A stretch of 60,123 nucleotides of DNA, taken from positions 1 to 60,123 of IMG/VR virus record IMGVR_UViG_3300025853_000086; one strand, 5' to 3'. A model generated the notes under the pieces. It did not search any database. It had not been told where the DNA came from and saw only the letters and a program-made list of their open reading frames with translations. The DNA comes from a virus. Shown piece after piece: positions 1-60,123 of the stretch. The position numbers and the translations under genes were made by a program. Each line of letters begins with the position of its first letter. Within the stretch, counting starts at the first letter, position 1.

Positions 1-28
1 ACTAGGCAGGCATTTTGTACTGGTTGGT

Positions 29-460
29 TTACTTGCTGGCTTGCGGTTGCACTACCAGCTTAACGTATGGTGTGCCCCACGTTGCGCTGCTAGGGCTATA
101 GCCTCCTTGTAGCATTGCCATTAGGCAAACGGGTTTTTTGCTGCTATGCCCTAGTGGTTTAGCGGCTGCTAGTATTGCTGCTAGGCTAGTGTTACCTTCC
201 ACCCCTTGCAGCAACCAATCCTGTATAGTTTGGCGTACGCCGCCTGCCTTGCCGTTATAGCCAAACGGCACAGGGCTGCTAGTGCCTGCCTGTACATTTG
301 CCAGCGGCACAACTTGCACATTGTGTAAGTTGCCGCCTGCTGCTGTGTTAACCCATGCCCACAGTTGCGCGTAAGTAATTTCCTTACCGCCTGTAAACGT
401 GGCAACGTTTACTGTTGCTGCTGCTGTTGTGTTTTTTGTTGCTGTTTTTGCTTTAGCCAT
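29..460 (-). CDS. Conserved basic phage protein, paralogue family copy 1
   Basis: This 143-residue protein is of unknown function. It starts with a Lys/Ala/Thr-rich tail (about residues 1-17), followed by a compact domain with the conserved stretches PVPFGYNGKAGGVRQTIQDW and GGYSPSSATWGTPYVKLVV. The same domain occurs in the 142-aa protein at 1647-2075 (roughly half identical) and in the near-identical copy at 58614-59042. The basic N-terminal tail suggests nucleic-acid contact, but no known fold is recognised. The gene ends just inside the left window edge; its terminator hairpin is cut by that edge, and the intact version lies at 58572-58599. Confidence 0.85.
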   Translation of the reverse strand: MAKAKTATKNTTAAATVNVATFTGGKEITYAQLWAWVNTAAGGNLHNVQVVPLANVQAGTSSPVPFGYNGKAGGVRQTIQDWLLQGVEGNTSLAAILAAAKPLGHSSKKPVCLMAMLQGGYSPSSATWGTPYVKLVVQPQASK

Positions 461-588
461 TTTTATATACCTTTAGTTGTGTGTGTGTTTTTGTGGCCTT
501 GTTTGCTGACCACGGAGTAATAGTAGCATTTTAGTGAACTATTGCAACCGTTGTAGCGAACTATTTTTTTGAGGATTTTATAGCATAT

Positions 589-613
589 ACAGACACCACC
601 TGTCGGTGTCTGT
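589..613 (-). terminator. Stem-loop downstream of the small membrane protein gene
   Basis: A 9-bp perfect stem (ACAGACACC at 589-597 with GGTGTCTGT at 605-613) and a 7-nt loop lie downstream of the leftward gene ending at 719. An A/T-rich run follows on the minus strand, without a clean U-tract. The stem is fully conserved in the right copy (59158-59182) although the neighbouring bases have diverged, which suggests a conserved role as terminator or RNA-stabilising hairpin. Confidence 0.55.
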
Positions 614-718
614 GGCTTTCTAACTTCTCCTCTGTTGAGATGGGAATGGGAATGGGAATGGTTTATCTTAAGGCAGCAGCCACCAGTAACGCGACTGCCG
701 TCAGTGCAAAGAAAATCC

Positions 719-880
719 CTAGGAGCGCCATGTCGCCATCAGCCCTCCGGCTACCATGAGTAGGCAACCCTGCATTGCAATCAAGCCTAGCCAGAACAAC
801 TCTTGAGCTTCAGCTGCTGAACAGGCAACGATCAACCCTGTTATGAACAGGACCATACCAATGTTGTTTATCAGTCTCAT
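719..880 (-). CDS. Small two-helix membrane protein
   Basis: This is a 53-residue hydrophobic protein that starts MRLINNIG and has two predicted membrane segments (about residues 7-22 and 30-48). I chose the ATG at 880 over an upstream in-frame ATG at 925 because a good ribosome site (GGAGAAAGG) precedes it closely. The right copy at 59288-59449 differs by one conservative residue (Ile to Leu). Size and topology would fit a small holin or other membrane effector, but nothing proves this. Confidence 0.7.
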   Translation of the reverse strand: MRLINNIGMVLFITGLIVACSAAEAQELFWLGLIAMQGCLLMVAGGLMATWRS

Positions 881-1076
881 ACCTTTCTCCGTATGTAGTG
901 TTGGTGTGCAAGTGTAGTATGCCAAGCCGACACTGGGTGAGCTAGTCTTGTTTATTCAACAATACTCCATAGAGGATGATTGATAATAACACCGAGATTG
1001 ATTGATAGTGATAGGTAGGGGGGAAATCCTCCGGAATCATCAATACTCTTCGTTTCTCTGGAATGGGAATGGGAGA

Positions 1077-1095
1077 AAGGGGGACAAGCCCCCTT
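1077..1095 (-). terminator. G/C stem-loop at the end of the 87-aa gene
   Basis: AAGGGGG (1077-1083) pairs with CCCCCTT (1089-1095) across a 5-nt loop, immediately after the stop codon of the leftward gene at 1098. There is only a short U-tract on the minus strand, so termination may be partial. In the right copy the hairpin is kept, but a 61-aa gene lies between it and the 87-aa gene. Confidence 0.5.
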
Positions 1096-1097
1096 AC

Positions 1098-1361
1098 TTA
1101 CAGATTAGACAAGAAGTCAGTCAGGTCTTGTAGCTGCTTATCGTCACAAACAATAAACGCCCCGAGACAGTTGACTTTTAAATAGTCATCATTAGTGTTG
1201 GTTATTGTAACGTCAGTCTGGTGTGTATACCCAGTAACCGAGATTTGGGTTAAATCATCAACCATTACCAACATGGTGTTGTCAGTCTTGTCAACAAACA
1301 ACGGTTGTATACCCACTTGGTCAAGGGATTTTAATACAGCATTAGTGCAAGCAGTAAACAT
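1098..1361 (-). CDS. Hypothetical 87-aa protein
   Basis: This is an 87-residue protein of unknown function. It looks like a small mixed alpha/beta domain (the stretch LVMVDDLTQISVTGY may be beta strands) and has an acidic C-terminus. It starts at an ATG preceded by a strong AGAAAGGAG ribosome site. The leader resembles the hairpin leaders seen before other genes here, but only three central base pairs plus one outer pair can form. A second copy runs off the right window edge (59870 onward). Confidence 0.75.
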   Translation of the reverse strand: MFTACTNAVLKSLDQVGIQPLFVDKTDNTMLVMVDDLTQISVTGYTHQTDVTITNTNDDYLKVNCLGAFIVCDDKQLQDLTDFLSNL

Positions 1362-1468
1362 AATCAGCTCCTTTCTATGAGTTTTATGGTATTTGTTAAT
1401 TACTACAAAGCCAGTATGCCAATAGACTTTTTGTGAAACAACCCCCCCCAGAAAAAGAAAGATATTGA

Positions 1469-1496
1469 TTACTTATGTATATGTATACATAAGTAA
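1469..1496. promoter_or_regulatory. 28-bp near-perfect palindrome (operator candidate)
   Basis: Two 13-bp arms, TTACTTATGTATA (1469-1481) and its exact complement (1484-1496), flank a 2-bp centre. The palindrome sits in the 285-bp gap between the genes at 1098-1361 and 1647-2075, about 110 bp upstream of the leftward 87-aa gene. A dyad of this size and A/T content is typical of a dimeric repressor site. No matching second copy was seen in the window. Confidence 0.5.
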
Positions 1497-1588
1497 AAGT
1501 CATCCTCAATCCTCCTCCTCTCGGGAAAGGGAAGGGAGAGGATGGGAGGGGAATGGGAAGTCCTCAATATTCATCCTTTTCGCAAGTC

Positions 1589-1613
1589 AAAAAAGAGGGA
1601 GCCGAAGCTCCCT
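1589..1613 (-). terminator. Rho-independent terminator after the 142-aa gene
   Basis: On the minus strand a 7-bp stem AGGGAGC/GCTCCCT with a TTCG tetraloop (1596-1613) is followed by a T-run (1589-1594). It lies about 35 bp downstream of the leftward gene ending at 1647. Stem, tetraloop and U-tract make this a canonical intrinsic terminator. Confidence 0.85.
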
Positions 1614-1646
1614 AATCACACACGTACGACTCAAGGAGTGGTCAGG

Positions 1647-2075
1647 TTAACCCTGAACCACCAGTTTGACAAACGGTGTCCCCCAATACTTGCTAGACGG
1701 GGAGTAGCCACCGTGCATGAGCGCGTGGAGGCAGACCGGCTTTTTGCGCGAGTGCCCAAGCGGAGCGGCCTTATTGAGCGCAGTCTTAAGACTACGGTCA
1801 CCGTCCACACCGCGTAGCATCCAGTCCTGTATAGTTTGTCGTACGCCTCCAGCGCGACCACCATAACCGAACGGTACAGGTGACGTGCTAGCCAGATCCA
1901 CGTTATCCAGTGGAACAATCTTCACGTTGGCCTCGTTACCACCGGCATGCTCTTGGACAAACTTCCAGATGTCACCGTATGAAAGCTCTTCACCGGTGAG
2001 ACAGAGCTCAGCCACTTTTACCTCGGCCTTCGCGACTGGTGCTTTCTTTACTGCTTTCTTAGCTGATGTAGCCAT
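1647..2075 (-). CDS. Conserved basic phage protein, paralogue family copy 2
   Basis: This is a 142-residue paralogue of the proteins at 29-460 and 58614-59042. It shares the order of a Lys/Ala-rich basic N-terminus (about 1-20), a core with PVPFGYGGRAGGVRQTIQDW, and a C-terminal block GGYSPSSKYWGTPFVKLVV. It has its own hairpin leader and its own terminator, so it is an independent unit. Function is unknown; a phage DNA-binding or virion-associated role is a guess from the basic tail. Confidence 0.85.
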   Translation of the reverse strand: MATSAKKAVKKAPVAKAEVKVAELCLTGEELSYGDIWKFVQEHAGGNEANVKIVPLDNVDLASTSPVPFGYGGRAGGVRQTIQDWMLRGVDGDRSLKTALNKAAPLGHSRKKPVCLHALMHGGYSPSSKYWGTPFVKLVVQG

Positions 2076-2082
2076 TTTCCTA

Positions 2083-2098
2083 TCTCCTTTCTATGAGA
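2083..2098 (-). promoter_or_regulatory. SD-presenting hairpin leader before the 142-aa gene
   Basis: On the RNA strand TCTC pairs with GAGA around the loop ATAGAAAG, so the Shine-Dalgarno AAGGAG spans loop and 3' arm. The next outer pair is a mismatch. It is one of several leaders with the same loop and compensating arm changes (3473-3490, 6603-6619, 8477-8499, 16012-16028, 17114-17131). Confidence 0.5.
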
Positions 2099-2344
2099 AA
2101 TGATTGGTCCTACATAACCCCTTGGTTACGGTATTCACTATACTCTCATTAGTTATCATTGCCAGTCTTTTTGCATCCTTCTTAATCGGTCAAGATTGAC
2201 GTCATCATCAATCTTCCTCGTATACACCCACCATCGTTCGTCATCAATCATCCTCTTTCTTCTTAGAATGGGACGGGATAGAAGATGAATGATGATGACA
2301 AACGAGGATAGAAGAAGAGTTGACCACGCACAACGCCTCACGCA

Positions 2345-2779
2345 TCACGGCTCATGCTCTTTCTTCCTCGCATGGGCGATAATAAAATCAAGGAGGGCGG
2401 TCCAATCATACGGCCTCCCCGTTTCCCAATCCGGGGTCAACGCCTCACGGTCCTTCGTCCCCTCAGCTAGCTCCATGGCTCTTTCTCCTCCAAATAATTT
2501 GAGGGAGGAGGAGGAAGGATGACCAACAAGGTTCCAGACACTGCCCCCTTGATTTGAATACTGTACCTGCCATGCGATTTGGTGCGGTCTCAGGTCGATC
2601 TTTCTTATGACTTTTAATTGACTGACTTTTAGTTCAATCCAAAAGGAAGTACCGTCCTTCACTCCGTGAACATCAGGTACTCCGGGAGTAGCCCAAGTCT
2701 CGAGGCGTGTCCAAAACACGCCCGAGGCTTTAGTCCCTTGTTTTAACTTACTCCATAACTGGGACTCAGGTTTAGACAT
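2345..2779 (-). CDS. VRR-NUC-like PD-(D/E)XK endonuclease
   Basis: This 144-residue protein has the layout of a small PD-(D/E)XK (VRR-NUC / resolvase-like) nuclease. The segment PGVPDVHG supplies Asp36, WIELK supplies Glu49 and Lys51, and LRPHQ (about 63-67) followed by a hydrophobic strand matches the conserved tail of these folds. Such enzymes cut branched or unpaired DNA in phage recombination and concatemer resolution. Its position near the packaging gene terS fits junction clearance before packaging, which is inference. It overlaps the preceding gene by 8 bp. Confidence 0.65.
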   Translation of the reverse strand: MSKPESQLWSKLKQGTKASGVFWTRLETWATPGVPDVHGVKDGTSFWIELKVSQLKVIRKIDLRPHQIAWQVQYSNQGGSVWNLVGHPSSSSLKLFGGERAMELAEGTKDREALTPDWETGRPYDWTALLDFIIAHARKKEHEP

Positions 2780-2966
2780 CCGCCCCTCCGTGGCCGACTA
2801 CCGCTTGCAGTTGCTCTTGACACGATTCACACGGGGTTTTATCCTCGTTTTCGATGTATTTCGCGTAGTTATTGCCGAGCATCGGCTTACCGCACAGGGT
2901 TTGTCCCTTACCCGCGATATTCCAGTGTTGCTGCCCAAGACGTTTTGTCCATTCATCAATCCGCAT
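2772..2966 (-). CDS. Small zinc-finger-like protein
   Basis: This 64-residue protein has cysteines at the TLCGKPM and PCESCQ stretches, consistent with a single Cys-rich zinc knuckle. It overlaps the nuclease gene downstream (8 bp) and the gene upstream (11 bp), so all are probably co-translated. No specific function is recognised. Confidence 0.65.
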   Translation of the reverse strand: MRIDEWTKRLGQQHWNIAGKGQTLCGKPMLGNNYAKYIENEDKTPCESCQEQLQAVVGHGGADV

Positions 2967-3216
2967 AAAGCACCTCCATCAATTGGTGTGGTTGTGTTTC
3001 AAAAGTAACCCAGTCACCGCAGGCTACCGATTTATCACCTACGGTCACTGGTAGCGTCTTAGCGTATTGAATAAACCGACCTAAGCGCTCCTCCTCGAAC
3101 AGCTCATGCAACTTGTCATGCTGCTCGCAATAGCAGTACGCGACTGCCCACAGGGTACCCATCACAGGCATAAACGACACTTGGTCGTCACTTGCTATGT
3201 TAAATACCTCAATCAT
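2956..3216 (-). CDS. Hypothetical 86-aa protein
   Basis: The protein starts MIEVFNIASDD and is of unknown function. The start at 3216 is fixed by a 4-nt ATGA overlap with the stop of the upstream gene (3213-3467); a longer in-frame extension to 3294 would lie inside that gene and is rejected. It contains the aromatic/Cys stretch VAYCYCEQH and a weakly amphipathic helix (residues ~40-60). Confidence 0.65.
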   Translation of the reverse strand: MIEVFNIASDDQVSFMPVMGTLWAVAYCYCEQHDKLHELFEEERLGRFIQYAKTLPVTVGDKSVACGDWVTFETQPHQLMEVLYAD

Positions 3217-3467
3217 GACATATCCCCTAGCATGCCGTCGGCTATCCACTCTTCTGGGTGTTCGGACCATTGCTGCAAGAAGTCTGCTTGCCATGCCATG
3301 TCGGGGTCTACTACAGGCATATCACAGGGGTAGTCCCTATTGCCGTCTTCCATTAAGGCATTGCATCCTAGCTGTGCAAAGAGCTTGGCGCGATTCTTGT
3401 AATCGCCAAACTCGTGTAGGGTGTCATGCTCCCAAGGTTCTCCACAAAACTTACAATGTATATCCAT
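3213..3467 (-). CDS. Hypothetical protein with N-terminal CxxC
   Basis: This 84-residue protein begins MDIHCKFCGEPWEHDTLH, a likely zinc-binding knuckle (Cys5, Cys8 and nearby His residues). The rest is acidic and Trp-rich. Its start is preceded by a strong hairpin-presented ribosome site (3473-3490). It is the first gene after terS in this block and is translationally coupled to the next one by ATGA. Confidence 0.7.
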   Translation of the reverse strand: MDIHCKFCGEPWEHDTLHEFGDYKNRAKLFAQLGCNALMEDGNRDYPCDMPVVDPDMAWQADFLQQWSEHPEEWIADGMLGDMS

Positions 3468-3472
3468 GTCGC

Positions 3473-3490
3473 AACTCCTTTCTATGAGTT
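3473..3490 (-). promoter_or_regulatory. SD-presenting hairpin leader
   Basis: AACTC and GAGTT (RNA sense) form a 5-bp stem around the loop ATAGAAAG just upstream of the gene starting at 3467, placing AAGGAG at the loop/stem junction. The same architecture with different but complementary arms precedes other genes here. Confidence 0.6.
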
Positions 3491-3555
3491 AGTGAGCGTA
3501 CCTACTTGGTACATTACAATGGTGCGCCACGACACCAACCCCGAGCAACTCTTGT

Positions 3556-4089
3556 TTAGTCTTCTTGCGTCGCTTCACCTTCGATCACTAGATTACCTTG
3601 CATAATCGCCTGTAGAGCAGGGAAGTCTTCTTGGAGTTGTTGTATTTCTTTAAGGACTTCCTCTTTGCTCATCTGGTCAATGCGCCCGTGCAAGATTTCT
3701 TTGCGATCTATGTACAATCCTGCTGCTTGGCCTCTAGACTTTTCCGCAGCGACAGCCGCAGCGAAATTGTTACCACTGAGGGCAGCATCACGGATCTCTG
3801 CTAGTTTTCTGACATGGCCTTCAAATGTGACTTCGTACTTGACGCCAAGCTCTTGTTTGATTTCTGCAATACGTTGATTGACCCTAGGGTTCAGCTTGAG
3901 CATTTGCGAAGCAATAGACGCAGCGGAGTTCTCACTGAATCCAGCACGGAGAGCGGCTTCTGTTTGGGTGACATCTTCGCAAGCAAAGATCATCGCAAAC
4001 TTTTCCTGCTTTGCAGTGAGATTCCTTACCTTGTCCGAGCGGACGGGCACATCCAACTTCTTTTTGTGAGTAACTTTTGGCAGAGCCAT
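3556..4089 (-). CDS. terS: Terminase small subunit
   Basis: This 177-residue protein matches the small-terminase (Terminase_2-like) pattern. LTAKQEKFAMIFACED at about 24-39, then TQTEAALRAGFSENSAAS, forms the DNA-binding helix-turn-helix that recognises the packaging site. A helical oligomerisation region (NPRVNQRIAEIKQELG) and an acidic C-terminal tail follow, the tail probably contacting the large subunit. The start has a good ribosome site (TAGGAG). It is unusually far from terL, which lies across the window ends. It is the first gene downstream of inverted-repeat element A and so probably heads the late operon. Confidence 0.8.
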   Translation of the reverse strand: MALPKVTHKKKLDVPVRSDKVRNLTAKQEKFAMIFACEDVTQTEAALRAGFSENSAASIASQMLKLNPRVNQRIAEIKQELGVKYEVTFEGHVRKLAEIRDAALSGNNFAAAVAAEKSRGQAAGLYIDRKEILHGRIDQMSKEEVLKEIQQLQEDFPALQAIMQGNLVIEGEATQED

Positions 4090-4112
4090 CGTATCTCCTA
4101 GACTAACTTACC

Positions 4113-4331
4113 GGACTTTACATAATAGGTCGAAAATCGCGAAGGACAAAAATGCATTTTATCACATTCCGTCGCCGCGCGAACACGAGTTTGATGAACA
4201 TATATTTTTCTATATTGGTCCATTTGGACATAACTCCTTGAATAACCAAGTATAGTGTGATATCGTATATTATAGAATGTTAAAAATCCATTTTACGCAT
4301 CTCGCGAATTTCGACCTATTATGTAAAGTCC
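4113..4331. promoter_or_regulatory. Inverted-repeat element A
   Basis: A 30-bp arm (4113-4142) and its complement (4302-4331) match at 29 of 30 positions. They bound about 160 bp of A/T-rich DNA with several TATAAT-like hexamers. Element B at 23151-23318 shares the outer CTTTACATAATAGG ends, the following TCGAAA-TCGCGAA, and the internal 15-mer GCCGCGCGAACACGA (4174-4188) at almost the same distance from the left end. It lies directly upstream of terS. It may be a promoter/activator region, a replication origin, or both. Confidence 0.75.
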
Positions 4332-4370
4332 CCTGAACAGAGGTTATTGGTCAAAAATTGATCAACTTTT

Positions 4371-4465
4371 GAATTCTGTAAGACTTTTTTGAATTCTGTA
4401 AGACTTTTTGAATTCTGTAAGACTTTTTGAATTCTGTAAGACTTTTTGAATTCTGTAAGACTTTT
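4371..4465. repeat. Five direct 19-bp iterons
   Basis: Five head-to-tail units begin GAATTCTGTAAGAC followed by a T-run, with a period of 20 bp for the first and 19 bp for the rest. They are nearly identical and non-coding between two leftward genes. Iterons beside a helix-turn-helix gene (4582-5007) and an inverted-repeat element are typical of replication origins or co-operative repressor sites. Confidence 0.85.
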
Positions 4466-4492
4466 GCCATAATCCCCGCCCCTTACTCGACG

Positions 4493-4525
4493 CCCCTAGG
4501 CTGTTTGATAGTGCATGCCTAGGGG
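4493..4525. other. Large G/C hairpin next to the iterons
   Basis: CCCCTAGGC (4493-4501) pairs perfectly with GCCTAGGGG (4517-4525). Outside it, CCTTAC and GTAAGG with flanking C- and G-runs extend the pairing to roughly 4477-4537. There is no U-tract on the minus strand, so it is not a plain terminator for the gene at 4582. It may be part of an origin or an mRNA 3' end. Confidence 0.5.
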
Positions 4526-4581
4526 TAAGGCAGGGGTGGGGTTGTCCAAGGGCAGGTAGACAGTCTAGCGGCGGCTTGGGA

Positions 4582-5007
4582 TTATCCAAACAGTTTGTGC
4601 CATAAGGTAGGCCATAGTCCACGGTGGACAGGTTCTTCCTTCTTGTCGAACACGCCTTGGTCAACTGCCGTGGTGACGGTTGTTTTTTCTGCGGACGGCA
4701 CCGGATTAGGTGCCGCCATCCCTGCGCTAGTCACCGTGATGGTTACACTTTCCGTCTTGGTCTTGGTCTTAGGTTTTGCATCGGCCACCCCTGCCTCTTT
4801 AAGAGCCACATTAGTGATAGGCAACCCCCGCTCAATGTTTTCGTTTTTCAGCCGACGATACACCACATACTTGACTTGCTGCTGTGTCATTTTATACTTT
4901 GCAGCCAGTTGTTTGATTGTCATGCCTTGAGCTTTGTCCGCCGCAATTTGATAGATCATTGCGTCGTTCCATTTTTCGTTAAAGTGCCCATCCTCTTTCT
5001 TAGCCAT
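4582..5007 (-). CDS. Helix-turn-helix DNA-binding protein
   Basis: This 141-residue protein has a N-terminal homeodomain-like helix-turn-helix: MTIKQLAAKYKMTQQQVKYV at about 29-48. A Lys/Thr-rich linker and a C-terminus rich in Pro and charged residues follow. It is the last gene of the early operon and lies next to the iterons (4371-4465), so it is a candidate iteron-binding initiator or switch regulator; this is inferred from position only. It overlaps the upstream gene by 8 bp. Confidence 0.65.
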   Translation of the reverse strand: MAKKEDGHFNEKWNDAMIYQIAADKAQGMTIKQLAAKYKMTQQQVKYVVYRRLKNENIERGLPITNVALKEAGVADAKPKTKTKTESVTITVTSAGMAAPNPVPSAEKTTVTTAVDQGVFDKKEEPVHRGLWPTLWHKLFG

Positions 5008-5236
5008 TGTGCTTCTCCTGTGTGAGGTGTTCTAGTTGACCTACCGTCCGAGCAAGTTGAATAATATACTCATCCAGTGGATTTTTACACTTTTTGCACT
5101 TGGTGTCCCCAAGTAGGACCACCAACTCCCAAAGTAGGGCAGTCTCGTCGTGGTGGGTAAAGATCTGCCCCAAGGCTCGCTTTTCCCTGCGAGCCAAGTT
5201 GTAGACTACATCTAGCTTTTGTGTAGTCTGGGTCAT
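5000..5236 (-). CDS. Hypothetical protein with CxxC motif
   Basis: This is a 78-residue helical protein starting MTQTTQKLDVVYNLARREKR. It contains a CKKCK zinc-knuckle half-site and an amphipathic C-terminal helix. The start at 5236 is supported by a TAATG overlap with the stop of the upstream gene; three extra N-terminal codons are possible. No function is recognised. Confidence 0.65.
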   Translation of the reverse strand: MTQTTQKLDVVYNLARREKRALGQIFTHHDETALLWELVVLLGDTKCKKCKNPLDEYIIQLARTVGQLEHLTQEKHNG

Positions 5237-5601
5237 TAGTACCAACAGGAGTACTCTACCTGCCCTCCCTGTTCTAGTGCGTCCAGCGCAGCTTGCACAA
5301 ACTCGGCATCTTGTTGGGCGTAGTCTTCAACGGCTTGGTCTTGCCATTGGTGTCCCCAAAAGAAACCTCCTCTGCAAAAATAGTCCTCGTACCCTTTTGC
5401 GATTTGGTTCTGCAAATCCAGCAGGTCGTCTTTGGTGAGCACAAGTGTTTGACAGTTGAAGTCTTCGGCATCCTCGCCGTGGACGGTGTCTGCCCACAAG
5501 GCTTGCATGAACTCTTGCAACCGCGAGTGTTTGCGCCAGTAAAACTCAACGGCTTGGGCGTGGTCCTTTTGGCGGACAAAACCGTATTGATCTAAACCCA
5601 T
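5236..5601 (-). CDS. Conserved phage protein (EFYWRKH family)
   Basis: This 121-residue protein has the pattern of a widespread phage family of unknown function that I know mainly from cyanophages and other marine phages. It starts MGLDQYGF, then has EFYWRKHSRLQEFM, FNCQTLVLTKDDLLDL, GGFFWGHQ, and ends GQVEYSCWY. Members are sometimes mis-annotated as phosphoglycerate kinase, and nothing here supports that. It overlaps both neighbours by one or a few bases. Confidence 0.75.
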   Translation of the reverse strand: MGLDQYGFVRQKDHAQAVEFYWRKHSRLQEFMQALWADTVHGEDAEDFNCQTLVLTKDDLLDLQNQIAKGYEDYFCRGGFFWGHQWQDQAVEDYAQQDAEFVQAALDALEQGGQVEYSCWY

Positions 5602-6107
5602 TAGTCGGTCTCCTCATTTTCTACGTGTGGTAATAGCTCTGGTTGGGGCAGGTGTTTATCCCCAAAATCTAGGTTGGTGTCCATCCATTCTTCTAATGCG
5701 TCGGGTTGATCGGTCCACTCAATCACCTTGAGCACCGGAATATGTTGCTTGGTTTCTGCGCAGCGCACCTCGGTTGCGCCGACATAGACGCGGTCGTGAC
5801 CGCGCACGTCGTAAATAAAAACCCGAAAGGTAAAGTCCGGTGGTAGGCGGTAGATACCGGCAAAATCCATGCGGAATCGCTTGGCAGCATCTTTTACAGC
5901 GGTGCGCAGGTCGGCGTCACGTGACCATACTCCAGCGCCATACTCATCAAAGATGGTTGCTATAAAATCAGATTCGGTAAGGTCCTCCTCTTCTGTTGGA
6001 AAAGACACGGTGATGTAACCCGCGCCAATGTCACCCAACTCATCATTTACTTCCCACTTGTGGGTCGGGCACGTTTCCAACCAATCATAAAACTCTTTTG
6101 TGTTCAT
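5601..6107 (-). CDS. Hypothetical 168-aa acidic protein
   Basis: The protein is of unknown function, acidic (many Asp/Glu), and predicted mixed alpha/beta. It starts MNTKEFYDWLETCPTHKWEV and is preceded by a very strong AGGAGG site. The stretch FTFRVFIYDVRGHDRVYVG looks like a beta-hairpin core. It sits in an operon of small accessory genes with 1-nt spacing to the next gene. Confidence 0.65.
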   Translation of the reverse strand: MNTKEFYDWLETCPTHKWEVNDELGDIGAGYITVSFPTEEEDLTESDFIATIFDEYGAGVWSRDADLRTAVKDAAKRFRMDFAGIYRLPPDFTFRVFIYDVRGHDRVYVGATEVRCAETKQHIPVLKVIEWTDQPDALEEWMDTNLDFGDKHLPQPELLPHVENEETD

Positions 6108-6118
6108 GGTATGGCCTC

Positions 6119-6598
6119 CTAGGTAATTATCCGCGCTTGGACTTCCACCGTTGCGTTGTTGATAATTTCCTGCACGGCGTCGCTTAGGTTGTCGCGGAGG
6201 TAGTCGTCTAACAAGTCGTTAACGGCATCTTGTAGAAGGTGGGGGGACAACTGTTCGTCGGGGTTGTCGGCTTTGTACTCTACCTCGTCTAGGCGGTCGG
6301 TTAGTTCCTGCAACCTGTCGTCGTCTTGTGGGTTTAGGGGACGCATAGCCTTTTCAAGGTCTGCTAGTTTGACAGTAAGGCAGTGGAGTAGGCTATCCAA
6401 CTTGTGGACGGTGGTTTCTACCTTGGCGAGTTTGAGGCTATACACCCGCAGCGCAAACTCTTGTTGGGTCAGGTATTTGGTTACCGGCTCCATGCACAGG
6501 TCGACTTCGGTTGCTACTTGCGATAGCGTGAGTTGATCAGATAGGCGATCAGTAGTATCAGGGTCAGTGTGAGAAATGGCATTGCTTTCTATATCCAT
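6119..6598 (-). CDS. Coiled-coil hypothetical protein
   Basis: This 159-residue protein starts MDIESNAISHTDPDTTDRL and has long heptad-like helices (about residues 45-110), suggesting an oligomeric coiled coil. The start at 6598 follows AGAAAGGAG presented by the hairpin at 6603-6619; the longer reading to 6646 would bury that ribosome site and is rejected. The function is unknown. Confidence 0.65.
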   Translation of the reverse strand: MDIESNAISHTDPDTTDRLSDQLTLSQVATEVDLCMEPVTKYLTQQEFALRVYSLKLAKVETTVHKLDSLLHCLTVKLADLEKAMRPLNPQDDDRLQELTDRLDEVEYKADNPDEQLSPHLLQDAVNDLLDDYLRDNLSDAVQEIINNATVEVQARIIT

Positions 6599-6602
6599 TA
6601 GG

Positions 6603-6619
6603 TACTCCTTTCTTGAGTA
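6603..6619 (-). promoter_or_regulatory. SD-presenting hairpin leader
   Basis: TACTC pairs with GAGTA around the loop AAGAAAG on the RNA strand. Compared with the leaders at 3473-3490 and 17114-17131, the outer pair is changed on both sides (A-T to T-A), a compensatory change that argues for a real structure. Confidence 0.6.
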
Positions 6620-6689
6620 GTGGTTGATGCACAGCTCTTGCTGCACCCCTACAGTATGGCTGCCGAGTGCAAAGGTGAGCTAGTCTTGG

Positions 6690-6878
6690 TTACTCTTCTT
6701 TGTTCCGCAGACTTTTACTCCAAACGGGGTCGAACAGAGAATCTTTCGCGCTGACGCCAGGAGGAATCTTCGTTATTCGTCCTCCCTTGGCTAGGTATTC
6801 TTTCACGTGGTTGTTCAACAAATCGCGCAGGTGAGTTTTTTGGTCTTCGGTGGGGAGGTCTATCTTTGTGGTGGTCAT
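6690..6878 (-). CDS. Hypothetical 62-aa protein
   Basis: This small basic/helical protein starts MTTTKIDLPTEDQKTHLRDLL. It overlaps the SleB-like gene's stop by 4 bp, so it is translationally coupled to it. It shows no known motif. Confidence 0.6.
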   Translation of the reverse strand: MTTTKIDLPTEDQKTHLRDLLNNHVKEYLAKGGRITKIPPGVSAKDSLFDPVWSKSLRNKEE

Positions 6879-7276
6879 GGTATGCCTCGGTAAAAAGTGT
6901 GTTTATGGATAACCGTAGTCACTTGTCCAAACATTGCCCACGCAGGAGCCACCTTGTGATTGTGATAGTGGGTGGCTCCGTCGGTGTGGTCCGGGAGGTA
7001 ACCGGTCAAATATGCAAGATACATTGCCTGTCGCCAAGCGGGGATGTCGGTGGGGGTGTCGGACTTGCCATCGCAATAGAAGCTAAACTGACATCGATCG
7101 CGGATAGGGTGGTCCCCCCAGTAATGTCCCTGCTTGACTACGGCACAAGCATCGGCAGGGTAGCGGGGGTCCTGTATCCTGTTCTTTATCACTTGGGCAA
7201 CGGCTATCTGTCCCGATAATGGTTCGCCTCGGGCTTCAAAATAGATAGCCAAGGCCACGCACATCAAGCTAGTCAT
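6875..7276 (-). CDS. SleB-like cell wall hydrolase
   Basis: This 133-residue protein matches the Hydrolase_2/SleB family of peptidoglycan lytic enzymes. The signature ALAIYFEARGEPLSGQ (about 8-23) contains the catalytic Glu17, followed by AVAQVIKNR, the substrate-contact loop QFSFYCDG and the C-terminal GATHYHN segment. The ATG at 7276 overlaps the upstream stop by a few bases and is preferred to the extension to 7357, which lies in that gene. It has no clear signal peptide. Being in the early operon, it may act in an early or regulated cell-wall step, separate from the late GH24 lysozyme (52543-52965). Confidence 0.85.
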   Translation of the reverse strand: MTSLMCVALAIYFEARGEPLSGQIAVAQVIKNRIQDPRYPADACAVVKQGHYWGDHPIRDRCQFSFYCDGKSDTPTDIPAWRQAMYLAYLTGYLPDHTDGATHYHNHKVAPAWAMFGQVTTVIHKHTFYRGIP

Positions 7277-7469
7277 CGTAGATACTGTGGTTCTTTTCAA
7301 AAGGACGGCAGGTTTCCAGCACGAGGTGTTGCATCTCTTGCGCCTCCTTTTTTCCAACCACTACCATCATGTTAGGTTGTACTTGGACAACGCACATCGT
7401 CCGTTGTTCCTCGTGTGCTAAGAACTCGGCCTCTTCTAACGCAGCCATTGGGTTGCTAAAGTAACTCAT
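7269..7469 (-). CDS. Hypothetical 66-aa protein
   Basis: This small helical protein starts MSYFSNPMAALEEAEFLAHEE and has a central beta-like stretch CVVQVQPNMMVVVG. Its start codon overlaps the stop of the upstream Cys-rich gene (ATGA), which supports both as real genes. The function is unknown. Confidence 0.65.
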   Translation of the reverse strand: MSYFSNPMAALEEAEFLAHEEQRTMCVVQVQPNMMVVVGKKEAQEMQHLVLETCRPFEKNHSIYDD

Positions 7470-7627
7470 TCTTCTTCCTCAGTTGGGTTGGTAGGGTCCT
7501 CGTGCCCGTCGTAATAACAACTGTCGGGATGCTCACACGCATACTCAAAATACCATTTGTCGCCAGTGCCGAACGGGTCATACTCCCGCTCGCACACTGG
7601 GCAACCGTCACCGTTGGGTGGGCACAT
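7466..7627 (-). CDS. Small Cys-rich (zinc-binding) protein
   Basis: This 53-residue gene begins MCPPNGDGCPVCEREYDPFG, giving Cys2, Cys9 and Cys12, with further Cys/His later (YACEHPDSCYYDGH), and ends in four Glu. Its stop overlaps the next start as ATGA, and its start overlaps the upstream stop as TGATG. These paired overlaps make it very likely to be translated. It probably folds around one zinc ion; its partner is unknown. Confidence 0.7.
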   Translation of the reverse strand: MCPPNGDGCPVCEREYDPFGTGDKWYFEYACEHPDSCYYDGHEDPTNPTEEEE

Positions 7628-7911
7628 CAACTTATGCTCGGCCAAATCCGCACGGGTGCGTCGGAGTTGAGAAAGGTTTCAGTGATGTACATGTCGTCCC
7701 GTAAGTCTAGGTCATAACACCTGCTTAGGAAAAGCCCTGCGTCGCAGTCCTCTTCTAAGGCGAAGTGCGTGGGATTGACCTCGGAGTTTTGATAGCTGTA
7801 ACTACTGAAGTCTTTAGGCTCTAGACCCACCAAATCCAGCTGCTTGCGGCTGACTATTAACCAACCGTGTCCGGGATCGCTTACAAATTCCATCTTTAGG
7901 TTCATCTGCAT
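7627..7911 (-). CDS. Hypothetical 94-aa protein
   Basis: This acidic 94-residue protein starts MQMNLKMEFVSDPGHGWLIV. That opening strand pattern (WLIVSRKQLDLVGL) and the later CYDLDLRDDMYITETF resemble a small phage family that I cannot name. It is coupled by a 1-nt overlap to the Cys-rich gene downstream. Confidence 0.65.
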   Translation of the reverse strand: MQMNLKMEFVSDPGHGWLIVSRKQLDLVGLEPKDFSSYSYQNSEVNPTHFALEEDCDAGLFLSRCYDLDLRDDMYITETFLNSDAPVRIWPSIS

Positions 7912-7913
7912 GG

Positions 7914-8282
7914 CTAGTACTCCGACGGTAATAAGAGGGTACCATTCATGTACCAGAACTTCCAGTCACCTTCGGGGGCATCGGTGTAGTCCATTTTGCG
8001 AGTATAGTATACATTGTCGTCGCCGTCGGTAACCGTTATCCAGGCTTGGTTGTCTGCTACGGTGAGTGTAATAAAAGCGTCGTATGACTGATTATGGATG
8101 GAGTGTATCTCCGTGCTGATAATATCTAAGAACCAGTACGCTCCTGCTTTTTCGCAAAAGTGTTGTACACCCTCAGTGTATAACATACCACCGAGGAAGT
8201 CAGGTTGCTTATACACTTCCATGGAACCCGTGAAGTGACGCAAGTCTTGCGCCAGTTGATCTGCCGATATTGCTGTTTCCAT
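7914..8282 (-). CDS. DUF6876-like phage protein
   Basis: This 122-residue protein starts METAISADQLAQDLRHFTG. The succession DLRHFTGSMEVYK, LYTEGVQHFCEKAGAYWFLD and the hydrophobic strands after it match my recollection of the DUF6876 phage/plasmid family. Biochemical function is unknown. The start at 8282 has a clean AAGGAG site; the ATG at 8312 overlaps the upstream gene and is less likely. Confidence 0.7.
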   Translation of the reverse strand: METAISADQLAQDLRHFTGSMEVYKQPDFLGGMLYTEGVQHFCEKAGAYWFLDIISTEIHSIHNQSYDAFITLTVADNQAWITVTDGDDNVYYTRKMDYTDAPEGDWKFWYMNGTLLLPSEY

Positions 8283-8292
8283 AACTTTCTCC

Positions 8293-8475
8293 TTATGAAT
8301 GAGTGTAACCATCGGTTTCTACTGCTAACCACATACCCGACCAAGGCACGACAACGGCGTTGTCCATACCAACGGTAGGCTCTGCTTTTTTAAGGAACTC
8401 AACAAACCCTAAATCTTGGTTGTTCTGCTCCCACTTGTTGTACAACGATTTTACTTGGTCAACTGTCAAGTACAT
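8293..8475 (-). CDS. Conserved 60-aa phage protein
   Basis: This protein starts MYLTVDQVKSLYNKWEQNNQ and ends VVPWSGMWLAVETDGYTHS. This N- and C-terminal pairing resembles a small conserved family seen in marine phages; the role is unknown. It has its own hairpin leader (8477-8499), suggesting a new translation or processing unit starts here. Confidence 0.7.
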   Translation of the reverse strand: MYLTVDQVKSLYNKWEQNNQDLGFVEFLKKAEPTVGMDNAVVVPWSGMWLAVETDGYTHS

Positions 8476-8476
8476 T

Positions 8477-8499
8477 GTAATCTCCTTTCTGTGGATTAC
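8477..8499 (-). promoter_or_regulatory. SD-presenting hairpin leader (longest stem)
   Basis: GTAATC pairs with GATTAC (6 bp) around an 11-nt loop carrying CACAGAAAGGA on the RNA strand. The loop keeps the AGAAAGG motif of the other leaders while the arms are entirely different but still complementary. This is the strongest covariation among the set. Confidence 0.65.
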
Positions 8500-8561
8500 G
8501 GTTTCTGTTAATGCCTAATAAGTGTGGCTTAGGACGGCACCGTCCGTAAAGTCTTATTTGT

Positions 8562-8807
8562 TCAGAACAGGTCGTTGTCGGTAGACCATGTTGCTCCTAT
8601 CCCGTAACCACATCCCGAGCAAGCTATTTGACACGTTACTTCAGCCAAGAGCATAAACTCTTTTCCTCCACAGAGCGAGCACACTAGAACATCAACAATT
8701 TCTTGTCTTGTTGTGACTGGGTCTACAGGTGGCTTTTCTCTCTTTCTGAATGGGACAACATTGCTTGTTGCATCCACGGGGGCGTTGGTCTTGTCTTCCA
8801 TACGCAT
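8562..8807 (-). CDS. Zinc-ribbon-like protein
   Basis: This 81-residue protein has CSLCGG near residue 44 and CSGCGYG near residue 63, a two-knuckle zinc ribbon of the kind found in small nucleic-acid-binding proteins. The N-terminus is basic and Pro-rich. Its 5' end overlaps the tail of the upstream gene (8723-9226) by 85 bp, unusually long for this genome; a later start would remove part of the overlap. Confidence 0.6.
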   Translation of the reverse strand: MRMEDKTNAPVDATSNVVPFRKREKPPVDPVTTRQEIVDVLVCSLCGGKEFMLLAEVTCQIACSGCGYGIGATWSTDNDLF

Positions 8808-9226
8808 AGTTTTGCCTTATCATTTATGTAGTAGCGGCGATACGCAGCAATCGGGTCGTGGTCTTTGTACTCAGGGGGCATGGCTTGCGCAAAAGGAGTG
8901 AACCCTTGGGCGGTCAGCTGCTGTGGCGCATTGGTGAGCAGTTGTAAAACTTTTTGACACCCATGCACCCTCCCATACCGGTAAGTGTATTCGTCACAGA
9001 GCGCCAAGCCAAGTTTGAGTAACCATTGGTAGTTGGTCAAGGTTTGGCCTGCCCACAACGTACAAGGATGTTTTTGATGCACCGGCTTGTACGGTCCTGG
9101 TTCGTCGTAGCGCCAGTGTACGGTGGACAGCATTTGGGTGGTCTCTAAGGGCATTTTGACAACGTGTTTGTCGCAATGCCACCGAGCGCATTGTTCGTGG
9201 TCCCAGTCTAAGAGGAATATGTTCAT
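8723..9226 (-). CDS. Conserved phage protein of unknown function (CDKHVVKM family)
   Basis: This 167-residue protein starts MNIFLLDWDHEQCARWHCDK. Conserved blocks include HCDKHVVKMPLETTQMLSTVH, KHPCTLWAGQ, LCDEYTYRYGRVHGC, AMPPEYKDHDPIAAYRRYY. I recall this family from cyanophages and other marine phages, where it has no assigned activity. The many invariant His, Cys, Asp and Tyr residues suggest an enzyme or metal site. The last ~28 codons overlap the next gene in another frame. Confidence 0.7.
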   Translation of the reverse strand: MNIFLLDWDHEQCARWHCDKHVVKMPLETTQMLSTVHWRYDEPGPYKPVHQKHPCTLWAGQTLTNYQWLLKLGLALCDEYTYRYGRVHGCQKVLQLLTNAPQQLTAQGFTPFAQAMPPEYKDHDPIAAYRRYYINDKAKLCVWKTRPTPPWMQQAMLSHSEREKSHL

Positions 9227-9267
9227 CTAAGTACCCTTGCTATTAACAGGGTAAGTGTAATGGTCAA

Positions 9268-9417
9268 TTAACGGCGAGATGCGTTCTCATTGCTCTCGTT
9301 TGTTCTGTCCATTTCTTCTAGGATATCGATGAGCAGATACAACTCATGGAGCAAATTACCGAGGTGGTGGTCGTCTATGGTTTCGGTGTCTACTTCCACG
9401 GAAAAGTTAATCTTCAT
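9268..9417 (-). CDS. Small acidic protein, coupled to the HD gene
   Basis: This 49-residue protein begins MKINFSVEVDTETIDDHHLG and continues as a Leu/Ile/Glu-rich helix. Its start lies within the last codons of the HD-domain gene (11-bp overlap), consistent with translational coupling. The function is unknown; it might be a small partner of that enzyme. Confidence 0.55.
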   Translation of the reverse strand: MKINFSVEVDTETIDDHHLGNLLHELYLLIDILEEMDRTNESNENASRR

Positions 9418-9949
9418 CTAGCATACCTATCAGCTGTAGTGCTGGAGCAAACCAAGGCTCGGCGTGGTACTTGGTCAAGTAATTGCCGCCACGCTTAAAC
9501 ACATCAAGAGCAAAGGTGTTGCCCATCTTATATAGGCGATGACAGTGCAGCATCAGCTCGAGTTTGTCGCAAGTATCGCAGATTCCGGTTTCTTCTTCGG
9601 ACAATGGGATGTTTATCCCTAACTCTTGTTCTACTGCTTGCTCTAGCGTAGCCATGCAATCAGCCAGTATGGGATGCCTCCATTTGGTAGTAGCGGGTAG
9701 GTCACCTAGTTCGCCCTCGGGTACATCGTGGTAGAGCATATGCAGTAAGCACTCTTTGCTTGTATCAGGCCAAAGTGTATGCAGTAGCACTGCTGCTCTC
9801 CAAGAATGGGCGGCGACGTCTTGGTGGTCAGCCAGTTCGGGGCGGGTATGGTAACGCTTGACATACCCCCCTTTGAGTTTACGATGCAGCACGGCTAGGG
9901 TAGCTACTCCATCATTGTTGTGTGTTTGTGTTTGAGTCCGCGTGTCCAT
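9407..9949 (-). CDS. HD-domain phosphohydrolase (YfbR-like 5'-nucleotidase)
   Basis: This 180-residue protein has an HD-superfamily metal site: His48 in AAHSW, the His74-Asp75 pair in MLYHDVPEGELGDLP, with Glu78 and Asp83 following as in YfbR-type dNMP 5'-nucleotidases. A later CDKLE supplies the probable last Asp ligand. Such enzymes dephosphorylate dNMPs. In phages with modified DNA, related HD or pyrophosphatase enzymes deplete the unmodified nucleotide; that role is inferred here from the nearby TS-like/hypermodification cassette. It overlaps the polymerase gene by 46 bp. Confidence 0.8.
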   Translation of the reverse strand: MDTRTQTQTHNNDGVATLAVLHRKLKGGYVKRYHTRPELADHQDVAAHSWRAAVLLHTLWPDTSKECLLHMLYHDVPEGELGDLPATTKWRHPILADCMATLEQAVEQELGINIPLSEEETGICDTCDKLELMLHCHRLYKMGNTFALDVFKRGGNYLTKYHAEPWFAPALQLIGMLDED

Positions 9950-11829
9950 GGCTTCTCCGTGAAGGTTTGTTTTGCTTCCCCCCAGTTTGGTCCAAATTCT
10001 GCATCAACTACGGAGGGAACTTCTAGTTGTGCGCAGGTCTCCATTATCTCGGCTATTTGTTTGGCTTGCTGCTCGCTGTGGACGGATACGTCTAACTCGT
10101 CGTGTACCTGTACCATTGGTATTATGCCTTCCTCGTAAAGGGCGACCATTGCAGCCTTGGTCTGGTCGGCTGCGCTACCTTGTATCAACTTGTTGAGAGC
10201 TTTGTAGGTAAATGCCCGTTTGATCCCAGGACCATGCTCTGCATAAGCATCTTGGTAAGTCATAGGTTTCCAACTACCGTAGCGGGTAGGTTCCCATTTG
10301 TCAAACCTACAGCGGCGTCCTAAAAGGGTTCTTATAACCCCCCGCTGACTTGCCCGCCTAATGCAGTGGTCGCTTAACTCTCGTACAAAAGGGACTTTGG
10401 CATGGTAAGTAGCAAACAATTCTTGGGCATCTTCGTATTCTAAGCCGAGGCTTGCGGCGAGCTTTTTTGTGCCCATGCCGTAGAACAGCCCAAGGTTGAT
10501 GTCCTTTGCTTGCTTGCGCGGTACGCCTACGATATCTGCCGCCAATTGGTGGAAGTCCGTCCGTGGGTCTGCTTGGTACTGCTGTGCAAAGTCTGCCGCG
10601 CCTCTAAAGCCCATCAACTTACTGTAATGCACCACTATGCGGGGTTCTTGGCTAGAGTAGTCGAAAGCGCCCCACAGACAGTCTTTTTCTGGTAGGAATA
10701 GGCTGCGTATAAGTGGTCCGAGTTCTGGGTGGCGAGCAGGAATCTGCTGCAAGTTAGGGTTGCTATAACTGAACCGCCCCGTGACAGTGCCGCCGTCGTC
10801 GCTGCGGAGGGGGTGTAGCTCGGCGTGGATTTTACCGTTTATCTCGTGCTTTAGTATGGCGTCTATAAAAGTACCACGCGCCTTTTGGTACTCCCGCGCT
10901 TGGACAATCATTTGCGCTACGCTGTGGTCATGGTTCACTAAGAACCCTTTTGTAAATGACGGCGCTTGGGTCTTTTCCGTTTTGGGGTACGGTAACCCTA
11001 ATTTGTCAAAGGCTTTGGCTACACTTTCCGCCGCCCAGATGTCCACTTCTACTCCGGTGATGCGTTTGACTTCTTTGACCAAAGCGGCCTCGCGTTTTAG
11101 TAAGTCTTGCTTAACGCGCTCAGCTTTGTCTAGGTCGACGTTTACGCCCTGCATCCGCATGGCAATGATGATAGGCGTGATGCGTAGCTCTAAGTCTACG
11201 ATGTCGCCTATATCTTCTTGTATTATTAGGGGTTCGAAATGGTTCCATAACCGCAAAGTAAGGGCGGCATCTTGTTCGGCGTAGGCTCCCACATGGGCAG
11301 CAGGGAGTTTGTACATTTCGGATTTTGGATTAACTCCAAAACTAGCCGCTGCTTCTCTAAGATGAACTTCGGATTTTCGGTCGGATAAGTAGTCCCTTCC
11401 AAGGGAATTAAGTGCATAGGAGAATCTGTTTTCGTCGAGCAAAGGTGCAATAACCATTGTGTCGATGATTCTTCCATGCACTTTGACACCCTCGCGGAGC
11501 AGCCACCCAACATCGTAAGGAGCGTTATGGAAAATGTAATTCCTATCCACCGAGACAACATCTTGTACCCACCGTAGTGTCATTGCTGGGTCAAAGTTTG
11601 GACCAAACTCATGCCTAATAGGAAAGTACCATTGATCGCCGTCCACGGCTACTGCTATGCCGATAATATGCCCGTCGCCTCGTGCCCATCCTGCCCCCAT
11701 AGTCATGAGGTTCGGGTCTTTGGTTTCTAAGTCTATTGCTACTTGTTTGGCAGAACTAAGGTCGGGGTAACCGTCGGGCATAACCCACTCAGTTGGTGGT
11801 TGGAACATTGGGATCTGCATTCCGGTCAT
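9904..11829 (-). CDS. polA: Family-A DNA polymerase with 3'-5' exonuclease
   Basis: This is a 641-residue replicative polymerase of the phage PolA type without a 5' nuclease domain. The exonuclease motifs are visible: AIDLETKDP (Asp33, Glu35), IFHNAPYDVG (about 99-108) and YAEQD (183-187). The polymerase part has motif A FDYSSQEPRI (Asp390), motif B KDINLGLFYGM, and motif C VQVHDELD (His576, Asp577). In motif B the residue equivalent to E. coli Phe762 is Leu446, a substitution associated in the viral-ecology literature with slower synthesis and often with temperate lifestyles. It lies downstream of the base-modification genes and probably copies DNA from a modified nucleotide pool. Confidence 0.95.
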   Translation of the reverse strand: MTGMQIPMFQPPTEWVMPDGYPDLSSAKQVAIDLETKDPNLMTMGAGWARGDGHIIGIAVAVDGDQWYFPIRHEFGPNFDPAMTLRWVQDVVSVDRNYIFHNAPYDVGWLLREGVKVHGRIIDTMVIAPLLDENRFSYALNSLGRDYLSDRKSEVHLREAAASFGVNPKSEMYKLPAAHVGAYAEQDAALTLRLWNHFEPLIIQEDIGDIVDLELRITPIIIAMRMQGVNVDLDKAERVKQDLLKREAALVKEVKRITGVEVDIWAAESVAKAFDKLGLPYPKTEKTQAPSFTKGFLVNHDHSVAQMIVQAREYQKARGTFIDAILKHEINGKIHAELHPLRSDDGGTVTGRFSYSNPNLQQIPARHPELGPLIRSLFLPEKDCLWGAFDYSSQEPRIVVHYSKLMGFRGAADFAQQYQADPRTDFHQLAADIVGVPRKQAKDINLGLFYGMGTKKLAASLGLEYEDAQELFATYHAKVPFVRELSDHCIRRASQRGVIRTLLGRRCRFDKWEPTRYGSWKPMTYQDAYAEHGPGIKRAFTYKALNKLIQGSAADQTKAAMVALYEEGIIPMVQVHDELDVSVHSEQQAKQIAEIMETCAQLEVPSVVDAEFGPNWGEAKQTFTEKPWTRGLKHKHTTMME

Positions 11830-11959
11830 CCTTTTTAATTTTCATGGGCTGCTTACAAGAACATATCGGCCACTTGTTTTTGAGTGACCGGTACGTCTTG
11901 GTTTTTTGCTCCTTGCCGCATTCACAAACAGCGATTACTTCGGTATCTAAACTGGTCAT
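11789..11959 (-). CDS. Small zinc-knuckle protein
   Basis: This 56-residue protein begins MTSLDTEVIAVCECGKEQKT. Cys12, Cys14, Cys33 and Cys35 form a CxC...CxC arrangement suited to one zinc ion, and the C-terminus is basic. Its start overlaps the upstream stop as ATGA, and its last 41 bp overlap the start of polA, so it is probably translated between them. Position suggests a replication accessory role, without direct proof. Confidence 0.65.
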   Translation of the reverse strand: MTSLDTEVIAVCECGKEQKTKTYRSLKNKWPICSCKQPMKIKKDDRNADPNVPTTN

Positions 11960-12288
11960 TTTTGTTTGGATACAAGCTCCGCTTCAACAAGGGTGAGATA
12001 ACGGCGCAGGTCGCGGATGTCGTCGATTACGCCTTCGTCTCTTTGGTCTTTAGTGCAAGCGGCAAAGATGTCCCACCCTTGCTCGGACACTTGCTTTTCT
12101 AGCCTGTCCCACTTACGGGCTAGCATCATAAAAGCACCAATGCCTCCGCGCTTTTTCCAACTGTCGCCGTAGCTTTGCTCAGCTTGGTGGAGTTTGTACA
12201 CGTCCATGTCGGCTACTTGTTGGCACGTCTCCATGAAGCTCGTATAAGTTGCTTTGTCTGGTACTGATGCGTAGTAATTGTTGTCCAT
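11956..12288 (-). CDS. MazG/Nmad1-like all-alpha nucleotide-associated protein
   Basis: This 110-residue helical protein starts MDNNYYASVPDKATYTSFME. The signature YGDSWKKRGGIGAFMMLARK followed by WDRLEK and the later DDIRDLRRYLTLVEAE recalls the Nmad1/MazG-like all-alpha NTP-pyrophosphatase fold, in which acidic residues on paired helices bind metal. I cannot assign a substrate. The start at 12288 follows the TS gene's stop with one base between. Its place between the TS homologue and polA suggests nucleotide-pool control. Confidence 0.55.
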   Translation of the reverse strand: MDNNYYASVPDKATYTSFMETCQQVADMDVYKLHQAEQSYGDSWKKRGGIGAFMMLARKWDRLEKQVSEQGWDIFAACTKDQRDEGVIDDIRDLRRYLTLVEAELVSKQK

Positions 12289-12289
12289 G

Positions 12290-13270
12290 TTACAGTCTCC
12301 TCTCAAACCATTCGGTACAGGCTTTACGCCATGCTTTGTCTTCTATGCACATTGCTGTGAAAAACGCCCCTTCCTTATCCTTACCTTTCCACTGTTGCCA
12401 CGCTTGATACATAGGCACGGCGGTCTCGGCTATATACCTGTTTCTGTACTCATGGTCGCTTGACCCGTCATGCATGAACAACTCTAACTCCTGATCGAAG
12501 GTTGTTGGGTCGTCAACTAAATTAGGTGGTTGGTAGAGCACAATAGAGTCGTCTACGAGTTCGTAGTTGCTGTACTGTGGTTGCATACCTTGCAGCTTGT
12601 CTAATACCTCTACATAGGCGTGTAGATTGTTTGAAAACTGCACATAGTGCCCCACATGTAAACCAAGCATCTGCGCCATGTATTCCAACAACACCGACAT
12701 ATGTACGGCATTAGCACCGTATGCACCCCAGATCATATCGTTGCTGCGGTTTACCACAGTCATGTTAAGTGTTTCGTCCCGGACTTGGAAAAAAATCTGG
12801 GTGTTGCAGGGGTAGTCTTTGCCATCGTTGGTGGTTACTAGGTCATGGTTAGCATCCCACATACTAACCACTGTCCGGCGGTCGTTAGGGTAAGTAGTCA
12901 AGCGATGCATAGCTAACTTGAGTTGGTCTTTACCAAACCAATTGCGCCATCGGTAACCGTAAGCTCCGTGGAAAGAAACACCATCGTCGCTGTAGGTGTT
13001 TATCCTACCGTTGAACTGGTTGATCCATTTGACGTCGTTACGTCCGGCGAGCATCCAAAAGGCTTCCATCAAATGGAAGAAAGGGTTGGCGTCCCGCTCT
13101 GGGTAGAACAAGGCTCGTTCTCTGGAATGCGTGTAAGTAGTAACTACCGGAGTAGGGAACTCTAACACGGGACCATTGCGGGTCTGTACTTGTACTCCCA
13201 TTGCTTCGATCCCTTGCTTGGCAATATACAAAGCCTCGCTTACGTTTCTTGCTCGTATAGTGTGTGTCAT
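12290..13270 (-). CDS. Thymidylate synthase homologue (possible dUMP hydroxymethylase)
   Basis: This 326-residue protein is of the thymidylate synthase/pyrimidine hydroxymethylase fold. It has the paired arginines RRTVVSMWDAN (131-132), the catalytic Cys155 in YPCNTQIFFQV, and RSNDMIWGAYGAN (175-187) with the pyrimidine-recognising Asn187 kept, so the substrate is probably dUMP rather than dCMP. The usual His after the catalytic Cys is Asn here. Known family members make either dTMP or 5-hydroxymethyl-dUMP; the operon context (glycosyltransferase and hypermodification gene) favours the latter, as inference. The ATG at 13270 overlaps the upstream stop (ATGA), so I prefer it to 13297. Confidence 0.8.
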   Translation of the reverse strand: MTHTIRARNVSEALYIAKQGIEAMGVQVQTRNGPVLEFPTPVVTTYTHSRERALFYPERDANPFFHLMEAFWMLAGRNDVKWINQFNGRINTYSDDGVSFHGAYGYRWRNWFGKDQLKLAMHRLTTYPNDRRTVVSMWDANHDLVTTNDGKDYPCNTQIFFQVRDETLNMTVVNRSNDMIWGAYGANAVHMSVLLEYMAQMLGLHVGHYVQFSNNLHAYVEVLDKLQGMQPQYSNYELVDDSIVLYQPPNLVDDPTTFDQELELFMHDGSSDHEYRNRYIAETAVPMYQAWQQWKGKDKEGAFFTAMCIEDKAWRKACTEWFERRL

Positions 13271-14550
13271 TCTTGTACTCCCATTGCTGCTTGCCAAATA
13301 CCAAAAAATTCTAACTTCTTATGGCACTTTTCCTGTAATTGTTTTGTTTCCTTTCCTGTCGCACAGCCTTGTGTGCTGTTGGCTAGGTCTATGTACTCTT
13401 GGGCTACGGCGGTATCGGCAAAGCGTTGGACAGCCGTGACATTGTTGTTAGCAATGGTTGTCCATTGGTTGCTATCGGTTAAGCCATTGTCGATTATGTC
13501 GGCAAACTCTTGGGGGGTTGCTGCGGCAGGTACCTCTATGTAGTTGACGCCCGCCGTGAACACCTTGCTGTTGTTCATACCTAGGTCGGTTGCCACAGGC
13601 ACCGCTCCGCAAATCATGGCTTCCATAGTTGTACGATTAAAATGCGCACCAAAGGCCGAATACTTTTTAGACCAACTGGGGTCTATCTGTAGCTTGCTGT
13701 CCCGCAGGAGGTGGTAGTGCATATCAGTAGGGATGGTGCCTACATACTCCATGCCGTGACGCAGGGCTTTGTCCCAGATACGGTCACCGGTTGCGTCAAA
13801 ATACTTAGGTTTGCATTTTTCTTGGCTAGTCATGTAGCGGTACTCTATCCCTGCGCCGCCTACTCGCTTAGGTTCTTTTGTTTTTAGGTGTGGTATGGCA
13901 CGGATTAACGTATCTACCCGCTTCCATGCTTTGAATACCTGCACTGCACAAAATCCGGCACGGGTTTCAAACTTCGACATAGGCACCGCATTAGTTAGGT
14001 CAAAGGGGTTTACAATCATTTTGCGGGGTATAGCAATACACTCCGCACTGTGATACGCAGACTCGTGTACGCAAACCATCGCGTGAAAATGATGCCCAAC
14101 CCAAGCCAGATGCGGGTACAGTTCGGGCAGGTTACCATCGTGTATGATGGCTATGTTTTTAGTCCCGCTGTTGTACAAGTCTAGCCATTCGTTAACGGCG
14201 GCGTTTTCTTTGTTGACGGTAGGCACAGGGATATGCCACAGGACGAAGTCGTACCCGCTGCATTTGTTTTTGAACTTAGCTCGCTCGTTAGGGTCTAGGT
14301 AAGCCACTTTGTTCTCGTTAGGCCACCACCATCCCCTAGCCTGATGGAAGAACAATCCTGTGCCGTGCTTGCGGTACTCTGCTAACACCTCTGGTTTTGG
14401 TCCACGGGTAACACCAAACTTCTTTTTAGGGCACAGCTTGACAAAGTCTACAGTGTGGCCTAGCTTGACAAAACCTGCTGCTAGGTTCTCCGCGTGGTTG
14501 ATAATACCGCCATAATCTTGGATGTCGAACAGGGTCATGAGTATTTTCAT
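13267..14550 (-). CDS. GT-B glycosyltransferase (GT4-like)
   Basis: This 427-residue protein has the N-terminal pattern of GT-B enzymes, MKILMTLFDIQDYGGIINHA then ENLAAGFVKLGHTVDFV. The C-terminal nucleotide-sugar site has FNRTTMEAMICGAVPVATD, matching the Glu-containing EAM.cG.PVva block of GT4-type enzymes. It would transfer a sugar from a nucleotide donor; the acceptor is unknown. Start and stop overlap both neighbours by 1-4 bases (TAATG and ATGA), tying it to the TS homologue and the hypermodification protein. A DNA base is therefore a plausible acceptor; a virion or host polysaccharide is the alternative. Confidence 0.8.
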   Translation of the reverse strand: MKILMTLFDIQDYGGIINHAENLAAGFVKLGHTVDFVKLCPKKKFGVTRGPKPEVLAEYRKHGTGLFFHQARGWWWPNENKVAYLDPNERAKFKNKCSGYDFVLWHIPVPTVNKENAAVNEWLDLYNSGTKNIAIIHDGNLPELYPHLAWVGHHFHAMVCVHESAYHSAECIAIPRKMIVNPFDLTNAVPMSKFETRAGFCAVQVFKAWKRVDTLIRAIPHLKTKEPKRVGGAGIEYRYMTSQEKCKPKYFDATGDRIWDKALRHGMEYVGTIPTDMHYHLLRDSKLQIDPSWSKKYSAFGAHFNRTTMEAMICGAVPVATDLGMNNSKVFTAGVNYIEVPAAATPQEFADIIDNGLTDSNQWTTIANNNVTAVQRFADTAVAQEYIDLANSTQGCATGKETKQLQEKCHKKLEFFGIWQAAMGVQE

Positions 14551-15452
14551 TAGTTGACAGCTCCTATAACAGGTGTCTTTGTTGTTGCTTGCTCCACACG
14601 GAACAGGCTCCGTGGTGTGCCCTGTTTTAGGCGCACTCTTTCATACTTGTCCCACTCGCACAGGCTATGCTCTATGGTGCGCATGTCTACATCTAAAACA
14701 GGAACGCATGAATCTTTTAAATGACGTCTTGCTACACACAGTAGATCAACCATCTCGTCGTTGGCTTGCTTTGAGTTAAGAGATTTTTTAAGGTCACGTT
14801 GGTGGATACGGTTCAATCCGCGTATTGCTCCAGGACCGGCGTTTGCCCATGTGAACTTGTCATAAGGCCAATGTAAGACAGGCGTGTAGCTGAGGTCGGT
14901 AACTACCTCATAAGCCATAAAACCCCCGCCTCCCCAACCTTTATATTGTCCTAACATTTTGTGCGTCAGTTCTAGGCTTCGGTTTTCTTGTATACTTTTG
15001 GTAATCTTGGTGCGGTCTTCCCAGATAGGGGTAAGGAATTTGTCGACTACTACCTCAGACTTTGGTAACTTGAGTCCTTGGTTAGTGATTATATAAGCTC
15101 CGGTGAAGGTTCTTTGCTTGCGAGCAATGCGTTGCTCTATCAGGCGCTTGGTTTCTTCTGGGTTCCAGTCGGTTACCCAACCGTGCTCTTCTGCAAACTC
15201 TGTAGTGCCAACCATGCGAAACAAACAAGTGTTGAACACTATCTGCTCGGCAGGTCTTCGGTCTTGTAGGTTAGTCCAGTTTTTGCGCATCCAAACGGTT
15301 ACCCTGTCGTTCTCGCGAAAAGGGTTAGTGAACTTGTAGTTGGCTAAGATAGGATCAGCTGTCCAAGGCGGGGGGTTACCCGCCGCCCTGTTCAGGTAGA
15401 TTTGGTGCCGCTCTTTTATCCAACCGAAAAAACTTTCTATAGCTTCGGTCAT
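14550..15452 (-). CDS. DNA base hypermodification protein (5-hmdU kinase helical domain / aG/PT-pyrophosphorylase-like)
   Basis: This 300-residue protein matches the family annotated as 5-hmdU DNA kinase helical domain or putative DNA base hypermodification protein. Conserved blocks: ERHQIYLNRAAGNPPPW (about 14-30), YKFTNPFRENDRVT (39-52), the helix-hairpin-like GWGGGGFMAYEVVTDL (172-187), GPGAIRGLNR (206-215) and LCEWDKYERVRL (264-275). Relatives process 5-hydroxymethyl-uracil in phage DNA. I see no P-loop, so it is not itself a typical kinase. It lies directly upstream of the glycosyltransferase (TAATG overlap) and close to a TS homologue, a coherent base-modification cassette. Confidence 0.75.
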   Translation of the reverse strand: MTEAIESFFGWIKERHQIYLNRAAGNPPPWTADPILANYKFTNPFRENDRVTVWMRKNWTNLQDRRPAEQIVFNTCLFRMVGTTEFAEEHGWVTDWNPEETKRLIEQRIARKQRTFTGAYIITNQGLKLPKSEVVVDKFLTPIWEDRTKITKSIQENRSLELTHKMLGQYKGWGGGGFMAYEVVTDLSYTPVLHWPYDKFTWANAGPGAIRGLNRIHQRDLKKSLNSKQANDEMVDLLCVARRHLKDSCVPVLDVDMRTIEHSLCEWDKYERVRLKQGTPRSLFRVEQATTKTPVIGAVN

Positions 15453-15462
15453 GTTAGGTTCC

Positions 15463-16008
15463 TTATTTTAGTTCAATGGCTCCGTGGTCGATGGCGATCT
15501 GTATATCGGTGCCACCTCCGGGAGAAGGCTGCAAAGCGCGTAGGAGAGTCATTGCTTCGCCCACGGTTGGGCTATTCATAACTACGACCATGTTGCGGTG
15601 CCGATTAGTACCCTGCCGGATAGGTGGCTCGGCTAGCAGTGGGACAATAGAAAGTTTTGGGTCAAAGCGTTTACGGGTTTCAACTTTCTTTTCTACGGGT
15701 TGGGTTACTTGTTCGGGTTGGGTCATTGATTCCTCCACTGGGGGTGTCCAAACAACAGCTTTAGTATCTACAAAATCGTGCAGGGTTTCAACTAATTGTT
15801 GTTGGTTTACAAAAGACATGGGTTTGCCGATAGCTTGCCACACCGAATGCAATCTTTCAAAAGAGTAGTGTTTAAGCAAGTTATCGGGGTTGTTGCCTCG
15901 ATACACAATAGACTTGTGGTTTATGGCAGGACATTGGTTGGCTATCTGCAGATTCTCAAAAGCAAGCAGTTGATAGCCTGTGGCGTTTTCACAAATTGCG
16001 TAGAACAT
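15463..16008 (-). CDS. Hypothetical protein with C-terminal TVGEA-type domain
   Basis: This 181-residue protein starts MFYAICENATGYQLLAFENL at 16008 after GAAAGG; the longer reading to 16035 would use TTG and enter the upstream hairpin. The middle (about 90-120) is Thr/Pro/Glu-rich and probably a linker. The C-terminal third (RQGTNRHRN..., TVGEAMTLLRAL, IQIAIDHGAIEL) resembles a small domain that closes many phage proteins. The function is unknown; it precedes the hypermodification gene by 10 bp. Confidence 0.6.
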   Translation of the reverse strand: MFYAICENATGYQLLAFENLQIANQCPAINHKSIVYRGNNPDNLLKHYSFERLHSVWQAIGKPMSFVNQQQLVETLHDFVDTKAVVWTPPVEESMTQPEQVTQPVEKKVETRKRFDPKLSIVPLLAEPPIRQGTNRHRNMVVVMNSPTVGEAMTLLRALQPSPGGGTDIQIAIDHGAIELK

Positions 16009-16011
16009 GGG

Positions 16012-16028
16012 ATCCCTTTCTATGGAAT
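16012..16028 (-). promoter_or_regulatory. SD-presenting hairpin leader
   Basis: On the RNA strand ATTCC pairs with GGGAT (one G-U pair) around ATAGAAA, just upstream of the gene starting at 16008. It keeps the ATAGAAAG loop motif of the other leaders with different arms. Confidence 0.45.
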
Positions 16029-16030
16029 AA

Positions 16031-16061
16031 GGCAAGGTTCATTATAGTAATGAACCTTGCC
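16031..16061. terminator. Perfect 14-bp inverted repeat between two genes
   Basis: GGCAAGGTTCATTA (16031-16044) and its exact complement (16048-16061) flank a 3-bp centre, between the DUF932 gene (stop at 16081) and the gene starting at 16008. As RNA it forms a long stable hairpin without a U-tract. It may act as an attenuator, RNA-processing site or mRNA stabiliser. Confidence 0.6.
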
Positions 16062-16080
16062 CCGAACAAGAAGTATTTTA

Positions 16081-17109
16081 TCAAGCTACTTTAGCGTACT
16101 CCAGTGCTTTAGTCAACGCTTGGCGTTTGGTATTTGCACCGCTACCGAACCACGCACTGTGCAGAGCGTTGCCTTGCTCGTGGGAACGCTTCTGGTGATC
16201 CACTATGTAGGTCACCGCATTGAGTGCGCCCCACCATGTTCCCTTAGCAGATTCTAACCCTGCTCCGGGACTAAGGTCAACTGCGTCGCGTACCATTTGT
16301 GCTGTGTGTTTGAACTCATCGCGCAGCGGCGGCAGCTTGCTAATGTCAGCAGCTTTGCCACGCTCTATCAGCGCATTGGGTTGGAATAGCTCCGCAATGA
16401 AGTTATCTAACTGGTCGCCTTTAGCCTTTTTCTTAGCTAAGAACTGGGACTGCTCTTGGAACGCTTGCATTTGGTTACCGGACAAGCCTAGGGCTTCCTC
16501 GGCTGCGCGTTGTATTTCCTCGTCGAACATTTGTAGATGCAACACACGGAACTTGTTGCCTTGCTGTCCTAGTGCCATAGTCAGGGTATTGTTACACACC
16601 ACTCGTATGGGCGTGAACATAATGGTCATCGCTTTGCCTACTTGGTGGCTGTTGTTGAGCAGGAGGTAGCCTTCGACTTCGTCACCCCCTGCAAGGGTGA
16701 ATCCTTTGGCAATCTTAGCCAAGCCCCAAACATCCTTGCCTCCTTTTAAGCTACCCGCCGTTTCCATAGTCATGTTACCTGCTTCGGTAAACTTTTTGAA
16801 GAACGACATAACTTCTGCATTCTGGAACGGCACATAACTTTCACCACAGTTGGACAGGACTTTGTTGTCGCTGTCGCGGACTAGGAAGTGTTGGTCTGGT
16901 GCGCGGATAAAACTAGCCTCGCCAGTTGGGTCGACTATATTCCAACAGTCGGGCTTGTCTACAGTGTACGCCGGACGCTTGCTAACTGTCCAGTCTATTT
17001 CTGCTGCGATAAGCATTTCCTGTGGGGTCATTGTGGAATCGACTGCGTTACCTAAACCATGCCAAGGGACTTGGTTAGCGTAGGCCATTGTTTCTACTTG
17101 GTGTGCCAT
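16081..17109 (-). CDS. DUF932 phage/plasmid-like protein
   Basis: This 342-residue protein is typical of DUF932. The N-terminus MAHQVETMAYANQVPWHGLG with the invariant PWHGLG, the TPQEMLIAAEIDWTV segment, and the C-terminal region with WWGALNAVTYIVDH and HQKRSHEQGNALHSAWFG match the family over its full usual length. Members occur in phages and plasmids; the biochemical role is unknown. It starts a translation unit with its own hairpin leader (17114-17131). Confidence 0.85.
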   Translation of the reverse strand: MAHQVETMAYANQVPWHGLGNAVDSTMTPQEMLIAAEIDWTVSKRPAYTVDKPDCWNIVDPTGEASFIRAPDQHFLVRDSDNKVLSNCGESYVPFQNAEVMSFFKKFTEAGNMTMETAGSLKGGKDVWGLAKIAKGFTLAGGDEVEGYLLLNNSHQVGKAMTIMFTPIRVVCNNTLTMALGQQGNKFRVLHLQMFDEEIQRAAEEALGLSGNQMQAFQEQSQFLAKKKAKGDQLDNFIAELFQPNALIERGKAADISKLPPLRDEFKHTAQMVRDAVDLSPGAGLESAKGTWWGALNAVTYIVDHQKRSHEQGNALHSAWFGSGANTKRQALTKALEYAKVA

Positions 17110-17113
17110 GTGG

Positions 17114-17131
17114 AACTCCTTTCTGTGAGTT
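17114..17131 (-). promoter_or_regulatory. SD-presenting hairpin leader before the DUF932 gene
   Basis: AACTC and GAGTT pair around the loop ACAGAAAG on the RNA strand, with AAGGAG at the junction, 5 bases from the start codon at 17109. Confidence 0.6.
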
Positions 17132-17426
17132 AATGTATTGTTGGGGAAGATATATTTACCGTTGTTTCCGGCAAGGTTAAAAAAGTAGTTATAAACGAGC
17201 TATACTCCATTTCAACTTCTACGTACTCGGTCAGCCCCACTAAAACAGTTATTACAACACCGTCGTCTGGTAGGTTTACTATCTTAGCTACCGGAAAATT
17301 GTGGTTTTCTTCTAACTGTTCTAACAACTCGGGGTCAACCCAGTGGCTAAGATCTAACTGTATAGCCGTTTGGTTGATCTGGGTAAGCGTATGCTTGTCC
17401 ATGTACTTTATTTTCTGGGTTGCCAT
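17130..17426 (-). CDS. Hypothetical 98-aa protein
   Basis: This acidic protein of unknown function starts MATQKIKYMDKHTLTQINQT and has a C-terminal half rich in beta-branched residues (VVITVLVGLTEYVEVEMEY). Its 3' end touches the leader hairpin of the DUF932 gene, which therefore could respond to translation of this gene. Confidence 0.6.
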   Translation of the reverse strand: MATQKIKYMDKHTLTQINQTAIQLDLSHWVDPELLEQLEENHNFPVAKIVNLPDDGVVITVLVGLTEYVEVEMEYSSFITTFLTLPETTVNISSPTIH

Positions 17427-17497
17427 GCTTTACTCCATAAGTATTATTTAATGGCAACGCCAGTGTAGTGTCAACTGTGTGTTTTGATAAGCCTTTG

Positions 17498-18193
17498 TTA
17501 CTCTTGTTTGTTCAAGCCTTTGTAGAACTGGTCAACCCTGCGTAACCACATATCCTTATATTTTTGGAACTCTTTGCCATACACACCAAACTCCGAGGTA
17601 GTACCATCCCTCACTGCCATGAGAATAATGGCGTGGTCTATGTCTGTTCCGTGCAGCTCGTTATGAGCCAGAGCATATGCAGCCAGTTGGCAAAAATAAT
17701 CTTCAATCCATTCACGCCGCTTAGGTTTATTGCTCTGTTTGAAGTCTACGATGCAAGGTTTATCCCTGTAAACACCCACCAAGTCTGTGGTTCCTGCGTA
17801 TTTATCAGGATAATAGAGCATGACTTCGCTGCCCCAGACCTCGTTCAAATACTTAAAGTAAGTATGGATTAACTTGTAGCCCATGCTGTAGCCCTGAATC
17901 ATTTGCCAATCGGTTGGGACAGGCAAAGGTCGGTCGGCTAACATCTCCTCTATAACAAGGTGCATATAAGTACCTACTTGGGCAGCGTCGTCGCGGATGC
18001 GGTCAGCCTCGGCTTGGCCTACCCGCTCAACCCATTTAAGAAGAGATTCTTTATCTTCTTTGGTCTCCCCTAGAATGGTGGTAACACTAGGGAGCTTTTG
18101 GTCCCCGCAGACGTACCTTCGACCTTCGGGCAGGTCTTGGCGTTCTAATGTTTGATACTGGTAGGGTGGGTTTATTTCAAAAAGGGGTGGCAT
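17498..18193 (-). CDS. RecB/Cas4-like PD-(D/E)XK exonuclease
   Basis: This 231-residue protein has a full RecB-type nuclease layout: His78 in GTYMHLVIEE, Asp137 in TTDLVGVY, Asp150-x-Lys152 in CIVDFKQ and the motif QLAAY (169-173). Such single-domain enzymes act as DNA exonucleases in phage recombination or host DNA degradation. It lies 8 bp downstream of an SF1 helicase gene, so the pair resembles a split helicase-nuclease (AddAB/RecB-like), though this is inference. No FeS-binding Cys cluster as in Cas4 is seen. Confidence 0.85.
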   Translation of the reverse strand: MPPLFEINPPYQYQTLERQDLPEGRRYVCGDQKLPSVTTILGETKEDKESLLKWVERVGQAEADRIRDDAAQVGTYMHLVIEEMLADRPLPVPTDWQMIQGYSMGYKLIHTYFKYLNEVWGSEVMLYYPDKYAGTTDLVGVYRDKPCIVDFKQSNKPKRREWIEDYFCQLAAYALAHNELHGTDIDHAIILMAVRDGTTSEFGVYGKEFQKYKDMWLRRVDQFYKGLNKQE

Positions 18194-18200
18194 AGCTTCC

Positions 18201-19718
18201 TCAACAGGGTAGGGAATAACCCTTACTAGACATGGGGTGGATTAAATGCAGGTTCTGCTTTGCTCGGGTTAGGCCAACATAAAAAACCCTCGCCTCGTCT
18301 TCGTCATGGTGGGGCATATTACGCCACATAGAATAGGGCTTGGTCATAGTATCGGTAAGGAGTAAGACGTTATCTGCTTGCGCACCCTTAGAAGAATGAA
18401 TGGTGGATATACGAATGCGAGGTTCTTCTAATAACTTTTCCCCCTTACGGAGACAGGCTTTAATGTAGCCCTTGTCTTGGTCTGTTATCTTACCCATGCC
18501 CTTATCCCAAGGTAGGCTGTGCAATAACCCGTGGGATTGTTGTAAGTCTGCAAGACTGTAGAACACACTATCTTCACCGTCGGGCATTGTTTTACACCCG
18601 TAGGCTATCTGGGTGTGGAGCATCATTTGTTGGTACACCAACCGGACATGCTCGGCGGGTAATCTGGCCCCTTCGCGTAAGTTTTCCCACAAGCGGACAG
18701 CTTCTAAAACACGGCTATCTATACTGCGGCTACCGTTAAACGAATACAAATGCCCCCGCCGCCTGACCTGCTCTTCTATCTGTTGCGCACCCTTGGTTGT
18801 CCTACTTAATAACAACCATTCTCCTTGGGAGATGTTTACCTCCTCCGAGTGACGGTACCAGTTAATAACACCCTGCTCATCTTTAGGGGTAAAGCTCTTA
18901 GGTCTGCGACCAACGACCCGCTCAATCACTTGTTTGCTTAGGGTGTGGTGTAAATGCGGAATGCGATAGCTCTTGTTGAGCAGGGTGACATTGCCCTGTA
19001 GGTTTACAAAGTGTTCTACGTCTGCCCCTGCATACCGGAAGATAGCTTGGTCGTCATCACCGGCGACATAACAAATCTTACTGTTCTTTTGCAGCAAAGC
19101 AACCATCTCCCATTGGATGGGAGAAAGGTCTTGGGCTTCGTCTATGAACACCACCTCTAACTTGGGAGCAGCTTCTCTTTTCAAAAACAGCTCGAGCATT
19201 CCGGTGTAATCGTACAAACTGTTTTGCTCTTTCCAATGGTTTAACCCACGCTGAACATAGTCTACACGTTCCCAATCGGTTTTACGGGGGACAATACTGT
19301 CGTTGTATAGTTTACGCAAAGGTTGGCGCATGATACGCGCCATGTTGATTATTTCTAAAAACTTGTCCCCGTAACCAAAGTCTTTGTATGGGCCTTGATC
19401 TATCTGCGGTCCGGAATAAAACTTACCTATCTTTAACCAATCGGCAATCTCTTGGTACTTGGCAGGGTTCATAATTTGAGAGTGGGTCAGTCCGGCTTGT
19501 AAAAAAGCCAGACTGTGGAGCGTTCTAAAATAAGGGAGGTCTAACTTATTAAGACTAAACTTCTTCATCGCTCGGGATACCGCCTCTTCCGCTGCCCTGC
19601 GTGTAAAAGCAAAGTAGCCAATACGATCCGGCGGCACACCCTTTTCTAAATACTCTTCTACCAAGGACAACAGTTTAGTGGTTTTACCTGTTCCGGGAGG
19701 TCCTAGAATAATATTCAC
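18201..19718 (-). CDS. UvrD-like superfamily 1 DNA helicase
   Basis: This is a 505-residue SF1 helicase. Walker A GPPGTGKTT is at 6-14, motif Ia is GYFAFTRRAAEEA, motif II is VVFIDEAQDLSPIQ, motif III is AGDDDQAIFRYAGAD, motif IV is LNKSYRIPH, motif V is STIHSSKGAQADNVLL, and motif VI is FYVGLTRAKQNLHL. It would translocate on ssDNA 3' to 5', as UvrD/Rep. It sits between the AEP primase (1-nt overlap) and the RecB-like nuclease, and is probably a replisome or recombination helicase; the genome has no recognisable DnaB-type ring helicase. Confidence 0.93.
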   Translation of the reverse strand: MNIILGPPGTGKTTKLLSLVEEYLEKGVPPDRIGYFAFTRRAAEEAVSRAMKKFSLNKLDLPYFRTLHSLAFLQAGLTHSQIMNPAKYQEIADWLKIGKFYSGPQIDQGPYKDFGYGDKFLEIINMARIMRQPLRKLYNDSIVPRKTDWERVDYVQRGLNHWKEQNSLYDYTGMLELFLKREAAPKLEVVFIDEAQDLSPIQWEMVALLQKNSKICYVAGDDDQAIFRYAGADVEHFVNLQGNVTLLNKSYRIPHLHHTLSKQVIERVVGRRPKSFTPKDEQGVINWYRHSEEVNISQGEWLLLSRTTKGAQQIEEQVRRRGHLYSFNGSRSIDSRVLEAVRLWENLREGARLPAEHVRLVYQQMMLHTQIAYGCKTMPDGEDSVFYSLADLQQSHGLLHSLPWDKGMGKITDQDKGYIKACLRKGEKLLEEPRIRISTIHSSKGAQADNVLLLTDTMTKPYSMWRNMPHHDEDEARVFYVGLTRAKQNLHLIHPMSSKGYSLPC

Positions 19719-21238
19719 TAAAGAATGCCTTCGTTTGGTAGCTCAGGTAACGGAATGGACTCTTCATACTCTTGGAAGTAATCCTGTGGTAAAGACCAGA
19801 CATGCACTCCCTTGCCCCGTACCCGCCAAAACATCTTTTCGGCTTGCAGGTCTTGCAGCCGCAAAGTAATCTTGTTGGACGTGTAGTGGTTAAAGTCGTT
19901 CACGTGCAGGTGCTTTTTCAAGTCTTTTACTTGGAACCACACCTTATCGTCAACCCAGACAGCAACCCCTTGCAAAATGTCTTCGCGCTCTTCACCTTTA
20001 GCTCTGTCACAAGCAAAAGCATGGAGCAGGTCTTCAAATTCTCCTTTAATAGTAGCATCCGGTGGGACTTCTACTATAGTTAAATTGTCCAACAATAACT
20101 GAATTGTTGTCTGCCACGCCCGTTGATTTACCGTAACAGGGAACCTGTTGATTTGCGACACACATTCTTTTTGAAAAAAGTTTTGGCTAGTCAGCGCATT
20201 AGTACTCAGTTCTACACGGTTGCCATCCACGTTAAGAATCCAGATAGGTGGGTCGCCATCGATTTTAGTAAGACTGGAAAGGTCATTGGTCACACCCGTC
20301 GGCCCGACACCATACTTGCGTCTTTTACAAACAGCTTTGTCGCAAAAGGGCTTTATGGGTTGGTCTTCGCACTTGTAAAAATACTCTTTCTTTTTTAGCT
20401 GCCGGATTATTGTACCTACCTCGCTGTGGCCTAGGGGCGGGTGTAGGTAATCCATGTTGTAGCGTTGGAGTAGCGTTTCCCAGTTGTCCTCGTCGTACAG
20501 GCGAGCATACACACCTAAGTTGAATAGGGCATTGTTCCGCGAACCTTCACCAAATCCTTTACTGCATAAGTGTTGTAAGCAGGGAGGACCCTCTTCTAAG
20601 ATACCTTCCTTAGTGCCAAAGGACATGTTCAGCTTGCGGAACTTAGCAGGAGTGGTAACAAAGTCTTTGGCGTAGGTTATAAACTGCTCTGGGGTTAAAG
20701 CTACGCCATCGTCGTCGTAACCGTAGCGGGTGGATTTATCACCCGAGTGGTACGGCATATTCAAAAAGTTACCTGTGTCGCCTCGCTCTACAAGAATGGT
20801 GGACTGCTTGGGGAAGATCTCACACCCAGAGTGGCCTAACGCCGCACTGAGCTCTGCCATCTTGCGCTGGACTTCCTCTGCGGGGATGGCTTCTGTTAAA
20901 AATATCCAGACGTGCGCCCCACCACTCTTTGTTCTCCCCACTACGGCGGGTATCTTGTTGGCGCGGAGGGTGGTTACTAAATCTTTTTGGACTACGTCGT
21001 ACTGGTCTATATCTATTGCGCCCCAACGGCAAAGGTTCTCGCTGTTGATAGGGATAATACCAAGGCCGGTTCCACCTTTTAAATGCTCTTCCCACATGTC
21101 GGCGGTGGTTGGCTCGCGTATAACTTTTGCTGTGCCTTGTTTCTTGCCGTCGCGGTCGCGGGTGGTACTAACAACATAAGTCCCGTGGGCTATGTCGCTG
21201 CCTTTGAATAACTCATAAAATTCGTGTGCTAGTGTCAT
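19718..21238 (-). CDS. TOTE-type archaeo-eukaryotic primase
   Basis: This 506-residue protein has the AEP primase domain of the TOTE-conflict/phage type: GAIDIDQYD (Asp76, Asp78) as metal ligands, SGGAHVWIFL (105-114, His109) and EIFPKQS further on, then GNFLNMPYH. The middle carries a Cys/His stretch (KCEDQPIKPFCDKAVCKRRK) that may bind zinc, and the C-terminal ~170 residues look like a winged-helix-rich module. It would lay primers for PolA. It is coupled to the SF1 helicase by a 1-nt overlap, forming a primase-helicase pair instead of a T7 gp4-like fusion. Confidence 0.85.
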   Translation of the reverse strand: MTLAHEFYELFKGSDIAHGTYVVSTTRDRDGKKQGTAKVIREPTTADMWEEHLKGGTGLGIIPINSENLCRWGAIDIDQYDVVQKDLVTTLRANKIPAVVGRTKSGGAHVWIFLTEAIPAEEVQRKMAELSAALGHSGCEIFPKQSTILVERGDTGNFLNMPYHSGDKSTRYGYDDDGVALTPEQFITYAKDFVTTPAKFRKLNMSFGTKEGILEEGPPCLQHLCSKGFGEGSRNNALFNLGVYARLYDEDNWETLLQRYNMDYLHPPLGHSEVGTIIRQLKKKEYFYKCEDQPIKPFCDKAVCKRRKYGVGPTGVTNDLSSLTKIDGDPPIWILNVDGNRVELSTNALTSQNFFQKECVSQINRFPVTVNQRAWQTTIQLLLDNLTIVEVPPDATIKGEFEDLLHAFACDRAKGEEREDILQGVAVWVDDKVWFQVKDLKKHLHVNDFNHYTSNKITLRLQDLQAEKMFWRVRGKGVHVWSLPQDYFQEYEESIPLPELPNEGIL

Positions 21239-21260
21239 ACTGCCTCCAGTAGTAAAAGGT

Positions 21261-21292
21261 GGGATCCCCCCTGTAAATGCAAAGGGGATCCC
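21261..21292. terminator. G/C hairpin between SSB-like and primase genes
   Basis: GGGATCCCC and GGGGATCCC pair around a ~14-nt loop. On the minus strand a short T-run follows (CTTTTAC), on the plus strand GTTTT. It can attenuate leftward transcription after the abundant ssDNA-binding-like gene before the primase gene. Confidence 0.6.
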
Positions 21293-21326
21293 GCAGTTTT
21301 AGGGCGATCAACCCCTACTACTGTTC

Positions 21327-22148
21327 TTACATGACACCATCGTCAAATTCTTCTGGGGTAAGGTCATCGTCCGAAGCATCAACCTTCGCCGCTTCTTGTT
21401 CTTTGACCTGTACCTCACCTGCTTTTACAGATTTAGCAAACGCCATTGCCATATCAAACAGGGTTGCATCGTCTGGGTCTTGTGGGTTTAAACCACGCTC
21501 GCGTGTGATATCCCAACCGAACCACGAACCTTCGTCGTTTTGCTCGTGGACTGTTTTAGCACGGTACACTTGGGACATCAACGGCATGATATACACACCC
21601 TTGGCACCCTTGGCTGTTAAAGACTGGGCTTGGGTCATCCATTTACGGGCTTTCTTCAACTGGGTACTGGTCATCGTAATCAATGCACGTTGTGGGCCGA
21701 GTTCTGGGTGTAATACAAGTACAAAAAACTGTGCAGTATTTTGGAGATAGTTGCCATTGGGCAGCATATCTTGGTGGGTACGCTCATCCCTGCGGGTGGT
21801 TGCTACAATGGGGTCGGTTGGCTCATACGCCTGAACGTAACCACCACCTTGTTCGCGGGGCTTCCACTCTACAAACCTACGGCTGTAGTGGCAGGGAATA
21901 AGCTGGACACCTTCCTCGCCGTTGTACACTTCGTTAAGTACAGTATTAAAGAACATACCTTCCTCGGCACCTTCTACATAAGCACCGTCACGCTTATTTT
22001 TCTGTGGTGACATGGCTTGCAGAATACGCAGGAATGGGATGGCAAGGTCTTCGCTGGTTACTTCGCTAAAGCCTAGGTCGCCAAACTCTTCAAAACCCTC
22101 GTACACAGTAGGCAGGGCATCTGTTTTAGTTGCTACTTCTTTAGTCAT
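21327..22148 (-). CDS. Putative single-stranded DNA-binding protein
   Basis: This 273-residue protein starts MTKEVATKTDALPTVYEGFE. The pattern AIPFLRILQAMSPQKNKRDG, then VQLIPCHYSRRFVEW, then ALITMTSTQLKKARKW fits a conserved phage family often placed as ssDNA-binding. The very acidic C-terminal tail (KVDASDDDLTPEEFDDGVM) is the hallmark of SSB-type partner-recruiting tails. It sits at the head of the replication operon. A recombination mediator role is possible; the assignment is moderate. Confidence 0.6.
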   Translation of the reverse strand: MTKEVATKTDALPTVYEGFEEFGDLGFSEVTSEDLAIPFLRILQAMSPQKNKRDGAYVEGAEEGMFFNTVLNEVYNGEEGVQLIPCHYSRRFVEWKPREQGGGYVQAYEPTDPIVATTRRDERTHQDMLPNGNYLQNTAQFFVLVLHPELGPQRALITMTSTQLKKARKWMTQAQSLTAKGAKGVYIMPLMSQVYRAKTVHEQNDEGSWFGWDITRERGLNPQDPDDATLFDMAMAFAKSVKAGEVQVKEQEAAKVDASDDDLTPEEFDDGVM

Positions 22149-22150
22149 GG

Positions 22151-22711
22151 TTATATTCCTTTCTTGGGAGTTACGATTTTTGTTTTTTCGCCTATAAACA
22201 AGCCAAACATGTCAGCGGGGATGTTAGCCCCTTTCTCGGTTTGGTCTTTTACAAACGCCTTAAGTGTCATGGGTTCTACCCACTTTTTAGTGCTGACTGC
22301 CATACCTTTCTGCTCGAGGTCTCGCGCAAACAGTTCGGCTTGCTCCTCTTGCCCACGCACAAAATTAGTAGCCACTTGGTTTTTGATTAAATCACCAAAG
22401 CCGTTATCCACTAACCAACTGAACGCTTGGTCGGTTTTATCTTTGGGGATGCTAGCACTGTAGAACTTACCTACAGAAACACTAGACCCGTCAGCTAATT
22501 CCAACTTGGATATGCCATACTCCGACATAGCAGCAGGTAGTTGGTCCTCGGAAATAGAGCGGAGTGCCTTTTTAGTTTCTTTTACTTCTTCCTCGAGTTC
22601 GGCAATGCGTAACTCTAAGGTTTGTTGGGTTCTAGCTAGGCTGCTAACCTTGCTGAGGCCTTGTTCGTCAACAGAAGAAAGTTCTCCCGCCGCTTGCTCA
22701 AAATCAACCAT
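22151..22711 (-). CDS. Conserved coiled-coil phage protein
   Basis: This 186-residue protein has an N-terminal coiled coil (about 25-60: TLELRIAELEEEVKETKKAL) and a conserved C-terminal part (KFYSASIPKDKTDQAFSWL, then NGFGDLIKNQVATNFVRG). I recall this layout from T7-like and marine podoviruses in the early region, without an assigned function. It ends 3 bp from the SSB-like gene and overlaps the upstream gene by 8 bp. Confidence 0.7.
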   Translation of the reverse strand: MVDFEQAAGELSSVDEQGLSKVSSLARTQQTLELRIAELEEEVKETKKALRSISEDQLPAAMSEYGISKLELADGSSVSVGKFYSASIPKDKTDQAFSWLVDNGFGDLIKNQVATNFVRGQEEQAELFARDLEQKGMAVSTKKWVEPMTLKAFVKDQTEKGANIPADMFGLFIGEKTKIVTPKKGI

Positions 22712-23036
22712 CGGTAGGGTCTCCTGTTTTATGGTAAAGGTCTGCTTCTAAGGGGAGGTATTTGGCAAGCTGCCTGTCCCACTTAAGCATTTTGAATCTG
22801 CCATTGTTATGCCTACTAGCAATAGCAGCCGAAAGAGCAATAATCGCAGGGTCACCGGCAAGTAATATGTAGTCTTGGTCGTTAAACTTGGATAGCTTGC
22901 GGTTAATCTTGCGAATAGCAGGTTGGGTAGACCAAGCTGCTTGCTCCTCTGCGGGGATAAGTATTTCAAGATCGCCAAAGGTACTAGCGTCTGTAATGTC
23001 TCGGCCACGCACTTCTTGCGTTATGTAAACGGTCAT
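22704..23036 (-). CDS. Conserved early phage protein
   Basis: This 110-residue protein starts MTVYITQEVRGRDITDASTFG at the ATG at 23036 (GGAG 6 bases upstream); a GTG at 23048 is possible. Conserved-looking core: DQDYILLAGDPAIIALSAAI then GRFKMLKWDRQ. It is the first gene of the leftward early operon, downstream of element B, and so is likely the earliest expressed. The function is unknown. Confidence 0.7.
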   Translation of the reverse strand: MTVYITQEVRGRDITDASTFGDLEILIPAEEQAAWSTQPAIRKINRKLSKFNDQDYILLAGDPAIIALSAAIASRHNNGRFKMLKWDRQLAKYLPLEADLYHKTGDPTDG

Positions 23037-23410
23037 GTCTTTCTCCACATGAGTTAATTGGTATACCCTTTATTGCAAAGGGGTAGTTATAGTAGCCCAA
23101 AGATAAAAAATAGCAAACTCGTTTTTGCTCCAATATATTTCAGTAAACCACTTTACATAATAGGTCGAAATTCGCGAACGTAAGTGCTTGAAAATAATTC
23201 ATAAATTGCCGCGCGAACACGAAAGAAGTGAACAACTGAGTGATATTGTATATTGTATATCGGAAATTGTTAAAAAACTAATTTTAGTACATCCGACTTT
23301 TACTCCTATTATGTAAAGCTGTTACAATTAGACCAAACAAGAGTTGTTCTGCTGCCGCCCTACACCTATACTTACCGTACCCTAATAGAAAGGTGGGTGA
23401 GGAAAAAACA
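23037..23410. other. Divergent intergenic control region
   Basis: The only divergent promoter region of the window: early genes leave to the left and the SNF2-like gene leaves to the right. It holds element B (23151-23318) and, to its right, AAACAAGAGTTGTTC (23335-23349) with TATACT (23367-23372) 22 bases further on, a possible rightward promoter. No gene is seen in it. Confidence 0.6.
23151..23318. promoter_or_regulatory. Inverted-repeat element B
   Basis: The outer 14-mer CTTTACATAATAGG (23151-23164) is repeated as its exact complement at 23305-23318. The left end matches element A over 27 of 28 bases, the 15-mer GCCGCGCGAACACGA (23208-23222) is identical, and a GATAT-GTATATT stretch is shared; element B lacks about 45 bp of the right half. 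It lies at the head of the early operon as element A lies at the head of the terS/late operon, in the same orientation. Confidence 0.75.
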
Positions 23411-24850
23411 ATGCGATACAGATTCAAGTACAAGCCGTACCAACATCAGCTTGATGCTTTGGAAAAGGCATGGGATAAACCCTTTTTTGCGTTCTTCATG
23501 GATATGGGCACCGGAAAGTCTAAGGTGCTTATAGATAATATGTCTATGCTGTATGACAAAGGCCGTATTACCGGAGCGTTAATTGTTGCACCCAAAGGGG
23601 TGTACAAAAACTGGGAGCGTAAAGAGCTGCCCACACACCTGCCCGACCATGTAAAAGTGAACATCGTGGCGTGGTCACCAGAAAAAACAAAAAAGAAAGA
23701 AAAAGAGCTAGCTACGTTGTTCGAGGTTAGCGACGACTTGCAAATCTTCGTTATGAACGTGGAAGCCTTTTCTAGCAAGCGGGGGGTGGATATAGCAGGT
23801 AAGTTTTTGTTTTGTCATAAAGCTCTTTTAGCCGTGGACGAAAGCACCACCATAAAATCTAAAGACGCAGGTCGCACAAAAAACCTGTTGAAACTAGCAC
23901 GGAAGTCTCCCTACCGCAGGATCCTAACCGGATCTCCGGTTACCAAGTCTCCTTTGGATTTGTTTACCCAGTGCGAATTTTTAGAGGACAGCGCCCTAGG
24001 CCACGGCAGTTTTTGGACATTCCAAAGCCGGTACGCCAAATTGGTTCGCACTACGATGGGTGCCCACTCGTTTAACAAAATAGTAGGTTATCAAAATTTA
24101 GACGAGCTTAACGGCATAATAGAACCGTTTAGTTTTAGAGTGCGCAAAGAAGATTGCTTAGACTTACCCGACAAGGTATACACCAAGCGCACCGTAGAGC
24201 TAACTAAAGAGCAAGCCATCCTTTACGAACAAATGAAACGCAACGCCCTAGCCATTATCCAAGGCGAGGGTTTGGTTACTGCAAGTACCGTCTTAACCCA
24301 GATGTTGCGCTTGCAACAAGTGTGTTCTGGTTTTGCAAAACTAGAAGACGACCGCGTGGTCACCGTGCCAAGTAACAAACTTACCGAGCTGATGTCTGCC
24401 ATAGAGGAAATCGATGGCAAGGTTATTATCTGGGGTAATTTTACCCACGACCTGCACCTCATAGGCGACGCGTTGAAAAAAGTCTACGGCACAGAAAGTG
24501 TTGCCCTGTTTTACGGTGAAACACCCACCGAAGAGCGCCAAGACATTGTGGAAAACTTCCAAGATCCTGCTAACCCTCTGCGCTTTTTTGTTGGTCAACC
24601 ACGCACCGGCGGTTATGGCTTAACGCTTACCGAGGCCAATACTGTTATCTACTACTCCAACGGCTACGACCTAGAGGTGCGCCTCCAATCCGAAGACCGT
24701 GCCCACCGTATCGGCCAGACCAACAAAGTAACCTACATAGATTTAGTGGTGGAAAACACCCTAGACGAAAAAGTCCTGCAAGCCCTGCGTAACAAGATAG
24801 ATATCAGTACGCAGGTCATGGCAGAAGACTACAAGCAGTGGATAGTTTAG
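23411..24850 (+). CDS. SNF2-like DEAD/H helicase
   Basis: This 479-residue SF2 helicase is the only rightward gene. YQHQ (10-13) is the Q-motif-like start, MDMGTGKSKV (30-39) the Walker A, LLAVDEST motif II (DEST instead of DEAH), LTGSPV motif III, and the C-terminal lobe has TGGYGLTLTEANTVIYYSN and SEDRAHRIGQTNKVTY, the SNF2 motif VI. The ATG at 23411 has GAGG upstream; a GTG six codons earlier is possible. It converges with the last structural gene, their stops overlapping by 4 bp. It probably remodels protein-DNA complexes or forks in replication. Confidence 0.9.
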   Translation: MRYRFKYKPYQHQLDALEKAWDKPFFAFFMDMGTGKSKVLIDNMSMLYDKGRITGALIVAPKGVYKNWERKELPTHLPDHVKVNIVAWSPEKTKKKEKELATLFEVSDDLQIFVMNVEAFSSKRGVDIAGKFLFCHKALLAVDESTTIKSKDAGRTKNLLKLARKSPYRRILTGSPVTKSPLDLFTQCEFLEDSALGHGSFWTFQSRYAKLVRTTMGAHSFNKIVGYQNLDELNGIIEPFSFRVRKEDCLDLPDKVYTKRTVELTKEQAILYEQMKRNALAIIQGEGLVTASTVLTQMLRLQQVCSGFAKLEDDRVVTVPSNKLTELMSAIEEIDGKVIIWGNFTHDLHLIGDALKKVYGTESVALFYGETPTEERQDIVENFQDPANPLRFFVGQPRTGGYGLTLTEANTVIYYSNGYDLEVRLQSEDRAHRIGQTNKVTYIDLVVENTLDEKVLQALRNKIDISTQVMAEDYKQWIV

Positions 24851-27800
24851 GCTAAGGAAGCAATGCCCTGTGGTTGTCCGCGCCGCCGCTCTATTGCAGA
24901 TAGGGTAGGATCAAAGGGAAACAGCTCACTAGCCGTTGGTGTTTGTGTCGCCGCTTGTGGTGGAGCCGCCGCCGGAGCCGGTGTTGCAGCCGGAGCCGGA
25001 GCAGTGCGGTTAGGTGGCAAACGGCTAGCATCTACAGCATTAGAGTCTGGTTGTCTTGGTAACCCTTGCATACGCAACAGGTTAGGATCCATCCCAGGAG
25101 CTGGCCCCGTTGGTACCGCCGGTCCGCTGACAGGTAAGTCAACCGAGACAGACCGCTCACCTTCCCCTGTTGGCAGTTGGTCTTCTATAGAGTAATTGAT
25201 TCCATTAGCAAACAACCACGCGTTGAGCCTACGCTTAGTGGCGGGGAGCATTTGGGTACCTCCTCTAGGTGTACCTGTTAATAGAGCAGTTATTTCTGGG
25301 TCGAATATCATTTCTCGCAGAATGGCATCGGTCCGTAGACTACTATTCCTGCCTACCGCACGACTAACCACATAACCCAAAGCAGACAAGCCAGATATAC
25401 GGCCTTCGGCTGTTGCCCTTGCTAATGTACTTAACGACCGTAACGACGTGCCCGTAAGAGCCTCGAGGGCACCACCTTCGCCTATTAAACTTTCCGGTGT
25501 TATTTGCGCACCCCTGTTTAATTCACCTGTCGTCTGTAACCTGCGGAAGGTCTCCCCTGCTAACAATAAATTATCTAAGTGTTCTTGGCCGAAAGCTACT
25601 TCCAAAGATCGACGGTTCTGGTCCAAAAATTTGATAAACGTTTCTGGACTTTCCGCGTAATTCGGTTGTTTTCTGGTAACCACCTCCCACACACCACGGC
25701 GTAATGTCTTTTCCCTTTGTTGCTTGGCTGCACCAGACAACCCTGCGGTAAGCTCGGTACGCAGTTCGTTCATCAGGCTTGGGTTTTGAATAGCAGCTTC
25801 TAAAACCTTTTCTGGGTTCTCGCCGTTTTTAGCTAATGTTTGGTACAGTTGGTTCTTTTCGATAGCCGTTCGACGAGCAGTCAACTCTGCTTGGCGTTGC
25901 ACACTCTGTTGGATTAACCGTTGGGTATCCCGTAATTGGTCTATAACAGGCACACCACCAATCTCTAACCCCTCTAGCTTGGCAGCGTTCTGGTTTATGT
26001 AGGTGTTCAATTTATCTGGGTCGAACACGCCCTTACTAGGTGAGTATGTTTTGTTGCGTACATCGTCTAAAATCATAGCACCAATGTTGTTCATCATCCG
26101 TGGGTCGTCACCAAACAGGTTAACAAACTCGGTTACGGTATTACTGTTTTCTAAAAACGATTGGGCAACCTGCTCATCTGGGATAACGTAGACAGGGTTT
26201 TCTGGTGTGCTACCTGCTCCTGCACTACGCACACGGAGTGTGCCGTAACGCTCGTAAGGCTCAATCACGTTTTGATTATACCAACCACGGAACTGTTCAA
26301 AGTTATCGTTCACTTGCCCAAAGTTTTTGGCAACGTCGTCTAGCTCATCGGCAAGAATAGCCAAGTTTCGTACATCAGTTTTATTGCCTTTTGCTGCGGC
26401 AGCACCGATAGCCGAGCTGACCTGGTCACGAAACCCCTTCCATTCTTGAAAGCTCAACATCTCATTAGGGTTATCTATATATGCTCTTACTTGACTAGGC
26501 AGACCTGCGTAATCCAATGCTTCTGTCCCGTTAGCGTTTTGGAAAGAACGACGCATCCTCATTCTGGAATCACGGAACGTGGTTGGGTCTAGTATTTCGT
26601 CTGTTTCGTTTATACCCATTTTTGTAGCAAGATTTTGGGCATCGGTTTTGGCTTGGTTGTGACCTTCTATAATAGCAGCACGGATCTGCTGACCTGTTCT
26701 AGCCACTTGTCGACTACCATACTCCGGATACACCCCTGTTCTAGCATTAGCCCAAAGGGAGAAAGAATCGGTTATTCCGTTTAGCTCTGCATCTATTCCG
26801 TTAATAGTAGTTTGGTAATTACCACTAGCTTGGTCGATGATGTACAGCGGGACATCGTCAATCCCAGTACCAGAAAAGTTACTGTTGATGTAGTTCTGTG
26901 CTGCACCCAACGCTCTGTTTTTGCGTTGATTATTCAACTGATTAAACTGAGCAGACCCACGTTCCACGGCACCTGTTTCGGTAGCTATTAGGTTAGGCGA
27001 CTGTAGTCTTTCGGCAGGGCTAAACAAAATGGATTCACCTTCACCCATGTAAGGAGCAAAAGTTGTTTCTATTTGGGATGCTTGGGCTAAGTTTTGGATG
27101 CCTTCGTCGGTGGCAGAAAAAGACTGTATCTCTTGGTTGATGCCACGCAAAGCTCGCTCACCTGTTACCCCTTCCGTTGCTGTTGCGTTACCAAGGATAA
27201 AGTCAGCTTCCTCTGTTACAGCTAAAGTAACAGGCTCTGCTTTTCCTTTTATCCAGTTGAAAGCGTTGCGCACTATAGTAGGCGTGGGTAGGTTTTTAGC
27301 CACATACCATAATCCTGCGGGAGCCAAGGGTAGTAGGCCACCGGCTCCGGTCTGCGTACCAAACAAATCTTGTTCTGCTTGCATACCTATGCCACTGATA
27401 CCCGAAACACCTAATTCTATTCCGGTAGCGGCTCCTGGAGATGTCCGATACGGAGCTATCATTACTTCGCGTACACGGTTTCCAAGATTAGGGTTGTTTG
27501 CAATGGAAGTTAAATCTTCTCCCGTTTTGGAAATGATATTAGCCTTAGGAGTTAGGCTAGCGGCACGTTGGGTCATACCTGCAAAAGGAGCAGCCATAGC
27601 CATCATCTTGCCTGCTTCGCGGCCATAAGTACCAAACCCCTCGGTTGTACCTATGTTCTCACCTTTACCGTAAGACAAGATGTACGGGATGATTGTTTGT
27701 TGGGCTTCGTAATCACCTGAGTTGAAAATACGCAACAGTATGTCGCGGTCGATGCTACCTTCCGGTGCTAGACCGGAAGCTTCTATCCCACGGGAAATTG

Positions 27801-28137
27801 TATTGATTGCAGCATCTGGCAGGTAAGCCAGAGCTTCGTTTATACCCATAGCAACATCTTCTATGCCGGTGGCACGAGTAACTGTTTCTATCGGTTTGAC
27901 GACGTACTTTTCCAATACGCTTGGAAAACGAGCACCAATCACAGGATCACCTACGTTAGCCCCCGTAAAACGGGCAGACCTAGGTGTATATTCCATGCTC
28001 ATAGTAGGCTGTGGCGCAGCAACCGGAGCACTATACTCAAGACCCTCTAGTTGGGCTTGCAGCATCTCAGGAGTAAACTCGTCACTCTCTTCTTCTTGAG
28101 TTTGCTGCCCCATTACTTGCGATGGTAGCTGTGCCAT
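24847..28137 (-). CDS. Large internal virion protein (1096 aa)
   Basis: This is the largest protein, 1096 residues, predominantly helical. It has a Gln/Glu-rich N-terminus, a central hydrophobic Gly/Ala region (about 160-290), long charged helices (about 400-850) and a Pro/Ala-rich tail ending SELFPFDPTLSAIERRRGQP, a closing motif I know from marine podoviruses. Position at the end of the tail/internal block and composition suggest an ejected DNA-delivery protein, like T7 gp15/gp16 in role; no transglycosylase motif was recognised. It ends 4 bp into the convergent SNF2 gene. Confidence 0.7.
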   Translation of the reverse strand: MAQLPSQVMGQQTQEEESDEFTPEMLQAQLEGLEYSAPVAAPQPTMSMEYTPRSARFTGANVGDPVIGARFPSVLEKYVVKPIETVTRATGIEDVAMGINEALAYLPDAAINTISRGIEASGLAPEGSIDRDILLRIFNSGDYEAQQTIIPYILSYGKGENIGTTEGFGTYGREAGKMMAMAAPFAGMTQRAASLTPKANIISKTGEDLTSIANNPNLGNRVREVMIAPYRTSPGAATGIELGVSGISGIGMQAEQDLFGTQTGAGGLLPLAPAGLWYVAKNLPTPTIVRNAFNWIKGKAEPVTLAVTEEADFILGNATATEGVTGERALRGINQEIQSFSATDEGIQNLAQASQIETTFAPYMGEGESILFSPAERLQSPNLIATETGAVERGSAQFNQLNNQRKNRALGAAQNYINSNFSGTGIDDVPLYIIDQASGNYQTTINGIDAELNGITDSFSLWANARTGVYPEYGSRQVARTGQQIRAAIIEGHNQAKTDAQNLATKMGINETDEILDPTTFRDSRMRMRRSFQNANGTEALDYAGLPSQVRAYIDNPNEMLSFQEWKGFRDQVSSAIGAAAAKGNKTDVRNLAILADELDDVAKNFGQVNDNFEQFRGWYNQNVIEPYERYGTLRVRSAGAGSTPENPVYVIPDEQVAQSFLENSNTVTEFVNLFGDDPRMMNNIGAMILDDVRNKTYSPSKGVFDPDKLNTYINQNAAKLEGLEIGGVPVIDQLRDTQRLIQQSVQRQAELTARRTAIEKNQLYQTLAKNGENPEKVLEAAIQNPSLMNELRTELTAGLSGAAKQQREKTLRRGVWEVVTRKQPNYAESPETFIKFLDQNRRSLEVAFGQEHLDNLLLAGETFRRLQTTGELNRGAQITPESLIGEGGALEALTGTSLRSLSTLARATAEGRISGLSALGYVVSRAVGRNSSLRTDAILREMIFDPEITALLTGTPRGGTQMLPATKRRLNAWLFANGINYSIEDQLPTGEGERSVSVDLPVSGPAVPTGPAPGMDPNLLRMQGLPRQPDSNAVDASRLPPNRTAPAPAATPAPAAAPPQAATQTPTASELFPFDPTLSAIERRRGQPQGIASLA

Positions 28138-28146
28138 GGATTAATC

Positions 28147-30654
28147 CTACCTTAGCTGACTGTACTTTACTTTTATGGGACTGTTAGGCGGCATGTTCTG
28201 CCACAATTGGGCAGGCAGTTCTGCTGCTCGTGCTTGACTAGCTGTCATTTGGACGTAAGTATCTTTGTTCAAAGCACCTTGTTCGTCTAGCATGTTCAGG
28301 TACAGGATCTCGTTATCACGGTAAGGGAATGGGTCAGACTTATCTCCTATTGGAATACTGTCTATGGTATGTATTGGTGTATCGCCAAGGATACCACGAG
28401 CATGGGCAAGGTCATTGAACATGACTCGAGTTAACTCCTTAAAATCAACATACGCTTTTTCGGGATCTTGCCAGAATTTGCTAGGATCTACCGATAAGTC
28501 TTTAATAATGTCTTGTTCCGCTACTGCATATCGATCACTCAAGGCTTGAGCAGCAACTACTTGACGGACGAAACGTTCCATTACTGCACGACCACGATCT
28601 GTTTTAGTAAACTTGAGCCAACCATCCATGCTGTCAGGCATGATAGAAGCTACATTGTTGCTCAAGAAAGATTTGACACTGTTGTACGGGCCGACAGAGT
28701 CACTAATCATGCCGATGATGTTTTGGGCTTCCTGCAAGGCAGCTACGTTACTGGTGATTCTACGGTTGTAATTCGCAATCTGTTCAGTACTGAGGTTTTC
28801 ATACATAACACCTGTTGGTGCCAGTGTTTGTACCAGAGGGTTACCCTCGATCACTTTACCATTAGCATCGAATTTTGCAGGGGCAAGCTCAAACGCTAAA
28901 CCACCTGTTTGTGCCTGTGGTGTGCTCGCCAAAATGCGTTGCCCCGCGTTATCACCCATCTTAGGTATAATAAACACACGACCAACCGCATCTTGACTAG
29001 TAACTTCTATAGCATCGCGCTCGTTACCTACTATAAAGCCAGCGGGGGCAATTTGTGCATTGCGGACGTTGCCGTCTGGTGCCATAAAATAGCTACCGTT
29101 GAGGAAAAATCCTGGAACTTCTCTGTATCCTACAAGGGTAGTTGGGTCCGGAATCAACAAGTCTGTTTTCTGTGCATCGGTCAGGTCTAAGGCACCCGCA
29201 CCACCCATCGTTTTGATAGTGGTAGCGTCTAATGGTACTGCTCCGCTAGGCAGCTGCTGCAATCCCTGTGGGGTAACCATGCGTAAGCCATCGGCTGTAC
29301 GTTGCACGGTAATGACCTCGGACTTACCATCCGCTTTTTGATACGTATAAGGCTGTGCCGGTAACACTGCAAACGAGTTGTTAGCCGACCATGCTGCTAA
29401 AGCAGAGTTGTTAAACCTATCACTGTTCACCGTATCGGTAGAAAGACCTTTGTTCAACGCGTCTTGTCTTATTCTTAGGTAGGCGTCTTGCCAATTGTTC
29501 TGGTCGGCTTCGCTTTGTTGTATAGCCGTGCTAGCTATCTGGAACTGCTGTTGGTTAAAGCGGTCGGTCTCGGCCTGCTCTTGCCCAAACGCAAACTCTT
29601 TTAACTGCCGCTCTTGCTGTGCCTTCTGGGATGCTACTTTGCTCAGGTCGGCAGCAAAATCACCTGCGGGAGTAGTAAGCGCCTGCAAGATAGATCCTGG
29701 AGTTTGCGCTATCTGGCTACCGTAACGGGCGAGTGCTAACGCCGCTTGGATGTCTTGGTTCTGTTGGTCGCCTTCGCCAAAAAACTCTTGGGCTTCGGCT
29801 GCCAAAGCTTCTTTACTGCGGGGCTTTTGTATGTACGGCTCTAGCATAGACTGATAAGCCTGATTGATATCTTCGGCTGTTCGGTTTTGAGGCATGAACG
29901 GCTCTAAAAACCCGTAGTACTCTTCCCCAAACTGCTGCGCACTGGCAGGGTCAATCATTCTTTGGCTAGGCGGCAGATTGCCTTGCAAATACATGTTAGG
30001 CTGCTGAGTCATCGCAGGTAGCCTAGCGTAATCGGCCTGTCCTTGTGGAGTGACTCCAGGCATCATAAAAGGCGTAGGTTGACGCGGGGGTTGAAAAACA
30101 TTAAAGCCCTGCATGACTCCGGGAATGCCTGCAATCTCACCAAACCTTGGAGTACCATTATTTCGCATAACGGGCTGGGCACCTTGTTCCATCATGCTCA
30201 TGGCTTGCTGTACTTGGTCTGGCTGCGTAGCTGACGGCCCCTGTTGCTGCATCAAACTGGCTAGGCCACCTTCGCCTTCTTGCAGGGTATCCATTATCTG
30301 GAAAGTAGGCTGCAACAAAGCCAACACCGACTCCGGCGTTTTGTTAGCATCGGTCTTGCCTACCAAATCAGCTAGTTCGCTGTACCGCTGCTTGATTGGC
30401 TTTTGGTCACCCCGCAAAGCATTGATAATACCTTCCACATCCTCGGCTTGGTCTATGCTAGCAAACAACCCATCCATGCTCTCGGCTGCGGCTTGCAAAC
30501 CAGTAGCGGCGAGCATGTCTTGGTCCTGCGGGGGAGCAGCGGGCATAGGTTCGTCTAGCAAGCCACTTGTTATACCAGTCCCTAACGACGGCTGAGGAGT
30601 GACCTGTGGTGGACCAGTGAACATGCCTCGTTCGTATATTGGATTAACCGCCAT
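28147..30654 (-). CDS. Internal virion protein (835 aa)
   Basis: This 835-residue protein has a Pro/Gln-rich N-terminus. The segment RYSELADLVGKTDANKTPES followed by VLALLQPTFQIMDTL is a pattern I associate with marine podovirus internal virion proteins. Gln/Ala-rich helices fill the region about 290-390, and a mixed alpha/beta C-terminus follows. It probably forms part of the ejection apparatus with its neighbours; this is inferred from order and size. Stop/start overlap with the upstream gene is 1 nt. Confidence 0.65.
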   Translation of the reverse strand: MAVNPIYERGMFTGPPQVTPQPSLGTGITSGLLDEPMPAAPPQDQDMLAATGLQAAAESMDGLFASIDQAEDVEGIINALRGDQKPIKQRYSELADLVGKTDANKTPESVLALLQPTFQIMDTLQEGEGGLASLMQQQGPSATQPDQVQQAMSMMEQGAQPVMRNNGTPRFGEIAGIPGVMQGFNVFQPPRQPTPFMMPGVTPQGQADYARLPAMTQQPNMYLQGNLPPSQRMIDPASAQQFGEEYYGFLEPFMPQNRTAEDINQAYQSMLEPYIQKPRSKEALAAEAQEFFGEGDQQNQDIQAALALARYGSQIAQTPGSILQALTTPAGDFAADLSKVASQKAQQERQLKEFAFGQEQAETDRFNQQQFQIASTAIQQSEADQNNWQDAYLRIRQDALNKGLSTDTVNSDRFNNSALAAWSANNSFAVLPAQPYTYQKADGKSEVITVQRTADGLRMVTPQGLQQLPSGAVPLDATTIKTMGGAGALDLTDAQKTDLLIPDPTTLVGYREVPGFFLNGSYFMAPDGNVRNAQIAPAGFIVGNERDAIEVTSQDAVGRVFIIPKMGDNAGQRILASTPQAQTGGLAFELAPAKFDANGKVIEGNPLVQTLAPTGVMYENLSTEQIANYNRRITSNVAALQEAQNIIGMISDSVGPYNSVKSFLSNNVASIMPDSMDGWLKFTKTDRGRAVMERFVRQVVAAQALSDRYAVAEQDIIKDLSVDPSKFWQDPEKAYVDFKELTRVMFNDLAHARGILGDTPIHTIDSIPIGDKSDPFPYRDNEILYLNMLDEQGALNKDTYVQMTASQARAAELPAQLWQNMPPNSPIKVKYSQLR

Positions 30655-32573
30655 TAGATATACCCTGCTCTACTTGCTGCTGTACCAAGACCAACCGCCG
30701 TGGTTGCCCCACCTACCAACTGTGACCCAAGCGAGGCCTGTGGTGCTGTTGCTGCCGTGATAGTACTCTGGGTGCTAGGCGCACCACGCAATATGTCACT
30801 GTAGAAGCCTAACCGTTGGTAAGGCTCGTACACGTCTTGCATTTGGGTTTGGCGCTCGGCATCCAAACGCTGCTGCTCTATTGCTCTTGCATCTGCGCCC
30901 AAACCAGCTAGCGTACCGATATCTCTTCCCATCATGGTCTGGCCTGCTTCTGCTAGCGCGGCTTGCTGTGTGCCTAACGAGCCTTGCGCTTGGCCTAACG
31001 CGCCAATGCCACTGGCAATTCCTTGGCCTATCTGCGCGGCCTGTAGACCAAGGTCGGCACCTGTTCTGCCAATGTCGGAGAACTGCCCTGCCAAATTACC
31101 CTGTAGCTGGGCACCCTGCAATCCTAACTGCCCACCACTTATGCCTAGATTACCACTAGCCTGCGCTGCTGCTTGCGCTTGTTGCGCGGCTTGTAATCCT
31201 AACCCACCTTGTTGCGCGGCGTTGGCTGCGGCTTGCTGCTCTGCGCTTAAACCTAACTGTGCTGACTGTAGCATACCTTGCTGCTGTAGACTGCCTACAT
31301 CCAAACCTAGGCGGGCTGCCATCTCGTTAGTGCTGATGCCTAACTGTGCCGCTTGCTGTTGTACCTGAGCCATTAGGTCTTGGGCTTGCATCTGTGTGCT
31401 AGTACCGAGCTCTACACCCTGTATACCAAGGCGACCACCGGCTTCTGCTGCGGTGAGTGCTGTACCTGCACCTGCTTGCCCAAGGGAACCCATAAGCTCG
31501 GCGGCTGATTGGCCTCGTCGTTGTTGGTCTTCGAATGCTCTTAGGGCTGCTTCTTGCGAGGCACCATATCCTTGTGCGCGTAGTCCTGCGGCTGTTTGAG
31601 CTTGCTGCTGTAGCAAATTACGTCCGCGCTCGGAGGCCACAATACCTTGCCGTGAACCACCAAACGCACCTGCACCTACTGCTTGAGCAGCCTCAGCACG
31701 ACCTGCAATATCACTGGCGCGTTGCATGTCGGCCATCGTTGCGTCTATCACTGCTTGCTCGTAAGGGTTCATATAAGAGGCAACGGTGCTAGGGTCAAAC
31801 GCACCGGTAGTGCCTTGTAGTCCCATCATGCCTCGTTGGGCGCTTTGCAGTCCAAAGTCGGATGCTTGTTGTAGCCCACGTTGAGCTTGCAACGCTTGCT
31901 CTAACCCTTGGGTAGCTGCCCGCTGACCAATACCCTGCGCTCCTGCACCCGCTTGCTGTGCTGCTAAGGCTTGTTGGTTAGCGATGCTGAGCGCATCCTG
32001 CCCAAAACCGCTAGTCGCTGCTCCTAAGCCCTGCCCGAGCGCACGAGTATCGGCACCTACTTGGCCTGCAATGCCTCGGCCCGCTGTTGTGGCTGCTCCT
32101 AGCTGCCCTGCTGCGGTGTCTGCTGCGCCATAGCCCCGCTGCATGGCTGCGGCAAGGTCAACTTGGGATTGCTGTACTGCGGCCTGTGCAGGAGCTTGAG
32201 CAGCCATCGCGGCTTGCATGGCTGCATTAGTGCCTTGGGTAGCCATATCTTGGAAGGGGCTATACCCTGTTAGAGCCTGCCCACCGACACGCATAGCCGT
32301 GTCGTAGACGTTTCTGGCAGAACCTAACGTACCTAAACCTTGTTGGATAGACTGCCCCGCCTGCCCTAACAAAGGAGCAAATGCACCTACGCCGGTCATA
32401 CCTAACTGTTGGGCTTGCAGTTGGGCAGGTGTCATACCTGCTACTTGGTAAGCGGGCAGACCGCCTTGTGGCTCTACGGAGGTTAGCTGTTTAGCCAAAT
32501 CCATAAGGCCAAGTTTATAAGCCTCAATGTCCGGAGCTTCGCGGGTTATAATCTCTTGGAATTCTGTAGCCAT
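30654..32573 (-). CDS. Ala/Gln/Gly-rich internal virion protein
   Basis: This 639-residue protein is extremely rich in Ala, Gln and Gly, with long quasi-repeats of the type GLQQAAQLGxxAAQ spread over about 130-560. It has the block VIDATMADMQRASDIAGRAE then AGAFGGSRQGIVASERGRNL, typical of phage internal or DNA-ejection proteins. Such sequence favours extended amphipathic helices able to pass a narrow tail channel. It is coupled to both neighbours by 1-nt overlaps. The exact function is inferred. Confidence 0.65.
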   Translation of the reverse strand: MATEFQEIITREAPDIEAYKLGLMDLAKQLTSVEPQGGLPAYQVAGMTPAQLQAQQLGMTGVGAFAPLLGQAGQSIQQGLGTLGSARNVYDTAMRVGGQALTGYSPFQDMATQGTNAAMQAAMAAQAPAQAAVQQSQVDLAAAMQRGYGAADTAAGQLGAATTAGRGIAGQVGADTRALGQGLGAATSGFGQDALSIANQQALAAQQAGAGAQGIGQRAATQGLEQALQAQRGLQQASDFGLQSAQRGMMGLQGTTGAFDPSTVASYMNPYEQAVIDATMADMQRASDIAGRAEAAQAVGAGAFGGSRQGIVASERGRNLLQQQAQTAAGLRAQGYGASQEAALRAFEDQQRRGQSAAELMGSLGQAGAGTALTAAEAGGRLGIQGVELGTSTQMQAQDLMAQVQQQAAQLGISTNEMAARLGLDVGSLQQQGMLQSAQLGLSAEQQAAANAAQQGGLGLQAAQQAQAAAQASGNLGISGGQLGLQGAQLQGNLAGQFSDIGRTGADLGLQAAQIGQGIASGIGALGQAQGSLGTQQAALAEAGQTMMGRDIGTLAGLGADARAIEQQRLDAERQTQMQDVYEPYQRLGFYSDILRGAPSTQSTITAATAPQASLGSQLVGGATTAVGLGTAASRAGYI

Positions 32574-34246
32574 TAGCTTCTTCCGTTTTCGAGGGTACGC
32601 ATGAAGTCGTACATCTTACGGGCACCGACTTTGCGGTCACCCCCACCTAAGTTTTCTACTGCCCTGCGCGTAACAACAAACTCGCCATCGCTTAAGAGCG
32701 CGGGTATTGAATCACTTGTTCCGGTTCCTGGACCAACTATCTCACCACCTTGGCGGTAACCCATCACCGCTTGACTTGCCGGAGCTAAGTAAGGATTAAC
32801 AAAATTACTCGCCGTGTACACAGGCTGTGCTGCTGACTGATAAACCCTACCTGTATCCGCTTGCTGCTGCGGGTTAGCTAACGCTTGGTAATAAGGGTTA
32901 CCGCCGAAGAACTGCGCAGAGTCAAAACCGTAACGGGCAGGGTCGCGCTCTAAATAATCGCGACCGGTTTCACCTGTGATTAATCCTGGTATCTGGGCTT
33001 CCTGCTCCCTGAAGAAGTTCGTACCTAGCAATGAATCGCTAGCTGCTGCGGTGCCCACTGCGGTAGCCGCCAGAGGACCATACTTTTGCAAAAATCCGGG
33101 AGTGGCTTTAGCCAAAGCGGACTTCATAGTGGTGTCTACAATGGACTGGGTTGCTGCATCGGTCAAAGCAGGTAAGCCTTGGCTGGTCAGGGCTGCGTTA
33201 GTTTCCGCTATAGACTTTGCTGCATCTTGCGCCGCCTGTGCAGAAACCTGTGCCGTATCCGGTTGTATACTCGCACGGCTTGGGCTTAGGTAATCGCTGT
33301 AGAAATCCTTGGGGCCGTACTGGTCTCCTGGAGTAAACGTCTGCTTGAGTGCTTGGCCTAGGCTAGGACGGGTTGTCTCTGTTAGGCTAGCTGCCGTACG
33401 ACCGCCAAGGTCACCTACGGACACCCCTCGGTTCAACGCCTCTAGTTGGGCTACGGTATCCACTTGTGGGGTAGCAGTAAATGCGCTATCGCCGAATGTG
33501 CCAAGGTCAGTGGTGCGTGTAATACCCTCGGTTACTCCTGCGGGCGTTGGTACGGCTGCACCTTGGGGCAATAATCTTGCTGCTTCGGCTGCTTGGGCTG
33601 CGCCTACGGCATCTGGTGTTGCGGCGGTAAAGGGGTTATCCAAAGAGAACGCTTGCTTTGCCGTTACGTCACCTAACTGGCCTGTGGGTGCTGCTTTACT
33701 ACCAAAGAAGCTGCCATCCCTAAACGCCATATTACCTAAACCGGCAATACCACCCGCGATTAACGCGCCTTTCAAAGAGTCTTTTAAGTTTCTACCACTT
33801 GCCAAACCGCCCGCCAGACTACCTAACCCTGTAGCAAAAGCCATAGGCATAGCCGGTAACAAGAATGGAGCAACGATAGGTAGCACAATCGGCGCGAGCT
33901 TTTTAACCACTTTTTTGAGGCCTTTGAAGAGCTTCTTCAAAAAGAACTCGGGTTGGCCTGTCTGCGGATTGATAGAGTTTAGCTCGTTACCTACAATGTA
34001 ACGCTCAGGCTCGATGCCCATGTCTTGCATCTGAGCAAAAAGCATAGACTTTAGGCGGGGGTTGGAATCCAACACTTCCATAGGGATGACGGTTTCGCCT
34101 TCCGCTGCATGGACTATGTAGGTGTCGCCGTTACGACCAAAATCGGCAAGCATCTCTGCTGCGTTTTGGAACTGCGGCAAACCTTGTGTTTGATCAAGTA
34201 CGGGTTGGTCTATAACCTCGTACCCTAAACTAGCGAGACCCTGCAT
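32573..34246 (-). CDS. Virion-associated protein with hydrophobic segment
   Basis: This 557-residue protein starts MQGLASLGYEVIDQP at 34246 with GAGGAA upstream; a TTG start at 34315 is the alternative. The N-terminus has GRNGDTYIVHAAEGETVIPM then EVLDSNPRLKSMLFAQMQDM, conserved in marine phage relatives. A hydrophobic/Gly-rich stretch (KKLAPIVLPIVAPFLLPAMP, about 123-180) could insert into membrane, and the C-terminal ~50 residues contain GPGTGTSDSIPALLSDGEFV followed by VTRRAVENLGGGDRK, a conserved closing block. It is a candidate ejection or head-tail protein. Confidence 0.65.
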   Translation of the reverse strand: MQGLASLGYEVIDQPVLDQTQGLPQFQNAAEMLADFGRNGDTYIVHAAEGETVIPMEVLDSNPRLKSMLFAQMQDMGIEPERYIVGNELNSINPQTGQPEFFLKKLFKGLKKVVKKLAPIVLPIVAPFLLPAMPMAFATGLGSLAGGLASGRNLKDSLKGALIAGGIAGLGNMAFRDGSFFGSKAAPTGQLGDVTAKQAFSLDNPFTAATPDAVGAAQAAEAARLLPQGAAVPTPAGVTEGITRTTDLGTFGDSAFTATPQVDTVAQLEALNRGVSVGDLGGRTAASLTETTRPSLGQALKQTFTPGDQYGPKDFYSDYLSPSRASIQPDTAQVSAQAAQDAAKSIAETNAALTSQGLPALTDAATQSIVDTTMKSALAKATPGFLQKYGPLAATAVGTAAASDSLLGTNFFREQEAQIPGLITGETGRDYLERDPARYGFDSAQFFGGNPYYQALANPQQQADTGRVYQSAAQPVYTASNFVNPYLAPASQAVMGYRQGGEIVGPGTGTSDSIPALLSDGEFVVTRRAVENLGGGDRKVGARKMYDFMRTLENGRS

Positions 34247-34351
34247 ATGTTCGGTTCCTCGAATAGAATCAATATATGCAGGGTGCGTTAATTCCTGAGT
34301 TGACGCATACCTCAATAATACGCTATGCCATCACTGGCAGCAACAAACATC

Positions 34352-34651
34352 TTAGGTAAGTATTACTGTTACAGTACCTACAAATCCAGTAGCTTGCACA
34401 CCAAGTGGGTTAGGTTTGTTTTCTTTTGTGATTTTAACAAACCCGTTGTACTCAAACAAATCTCCGGGAGCTAACCCGTTATCCCCCTCCTGCAGATTGG
34501 TGAGAGCAAGGGTAGTGTGCCGCGCATCTCCAGGATTCTGCACTTGTTTAAGGAACAACTCAAACGCCCGTTGTATCTCAGCTTGGTGGGCTTGCTCATA
34601 TTGGCTAGGTGCCCGTGGGAAGAACGGTCTGTTTAACCCTCTGGACGACAT
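34352..34651 (-). CDS. Hypothetical 99-aa structural-block protein
   Basis: This 99-residue protein starts MSSRGLNRPFFPRAPSQYEQ and ends in a hydrophobic beta stretch (ATGFVGTVTVILT). It overlaps the upstream large tail protein by 1 nt and is thus likely a virion or assembly protein. No family is recognised. Confidence 0.65.
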   Translation of the reverse strand: MSSRGLNRPFFPRAPSQYEQAHQAEIQRAFELFLKQVQNPGDARHTTLALTNLQEGDNGLAPGDLFEYNGFVKITKENKPNPLGVQATGFVGTVTVILT

Positions 34652-36573
34652 TATCTAGCCCCATCCGGCCGGACTTCTACCCTTGGAGTACCTAACCGCC
34701 ACTGCGTCCCCGCAGTAGAAGATTCTACCTTGAGTGCAAAAGACCTGCCCCGCAACCGCACAAACGCTTGGTCGGTAAACTGCTCTACCGGTGTGGTAGA
34801 AGTTTGAACCACGTTGGACGTGTCGGATTGCAAGTACGCCCCTCCTGGGAAATTACGCACTTCCAAAATAAAATCTGCGCTTGGGTCATCCACTGTAGAA
34901 GCATCAAACGTCAGGTCGGGTATTATTTTGCTAAGGAATACAAACTCTTCCCCTTGGCCTAAACTCAATTGGCTACTCAAAACGTAGCTAGTTATTGGAC
35001 TAGGTGGGTTAGTGCTACCGTCGTTTACGCCAGACTCGTGTAAATACAGGTAACCATCGGTGCCTGCTGCTATAGGATTAATGTTAATACCTTTGTCCTG
35101 CCACGCGGTACGCGCTAACTGCCCATACGCCCAAGACTGCTCTATGTAATTGTACATAACGTAACGGTCGCACTCTTCCGAACTCGCAGATGGGTAAAAC
35201 CACCACACTTCCGAGAACGACGTATTGGCTGCGGCATTACACACCTCAAGCGCACTGTTGTTTATATCGTTAAAAACATAGGAGCGCACGGTACAAGGTA
35301 GCTTTTGCACTTGTCCTGTGTAGACGTAAAAATCACCTTCGCCCATCCAGAACACGTTATCGTCTATGGCTACGGCTGCCATTGGGCTGATGATGGTGGT
35401 ATTCTCGGATATCTGGTCCAAACCAAAAGTAAACGGCGGCCCAAGATATTGCAAACTATGGACAGACGTGTCGGTAAAAACCAAAGTTTGTTGACGAGTT
35501 TCTACCGCGCAAATAATCTCAGATCCCGCTCCTACCCTCAAATCACCTGCGGTGTTGGTGGGTGTTGGCGTCCAATCGGTAATAGACTCTTGGCTACTAA
35601 ACCGTATAAGCAAAGGGTCTTGGGTGCCTATTGCATCTAATGGGTCGCACCCAAACACGAGAACATGGCGGTCGGTATCGCTGACTAATACCTGTTTAGC
35701 TATAGTAGGGGTAGTTGCATCTGCTCCTGGGATGTCAGCAAGGGCGGTTGCACGGTCGGTACCTAGTGTGTCGGCGCTGGTATCCCAATAAAAAATACCG
35801 CCATCACGGATGTTGAACAATAAGTCTTCGCCGTAATTGTCTTCACCCCAAATGCGCAAAATATTTGTAGTAGTAAAAGGACTTAGTTCACCCCAACCAC
35901 CATCCCCCCATAAGCCAGCACCCCAACCCGTGCCCGCTACTACAGTACCAAGGCCGACGTTGAGTTGATACGCGCCAACTACACTAGCCCCTCCGTTACC
36001 AGTATCGGAAGCATTAGCCGCTAACGGGGTAAAAACCAAAGCACCATCTATTGTAATGCTAGCTATGCTTGTAGCGGCTGCTCGAGCAACGATTGTATAA
36101 CTGTTGCCGTCTATTACGGTAAGCTGGTACTCTTGGTTAAGAACATCTGCTGTAATGACGCCACCTAAACTAACCGCCCCACTAAAGGTAACAAAGTCTC
36201 CCGTAGCTGCGTTGTGGCTTACATCAGTTACTGTAATAGTAGCCGATCCGTCTACCGCTGCAAAAGTCACTTCCCCTGCTGGGGTTGTCGCCCTAATAGG
36301 TGTAATATCCCAGTAAAAGCCACCTTGCTCTATATAGTATTTAACGCGAGTACCCACACCAGTGAGTTTTGTGCCGTTTAAGTCTATCCAAGTGTGGATA
36401 GTGCGGCAAACACCTAAGAAGCTGTAAACAGAAGACCTAACCCAACCGCCAATTTTTTCTGGAAAGCCAAGCCTAAAGCGTATCTTATCGCTGTCGAACC
36501 AACCGCCTTCGTTAGCGTAAGAAGTCACATCTCTGTTGATTCCAGGACGGAATTGCAATTTGGTCAATGGCAT
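34651..36573 (-). CDS. Large tail protein, beta-rich (tail stabilisation type)
   Basis: This 640-residue protein is almost entirely beta-rich. It begins MPLTKLQFRPGINRDVTSYA then NEGGWFDSDKIRFRLGFPEK, a start I know from marine phage structural proteins placed as tail nozzle/stabilisation components. The middle shows repeated short strands with aromatic turns (WGAGLWGDGGWGELSPF, VFWMGEGDFYVYTG) suggesting a propeller-like fold. It probably forms the distal tail, comparable in role to T7 gp12. Moderate confidence for function, high for virion. Confidence 0.75.
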   Translation of the reverse strand: MPLTKLQFRPGINRDVTSYANEGGWFDSDKIRFRLGFPEKIGGWVRSSVYSFLGVCRTIHTWIDLNGTKLTGVGTRVKYYIEQGGFYWDITPIRATTPAGEVTFAAVDGSATITVTDVSHNAATGDFVTFSGAVSLGGVITADVLNQEYQLTVIDGNSYTIVARAAATSIASITIDGALVFTPLAANASDTGNGGASVVGAYQLNVGLGTVVAGTGWGAGLWGDGGWGELSPFTTTNILRIWGEDNYGEDLLFNIRDGGIFYWDTSADTLGTDRATALADIPGADATTPTIAKQVLVSDTDRHVLVFGCDPLDAIGTQDPLLIRFSSQESITDWTPTPTNTAGDLRVGAGSEIICAVETRQQTLVFTDTSVHSLQYLGPPFTFGLDQISENTTIISPMAAVAIDDNVFWMGEGDFYVYTGQVQKLPCTVRSYVFNDINNSALEVCNAAANTSFSEVWWFYPSASSEECDRYVMYNYIEQSWAYGQLARTAWQDKGININPIAAGTDGYLYLHESGVNDGSTNPPSPITSYVLSSQLSLGQGEEFVFLSKIIPDLTFDASTVDDPSADFILEVRNFPGGAYLQSDTSNVVQTSTTPVEQFTDQAFVRLRGRSFALKVESSTAGTQWRLGTPRVEVRPDGAR

Positions 36574-36630
36574 GGCAAACCCACCAGAAAAATAGTCGTT
36601 TTATAATAGCATACAAGGAATCAATACCAA

Positions 36631-37098
36631 CTATCCTACGACTAAGTTTATCATCCAAAAAACTATACCCATTGTCGCTCCAGTCATTAAGAGGATCAAG
36701 GTACCGTCGATAATAAACCGTTTTTGCCTAGCCCGTGCTTCAGCAGCAGCGAGGCGTTGTGCGCGTATGGTGCGCCGTGTCTTCATCATCTCGCTGTAGA
36801 AGGCTTCTCCCGGCCCATACAATACGATGATTTCTCTGAGCTGAGTTTCCATCTGCTGCGTCTTGTGCTTTGCCATCTGTATTTCTAAGGCTTGGGCCTC
36901 TACCGACGAGCCTCGCAGGAACTTAGGGCCGTATTGGTTTTCTTTCTCTATCTCTAGGATTTTTTCCTTAGAATCAAAAAACCTACCTATATACTGAGCG
37001 GTATCCTCTATCTCACGTCCGGCATTTACTGCCTTGGCAACGAGGTTGTACGCTCTTGTCGCTCCTGCTATACAGGCACTTATCGTTATGGGGTCCAT
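36631..37098 (-). CDS. Helical protein with C-terminal membrane segment
   Basis: This 155-residue protein starts MDPITISACIAGATRAYNLV; the start at 37098 overlaps the upstream stop as TAATG. A long charged helix (about 60-130) is followed by one clear membrane span near the C-terminus (LILLMTGATMGIVFWMINLV). It resembles small phage proteins found among tail genes; it may be a membrane-active or tail-associated protein. The function is unknown. Confidence 0.65.
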   Translation of the reverse strand: MDPITISACIAGATRAYNLVAKAVNAGREIEDTAQYIGRFFDSKEKILEIEKENQYGPKFLRGSSVEAQALEIQMAKHKTQQMETQLREIIVLYGPGEAFYSEMMKTRRTIRAQRLAAAEARARQKRFIIDGTLILLMTGATMGIVFWMINLVVG

Positions 37099-37310
37099 TA
37101 GTACGGCCTCACTGCTTCGGGGTCTGCCCTTCGTGGTAAACAATAAGCTGCAAGGGCCACGCCTCTCGGCTCGTAATTAAGTGTCCGTTCTACTTTCCCC
37201 TTAACAATAGCTGTAGCAAAGTAATTGCACCTATTGATGTCATAGAAATACATGTCCGAAGACTGTATCTGGCCGTTGACCAGTACATATAACAAAAATA
37301 GATGCGTCAC
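37098..37310 (-). CDS. Small protein with hydrophobic N-terminus
   Basis: This 70-residue protein starts at a GTG (MTHLFLLYVLVNGQIQSSDM). The first ~14 residues are hydrophobic, like a short signal anchor; Cys occur at NRCNYF and AAYCLP. It is coupled to the downstream gene by TAATG. The function is unknown. Confidence 0.6.
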   Translation of the reverse strand: MTHLFLLYVLVNGQIQSSDMYFYDINRCNYFATAIVKGKVERTLNYEPRGVALAAYCLPRRADPEAVRPY

Positions 37311-37321
37311 TTGTCATACTC

Positions 37322-37588
37322 TTAGGCCGCAGGCTGTTCCAAACGTGGATCAATCCAATCAGGGCAAAGTTCCCAAGCGCCGTTGACATAGTTGTATTTA
37401 CAACCGTACCAATCGTCTGGCTCAGTTACGCCTTCGATAAGAGTGGCGTTGCCAGAGTTTAGGTCGCCAATAATAAAGTCCAAGTTAGCAGGATCGCCTA
37501 CTTCAATGCAGTCGTCTTTTACGTTGACTTGTTTATCGTCAGCAAACAAGTACTTGGAGCAGTTTTCTTCGCATACTATAGTTTTCAT
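37322..37588 (-). CDS. Hypothetical 88-aa protein
   Basis: This acidic, Cys-containing 88-residue protein starts MKTIVCEENCSKYLFADDKQ and has a C-terminal WYGCKYNYVNGAWELCPDW. The final pattern resembles small proteins found beside marine phage tail fibre genes. It lies 3 bp downstream of the 477-aa tail protein gene. Confidence 0.65.
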   Translation of the reverse strand: MKTIVCEENCSKYLFADDKQVNVKDDCIEVGDPANLDFIIGDLNSGNATLIEGVTEPDDWYGCKYNYVNGAWELCPDWIDPRLEQPAA

Positions 37589-37591
37589 GTT

Positions 37592-39025
37592 TTATCCTTT
37601 GATAAGAATTTCTGTTGACGATAAAGCTATACCCGCATAAACCACAGGATCGCCCGCAGACGCGCTTAATTCTCCATCAGGTGTTACATAGTAAGCTGTT
37701 GCCGCAGATAGCCCAGACTGAGCGTCGTCTACAGAACCAACGACTTGAATAGTAGCAGTTGCTCCATCAGAGTAAGCGCCATCAGATATACCTATAAATT
37801 TATCTGCGGTTGTAAAAACAGGAGTAACAACCTTAGTTTGAGATGGGTTTCCGTAACGGAAAGTGGCTATTTTATTATTTCCTGTGTCGTAAGCCATGCA
37901 CCCAAGAGTAAAGTCTGTAGTTTCAAACTCATACTCTGGCTCTAGCTCGACTACAGTGGTTCCCTCTATACCAAGTTTAGATATATATCCATCAAAACCC
38001 GAACCTGCATAAGTAAAATAACAACCACCCCCTACGAACCCACCTTGGTTTTTTGTAAGATAATAAGGAGTGCTATTATACACTGTAGTCGCAGAACCAT
38101 AAGTTGCGCTTGTCCCAGATATTGTTGCGGCTTTTGCTACTACTGCATTATAACCATAAGCAATTAACATTTTCCCAGAAGGAGGATGGTACATAACTTT
38201 AGAGCCGGTCGTAGTAGCGCTATTAAAGACAGTTCTTGCGCCGTAAGTAATAGTTGTACCAGAAATACTCAATACACTAGCTGTACCGTAAGATGAATTT
38301 TCCTCATCTCTATAAACTACCATAACTTTATCTTCAGCCGAATTATAATGGGCGTCTGCGTAGGCAATACCGCCGGTATAAAATACAGCCTCAGTTCCAT
38401 AGCTGATACTTGTTCCAGAAATAGTGCCTACCCGCGCTCGTCCGTAACCTCCGCTTTTCCAAGCCACTAAAAATTGATTACTAGTCCCAGTTAAGCAGAG
38501 GGCAGGCGCATAAGAGCCAAAATCCAGACCAGAAGATATAAAATTAGCCGAAGTACCAAAACTAATACTAGTCCCAGATACAGTGCCTATGATAGCTGTT
38601 CCTTGTCCTGATCCGGTGTAACCAATAACAACCATTTTTCCAGAGCTTGGCTCATAAACTATGTTTTGAAGCTGAAAGGTTGAAGTACTCCAAAATGTCA
38701 CAGGAGTTCCAAAGGTCAAAGTTGTTCCTGAGATTGTGCCTACAATAGCCGTGCCGTATCTTGAGCTGTTTACGCTGTTGTATATTAGAACGACCTTACC
38801 TTGAACTGGGTCATAAGCAGCCGCATAAATATTGTTTCCTTCTAAAAATGTAGAAGAAATAGTTGGCCCGCTAGTTACTGCGTAAGTGGCGTTTCCCGCA
38901 ACAACACTAACAGTTCCATCGCTATTTAAGGAAACTAAATCACCATTTGCTAATGCTCCAGATGCTGTGGCTTCTATTGTTCCACCACCGCCACCGCCAC
39001 CTATTAACTCGCTTAAATTACTCAT
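37592..39025 (-). CDS. Repeat-containing tail protein (propeller-like)
   Basis: This 477-residue protein starts MSNLSELIGGGGGGGTIEAT, a typical Gly-loop start of marine phage tail proteins. The region about 55-400 is built of some six repeats of ~55 residues, each with a strand like VVIGYTG and the signature GTISGTSISFGT, suggesting a beta-propeller of about six blades. A C-terminal domain with DDAQSGLSAATAYYVTPDGE follows. It probably forms part of a receptor-binding or tail-fibre assembly. The repeats are visible; the structural role is inferred. Confidence 0.75.
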   Translation of the reverse strand: MSNLSELIGGGGGGGTIEATASGALANGDLVSLNSDGTVSVVAGNATYAVTSGPTISSTFLEGNNIYAAAYDPVQGKVVLIYNSVNSSRYGTAIVGTISGTTLTFGTPVTFWSTSTFQLQNIVYEPSSGKMVVIGYTGSGQGTAIIGTVSGTSISFGTSANFISSGLDFGSYAPALCLTGTSNQFLVAWKSGGYGRARVGTISGTSISYGTEAVFYTGGIAYADAHYNSAEDKVMVVYRDEENSSYGTASVLSISGTTITYGARTVFNSATTTGSKVMYHPPSGKMLIAYGYNAVVAKAATISGTSATYGSATTVYNSTPYYLTKNQGGFVGGGCYFTYAGSGFDGYISKLGIEGTTVVELEPEYEFETTDFTLGCMAYDTGNNKIATFRYGNPSQTKVVTPVFTTADKFIGISDGAYSDGATATIQVVGSVDDAQSGLSAATAYYVTPDGELSASAGDPVVYAGIALSSTEILIKG

Positions 39026-40087
39026 TTATACACTCCATCCAATACTAGCATCTATGTAACTCATGGTGATCTCACCAAAGTTAACATCAAAAGTTAAATC
39101 TGTAGCAGAACTAGCAATATTAGAGCCGTTCCTTGCTATAGTAAAAGATGTCGTAGCTGCCGCACCTGTACCATCTTTTATCCCTACAGTGTCACCTGCG
39201 CTTGGTGTAGCGGGTAAGGTAATAGTAATGCTACCCGCCGTGACTATTATAACGTCCCCAGAAACCGCTGTGTAGTTAGTGCCTTTCTGTATGGGGTATG
39301 CCGCTGCGCCTAGAGTTGTTCGCGCTCCGGCTGCCGTAGTTGCATTAGTGCCGCCGTTGGCAATAGGAAGAGTGCCAGTTACGTTTGTTGTGAGATTTGC
39401 GAACGTAGTTGAGGTGGTGCCGGTACCTCCGTTGGCAATAGGAAGAGTGCCAGTTACGTTTGTTGTGAGATTTGCGAACGTAGTTGAGGTGGTGCCGGTA
39501 CCTCCGTTGGCAATAGGAAGGGTACCCGTAACCTGAGAGGTAAGGTCGACGTTAACCAGTGTACCGCCAAGTGTAAGGTTTCCTGAACTTGTTACCGTAC
39601 CGGTCAGGGTTATGCCGTTTACCGTACCTGTACCGCCAACACTTGTTACCGTACCACCAATTTCTGTTGGGTTAGCGTTAAGTACCGCAGCGCCTGCGCC
39701 CGCACCGTCTGTGACGACCATTACTTTAGAGCCGTTTGGTACGTTTACCGTAGCGCCTGCCCCCTGTTTGATCGTAATGGTTTGACCACCGGTAGTAGCG
39801 TTGTCTATAATCCATATTTTACTAACAGTATTCGGTCCGAGAGTAATCACTCTTGTAGCCGTTAAACTAACCCCCGAAGTTATTTTTAAAAACATTCCTC
39901 TGGTAGGATCAGCACTGAAATCAGGAATAGTGAACGTCTCATCTGAGTCAGCAGCCATCGCTTTTGTGCCGTAGCCAAAAGCATCAGAAATCAACCCTAA
40001 GTTGGTGTTGGTGCTAGTGCCCCAAGTACCCGACTCGTCGCCTGTTGCGATCTCTTTTAGTCTAAGATCATTATCATAAGTAGCCAT
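39026..40087 (-). CDS. Tail fibre protein with collagen-like/NGGTGTT repeats
   Basis: This 353-residue protein starts MATYDNDLRLKEIATGDESG, the usual opening of a phage tail fibre module (WGTSTNTNLGLI). Residues about 180-255 hold three near-identical 25-residue repeats around TGTLPIANGGTGTTSTTFAN, encoded by a 75-bp perfect tandem DNA repeat. The last ~85 residues closely match the C-terminus of the 951-aa fibre (41381-44236), including [19 protein letters not shown] and a final IGWSV, so both carry the same terminal domain. Confidence 0.85.
   Translation of the reverse strand: MATYDNDLRLKEIATGDESGTWGTSTNTNLGLISDAFGYGTKAMAADSDETFTIPDFSADPTRGMFLKITSGVSLTATRVITLGPNTVSKIWIIDNATTGGQTITIKQGAGATVNVPNGSKVMVVTDGAGAGAAVLNANPTEIGGTVTSVGGTGTVNGITLTGTVTSSGNLTLGGTLVNVDLTSQVTGTLPIANGGTGTTSTTFANLTTNVTGTLPIANGGTGTTSTTFANLTTNVTGTLPIANGGTNATTAAGARTTLGAAAYPIQKGTNYTAVSGDVIIVTAGSITITLPATPSAGDTVGIKDGTGAAATTSFTIARNGSNIASSATDLTFDVNFGEITMSYIDASIGWSV
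39354..39521. repeat. 75-bp tandem repeat within the fibre gene
   Basis: Units 39354-39428 and 39429-39503 are identical over all 75 bases, and a third partial unit begins at 39504. The period is in frame (25 codons), so copy-number change would lengthen or shorten the fibre without frameshift. Perfect identity implies a recent duplication. Confidence 0.9.
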
Positions 40088-40100
40088 CGGGGCACTCCAG

Positions 40101-40313
40101 TTATACTAATGTGCTGCCACCCGCAGGCGGTACGCTTGTCGCGTAAATCTTTGTATTCTGACGTAAGTTTAGTGCTTCGCCGCAATCTGAACAAGTGTCT
40201 GCTGTTATTTCAGCTTCATCAAGATCATACCCACAGTTACTGCATAAAAGCTCAACTTCATGCTTGGGGTCGATTGCTGCGCCTAAATCTGTTGCTTCGT
40301 TTACTATTTTCAT
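40101..40313 (-). CDS. Zinc-ribbon protein among tail genes
   Basis: This 70-residue protein starts MKIVNEATDLGAAIDPKHEV; its ATG overlaps the upstream stop (ATGA). ELLCSNCGYDLDEAEITADT followed by CSDCGEA gives a classic CxxC...CxxC zinc ribbon. Its place between two tail genes is odd for a nucleic-acid type motif; it may be structural, or an assembly factor. Confidence 0.7.
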   Translation of the reverse strand: MKIVNEATDLGAAIDPKHEVELLCSNCGYDLDEAEITADTCSDCGEALNLRQNTKIYATSVPPAGGSTLV

Positions 40314-41368
40314 GCTGCTATTTCCGCCCAATTTGGTGTTTGACTATCGTCTACGTCTACCCAGCCTGCGTTTTGATTCGGTACTATTTCGCCCCAAACC
40401 AATACATTCCCAACTCTACCTGTGCCCTGTACGCCAATAGCGTACACTGTGGCTGTACCTGTTTCGGTGGTTTCACCTAATGCTGTGGTGCCTTGAACAC
40501 CCGTAACATTGACGTTGGCATCCGCTTCTGCTGTCGCCGTGCCTAGTTGAGCAGTTGCCTGTAGACCTGTAACGTCGATAATGTTGTTGGTTATCTGGGT
40601 TACCGTGCCTAGCTCGCCCGTGGCTTCTACGCCTGTAGCGCTAACTGTTGCTCCGGCAGTGACGGTTTCTTCACCAAGGGCCGTGGTTCCCACCACTCCA
40701 GTAACGGCAACAATGGCTACGCCGGTTACTTCAACCGATCCTACTGCGCCCGTGGCTTCTAAGCCCTCAGCATCTACATCGGCACCGGCTTCTACCGCAA
40801 CAGTGCCAATAGCGCCAGTAGCTTCTACACCTGTAACCGCAACAATCGCATCTGCTTCTACTGCGGCTGTGCCTAGTGCTGTAGTACCTTGAACCCCCGT
40901 AATGGCAACAACTGCTTCGCCTATTACAGCGACGGTACCCATCTCGCCAGTGGCGGCATTACCAATGACTTCAACTGCTCCATCGGCTTCTACCGCGATG
41001 TTGCCAAGTATTGTGGTGGCATCTACGCCCGTAACATCAACTATGGCAGCGGCGTTAACAACAGGGGTGCCTATCTCTCCAGTGCCTTCTACGCCTGTTA
41101 CGTCCGCTCTGGTACGTAGATCAACGGTGACTGAGCCGGTATTACCTGTGGCTGCAACGCCTGTAACTAAAACATTGGCGTCGGCTTCGACTGCAAGACT
41201 ACCAATAACACCGGTGCCTTGTACCCCTGTTGGAGATACTATGGCCTCTGCATAAACCGCAGCAGTACCAAGTTGCCCCGTAGCCTGAACGCCGGATACG
41301 CTTATGCTAACAGAGACATTTGCATCATCTGCTATGGGAGCCGAAGCTAAAGGGTAAAAACCTAGCAT
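40310..41368 (-). CDS. Highly repetitive tail-associated protein
   Basis: This 352-residue protein is made almost wholly of 17-18-residue repeats of the form GVxATGxxGTVxVxAxAxVxVT (about 17 units between residues 20 and 335). The regular alternation of Val/Ala/Gly/Thr fits a beta-solenoid or fibrous shaft. N- and C-termini are non-repetitive (MLGFYPLASAPIADDANVSV; WVDVDDSQTPNWAEIAA). It is likely a fibre or decoration protein. It is encoded between the two fibre genes with a shared C-terminal domain. Confidence 0.75.
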   Translation of the reverse strand: MLGFYPLASAPIADDANVSVSISVSGVQATGQLGTAAVYAEAIVSPTGVQGTGVIGSLAVEADANVLVTGVAATGNTGSVTVDLRTRADVTGVEGTGEIGTPVVNAAAIVDVTGVDATTILGNIAVEADGAVEVIGNAATGEMGTVAVIGEAVVAITGVQGTTALGTAAVEADAIVAVTGVEATGAIGTVAVEAGADVDAEGLEATGAVGSVEVTGVAIVAVTGVVGTTALGEETVTAGATVSATGVEATGELGTVTQITNNIIDVTGLQATAQLGTATAEADANVNVTGVQGTTALGETTETGTATVYAIGVQGTGRVGNVLVWGEIVPNQNAGWVDVDDSQTPNWAEIAA

Positions 41369-41380
41369 GACGCTCCTCCC

Positions 41381-44236
41381 TTACACACTCCAACCTATGG
41401 TGGCGTCTACGTAGGTCAATGTTATTTGCCCGAAATTTACATCAAAAGTAAGGTCGGTTGCAGAGCTTGCTATGTTTGAACCATTCCTAGCAACGGTAAA
41501 TGAGCTTGTTGCGGCTGCGCCCGTACCGTCTTTGACGATTACAAAAGCCCCAACAGCGGGAGAGGCAGGTAGTGTAATCGTAATCCCTGCTGTTTTTACT
41601 GTTAAGAAGTCGCCCGATACTGCTGTTGTATTAGCTGTAATAACTTGAGGGCCGGTAACTGCAAGTTGGCCTCCAATAGTTAAACTACCAGTAACACTAG
41701 CGCCTGTGCTTGTCGTGGATATCTTTGCCGCGCCGTCGTAATATAAGTCTGTTGCGCCATTGAAAGTGTGTCTAAGCGCCCAGTGATTATTAACATCGTC
41801 GTAAAGGCCCATATTGGACCCGTTATCGTGCATGAACACAGCGCGTCCGCCGATGCTGTAGCCTTCATAACCACCGTGAGCACCGCCGTCAATCTGTACA
41901 GAGCCGTAGGTACCCGAGACAGGTTGGAAGTATCCGTTGCCTGTATCACCTAGACGCACACCAGTGGTATTGACGGTTATCTCGGAGCTGCCGCCAGTAG
42001 CAAGGGTAATGGTATTTGTACCAAAAGCTAAATATGTGTCTGTGTCGCCTGAGTGATAAATATTGTCTGCGACGTAAATACTTCCTGTAACCTCTGCGTT
42101 TCCTACTACATTTAATTTTTGCGACGGGGCCGTAGTGCCGATACCGACATTCCCACGATCTAATACCAACACATCATTATAATCAACGCTATTGTTGGTT
42201 TGGCTAAAGTTCCACCTTACTACCCCAGTAGTTACAGTTTGCTTTAATCTTAACTGATAAGCGTCAGATGTTGAGTACCTCCACCGCATTACAGAGCCGT
42301 CGGTAGAGGTATTTTCAGAATTTACTGTTGGGTTTGTTGCTATAAGACTAGAAAAAGTTTTAACGCCATCGACAGTTTGGTCGCCAGAAGTATTAACAGT
42401 CGGCAAAGTAATATTCGCGCTACCGTTGAACGAAACGCCGTTGATTGTACGGGCTGTTTGGAGTGTAGTTGCAGTTGTAGCGTTACCAGATAGGGCGCCG
42501 GAGAATGTTGTAGCGGTGGCTGTGCCTGAAACGGTTAATCCCGATGTGGTAACCGTAACCGTGTTGCTTCCATTAGCATATAGCTGAAGAGAGCTGTTTT
42601 CGTTGTACTGAAGTATCCATTCGTTATTTATATCATCATAGAAACCAAAGTCATCTTGGTCACCCATGATTGACCAGTGAGAAGTGCCCGTTGGAGCGAT
42701 AGAAAAACCTTCCCAAGCACCTCCAGATGACACCTCAAGCAAACCGGAGCGGTTTGTGCTGTCTCGTAAAAGAATACCGTCAATGGTGGCTGAAGTGCTA
42801 AAAGTGCCTGTCGTTGCAGAAACGGTGCCGCCGGATTGGTTTGTCGCTGTGGTTGCCGTAGTAGCGTTACCCGCAATGTTCATTGTAGAACCAGACAACA
42901 GGGTCGCGGCAGCTTGAGCTGTATAAGAACGCCCGTAGGTATCTGAGCCGTTAGTTCCCGTAAACCTAGCCATACCAGAAGTAAGGCCAGTAGTAGAGAA
43001 TGTCCCGGTAGAATTGTAGTAAGTTGCAAAAACGTAACCGCTTCCGTCACGAGCGACGACCTTACTTGCTGTTGCTGTAGTGGTGGCATCGACGTTTAGT
43101 GTGACTGTACCAGAGGTTCCACCACCGGTTAGATAGCTGCCTGCTGTTACGCCCGTGATGTCGCCTACGTTAGAGGTCCACCCCGCATCGTTGTTAAACC
43201 CTGTCAGGTCTATATTGGCTTTGGTTAGCTTCCTCTGTACACCGCCTGTATCGACAACTACAAAATAATCGCCGTCTCCATTGGTGGTGGAGGTTGTTAG
43301 CTCGTTCAGGTTCAGAGTAATAGTTGGGGTTGCCCCCTCGCTTGAAGCGCTTCCGTCTAGGCCCGCACCAGTTGCAATAGTCGCAACGTAGTTACCAGTG
43401 GTGTCTGTACCCAAAGCAACAGAGTTAGCAGCTATGGTTGCGGCAATGCTTACGTTACCGCTGCCATCAAAACTACCCGAAGTGCCTGTGACATCACCCG
43501 TTAAGCTGATTGTCCTGCCTGTAGCTAGAGTGGTTGCAGTCGTAGCGTTACCAGACAACGCACCAGAGAATGTTGTGGCAGTTGCTGTGCCAGTAACGTC
43601 TATGCCTGTGGCGGTTGTGGCGAGTTTGACTGCGTTGTCATAGTAAAATTCAGCCCTACCATCCCCATCAAAATATGCTAAATACTCAGTACCTGCCCCA
43701 TTTTTTATGGCGAGTTGATCTGCTTGAATCCACATCTCATTTGGCAATTCGGATTCAATAATATTTCTAGTGCCATTGTGATAAATCTGTAGATCATTAC
43801 CCGCACCAAACGTAGCCTTGTCGTTATCGCCAAAGGTCATGTCTCCAGAGGAAACAAAGCTAGTACCTGTAATAGCCCCCGCACTAAAGTTACCAGAGGC
43901 ATCCCTAGCGACTAGTGTAGAGGCAGTATTGGCTGTATCGCTTTGCAGGTCTTCTGCGGCAGCAGTGACAAAAATAGTCGCGTTACCAGAGAGGTTAAGC
44001 AAAGACCCCGTGCTACTTTCATCAAGCGTACGGGAAAGCGTCGTACCCGACGCCGTATAAGTGCCCGTGCCTATTTCCCACGCAGTGCCGTCTTCTATGG
44101 TGTACCGGACAGTCTCGGCGTTTGCTACCCCAGCATCTGCAAAAGTCTGAAACCCTGCTATCGCAGAGCCAAGCGTAACTGTCCCTGTCCCCGTCGTAGC
44201 GGTGGACATTTTAGCTCTATTTACTAACGTCACCAT
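41381..44236 (-). CDS. Long tail fibre protein (951 aa)
   Basis: This 951-residue fibre starts with a phage tail module ([20 protein letters not shown], then [19 protein letters not shown]). Repeated segments of the form [20 protein letters not shown] occur several times, and beta-rich blocks with display-like loops ([25 protein letters not shown]) lie between. There is no visible S74 self-cleaving chaperone; the C-terminal ~85 residues are shared with the fibre at 39026-40087. It is likely the main receptor-binding fibre. Confidence 0.85.
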
Positions 44237-44253
44237 AACTAGGGTCTCGAGGT

Positions 44254-44688
44254 TTAGGCAATACGGATAATAGCGTTGCTCGCATCAGCAGCAGGGAAGA
44301 CAATAGTAAAGTCACCCGCAGTTGAAGTTTTGTCTGAGCCAAAATCCAGAACCGCAACAGCAGGGTTAGTGCCGCCGTCAGCCAAGTAGATCAAAGCGCC
44401 ACGAGCAGTAATAGTCGCTGAAGACCATGTAGTGTCCGCAAAGTCTAAGAACGCTGTGGTGCCACTTGAAGCAGGGTTCGCTGAGATAGTCAGCGTGTTT
44501 CCGCCCGCAGTGTAGCCTGTGCCTGAGACTTCGTTAGTTACGCTGTATGCAGTAGTAGTCGCATCCAGTGTAGCCGCTGAAGTGAACAGAGCGATCTTGA
44601 ACGTCTGTGCTGTACCGCTGCTGAAGTCGAATGTTCCGTCAAGAACACCAACTTTGAATGATGTTGCCATCGCTTGTGTAATAGCCAT
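44254..44688 (-). CDS. Structural protein (tail/fibre adaptor-like)
   Basis: This 144-residue beta-rich protein starts [20 protein letters not shown]. The pattern [31 protein letters not shown] and the C-terminal [20 protein letters not shown] matches a virion protein family common next to fibres in marine phages. The exact place in the particle is not known. Confidence 0.7.
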
Positions 44689-44731
44689 TTGTGTTTCCTC
44701 TTAATAAACGCTATTTAATTTTCCCGTATTG

Positions 44732-45385
44732 TTAAGATACGGCAGGTCTCCTAACTAGTCCGGTGCGGTAAGCGTCAGTGATTTCCTTCGCCTCTCCGAA
44801 GTTCTTGAGTGCGACCACGGCTTCCATAAACCGTTTGTCATAGTTCTGCATAAGATCTGGCTCACCTTTCATATAAGTGTACGCTTCGATGAGAGACCCA
44901 TACAACATTGCCAACTCCGCGTTTTCACTGAGCCAAGTAGATGCACTATCTGCACCAGAAGTAAGGCTGTTAGGGCGGTAAAAATAATGCAGCTCCACAG
45001 TAAAAGTATCACTAGGGGTTGGGCTAACAATAAAATAGTCTGTGTTAAACAACGCATAATACTTAGGTTCACCCGTGGCTGTAGCATCAGGGTTATATTC
45101 TTGAACATAGTTTACATCTTTATAGTCCAAAAACACTTTGTTACCATTGCTGTCTGTATAGGACAACGAAAACGGTGCTAAAAAGTCGTTCGGGCAACCA
45201 AGATACTGGTTGCTCGCTGAAGTGTTCGCGGTAGCATTCTTGCGGAAAAACGTAAGCTGCACGTTTTTAAGTATGCGCTCCTCCGCTGCCCGTATAAATA
45301 TAGGCAGGTTGTTGACAAAACTAGTCTCCGTGTTTTGGGTATAGTCTTGTATCGCTTGCTTTAACTCACCGTAAGTAAAACTCAT
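44732..45385 (-). CDS. Phage adaptor (head-tail connector) protein
   Basis: This 217-residue protein starts MSFTYGELKQAIQDYTQNTE, fixed by an ATGA overlap with the upstream gene. FIRAAEERILKNVQLTFFRK, then CPNDFLAPFSLSY and a long C-terminal helix (YGSLIEAYTYMKGEPDLMQN) match the adaptor family joining portal and tail in podoviruses. Likely a ring component below the portal. Confidence 0.75.
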   Translation of the reverse strand: MSFTYGELKQAIQDYTQNTETSFVNNLPIFIRAAEERILKNVQLTFFRKNATANTSASNQYLGCPNDFLAPFSLSYTDSNGNKVFLDYKDVNYVQEYNPDATATGEPKYYALFNTDYFIVSPTPSDTFTVELHYFYRPNSLTSGADSASTWLSENAELAMLYGSLIEAYTYMKGEPDLMQNYDKRFMEAVVALKNFGEAKEITDAYRTGLVRRPAVS

Positions 45386-45684
45386 GACGTAACCACCGTT
45401 ACCCAACCAACACACCCGACACCGGTAACAGGGCCGAGCGACTCATTTTCCACAACGGGAATACCCACATACACATTGTAAGGCTCCACCCTATCTGTTC
45501 TAGGATTATGCAACGCTTGTGGGTCAGCCGGTTTAGTGATCGGTTCTAGCTGAGGGTGTTTTGGCTCAAAACACTCTTGACAAACCTTAAACCCTGTCCA
45601 CTCCACCTGCATACTTAAATAAGGGTATTGCTGCCCACATCGGTCGCAAATAGCTAAGGACTGTATCCCAATGGCATACGTCAT
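45382..45684 (-). CDS. Zinc-ribbon-containing small protein
   Basis: This 100-residue protein has AICDRCGQQYPYLSMQVEW then KVCQECFEPKHPQ, a CxxC...CxxC ribbon resembling those found at this place in podovirus tail gene blocks. It is followed by a Pro-rich linker and a hydrophobic C-terminus. It is coupled to both neighbours (TAATG and ATGA). It is probably an assembly or tail component of unknown role. Confidence 0.65.
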   Translation of the reverse strand: MTYAIGIQSLAICDRCGQQYPYLSMQVEWTGFKVCQECFEPKHPQLEPITKPADPQALHNPRTDRVEPYNVYVGIPVVENESLGPVTGVGCVGWVTVVTS

Positions 45685-46367
45685 TAGTACACCCCGTAAT
45701 AATCTTTATTCGGTGTGAGCTTTAAATTAGCTCGGTCGCGGTCTTCACTTGCCGCTCTTTCAAACTCTTCTTCGTAAATAGCTTTTAAAAACTGGGTGCG
45801 GTCGGGTGCTCTTTTTAAACTAATATAGTAGGCCAAACCCGCCGCCAAACAGGGGTAAAACCTGAAAGGCATTTCTAATGTATTCTGTTGAGTATCTGCA
45901 TCGTCTATACGAACTAACCTATCAAACACCAGAGTATACGCTTGGTCTGGTGTAGGCCATACATTCACATTAGGGTTTATCTGTCTGTCGACATAAAACT
46001 CAGTCGGCCTCGCTTGCGTGTTTTTGGTAGGGATGTTCAAAAACTCCTGCCTACTCACCCGCGATATACTAATATCTTGTTGGTTGCTTTCGCCTGCGTT
46101 AGTACGCACCACAGCAGACAAAATGTCTATTGTGTCCGTACCTAGACTATACGCGGCTGTCCCTTGAACTAAGCTCACCGAAGTCTGCTCAATCGTCCAC
46201 CGATTAAGTCCTCTATTTGCCCAGTCTGCCAACATCAAATTGAGAGACCGCCGAGCGGTTTTTAGGTCGTAGCCGGTACGGGCTTCTATCCCACAACGCT
46301 CGAAGGCCTCCTCAACGTATTCGGCAACGTCAAGCTCAAAATCTTTTGAACCAGATACAGCCATCAT
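45684..46367 (-). CDS. Tail tubular protein A-like / head-tail connector
   Basis: This 227-residue protein has DVAEYVEEAFERCGIEARTG, ARRSLNLMLADWANRGLNRW, then beta-rich AAYSLGTDTIDILSAVVRT and a C-terminal helix with AIYEEEFERAASEDRDRANL. This order is that of podovirus gp11/adaptor-like proteins, which form the ring between portal and tail nozzle. The paired neighbour at 44732-45385 has a related layout, so two adaptor-like proteins are encoded close together. Confidence 0.75.
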   Translation of the reverse strand: MMAVSGSKDFELDVAEYVEEAFERCGIEARTGYDLKTARRSLNLMLADWANRGLNRWTIEQTSVSLVQGTAAYSLGTDTIDILSAVVRTNAGESNQQDISISRVSRQEFLNIPTKNTQARPTEFYVDRQINPNVNVWPTPDQAYTLVFDRLVRIDDADTQQNTLEMPFRFYPCLAAGLAYYISLKRAPDRTQFLKAIYEEEFERAASEDRDRANLKLTPNKDYYGVY

Positions 46368-46374
46368 TTATTCC

Positions 46375-46647
46375 TTATGAGCATGGCCCTTTGACCATTT
46401 TGCTACCAGAATCGCCACCGTAGCGCATTTTTTTACGCTTAGTAGATTCACCGTAGCCTCCCATTGCCATAGCTTTGCGGGGGGACTCCATCATTGAACC
46501 ACCACCCATTTTCTTTTTACGATCTTTCATAGGAAAACCCTCTTGCATGTTCTTGTATGCTGCCGGAGAAATAGTTGACTCGCTTTTAGAGCGGGAAGTC
46601 CCTGCTTTTTTACGAGCATTTATGTTGTCGTACAGACCTCTTGCCAT
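46375..46647 (-). CDS. Small basic structural-block protein
   Basis: This 90-residue protein starts MARGLYDNINARKKAGTSRS (ribosome site AGGTGA upstream); a GTG start at 46689 is the alternative. It is rich in Lys, Met and Gly (GGGSMMESPRKAMAMGGYGE). This resembles a small conserved family of podovirus head-tail regions. The basic, flexible composition suggests DNA or scaffold contact; function not known. Confidence 0.7.
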   Translation of the reverse strand: MARGLYDNINARKKAGTSRSKSESTISPAAYKNMQEGFPMKDRKKKMGGGSMMESPRKAMAMGGYGESTKRKKMRYGGDSGSKMVKGPCS

Positions 46648-46688
46648 TGTAGTCACCTGCTTGGTTTCTTGTCCGCGTGTTATCGGCA

Positions 46689-46901
46689 CTAGCCTAAACC
46701 TTTGAGTAGCTGCAAAAGTGTGTCGCTATTAACTAAACCACCAAAAACTACCGCACCAACTAAAACCCACTTAGCTTGAAACAAGGCTTTTTTGACATCC
46801 CGCATGTCGGTATGCAACTCTTCCACTTTGCTGTAAATATGCTTTTGAGTTGTACGCATTTCCGTGAACTCAATTTCAAGCTCGTGTACTGTTTTAGCCA
46901 T
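46689..46901 (-). CDS. XhlA/holin-like membrane protein
   Basis: This 70-residue protein starts MAKTVHELEIEFTEMRTTQK; the ATG at 46901 follows GGAGGA. A coiled-coil N-terminal helix (to ~45) is followed by one membrane span (WVLVGAVVFGGLVN) and a short helix. This is the layout of haemolysin XhlA-type or antiholin-like proteins, although it is far from the lysozyme gene. Possible alternative: a tail-associated membrane protein. Confidence 0.6.
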   Translation of the reverse strand: MAKTVHELEIEFTEMRTTQKHIYSKVEELHTDMRDVKKALFQAKWVLVGAVVFGGLVNSDTLLQLLKGLG

Positions 46902-46912
46902 CATTCCTCCAC

Positions 46913-47197
46913 TTACCACGCTTTGCATGACCAATACCTTGCCGAAAATTTATCTTTGGCGGTATCGCAATTGTGCCTAGCGCGGAAGTTAGACCTACGT
47001 CCGGGAATGTTCTTTTTTATCGTCATGTTAGGGTCGCCAAAACGGACTAACTTGACCTCATCACCTTTTTTAGCCAACACCGCTGACTTTTTTGGGCCAT
47101 TGGGTGTGCGTTTAGGCTTGTTGTATCCGGCAAATGTCTCCCCTCGGTAGGTTAGCCTACCGGAAGGGGTTCTTTTTACGTTCTTTGTACTAGCCAT
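46913..47197 (-). CDS. Conserved small basic phage protein
   Basis: This 94-residue basic protein has the strongly conserved block KLVRFGDPNMTIKKNIPGRR then FRARHNCDTAKDKFSARYWS, ending CKAW. I recall very similar sequences from cyanophages and other marine phages next to head or tail genes, with no function assigned. Cys and His residues could bind zinc. Confidence 0.75.
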   Translation of the reverse strand: MASTKNVKRTPSGRLTYRGETFAGYNKPKRTPNGPKKSAVLAKKGDEVKLVRFGDPNMTIKKNIPGRRSNFRARHNCDTAKDKFSARYWSCKAW

Positions 47198-47993
47198 CTA
47201 ATTCCGTACCATTCAAAATATAAGTAATATCTAACGTAGCAGAAGCGGTAATTGTCCCGCCTATACTGTCTGCTTGCGCCCGTACTTCAATATCGGTTTT
47301 TTCTGCAAAAGATATCGGGTTCCAATAACTAATCGCCGTAGAATTATTGGCTAATAAAACTCTGTCTTTTACTTGCATAACTTCGCCAAAAGGACGGCCC
47401 TCTAAAGTAAAAATGGCAAATTTACCCGAGCTAGAGGACGCTGAAACATCTTTTTGATGCAAATACGCCGTGTACCCTCTAGGCACTGTCCAAACACACA
47501 TCAAAGTTTGATTATCACCAATTGCTATGGAGGCATACTTAGCCACCGGAACACCCGAAGCGGGTGTCGCTTCTGTCCCAACGTATAAAGTGCCTACATT
47601 TTCACCCGAACTTCCCGCTGAACGCACCACCATGCGAAATACCCGAATCCAATTAGACGCCTCTCCCAACTGAACGGCGCTTTGCCCGGCTAACGAAACC
47701 GTTACGTTTACTTCGTCATAGTTCGCGTCTAACCCGTACACCTGAACCGTTCGTGCCCCAGTGCCTGCTGACGTATCGTTTGCATCCGAACTTGAAACAT
47801 ACAAAGTCGAAGCCGCCGCAAGGTAGGTATATGTACCGCCTATCGTCCACACTGTTTCAGGAGACGTTCCTATATCCGAATTATAACCAAATTTATGTAA
47901 CGAAATATGATACGAAATCTGGTTTCGAGATACTTGCAGCTCAAACGGCTCGCTAGTGCCTACACGAGATATGGAAGAGACTTGGCGAGCCAT
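47190..47993 (-). CDS. Beta-rich virion protein
   Basis: This 267-residue protein has two or three beta-sandwich-like parts (VWTIGGTYTYLAAASTLYV; VQVYGLDANYDEVNVTVSL; RVFRMVVRSAGSSGENVGTL). It resembles capsid or tail decoration proteins of cyanophages. It overlaps the downstream gene by 8 bp. No receptor domain is recognised. Confidence 0.65.
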   Translation of the reverse strand: MARQVSSISRVGTSEPFELQVSRNQISYHISLHKFGYNSDIGTSPETVWTIGGTYTYLAAASTLYVSSSDANDTSAGTGARTVQVYGLDANYDEVNVTVSLAGQSAVQLGEASNWIRVFRMVVRSAGSSGENVGTLYVGTEATPASGVPVAKYASIAIGDNQTLMCVWTVPRGYTAYLHQKDVSASSSSGKFAIFTLEGRPFGEVMQVKDRVLLANNSTAISYWNPISFAEKTDIEVRAQADSIGGTITASATLDITYILNGTELDG

Positions 47994-48001
47994 AGTGCCC
48001 C

Positions 48002-48277
48002 CTAACTGTAAAAAACAGTCATTGCCGTAATATTTGTTTCTACCGAAACATATATATCAGACACACGGATACCCTCATCCGGGATGTTAACCGAATGAGA
48101 ATCATCTGTTTTAAAGTCAATATCTAAAGCAGTAGCGCCGCCATTACCGTCGGTAATAGTCAAACGACCGGCTCCAACATTGTCCGTTAAAACCTGTATT
48201 TGGCGTATACGAGCCGGACCTACTCCCGCAGAACCAGTGCCCGTTAGCCGTTTAGCTTTTACATCAGAACCAGCCAT
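48002..48277 (-). CDS. Small beta-rich virion protein
   Basis: This 91-residue protein starts MAGSDVKAKRLTGTGSAGVG. Alternating strands (RLTITDGNGGATALDIDF; RVSDIYVSVETNITAMTVFY) suggest a small beta-sandwich. It is located between capsid-side decoration genes; the virion role is inferred. Confidence 0.65.
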   Translation of the reverse strand: MAGSDVKAKRLTGTGSAGVGPARIRQIQVLTDNVGAGRLTITDGNGGATALDIDFKTDDSHSVNIPDEGIRVSDIYVSVETNITAMTVFYS

Positions 48278-48290
48278 ATCAACCTCCTAA

Positions 48291-48746
48291 TTAAGAAAGG
48301 TTATTGTTCTGGATATACAGAATAGTAACTGTTGCTACACCAGCAGTTCCGTCACCATCAGTTGCAGTGAAGTCTGCTAATACTTGTAGGTCTGTGGTTC
48401 CAACATCAGTTGCTTCTGTGTCCAACGTACCACGAGTAGTTCCTGCAGACTGAACACTGGTAGACGGGATAAACGCATCTGCATCAGCAGAAGTACCTAC
48501 AACAACGGTAGATGCAGTTCCATCATCATTAGCTGTAGTCACGTTAAGGATAGCGTCTACAATTTGAGAGTTAGCAGGAATGGTAGCAACTACTTGGTTT
48601 GCACTAGTCGCACCTGCAATGTCGATAACTTTAGACTGCGCCATCAGAACGTAGCCGACGTTCGCAACATTAGTACCAACGGTAGATCCAGTAGTATCTT
48701 TGATAGTCCCAGCTTTGATAGGACCAGAGAAAGTGGTAGTACCCAT
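48291..48746 (-). CDS. Virion decoration-like protein
   Basis: This 151-residue protein starts MGTTTFSGPIKAGTIKDTTG, a typical opening of a family near phage capsid genes. The ATG at 48746 has AAGAGGTG upstream and is preferred to 48767. A beta-rich C-terminus (TSTVQSAG..., GVATVTILYIQNN) follows. Likely head decoration or head-tail protein. Confidence 0.7.
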   Translation of the reverse strand: MGTTTFSGPIKAGTIKDTTGSTVGTNVANVGYVLMAQSKVIDIAGATSANQVVATIPANSQIVDAILNVTTANDDGTASTVVVGTSADADAFIPSTSVQSAGTTRGTLDTEATDVGTTDLQVLADFTATDGDGTAGVATVTILYIQNNNLS

Positions 48747-48853
48747 AAAGAAACACCTCTTGCACAAGGATTCGCTTTACAGAAAGTGCAACATCAGGGG
48801 GCATAGACCTGTCTGCAAAGCTATTGTGATGCCCTACTAGTCAAACTATACGC

Positions 48854-48884
48854 AAAAAAAGAGGGGGACACAAGTGCCCCCCTC
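48854..48884 (-). terminator. Rho-independent terminator after the capsid gene
   Basis: GAGGGGG...CCCCCTC hairpin (48861-48884) followed on the minus strand by seven U residues (48854-48860), a canonical terminator for the highly expressed capsid transcript. Run-through would feed the decoration and tail genes. Confidence 0.85.
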
Positions 48885-48890
48885 AGTTTT

Positions 48891-48912
48891 TATCGTTTCA
48901 CGTGAAACGATA
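48891..48912. promoter_or_regulatory. Perfect 22-bp palindrome containing a parS-like core
   Basis: The palindrome has the core GTTTCACGTGAAAC (48895-48908), which matches the inner 14 bases of the bacterial parS consensus TGTTTCACGTGAAACA exactly; only the outermost pair differs (C/G instead of T/A). It lies immediately after the capsid stop codon and before the terminator. No ParB gene is recognised in the window, so a host ParB would be the reader. Confidence 0.6.
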
Positions 48913-49821
48913 TTAAGCTCCAGGAGAGCCAAATACGCAACGTGGGTCCGAGACACCAAAGCTGTAACGCTCACGAGCTTTGTAGCGCACGTTGCCAGTC
49001 TCAAAATCACCTTCCATAGAAGTTTTGATCGCAGAGCGGACAAAATGCTTAAAGCCGTTCGGTGCATCCGTTTTGATGAAGAATGCGTCTGGATCGGTTA
49101 GGAAGTGGTTGACCACATAACCGTCAGGCAACATACCCATGTTACGGATTGCGTTGATGTCGTTATCAGCAGTGCTTGGACGCAAGTTACTAGCCATCAA
49201 GCGCTCAGCAACGAATTGCAGCGCAGGAGGGATAATTAGCTTACGGCCTTGCAGTGCAATCTTCAGGCCACGCTCGTCGATGAACGCCGAGATATCAATC
49301 AACGACTGTTCAAGTGACGTTTCGTTAAGGTCTGCCGCAGTTGCAAGCTCGTTTGCAAAGTTACCACCACCTACAGTTGGGTGAGCAGTAGAGCAGAGCT
49401 CTACACCGTCGCCGATCGTGTAGTTGCTATCGAACGCATTGTTCAGGATAGCCGCTGCTTTGACTTGCTTAGTGTTAGCCATACTACGAGCCAAAGCGCG
49501 TGTGTAGCGAGAGCTGAGGCGGTCGTAGAGGTTATCCTCAACGGCTTCTTCAGTGATCGCAAACGCAAGCGCGATTGTTTCGTGAGTATAGCGAGCAGTA
49601 AACGCTTCGTTAGCTGTGTCGTAAGATACAGCTGCGCCTTCACCCTTAACAGGTGCTTGGCCGAAGCCTGCTAACATGACTTCTTCTTCAAACGCTCGGT
49701 CTGAAGATTCTGTCTCGAAGATTTCGGCATGCTCATTGTCATACCTATCGTACTCCAGACCGAACAAGGCATTCAATCCTGGCTCAAGTTCTTTTAGGAG
49801 TTGGGAACGAGTAATCGCCAT
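48913..49821 (-). CDS. Major capsid protein (HK97-like)
   Basis: This 302-residue protein starts MAITRSQLLKELEPGLNALF. The N-terminal GLNALFGLEYDRY, then EAFTARYTHETIALAFAITE, then LQGRKLIIPPALQFVAERLM and a C-terminal DAFFIKTDAPNGFKHFVRSA match Mu gpT-like / HK97-fold capsids. Position after the scaffold gene and before decoration genes supports this. No protease is seen beside it, and the N-terminus is not visibly processed. Confidence 0.85.
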   Translation of the reverse strand: MAITRSQLLKELEPGLNALFGLEYDRYDNEHAEIFETESSDRAFEEEVMLAGFGQAPVKGEGAAVSYDTANEAFTARYTHETIALAFAITEEAVEDNLYDRLSSRYTRALARSMANTKQVKAAAILNNAFDSNYTIGDGVELCSTAHPTVGGGNFANELATAADLNETSLEQSLIDISAFIDERGLKIALQGRKLIIPPALQFVAERLMASNLRPSTADNDINAIRNMGMLPDGYVVNHFLTDPDAFFIKTDAPNGFKHFVRSAIKTSMEGDFETGNVRYKARERYSFGVSDPRCVFGSPGA

Positions 49822-49833
49822 TTCCTATTCTCC

Positions 49834-50451
49834 TTATACACCTGCGCCAGTGCCATTAGCACCGTAGCGGTAGAAGTGATTGTTGAGTTGAACAATTGCC
49901 AAACGACCTGCGGCAGTTGCATCGTCACTGTTTGGCTGATCAGCAAAACCGACAATACGCATGTTTAAGGTGTTGGTAGTGTTCACCGTTGAGACAGCCA
50001 GTTCACCACTAGACATACCAGTAGTAGCATTACCACTAGTCGCCGAGGCAAAATCAGCATTTGCATGGACAGTTAAGTCCGCTGCGGCAGCATCACAATT
50101 GATCAAGAATAACTGATCAGGGTGTGCTGCGATAAGTGCAGTTGCAGCCGTACCAGACTTGACAGCAGCAGTTCCAGGCCACTTATTAGTGAACGTAGGA
50201 GTGCCATTTAAGTCAGTGTACTGACAACCAATAAACGCGCCCAGTATAGGTACAGTTCCGCCATCGGCGGCACCTACGATGTCAATCATACCGTTTGCTA
50301 AGGGGATAACGGGGGTGCCTTCGTAAATTACACTGGAGGTACCCGCTGTCGCCGTAGTTTGGATATCGAAGGACATAACACCGTTGGTGTTTGCACCTGC
50401 ACCGAGCATTTTATAAGGCCGAAGGCCAAATGCGGCATCTATATTAGCCAT
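49834..50451 (-). CDS. Capsid decoration / structural protein
   Basis: This 205-residue protein starts MANIDAAFGLRPYKMLGAGA. The patterns GTPVIPLANGMIDIVGAADG and QYTDLNGTPTFTNKW are typical of a capsid-adjacent beta-sandwich protein in marine phages. It is only 12 bp upstream of the capsid gene. Decoration role inferred. Confidence 0.7.
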   Translation of the reverse strand: MANIDAAFGLRPYKMLGAGANTNGVMSFDIQTTATAGTSSVIYEGTPVIPLANGMIDIVGAADGGTVPILGAFIGCQYTDLNGTPTFTNKWPGTAAVKSGTAATALIAAHPDQLFLINCDAAAADLTVHANADFASATSGNATTGMSSGELAVSTVNTTNTLNMRIVGFADQPNSDDATAAGRLAIVQLNNHFYRYGANGTGAGV

Positions 50452-50466
50452 TGCTCAGATCCTATT

Positions 50467-50928
50467 TTAATCGGAGGAACCTTTGTTCCCACCGAAAGTT
50501 ACACGAGACTGCCTTTCAGGTTTAATGATAGGCATAGACGGATGTTGCTCCCGCATGAGATCATTGTCCACGGCGGTCATTTGATCTCTCGTCTGTTGAC
50601 GGAAATGATCATTGCGCTGTTTACGTGTCTCTATTGGGAATCTACCAAGTACCAGTCCTCCAACACCAATAACACCTGCGTGTTTACCATCTTGGACGGT
50701 TGGTGCTTCGAAATCTGGATACTCATCGGCGCGAACTAGCTCAAAACCTTCGCGGAGGCGAGCGGACAGGTTCTTTTTATCGTCATAACCCATGATTGAC
50801 TCACGAATCCAACGATGAACAAAACCTTCCGGAGCGGGTGGTGCGTCCAGTGTTGACGGTGGCCTCCAAGGCTTTGCTCTGGAGGATTTTTCCCTAGTTT
50901 GGGATGTGCGTGGGCTTCTTTCGGTCAT
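50467..50928 (-). CDS. Conserved head-block protein
   Basis: This 153-residue protein has TSQTREKSSRAKPWRPPSTL then DAPPAPEGFVHRWIRESIMG, then KNLSARLREGFELVRADEYP and a closing REQHPSMPIIKPERQSRVTF. These blocks are strongly conserved in podoviruses of marine bacteria, at this same place before the capsid gene. It is probably a virion head component; unknown function. Confidence 0.75.
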   Translation of the reverse strand: MTERSPRTSQTREKSSRAKPWRPPSTLDAPPAPEGFVHRWIRESIMGYDDKKNLSARLREGFELVRADEYPDFEAPTVQDGKHAGVIGVGGLVLGRFPIETRKQRNDHFRQQTRDQMTAVDNDLMREQHPSMPIIKPERQSRVTFGGNKGSSD

Positions 50929-50938
50929 TTAACCTTCC

Positions 50939-51853
50939 TCACGAATTCTGCATGCGGAGCAGTTGCTTCGCGTACTGTTGTTCAGTTATACCAAGTTTTT
51001 TTGAAATTGCAACTTGAGACGGAGATAGTTTGATTTCCCTACGACCATTACCATTCCCACCCCCTCGGCTCGCAGAGGCCACTTTTGGTCCTCCGGTTGC
51101 TTTAGGTTTAGCTGTTTGGAACTTATGTGGAAACTCTATGCGTATACGGTTATCTATTTCGGCATAGTAATCGTCGGAAGTAGGATCAAAACCCTCTACT
51201 TCTGTCAATTGCTTATGCAGGTACATAGCCGTTAGGGTCATAGGCTCGTCGCTACCAAACCATTCATTACGGCTTGCCCACTCTTCTGCACGAGGATCGG
51301 GCTTTGCTTTTTGTGGTGGTTGATACGGCTGCTGTTGTGGAACGGGTTGTGCATTGCGTCGCTCTTGCTCTTGCTTTACATAAGCAAGACGCTCTTGCTG
51401 TCCTGCTAAAGTAGCAATGCGTTGTTGCGCTTCGATTTGGGCATCGATGTCACCACGGTCAATCGCTCTTTTAAGTGTTTCTTTTAAAAGCTCGGACTCT
51501 GTCTTGACACGATTTTCAAACTCGTTGACATAAGAGGTATCCAACGACTTAGAGCGGTTGTTAGCCTCTTCCAACTGTTTTTGGACAGCTTGCGCATATT
51601 CCAAAGCAGCTTGCTCACGTCGCTCGGCTTCACGCATCTTGGCTGTTAGTTTGCCAATACGCTTTTGGACACCTTCGGTGTAGTTCTCTAACTCATCGTC
51701 AGATTCTTTTTTGGGTTTTTCGGAAGAGCTTTCTTCAGCGGAGGCTTGGGTAGCTTCTTCTTTAGAATCTTCAGAATCTTCAGAATCTTCTTCCACCGTG
51801 ACAACAATATCTTCTTCATCGTTCTGGTCTTTATTTTGGACTTCTTCAGGCAT
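50939..51853 (-). CDS. Scaffolding protein
   Basis: This 304-residue protein is acidic and coiled-coil: residues 1-60 are dominated by Glu/Asp/Ser, about 60-170 are long charged helices (GKLTAKMREAERREQAALEY), followed by a Pro/Gln-rich linker and a basic C-terminal helix (REIKLSPSQVAISKKLGITE) typical of capsid-binding ends. Gene order before the capsid fits a scaffold. Confidence 0.8.
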   Translation of the reverse strand: MPEEVQNKDQNDEEDIVVTVEEDSEDSEDSKEEATQASAEESSSEKPKKESDDELENYTEGVQKRIGKLTAKMREAERREQAALEYAQAVQKQLEEANNRSKSLDTSYVNEFENRVKTESELLKETLKRAIDRGDIDAQIEAQQRIATLAGQQERLAYVKQEQERRNAQPVPQQQPYQPPQKAKPDPRAEEWASRNEWFGSDEPMTLTAMYLHKQLTEVEGFDPTSDDYYAEIDNRIRIEFPHKFQTAKPKATGGPKVASASRGGGNGNGRREIKLSPSQVAISKKLGITEQQYAKQLLRMQNS

Positions 51854-51867
51854 GGTAGAGCTCCATG

Positions 51868-52353
51868 TTACAGATGCATTATGTCATCTGGGCTATTGAT
51901 ACTAGCGAGGACTTCGTCATCGTTGAGGAGGCGAACTTCTCCACCTTCTATTTTAAAACGGCTACCCGCATAACGACCAAAAATAATCCAGTCACCCTTT
52001 TTACACCAAGGTTCGGCTTGGTCACCAAATTTAACGGAATCCTTATATGCCAAAGGCCCAACTTTTAAGACATAACCACAAACAGTAGCTACGCGCTCTT
52101 TTTCTTGGGTTTCGGATGTGAGGATAATACCTCCGTCGGACTTCTTTTTACCTTGGTAAGGTAAAATGAGTATGCGCCAACCAGTAGGCGTGGGTAACCG
52201 ATCCAATGCCTTTTCTGGTATTTTGCTAGGGTCTAACACAACTTTATCCGCGTCTACATAAGCCTCGGACAATAAGCCGTTGTCAACGTGTTTTGGGGGA
52301 GGAGGAGTTTTTTGTTCGCGAGCTATATGTGATGGCACGAGTATTTCACTCAT
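51868..52353 (-). CDS. GroES-like co-chaperonin
   Basis: This 161-residue protein has the Cpn10 (GroES) fold pattern: PTGWRILILPYQGKKKSDGG, then IILTSETQEKERVATVCGYV as the mobile loop and first strands, KVGPLAYKD, WCKKGDWIIFGRYAGSRFKI and the final EVRLLNDDEVLASI. It would cap host GroEL to fold the capsid, like T4 gp31. It lies immediately upstream of the scaffold and capsid genes. Confidence 0.8.
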   Translation of the reverse strand: MSEILVPSHIAREQKTPPPPKHVDNGLLSEAYVDADKVVLDPSKIPEKALDRLPTPTGWRILILPYQGKKKSDGGIILTSETQEKERVATVCGYVLKVGPLAYKDSVKFGDQAEPWCKKGDWIIFGRYAGSRFKIEGGEVRLLNDDEVLASINSPDDIMHL

Positions 52354-52543
52354 CGTAATCTGATACCTCTTTTAGCAGGTCTTTTAGATCCTGTTCAGTT
52401 GTGGCAAGTTCCCCAAGACGACCTCGGAGTTCCTTGAAGGCAACAAAATCTGGAACAACACCATAACAAATGGTTTCTTGAATCATCTCTTGTCGTTGGC
52501 GCACATTCTTCAACATTTTTTCATAAATGTAAAGGTCGGACAT
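52346..52543 (-). CDS. Small coiled-coil protein
   Basis: This 65-residue protein starts MSDLYIYEKMLKNVRQRQEM; the ATG at 52543 overlaps the lysozyme stop (TAATG). It is largely helical (FKELRGRLGELATTEQDLKD). It is similar to small proteins found between lysis and capsid genes in podoviruses. The function is unknown. Confidence 0.7.
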   Translation of the reverse strand: MSDLYIYEKMLKNVRQRQEMIQETICYGVVPDFVAFKELRGRLGELATTEQDLKDLLKEVSDYDE

Positions 52544-52965
52544 TACACATATTCTCCGATGCGGATCATGGTTGAAACTTCGGTTGCGCGGGAGCCTACT
52601 TGAGCTGCCCAACGGGAATCTAAAAGTTCATCAGCGGCGGTATTCCAATCACAGCTTTCCATAGCAGCCAGCGCGTTTTTAAACTGTTTTAAACGGGGCA
52701 TTCCTAAATTGAACACTAGGTTTATCATGGCGTCGCGGCGGACTTCGTCTAATTGCTTAAACCAATCAAAAGAAGCACCCAGTTCTTTGATGCACCTGTC
52801 TATATCGTTGCTGAGCAGGTAGTCTACTTCGTCGTCGGAGAGACCTAACCCACCATCTTGGTCTATGTTGCGCCCAACACCGATAGTCAAATACCCTGCC
52901 GAACATTTGTAGGCGTGTGAACGTACTCCCTCGTGGCGACGAAGAATCTCTACTACTTTATCCAT
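52543..52965 (-). CDS. GH24 phage lysozyme (endolysin)
   Basis: This 140-residue protein matches T4-type lysozymes: LRRHEGVRSHAYKCSAGYLT gives Glu12, then Cys21 where T4 has Asp20, then Thr27, the E-x8-(D/C)-x5-T triad; IGVGRNID follows. T4 lysozyme with Asp20 replaced by Cys is known to stay active. No signal peptide is seen, so release depends on a holin. The 162-aa three-span holin is upstream. Confidence 0.9.
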   Translation of the reverse strand: MDKVVEILRRHEGVRSHAYKCSAGYLTIGVGRNIDQDGGLGLSDDEVDYLLSNDIDRCIKELGASFDWFKQLDEVRRDAMINLVFNLGMPRLKQFKNALAAMESCDWNTAADELLDSRWAAQVGSRATEVSTMIRIGEYV

Positions 52966-52970
52966 AATTA

Positions 52971-53444
52971 TTACCTGTTAAGTAAGCCAGCTATACCTAC
53001 ATACGGGTTTTGATAAGCAGGCATTGGTCCCATAGGAGCTTGCGTGAAATACTGCTCGCCCATGTTCCCATAGTTCATTCCGGGAGGTCCTAGCGTTACA
53101 CTAGATGGGGCAGGGGTAGCCGGTTGTTGTGCGGCAGCGGGAGTTTGGTTGTAAGCAGGGTTGTTACCCAAAAAAGAAGCGAGGTCTACATTCTGCACCG
53201 GTGCGGCCCTAAATCTTTCTTGGTCTAGCCCTCTAACGGAGGGAGTGTCTATGTTAGTGGGGTTGCCACCACGCATAGCATTGATCTGGCCGTCGGTCAG
53301 GTAAGCAGGCTCGTAGTTCTCAAAGTTAGGAACAGTGGTTTGCGCAACGGGGGCAGCAGTCTGGGCGGTCATTTGTGGTACCGCATTAGCATAATAAGGG
53401 TTGTTACCCAAAAAAGCAGCGAGGTCTATGTTTTGGTTAGGCAT
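52971..53444 (-). CDS. Pro/Gln-rich protein with duplicated NIDLAAFLGNNP motif
   Basis: This 157-residue protein carries the motif NIDLAAFLGNNPYY near its start and NVDLASFLGNNPAY near residue 85, also visible as a DNA repeat (around 53163 and 53401). The remainder is Pro/Ala/Gln-rich and probably disordered. It is placed between the holin and the lysozyme; its start overlaps the holin stop (TGATG). Function unknown; a virion- or lysis-linked role is possible. Confidence 0.65.
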   Translation of the reverse strand: MPNQNIDLAAFLGNNPYYANAVPQMTAQTAAPVAQTTVPNFENYEPAYLTDGQINAMRGGNPTNIDTPSVRGLDQERFRAAPVQNVDLASFLGNNPAYNQTPAAAQQPATPAPSSVTLGPPGMNYGNMGEQYFTQAPMGPMPAYQNPYVGIAGLLNR

Positions 53445-53932
53445 CACTCTTCCTCTTTTTTACTGGTACTCGCACTGGCTCCAAAATAAAAAGAAATAAT
53501 GGCGCTCACCAAACCACCCATATAACCTAAAACGAGGTTGATTAACTCCATGGAGTTTTGCTCTGGCGGCATGATAGTAATCATGGCGATATAACTACAG
53601 AAAAAGCCCACCATGACTATACCAATAAGCCTAGCTGTCCAGTCGGTTGCAAAATGCGTTCGGGCGTCTTGCTTATCTTTGGTTTCTAACTCAAAAATGT
53701 CGACTTCCATCTCTTTCATTTTGGCTTCGAACTTGAGCTCGGCCTCACGAATACGGACTAACTCTTCGGGTCCTGCCTCGCGCATCGCTTTGTCTATGGC
53801 TTTTGGCTCAGGCGCACAGCCTAAAACTTCAGCAATAACTTTACTGGCTACCCCGCCGATAGGTCCCCCCATCGCAGCACCCAACGAAGGCGCTACCGCC
53901 CCAATTAGTCCCTTCAGCTTGCCTAAGTTCAT
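53444..53932 (-). CDS. Holin (3TM GTA-type)
   Basis: This 162-residue protein matches the three-transmembrane holin family associated with gene-transfer agents: an N-terminal Gly/Ala-rich hydrophobic stretch (LIGAVAPSLGAAMGGPIGG), a charged helix (KFEAKMKEMEVDIFELETKD), and two spans (WTARLIGIVMVGFFCSYIAM and LVLGYMGGLVSAIISFYFGA). It would release the lysozyme encoded just downstream. Confidence 0.8.
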   Translation of the reverse strand: MNLGKLKGLIGAVAPSLGAAMGGPIGGVASKVIAEVLGCAPEPKAIDKAMREAGPEELVRIREAELKFEAKMKEMEVDIFELETKDKQDARTHFATDWTARLIGIVMVGFFCSYIAMITIMPPEQNSMELINLVLGYMGGLVSAIISFYFGASASTSKKEEE

Positions 53933-53951
53933 TTTTTGTGCCCCTGTAACT

Positions 53952-54077
53952 CTAAGTCAACAACAGTCCAACAAAGACTAAAGTGAGGAATACCGTCCAA
54001 AAACCAATCTGCACCGTAGTCGCAAATTGAATCTTACTCCACACCTTGGTGCCTATCTTGTCTAATAACTTGGTCAC
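53952..54077 (-). CDS. Small single-span membrane protein
   Basis: This 41-residue gene has a GTG start. Its ribosome site AGGAG overlaps the end of the upstream gene. The protein MTKLLDKIGTKVWSKIQFAT continues as a long hydrophobic segment ending GLLLT. It may be a lysis accessory (antiholin) or another membrane peptide. Confidence 0.6.
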   Translation of the reverse strand: MTKLLDKIGTKVWSKIQFATTVQIGFWTVFLTLVFVGLLLT

Positions 54078-54080
54078 GGA

Positions 54081-54230
54081 TTAACTCCTAGTTGTTTTAC
54101 GCTTAGTGCGTGTTTTACCTGCTTTGCTCAACGCAATAGCGATGGCTTGATTCTGTGGTTTACCCGCTTGCATCTCAGTAGATATATTTCTACTAATGGT
54201 GCTTTTAGAAGAACCTTTTTTCAAAGCCAC
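54081..54230 (-). CDS. Small basic phage protein
   Basis: This 49-residue protein has a GTG start: MALKKGSSKSTISRNISTEM then QAGKPQNQAIAIALSKAGKT and a basic tail. It resembles the small Lys-rich KQAIAIALS proteins (DUF6496-like) common in phages, though I am unsure of the family number. No biochemical role is known. Confidence 0.65.
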   Translation of the reverse strand: MALKKGSSKSTISRNISTEMQAGKPQNQAIAIALSKAGKTRTKRKTTRS

Positions 54231-54232
54231 GG

Positions 54233-54433
54233 TTAGAACACTCCTGCAAACTTAGTACCACGCAAAGCTGCTCCTCCACCACGGCAAACTTTACTGTTAG
54301 TAGCTTGGTCGCTTGTGGCATCTAGAGTAGCATTGTTAGTGACAGCGGTGCCGCCGTCAGCCATTTTCTTACGCTTTTCTGGTTTAGAAAACGTGATCTC
54401 AATTTCCATGCCTTTCATCTTATCGTCTTTCAT
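54233..54433 (-). CDS. Hypothetical 66-aa protein
   Basis: This 66-residue protein starts MKDDKMKGMEIEITFSKPEK. The ATG at 54433 follows GGAGG and lies in the last codons of the portal gene (14-bp overlap); the reading to 54499 is rejected. The C-terminus VCRGGGAALRGTKFAGVF is conserved-looking in marine phages beside the portal. Function unknown. Confidence 0.65.
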   Translation of the reverse strand: MKDDKMKGMEIEITFSKPEKRKKMADGGTAVTNNATLDATSDQATNSKVCRGGGAALRGTKFAGVF

Positions 54434-56828
54434 TTCTGCCTCCAAAGGTTGGCGGGTTGGCTTGCCGTTGTGCAGACTGCTGCATGCGCATGGCTGCAAT
54501 GTCCTCGCTGGATTGTATACGCTCTCTGCCCAACGCGATGTTCTGGGCTTGGCGTTGTTGGTCTAAACGCAACTTTTCTTGATCGATTTGTTGGTCTGCT
54601 GCTTGGTCTTGCGCACGGAGTTCCAACTCCTGCTTCTTGATTGCCACCAACGGATCTTCGTCACCTTGTTGCGATGCCGGATTCTGCTGCTGGAACTGGG
54701 CGATCAACTGCGCTTGTATTTGGGCAACCATATCCTCATGCTGCTCGGGTGGCAACTGTTGTGCTTGCGGATTTTGCTGCATCTGTTGGTCGTGTATCAC
54801 GCGGGCCTGCAAACCAAGATGCTCGTAGATGTGCTTTTCCAAAGTCATTAGGACCGGCGGCTGCATCTGCGCCACGCGGGAGTTCATGTACGCCAAGTGT
54901 ACCGCAATATGCGCTTGGTGATCCTGCTCCGGGAATGCCTGCAACTTACCCTGCCCACCGGCAGCGGCACTTGCCTCTTGGTTCTCGGTGGCGGGGTCTT
55001 TAGGCTGCGGCTGCGGCTCGGGCTTGAGTATTTGGTCCACGTTCTGCACACCTAGGGCAGTGTAAACACGGCTGTAGGCCTCGCGTAAGTTGTGGAGTTC
55101 GGGTGCTGCTTGCGCCAATTTCAACTGCTCTTGGGCTAAAACCACTCGTTGCGACATGCTAAAGATGTTGGGATCGCTGACGGGAATGATATCCACCCTT
55201 GCGTCAAAATCTTCCGTCTTGATCATCGCTTCCACCCCTACCTCGTAAGGGTAAGGTTGGGGGTCTTGGGCAAATAACGCCGCAAGCATTTTTAACTCTT
55301 GCTTGAGGCTGCTATGTAGGCGCTTGTGTACGGCGCTGACTATCCGTGCCCCACGTTCTAGCAAAGCAATGGTTGTGCCAACGGGCATCTCTTGGTTGCC
55401 TTGGCCTACGCCCATGTCGGTAGTGCCTATAAACCGTTGGGCGGCCTCGACCACAAAACCCATCAACTGGAAAAGCGTCGCACTTGGCTCTTTGTACGGC
55501 AGCGGGATTATGCTGGCGCGTAAATCGCCTCCGGGAACGTCCACATCCCTAAACTCTCCTGGCTGGAGGGGATTATCGTCGTCGGCGATGCGCAAACCAC
55601 GCGCCTTGAACCCGCTAGGCATATTAGCCAAGGTACCGGCGTCTACTAACTGGCGCAGGGTACTGGTAGCCGTGCGTGATAAATTGCCCAACAAGTGAAT
55701 TAAGCCATAACCGTAAAACCCGAGTCCTGGAGTGAACTTGTAGTGGACAAAGTGCCGTATTTTATCCTTGCGGGGGTCTTCCATAAGGTAATTACGGCGT
55801 ATGCTGACTACGTCGCCTGAATCTTTGCACACAGTAACAATATACGGCAGTTTAATGCCAGATTCCTCGCCATCTGGGAGGAGGTCTGGGTACTCTGGAA
55901 TGTCCAAGTAGCAATGGCATTCGTAAAAAGTGAGTTGGGTGTCGGCACTGGCAGGGCTAACGCCGTCTATTTTGTCGTATTCTTCTTGGATTTGGTCTGC
56001 AGAATCACTGCCAGCAGTCACTTGTATGTCTAAATAGGTTCCGGCTACCTGCATTTTGCGGAATTCGTTCTCGGTTAGCTTAAAAACGTGTGTTACGCGG
56101 TCGGCTGATTGAAGATCGGTAGCAGTGTAGGGGACTATTACGTCCTCGGCGGGGATAAAGCGGCTTACGGGGCGACCTAAATTGTCATCCATGTAGACTT
56201 TTTTAAATGCACTGCCCGCCAAACCAACAAAGTAGAGCATTTGGTCGAATTCTGGCTCGAATTCTTCCATTTGGTACATCAGTTGGTAGTTCATGTAGTC
56301 TTGGACGCGTTGGGCTTGCTGCTCGGTAGCTGCGGAGGGCACACCAACAATGTTGGCTTTGACTGGCCCAGTAGCGGGGATCATCTCTTTGTACGCGCCG
56401 GACTGGAATTGCTGGACGGCCTCGTTCAAAACGGGGTGGGTTACGCCGGTGGCACCCATAAAGGGCTCGGTGCGGTTCTCGTAACGTAGGCCAAGCAGTT
56501 TGAGGCCTTTGGTGTAGGCTTGTTCCCAGTCTTGGCGGCTGGCGATATCGTCCTCGGCTGAGCCGGTGACATAAGCCGCCACGGCGACCAACGTATCGTC
56601 GGAAACTAACTCCGCTAAATTACCGTAAAAGTCGTCTGGCTCTTGGCCGAACATCTCTTCTTCGGGGCCAAACTCCACTAACGCGCCGCCTTGGTCATCG
56701 TCTTGGACGGTAACATTAAGGAAAGCGTCTTCTTGGTCCATGAGCTCTTGCTCGCCAATGCTCAGGGCATCGTTAGGAGCTTGTAGCAAAGCGCGGTCTA
56801 CGTTACTAGGGCGGACAGGGGTAACCAT
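54420..56828 (-). CDS. Portal protein
   Basis: This 802-residue protein matches the large portal of podoviruses (P22-like). Segments such as WEQAYTKGLKLLGLRYENRT, THPVLNEAVQQFQSGAYKEM, KVYMDDNLGRPVSRFIPAED and YGYGLIHLLGNLSRTATSTL are characteristic, and a long Gln-rich helical C-terminus (about 640-790: RIQSSEDIAAMRMQQSAQRQ) fits the barrel. It sits next to terL with a 1-nt overlap and forms the DNA entry ring of the capsid. Confidence 0.85.
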   Translation of the reverse strand: MVTPVRPSNVDRALLQAPNDALSIGEQELMDQEDAFLNVTVQDDDQGGALVEFGPEEEMFGQEPDDFYGNLAELVSDDTLVAVAAYVTGSAEDDIASRQDWEQAYTKGLKLLGLRYENRTEPFMGATGVTHPVLNEAVQQFQSGAYKEMIPATGPVKANIVGVPSAATEQQAQRVQDYMNYQLMYQMEEFEPEFDQMLYFVGLAGSAFKKVYMDDNLGRPVSRFIPAEDVIVPYTATDLQSADRVTHVFKLTENEFRKMQVAGTYLDIQVTAGSDSADQIQEEYDKIDGVSPASADTQLTFYECHCYLDIPEYPDLLPDGEESGIKLPYIVTVCKDSGDVVSIRRNYLMEDPRKDKIRHFVHYKFTPGLGFYGYGLIHLLGNLSRTATSTLRQLVDAGTLANMPSGFKARGLRIADDDNPLQPGEFRDVDVPGGDLRASIIPLPYKEPSATLFQLMGFVVEAAQRFIGTTDMGVGQGNQEMPVGTTIALLERGARIVSAVHKRLHSSLKQELKMLAALFAQDPQPYPYEVGVEAMIKTEDFDARVDIIPVSDPNIFSMSQRVVLAQEQLKLAQAAPELHNLREAYSRVYTALGVQNVDQILKPEPQPQPKDPATENQEASAAAGGQGKLQAFPEQDHQAHIAVHLAYMNSRVAQMQPPVLMTLEKHIYEHLGLQARVIHDQQMQQNPQAQQLPPEQHEDMVAQIQAQLIAQFQQQNPASQQGDEDPLVAIKKQELELRAQDQAADQQIDQEKLRLDQQRQAQNIALGRERIQSSEDIAAMRMQQSAQRQANPPTFGGRNERR

Positions 56829-58291
56829 TAGTAGTAAATCCTTTGTCGTGGGACGGCAGGTTCGTCTTGGTAATCTTCTGGGTGACGTACAAAACCACCC
56901 TCCCTAAAACGGCGCAAGGCTTGGGTGACGGTATCCACGTAATCGTCGTGCTCCCCTGCGGGGAAAGCAGCACACTCGTCGATGACTTCTTCAGCCCATC
57001 GGCTGTCAGGTGCCCATACTAAACCACTTTCGAACAAGGGGGCAATGCTATTGACTCGCGTGTACTTATCGTTACCACGGCTAGGGCTGTAATTGCTCAC
57101 TGGTATACCCATTTGGCGCAACTCTTGGGTTAAAGGCATACCTGACGCCTTGGCCTCGATTAGTACACACTCGGGGTCCCAATACTTGTACTCCTCCATT
57201 GCAATGCGCCGCAACTCCGGGAAGTCCCACCTGCCACGTTTGGCATCCATTAGGATAATGTTGGGCGGGTCGCCATCTTGGGGGAAGAACACTCCCCATG
57301 TAGTAATAGCGGAGTAGTCGGCGGTGGTCTGCTTGCTAAAAGCGGTATCGTAACTTTGCAAAATGTAGCTCACGGCGGGCGGCTCTTCGGGCTTCCACGT
57401 TTGCCACCACTCTCGCTTAAGGATAGCAGAAACATCACTGGTAGGGTTTTGCTGCCACTGCGCTTGCCACTTACCAACCGACAAGCTACCTCGGACGGCG
57501 AGCAGGTCTTTCTTTTCCCAAAACTCAGGCCAGAGCGGCTCGTCCGTTTCGGGCATTAGAGCGGGGAACTCCACAATCTCCCACTTGTCGGCTAAGACAT
57601 CCCGCGCCTGTTGGCGCAACAACTTACCGGTTAAATCGTTTTCGGCCCAGCGGGTCATGACGATTACAATCGCCCCTCCTGGTTGCAAGCGTTGGCGCGG
57701 ACCACTGGTGTACCACTCGTACGCATGCTCTAAAGCCGTGGGGGAAAGGGCATCTTGCTCGGAATGCGGGTCATCGATGATCAACAAATCCGCTCCGCGC
57801 CCCGTAACCGCACCACCCACACCCGCCGCAAAATACTCACCGCCCTTACTAGTCTCCCACCGACCGGCTGCTTGGCTGTCGGCGCGTAGCTCCACGGCCT
57901 CAAACACAGCCTTGTACTCTTGAGAGTTCATTAAGTTACGCACCTTACGTCCAAACCTAAACGCCAGCTCGGCGGTGTGGGTAGTCTGCATAATCTTTAA
58001 GGTAGGCTTGCGGCCCATCAACCACGCGGGTAACAAGTAACTGCTAAACTCACTCTTGGTATGGCGCGGGGGCATATTAACAATAAGTCGCTTTAAAGAT
58101 CCGTCGGCTATACGGTCAAACTTCTCCGCCATAATCCGATGGTGCCTACCGTTAATAAACTCCGGCCAAACGGTTTTGGTAAAATCCATAAAATGGCTGC
58201 GGGCCGCTTCGGCTTGTTCTAAGCGCTTGGCTCGCTGGACTAACTTAGCGTACTTGCGTAACGATTCTTCCGGCAAAGAAGGCAAGGTCAT
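56828..58291 (-). CDS. terL: Terminase large subunit
   Basis: This 487-residue ATPase-nuclease pumps DNA into the head. Walker A is PPRHTKSE (74-81), Walker B is LLIIDDP (169-175), and the C-terminal RNase H-like nuclease has DTAFSKQTTADYSAI, CVLIEAKASG, and DDYVDTVTQAL near 455-465. Length and motif order match phage TerL. Its partner TerS is encoded at 3556-4089 on the other side of the window ends. Confidence 0.93.
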   Translation of the reverse strand: MTLPSLPEESLRKYAKLVQRAKRLEQAEAARSHFMDFTKTVWPEFINGRHHRIMAEKFDRIADGSLKRLIVNMPPRHTKSEFSSYLLPAWLMGRKPTLKIMQTTHTAELAFRFGRKVRNLMNSQEYKAVFEAVELRADSQAAGRWETSKGGEYFAAGVGGAVTGRGADLLIIDDPHSEQDALSPTALEHAYEWYTSGPRQRLQPGGAIVIVMTRWAENDLTGKLLRQQARDVLADKWEIVEFPALMPETDEPLWPEFWEKKDLLAVRGSLSVGKWQAQWQQNPTSDVSAILKREWWQTWKPEEPPAVSYILQSYDTAFSKQTTADYSAITTWGVFFPQDGDPPNIILMDAKRGRWDFPELRRIAMEEYKYWDPECVLIEAKASGMPLTQELRQMGIPVSNYSPSRGNDKYTRVNSIAPLFESGLVWAPDSRWAEEVIDECAAFPAGEHDDYVDTVTQALRRFREGGFVRHPEDYQDEPAVPRQRIYY

Positions 58292-58613
58292 AGGGCAGTG
58301 GCTCTTGGCTGAATGTTCAATGCGAATAATACACCATATATCGAAAATTTTTCTAGCACAATGAACCTACCCCCTCTTTTCTTGTTTAGGGGGGTGGGGA
58401 GCAGGGCTTTTGGTCGAGTAAAGTTCACTAATGATATAATGTTGTTGGTCCATCGAAGATTCGGGCAAAACATGGTTAGCCTAGGGCCAACCATAAGAGT
58501 GTCGTCTCTCAGGGGGGGTAGGGGGGGTAGGGGTGGCTTGGTGTTTTGTACCAAACGGTTTTTTAACGCGCAAAAAAATGCCCGCACTAGGCAGGCATTT
58601 TGTACTGGTTGGT
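58292..58613. other. Intergenic region with G-rich stretch upstream of terL
   Basis: This 322-bp gap has no gene. It contains G7TAG7TAG4 (58512-58533), able to form a G-quadruplex on the plus strand, a hairpin candidate of C- and G-runs around 58370-58398, A/T-rich TATAAT-like hexamers, and the terminator of the next gene (58572-58599). It may hold a late promoter for terL or the pac/nick region, both unproven. Confidence 0.5.
58572..58599 (-). terminator. Rho-independent terminator after the 142-aa gene
   Basis: On the minus strand AATGCCTGC and GCGGGCATT form a 9-bp stem (one mismatch) around CTAGT, followed by a T-run (58572-58578). The left end of the window (position 1) corresponds to 58586, the first base of this loop. 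Confidence 0.8.
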
Positions 58614-59042
58614 TTACTTGCTGGCTTGCGGTTGCACTACCAGCTTAACGTATGGTGTGCCCCACGTTGCGCTGCTAGGGCTATAGCCGCCTTGTAGCAT
58701 TGCCATTAGGCAAACGGGTTTTTTGCTGCTATGCCCTAGGGGCTTAGCGGCTGCCAGTATTGCTGCTAGGCTAGTGTTACCTTCCACCCCTTGCAGCAAC
58801 CAATCCTGTATGGTTTGGCGTACGCCGCCTGCTTTGCCGTTATAGCCAAACGGCACAGGGCTGCTAGTACCCGCCTGCACATTGGCCAGCGGCACAACTT
58901 GCACATTGTGTAAGTTGCCGCCTGCTGCTGTATTAACCCATGCCCACAGTTGCGCGTAAGTAATTTCCTTACCGCCAGTAAATGTAGCTACGTTTACTGC
59001 TGCTGCTGTAGTGTTTTTTGTTGCTGTTTTTGCTTTTGCCAT
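58614..59042 (-). CDS. Conserved basic phage protein, paralogue family copy 3
   Basis: This 142-residue protein is identical to the one at 29-460 except for one missing residue in the Ala/Thr-rich N-terminal tail. Many synonymous differences at the DNA level point to purifying selection. It has an intact terminator at 58572-58599. Confidence 0.85.
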   Translation of the reverse strand: MAKAKTATKNTTAAAVNVATFTGGKEITYAQLWAWVNTAAGGNLHNVQVVPLANVQAGTSSPVPFGYNGKAGGVRQTIQDWLLQGVEGNTSLAAILAAAKPLGHSSKKPVCLMAMLQGGYSPSSATWGTPYVKLVVQPQASK

Positions 59043-59287
59043 TTTTATATACCTATAGTTGTGTATGTGTGTGTGTGTGTGCCGCTGGGCACAGTTAAAT
59101 AATACTGTTTTTTGCCTTTATTGTAACCCCTTTATTTTAGAGGATTTTTTAGCATATACAGACACCACCTGTCGGTGTCTGTGGTCTTCTAACTTCTCCT
59201 CTGTTGAGATGGGAATGGGAATGGGAATGGTTTATCTTAAGGCAGCAGCCACCAGTAAGGCGACTGCCGTCAGTGCAAAGAAAATAC

Positions 59288-59449
59288 CTAGGAGCGCCAT
59301 GTCGCCATCAGCCCTCCGGCTACCATGAGTAGGCAACCTTGCATTGCAATCAAGCCTAGCCAGAACAACTCTTGAGCTTCAGCTGCTGAACAGGCAACGA
59401 TCAACCCTGTTAAGAACAGGACCATACCAATGTTGTTTATCAGTCTCAT
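59288..59449 (-). CDS. Small two-helix membrane protein (right copy)
   Basis: This 53-residue copy of the gene at 719-880 has one conservative change (Ile to Leu) in the first membrane span. The same GGAGAAAGG ribosome site fixes the start. The stem-loop downstream (59158-59182) is conserved. Confidence 0.7.
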   Translation of the reverse strand: MRLINNIGMVLFLTGLIVACSAAEAQELFWLGLIAMQGCLLMVAGGLMATWRS

Positions 59450-59666
59450 ACCTTTCTCCGTATGTAGTGTTGGTGTGCAAGTGTAGTATGCCAAGCTGAC
59501 ACTGGGTGAGCTAGTCTTGTTTGTTCAACAATACTCCGTAGAGGATGATTGATAATAACACCGAGATTGATTGATAGTGATAGGTAGGGGGGAAGTTCTT
59601 CGGAATCATCAATACTCTTCTTTTCTCTGGAATGGGAATGGGAGAAAGGGGGACAAGCCCCCTTAA

Positions 59667-59852
59667 CTACCCCTCACTGATTTTTTCAAGCTGATACTCA
59701 TATGCCCAGTGACCGTTGTCTAAATCATAAGCAATGTCCCCTTTGTGAGGCTCACCGTCCTTTATTACTGTGGCTTGGACAGGATCCTCTATACCCCATC
59801 CGTCTCTCCACATCACCACGTCACCACTACTAAACTTGTACTTGTTACGCAT
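59667..59852 (-). CDS. Strain-variable 61-aa protein
   Basis: This 61-residue acidic/aromatic protein starts MRNKYKFSSGDVVMWRDGWG and continues with a beta-rich centre (VQATVIKDGEPHKGDIAYDL). It occurs only in the right copy of the redundancy. It sits in a segment bounded by a 12-bp direct repeat. The ribosome site is weak (GGGGG from the repeat). The SH3-like GDVV(M)W pattern is only suggestive. Confidence 0.6.
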   Translation of the reverse strand: MRNKYKFSSGDVVMWRDGWGIEDPVQATVIKDGEPHKGDIAYDLDNGHWAYEYQLEKISEG

Positions 59853-59869
59853 ATGTCAAGCCCCCTTAC

Positions 59870-60123
59870 TTACAGATTAGACAAGAAGTCAGTCAGGTCT
59901 TGTAGCTGCTTATCGTCACAAACAATAAACGCCCCGAGACAATTGACTTTTAAATAGTCATCATTAGTGTTGGTTATTGTAACGTCAGTCTGGTGCGTAT
60001 ACCCAGTAACCGAGATTTGGGTTAAATCATCAACCATTACCAACATGGTGTTGTCAGTCTTGTCAACAAACAACGGTTGTATACCCACTTGGTCAAGGGA
60101 TTTTAATACAGCATTAGTGCAAG
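59870..60123 (-). CDS. Hypothetical 87-aa protein, 5' part cut by the window edge
   Basis: Right copy of the gene at 1098-1361. The reading frame runs through the right edge of the window; the start codon equivalent to 1361 would lie about 10 bp beyond it. The visible protein is identical to the left copy from Ala8 onward. Confidence 0.8.
   Translation of the reverse strand, partial: CTNAVLKSLDQVGIQPLFVDKTDNTMLVMVDDLTQISVTGYTHQTDVTITNTNDDYLKVNCLGAFIVCDDKQLQDLTDFLSNL

Follow-up and report, generated by a model that had tools for sequence, protein, structure and literature searches.

A candidate kinase-free route to glycosylated 5-hmdU in environmental phages, with an exchangeable glycosyltransferase slot

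Known systems and the layout of the locus

The DNA of phage M6 contains hypermodified thymidine (PMC6449724), and TS and HMUDK_hel orthologs cluster together in M6-like phages. The M6/PaMx11 locus (Pseudomonas phages, Mesyanzhinovviridae) holds a TS-type dUMP hydroxymethylase, HMUDK_hel, an HD nucleotidase (gp59, beside the TS) and PolA, in an order similar to that of the locus described here. Unlike our locus, M6 also carries a P-loop kinase (gp54), an amino acid:DNA transferase or ADDT (gp51) and the tailoring proteins radical SAM (gp53) and PALP (gp52), and its HMUDK_hel-TS interval is filled by Nmad5 (gp56) rather than by a glycosyltransferase (GT). With the kinase-dependent hypermodifications as a whole (M6, ViI, phiW-14, SP10), our locus shares a predicted TS-type hydroxymethylase but neither PF18748 (5-hmdU DNA kinase) nor PF18724 (ADDT).

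Other relevant systems involve sugars. The T-even alpha-GT, beta-GT and TAGT glycosylate, after replication, a hydroxymethylpyrimidine that comes from the nucleotide pool, as we propose here, but their substrate is hydroxymethylcytosine, whereas here hydroxymethyluracil is predicted and the GT is not a TAGT. Kinetoplastid base J (glucosylated 5-hmdU) is chemically similar to our predicted product, an O-glycosylated 5-hydroxymethyluracil; JBP1/2, however, oxidise T within DNA (PMC6449724), whereas a dUMP hydroxymethylase is the predicted source of 5-hmdU here. In Yersinia phage YerA41, thymidine apparently bears a large, possibly oligosaccharide, substitution of about 1 kDa (PMC9023294). The closest published observation that we found is a similar gene co-location in HTVC023P-type pelagiphages, whose authors (2022), in the passages considered here, read the hypermodification genes as M6-like, potentially broadening function (PMC9599517). 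Exchange at the slot, a missing kinase and the direct addition of a sugar to 5-hmdU do not come up in those passages (PMC9599517), and the glucosyltransferase mentioned there would be TAGT-type going by its name, whereas ours belongs to another family.

We analyzed a 60,123-nucleotide stretch of viral DNA (IMG/VR record IMGVR_UViG_3300025853_000086), here called the window. At 12290-15452, three minus-strand genes overlap as the first-pass annotation had described: HMUDK_hel (14550-15452) runs into the GT gene (13267-14550) through TAATG, and the latter into the TS homologue (12290-13270, with its ATG at 13270) through ATGA. Nearby on the same strand lies an HD 5'-deoxynucleotidase (9407-9949), correctly called at first pass, which is YfbR-like (PF12917, 2.6e-9), corresponds to M6 gp59 and is a probable nucleotide-pool partner, as well as a Family A DNA polymerase (9904-11829, minus strand; PF00476, 5.2e-62); polA is downstream of TS in M6 too. 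Downstream of our TS is also a conserved 110-aa protein (11956-12288, minus strand), kept beside TS in most related loci; its initial label, "MazG/Nmad1-like," is not supported: it has no Pfam or NCBIfam match and weak PHROG matches only. At the position of the M6 kinase is a 190-aa protein (15463-16035, minus strand) with neither a Walker A motif nor a P-loop, and with zero matches in Pfam and PHROG searches. A bacterial genome scan matched only two metagenome-assembled contigs, and we therefore leave the host unnamed.

The operon proteins and the lack of a kinase

Profile searches returned the expected kind of match for all three proteins. The TS homologue (326 aa) matches PF00303 (E 5.6e-24) and the thymidylate synthase family phrog_5131 (E 8.3e-109), and it is 46% identical to a TS/deoxyuridylate hydroxymethyltransferase of M6-like phages. 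When aligned with E. coli ThyA, its Cys155 corresponds to Cys146 and its Asn187, rightly singled out earlier as the dUMP-selecting residue, to Asn177; equivalents of ThyA C146, R166, S167, D169, N177, H207 and Y209 are retained, while those of W80, W83, L143 and H147 are missing along with the ThyA C-terminus. The active-site pattern is identical to that of M6 gp58. Because of these losses, taken as the sign of a hydroxymethylase, the protein is assigned to the dUMP-hydroxymethylase type, a prediction that draws on homology as well as on the pattern shared with gp58.

The 300-aa protein had been placed in the 5-hmdU hypermodification family, and it is indeed no member of an unrelated one: it matches PF18723 (HMUDK_hel), a family name that the first pass had overlooked, at 1.6e-52 (179 bits, cut-off 25) over positions 1-277 of the 281 in the profile, and is orthologous to M6 gp55, of the same family. 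The kinase and the amino acid transferase are relatives of this family but do not belong to it. The predicted structure (AlphaFold2, pLDDT 91.9) matched, in BFVD, HMUDK_hel proteins, the SP10 5-hmdU DNA kinase fusion and an ADDT (E 8.5e-4, TM 0.54). The suggestion of a DNA-glycosylase-like fold is weakly supported: a viral EndoIII matched at E 0.17 (probability 0.97, TMt 0.51), while a Foldseek search of PDB gave zero significant matches. We rejected the protein as the kinase itself, M6 having its kinase in gp54 and its HMUDK_hel ortholog in gp55, and as an ADDT, the profile comparison not being significant (E 0.06, 16 columns) though the structures are alike. Kinase- and GT-associated HMUDK_hel lineages have 26 residues in common, D186, R211, E266 and D268 among them, and 0 that are GT-specific. 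With the same core residues found beside either partner, HMUDK_hel could be engaging 5-hmdU DNA on behalf of whichever enzyme follows, an idea that we put forward tentatively, at slightly less than even odds.

The 427-aa protein is a GT-B glycosyltransferase, as had been claimed: it exceeds the curated cut-offs (in brackets) of PF00534 (8.9e-9; 35.6 bits [26.4]), PF13692 (3.8e-8; 34.1 [27]) and PF13524 (25.7 [25]), with the matches falling in the C-terminal nucleotide-sugar domain. Its best NCBIfam hint, the EpsE exopolysaccharide GT4, is far below cut-off. About 50 viral loci hold a relative, in linkage with HMUDK_hel and/or TS; tblastn against 50,697 records of isolated phages gave zero matches, and PF20691 (TAGT) has zero matches in the window record.

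PF18748 was above cut-off in 0 of 58 viral records (the window, whose record is possibly incomplete, and 57 others), and the same count holds for PF18724; both profiles responded in the positive controls M6, CN1 and RHph_TM26. Sub-threshold ADDT matches do occur, and they land on HMUDK_hel genes. As first noted from the letters alone, no P-loop DNA kinase is visible: among the called window ORFs, GxxxxGK[ST] occurs only in a UvrD-type helicase (18201-19718), besides a spurious 61-aa frame. A kinase may be undetected, diverged or supplied by the host. Tet_JBP (PF12851) had 0 matches in 16 records, in a search where no positive control responded.

Exchange of the slot among related phages

Comparison of about 120 related viral loci revealed that the slot between HMUDK_hel and TS has four mutually exclusive fillings: the window-type GT-B (class A); a TAGT (PF20691, to which the T6 DNA glucosyltransferase belongs) with a radical-SAM/SPASM protein (class B); another GT-B-like family, in some loci accompanied by an FkbM methyltransferase (class C); and a fourth family (class D). 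The class B TAGT matches PF20691 (8e-14) and phrog_842, beta-glucosyl-HMC-alpha-glucosyltransferase (1.4e-44); the T6 enzyme of this family glucosylates DNA cytosines (PMC13390438, PMC13216743). The class D profile, for which 4 sequences were available, matched nothing convincing and its predicted structure has a pLDDT of 38; we therefore do not claim it as a GT.

When HMUDK_hel proteins were clustered at 90% identity (n=60 types), 49 of the 60 had a slot-family gene (47 without class D) and 6 had a kinase and/or ADDT by BLAST, while a slot-family gene alongside a kinase or ADDT was found in 0/60. Searches that used just the GT profiles led back to the same neighborhood, with HMUDK_hel and/or TS nearby in 21/21 class C and essentially all class A loci; two phages whose slot is empty still have the GT at another site in their genomes. 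Two genomes of about 60 kb each (L059 and L064) share about 91-97% identity as far as the HMUDK_hel stop and 89-94% identity again from shortly ahead of TS onward, and between these conserved flanks one has a GT-B and the other a class C GT plus FkbM: a difference that is, on the alignment, a recent slot swap. The HMUDK_hel tree requires 14 changes of slot state. The cultured Brevibacterium phage LuckyBarnes has the order TS-TAGT-TAGT-HMUDK_hel, with both GTs matching PF20691 and with kinase and ADDT (PF18748, PF18724) absent. This repeated exchange of unrelated sugar-attaching enzymes suggests that viral DNA is given a chemical disguise that changes fast.

A predicted pathway and its alternatives

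We consider it likely that 5-hmdU is glycosylated directly in DNA, by a kinase-free route without a phosphorylated intermediate. Such a shorter pathway, with the GT acting on 5-hmdU, had been raised at first pass without recognition of the modular slot and its several GTs, and the comparison (GT swaps, absence of kinase and ADDT from the 58 records, an independent gene order in a cultured phage) now supports it well. We infer the catalytic steps, the sugar and the part played by HMUDK_hel as follows. The TS homologue would convert dUMP to 5-hmdUMP, the HD nucleotidase assisting by lowering competing nucleotides; 5-hmdUTP, which the Family A polymerase would need to incorporate, would replace some or all dTTP during DNA synthesis; HMUDK_hel would bind 5-hmdU DNA or present it to the modifying enzyme, as it would to the kinase in M6 and SP10-type phages; and the GT would take a sugar from a nucleotide-sugar donor and attach it directly to the hydroxymethyl oxygen of 5-hmdU within DNA. 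In related phages unrelated GT families are exchanged and the radical-SAM/SPASM or FkbM proteins probably decorate the sugar further, so sugar identity would be a variable trait. More broadly, the chances seem even that this is a plug-in system in which a constant dUMP hydroxymethylase and HMUDK_hel, as universal 5-hmdU-DNA-engaging subunit, serve an exchangeable effector slot (unrelated GTs with or without radical-SAM or methyltransferase here, kinase plus amino acid transferase elsewhere).

The chemistry could instead still be M6-like, with an unrecognized kinase acting on 5-hmdU, HMUDK_hel transferring an amino acid or other group and the GT glycosylating that group. The many invariant polar residues of HMUDK_hel are enzyme-like, and both its structural match to the ADDT protein and the sub-threshold ADDT matches fit this version; we nevertheless find it rather unlikely, given that neither kinase nor ADDT rose above cut-off in any of the 58 records, that the sole Walker A protein among the called window genes is a helicase, that no tailoring genes like those of M6/PaMx11 (PLP, FAD or acetyltransferase) were recognized at the locus, and that the HMUDK_hel-ADDT profile comparison was not significant.

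That the GT is a passenger acting on the host surface or on virion proteins (for superinfection exclusion, for example) is improbable. It does have a GT4-type domain, frequent in surface polysaccharide synthesis, which is the main use of its broad family, and in two loci (L058 and L063) the slot is empty and the GT lies several genes away. The role of a surface-modification gene is disfavored, however, because the same slot holds unrelated GT families that include the DNA-glycosylating TAGT; in addition, searches with GT profiles recover HMUDK_hel and/or TS loci, the gene overlaps both its neighbors, and GT and kinase/ADDT are mutually exclusive. Least probable of all, and very much so, is an ordinary thymidylate synthase supplying dTMP to a phage whose DNA is free of 5-hmdU: catalytic and dUMP-binding residues are conserved, but the W80, L143 and H147 equivalents and the C-terminus are gone, the nearest relatives, of the M6 type, carry the annotation deoxyuridylate hydroxymethyltransferase, HMUDK_hel co-occurs, and no other PF00303 gene is found in the record.

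If direct glycosylation holds, glycosylated 5-hmdU would be present in a large environmental phage group and in at least one cultured phage, made by a route shorter than the characterized thymidine hypermodifications, and its sugar chemistry would shift by gene exchange, as though host restriction systems exert pressure. The poorly understood HMUDK_hel family would gain a testable general role and the slot would be a source of new DNA glycosyltransferases; under the plug-in arrangement, what is made would amount to the phage version of base J, its sugar differing between phages. LuckyBarnes, which is in culture and grows on B. iodinum ATCC 15728, renders the reading directly testable. A DUF932 protein (16081-17109, minus strand; PF06067, 4e-47), a recurrent neighbor of the cassette, is found near HMUDK_hel in that phage as well.

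The operon and its TS homologue

On the minus strand of the window lie, in order of transcription, the HMUDK_hel protein (300 aa, 14550-15452; PF18723, 1.6e-52), a GT-B glycosyltransferase (427 aa, 13267-14550; PF00534/PF13692, over cut-off) and a TS homologue (326 aa, 12290-13270; PF00303, phrog_5131 thymidylate synthase); the tight overlap of these genes claimed in the first-pass annotation was borne out by TAATG and ATGA joints. TS is followed by genes for a 110-aa protein, a family A DNA polymerase and an HD nucleotidase resembling YfbR. The record (60,123 bases, classed linear) represents a tailed phage, with terminase, portal, head and tail genes. It also encodes a primase-like protein (19718-21238) that matches the AEP domain of the TOTE conflict system (PF22548) and a Pyr_excise match (8723-9226; pyrimidine dimer DNA glycosylase family, PF03013), the latter a cassette neighbor in many related loci too.

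Aligned with E. coli ThyA, the window TS retains the nucleophile Cys146 (its Cys155) and Asn177 (its Asn187), as well as Arg166, Ser167, Asp169, His207 and Tyr209, and lacks Trp80, Trp83, Leu143, His147 and the ThyA C-terminus. Pseudomonas phage M6 gp58 keeps and lacks the same residues, and the closest phage relatives are M6-like enzymes (46%) annotated as thymidylate synthase/deoxyuridylate hydroxymethyltransferase; judged by family, the homologue is therefore likely a hydroxymethylase of dUMP.

The HMUDK_hel protein

In M6 the HMUDK_hel member is gp55. On one side of it lies gp54, a P-loop kinase (PF18748), and on the other Nmad5 gp56; gp51, the amino acid:DNA transferase (ADDT, PF18724), is encoded upstream. 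Since kinase, transferase and HMUDK_hel are separate M6 genes, the 300-aa protein is ruled out as either kinase or transferase. Its predicted structure (AlphaFold2, 36 sequences; pLDDT 91.9) is nearly all-helical and found nothing significant in the PDB; among viral models, the top matches were other HMUDK_hel proteins, an SP10 protein and an ADDT protein (E 8.5e-4); a viral endonuclease III scored E 0.17. The SP10 protein (637 aa, named 5-hmdU DNA kinase) is probably a fusion, because about half of it aligns. Kinase-associated and GT-associated members have 26 residues in common and no GT-specific ones, which suggests a single partner-independent task, hypothetically engaging 5-hmdU in DNA.

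An interchangeable slot between HMUDK_hel and TS

Among 80 HMUDK_hel-bearing viral loci (identity of aligned representatives 48-67%), the usual order is DUF932 - 190-aa protein - HMUDK_hel - slot - TS - 110-aa protein - PolA - HD. Where both flanking genes are present, the slot holds the window-type GT-B in 27 loci, TAGT (PF20691) plus a radical-SAM/SPASM protein in 24, a second family in 14 and a fourth in four. The slot TAGT also matches phrog_842, beta-glucosyl-HMC-alpha-glucosyltransferase (1.4e-44), and the TAGT family puts glucose on DNA cytosines in T6 (PMC13216743, PMC13390438). The second family, accompanied by FkbM methyltransferases in several loci, has no Pfam match; profile-profile comparison aligns it over its full length with the GT-B family (E 1.6e-4, 307 columns, probability 51%). 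The fourth (332-338 aa; L079:1417-2415 and loci L080, L081 and L082) has no database match.

The radical-SAM/SPASM protein, tied to the TAGT version (locus L008:9935-10987 and similar loci) and also paired with the second-family GT (L118, L119) and a distant window-type GT (L172), may modify the sugar or linkage. An NrdR-like zinc-ribbon protein lies between HMUDK_hel and TAGT (L008:8903-9202 and 17 related loci).

The HMUDK_hel tree, built by a quick method and with some long branches, requires 14 changes of slot state; its starred branches alone force several changes involving the window-type GT-B, TAGT and the second family. The sharpest swap pair is L059 (60,037-base record) and L064, whose genome (60,299 bases) is probably complete because its ends are redundant over 105 bases at 99%. 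Their DNA is ~91-97% identical as far as the HMUDK_hel end, shows no similarity within the slot (GT-B versus second-family GT plus FkbM), and resumes identity (89-94%) just upstream of TS. Loci L133 and L113 repeat this pattern at ~75% identity.

Kinase, ADDT and cultured phages

When HMUDK_hel proteins are clustered at 90% identity into 60 types, a slot-family gene accompanies 49 of them (in two cases the fourth family) and BLAST similarity assigns kinase and/or ADDT to six; no type combines a slot-family gene with kinase or ADDT. Across 58 viral records, one of them the window and 29 at least 50 kb long, neither PF18748 nor PF18724 exceeded cut-off, while the positive controls (M6, CN1 and RHph_TM26) were found; sub-threshold ADDT matches were HMUDK_hel genes in both cases with coordinates compared.

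In reverse searches begun from the GT profiles, allowing for contig-end cuts, HMUDK_hel and/or TS lay near the second-family GT in 21 of 21 loci and near the window-family GT in essentially all of the 53 matches listed; among these loci are distant lineages with the order GT - HMUDK_hel - TS. In both empty-slot phages (L058, L063) the record contains a window-type GT at another place (L138, L139), which lies several genes farther upstream, next to an oppositely oriented 479-aa gene.

Brevibacterium phage LuckyBarnes is an independent cultured case of the cassette (gene order TS - TAGT - TAGT - HMUDK_hel); DUF932 is encoded close by, and the phage genome has neither PF18748 nor PF18724. Apparently new, relative to the openly licensed literature, are the lack of kinase and ADDT, a slot filled by several families, the precise junctions of the swap, the parallel in LuckyBarnes and the reading of direct 5-hmdU glycosylation in DNA. 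In YerA41, the thymidine substitution is large, possibly an oligosaccharide (PMC9023294).

Two very distinct groups of phages have DUF932 genes near the cassette (window 16081-17109; LuckyBarnes L094:7625-8626). In Acinetobacter phage nACB2 (L095), HMUDK_hel lies next to TS, a protein with a macro domain and another that weakly matches phosphomevalonate kinase, an arrangement that may be another variant.
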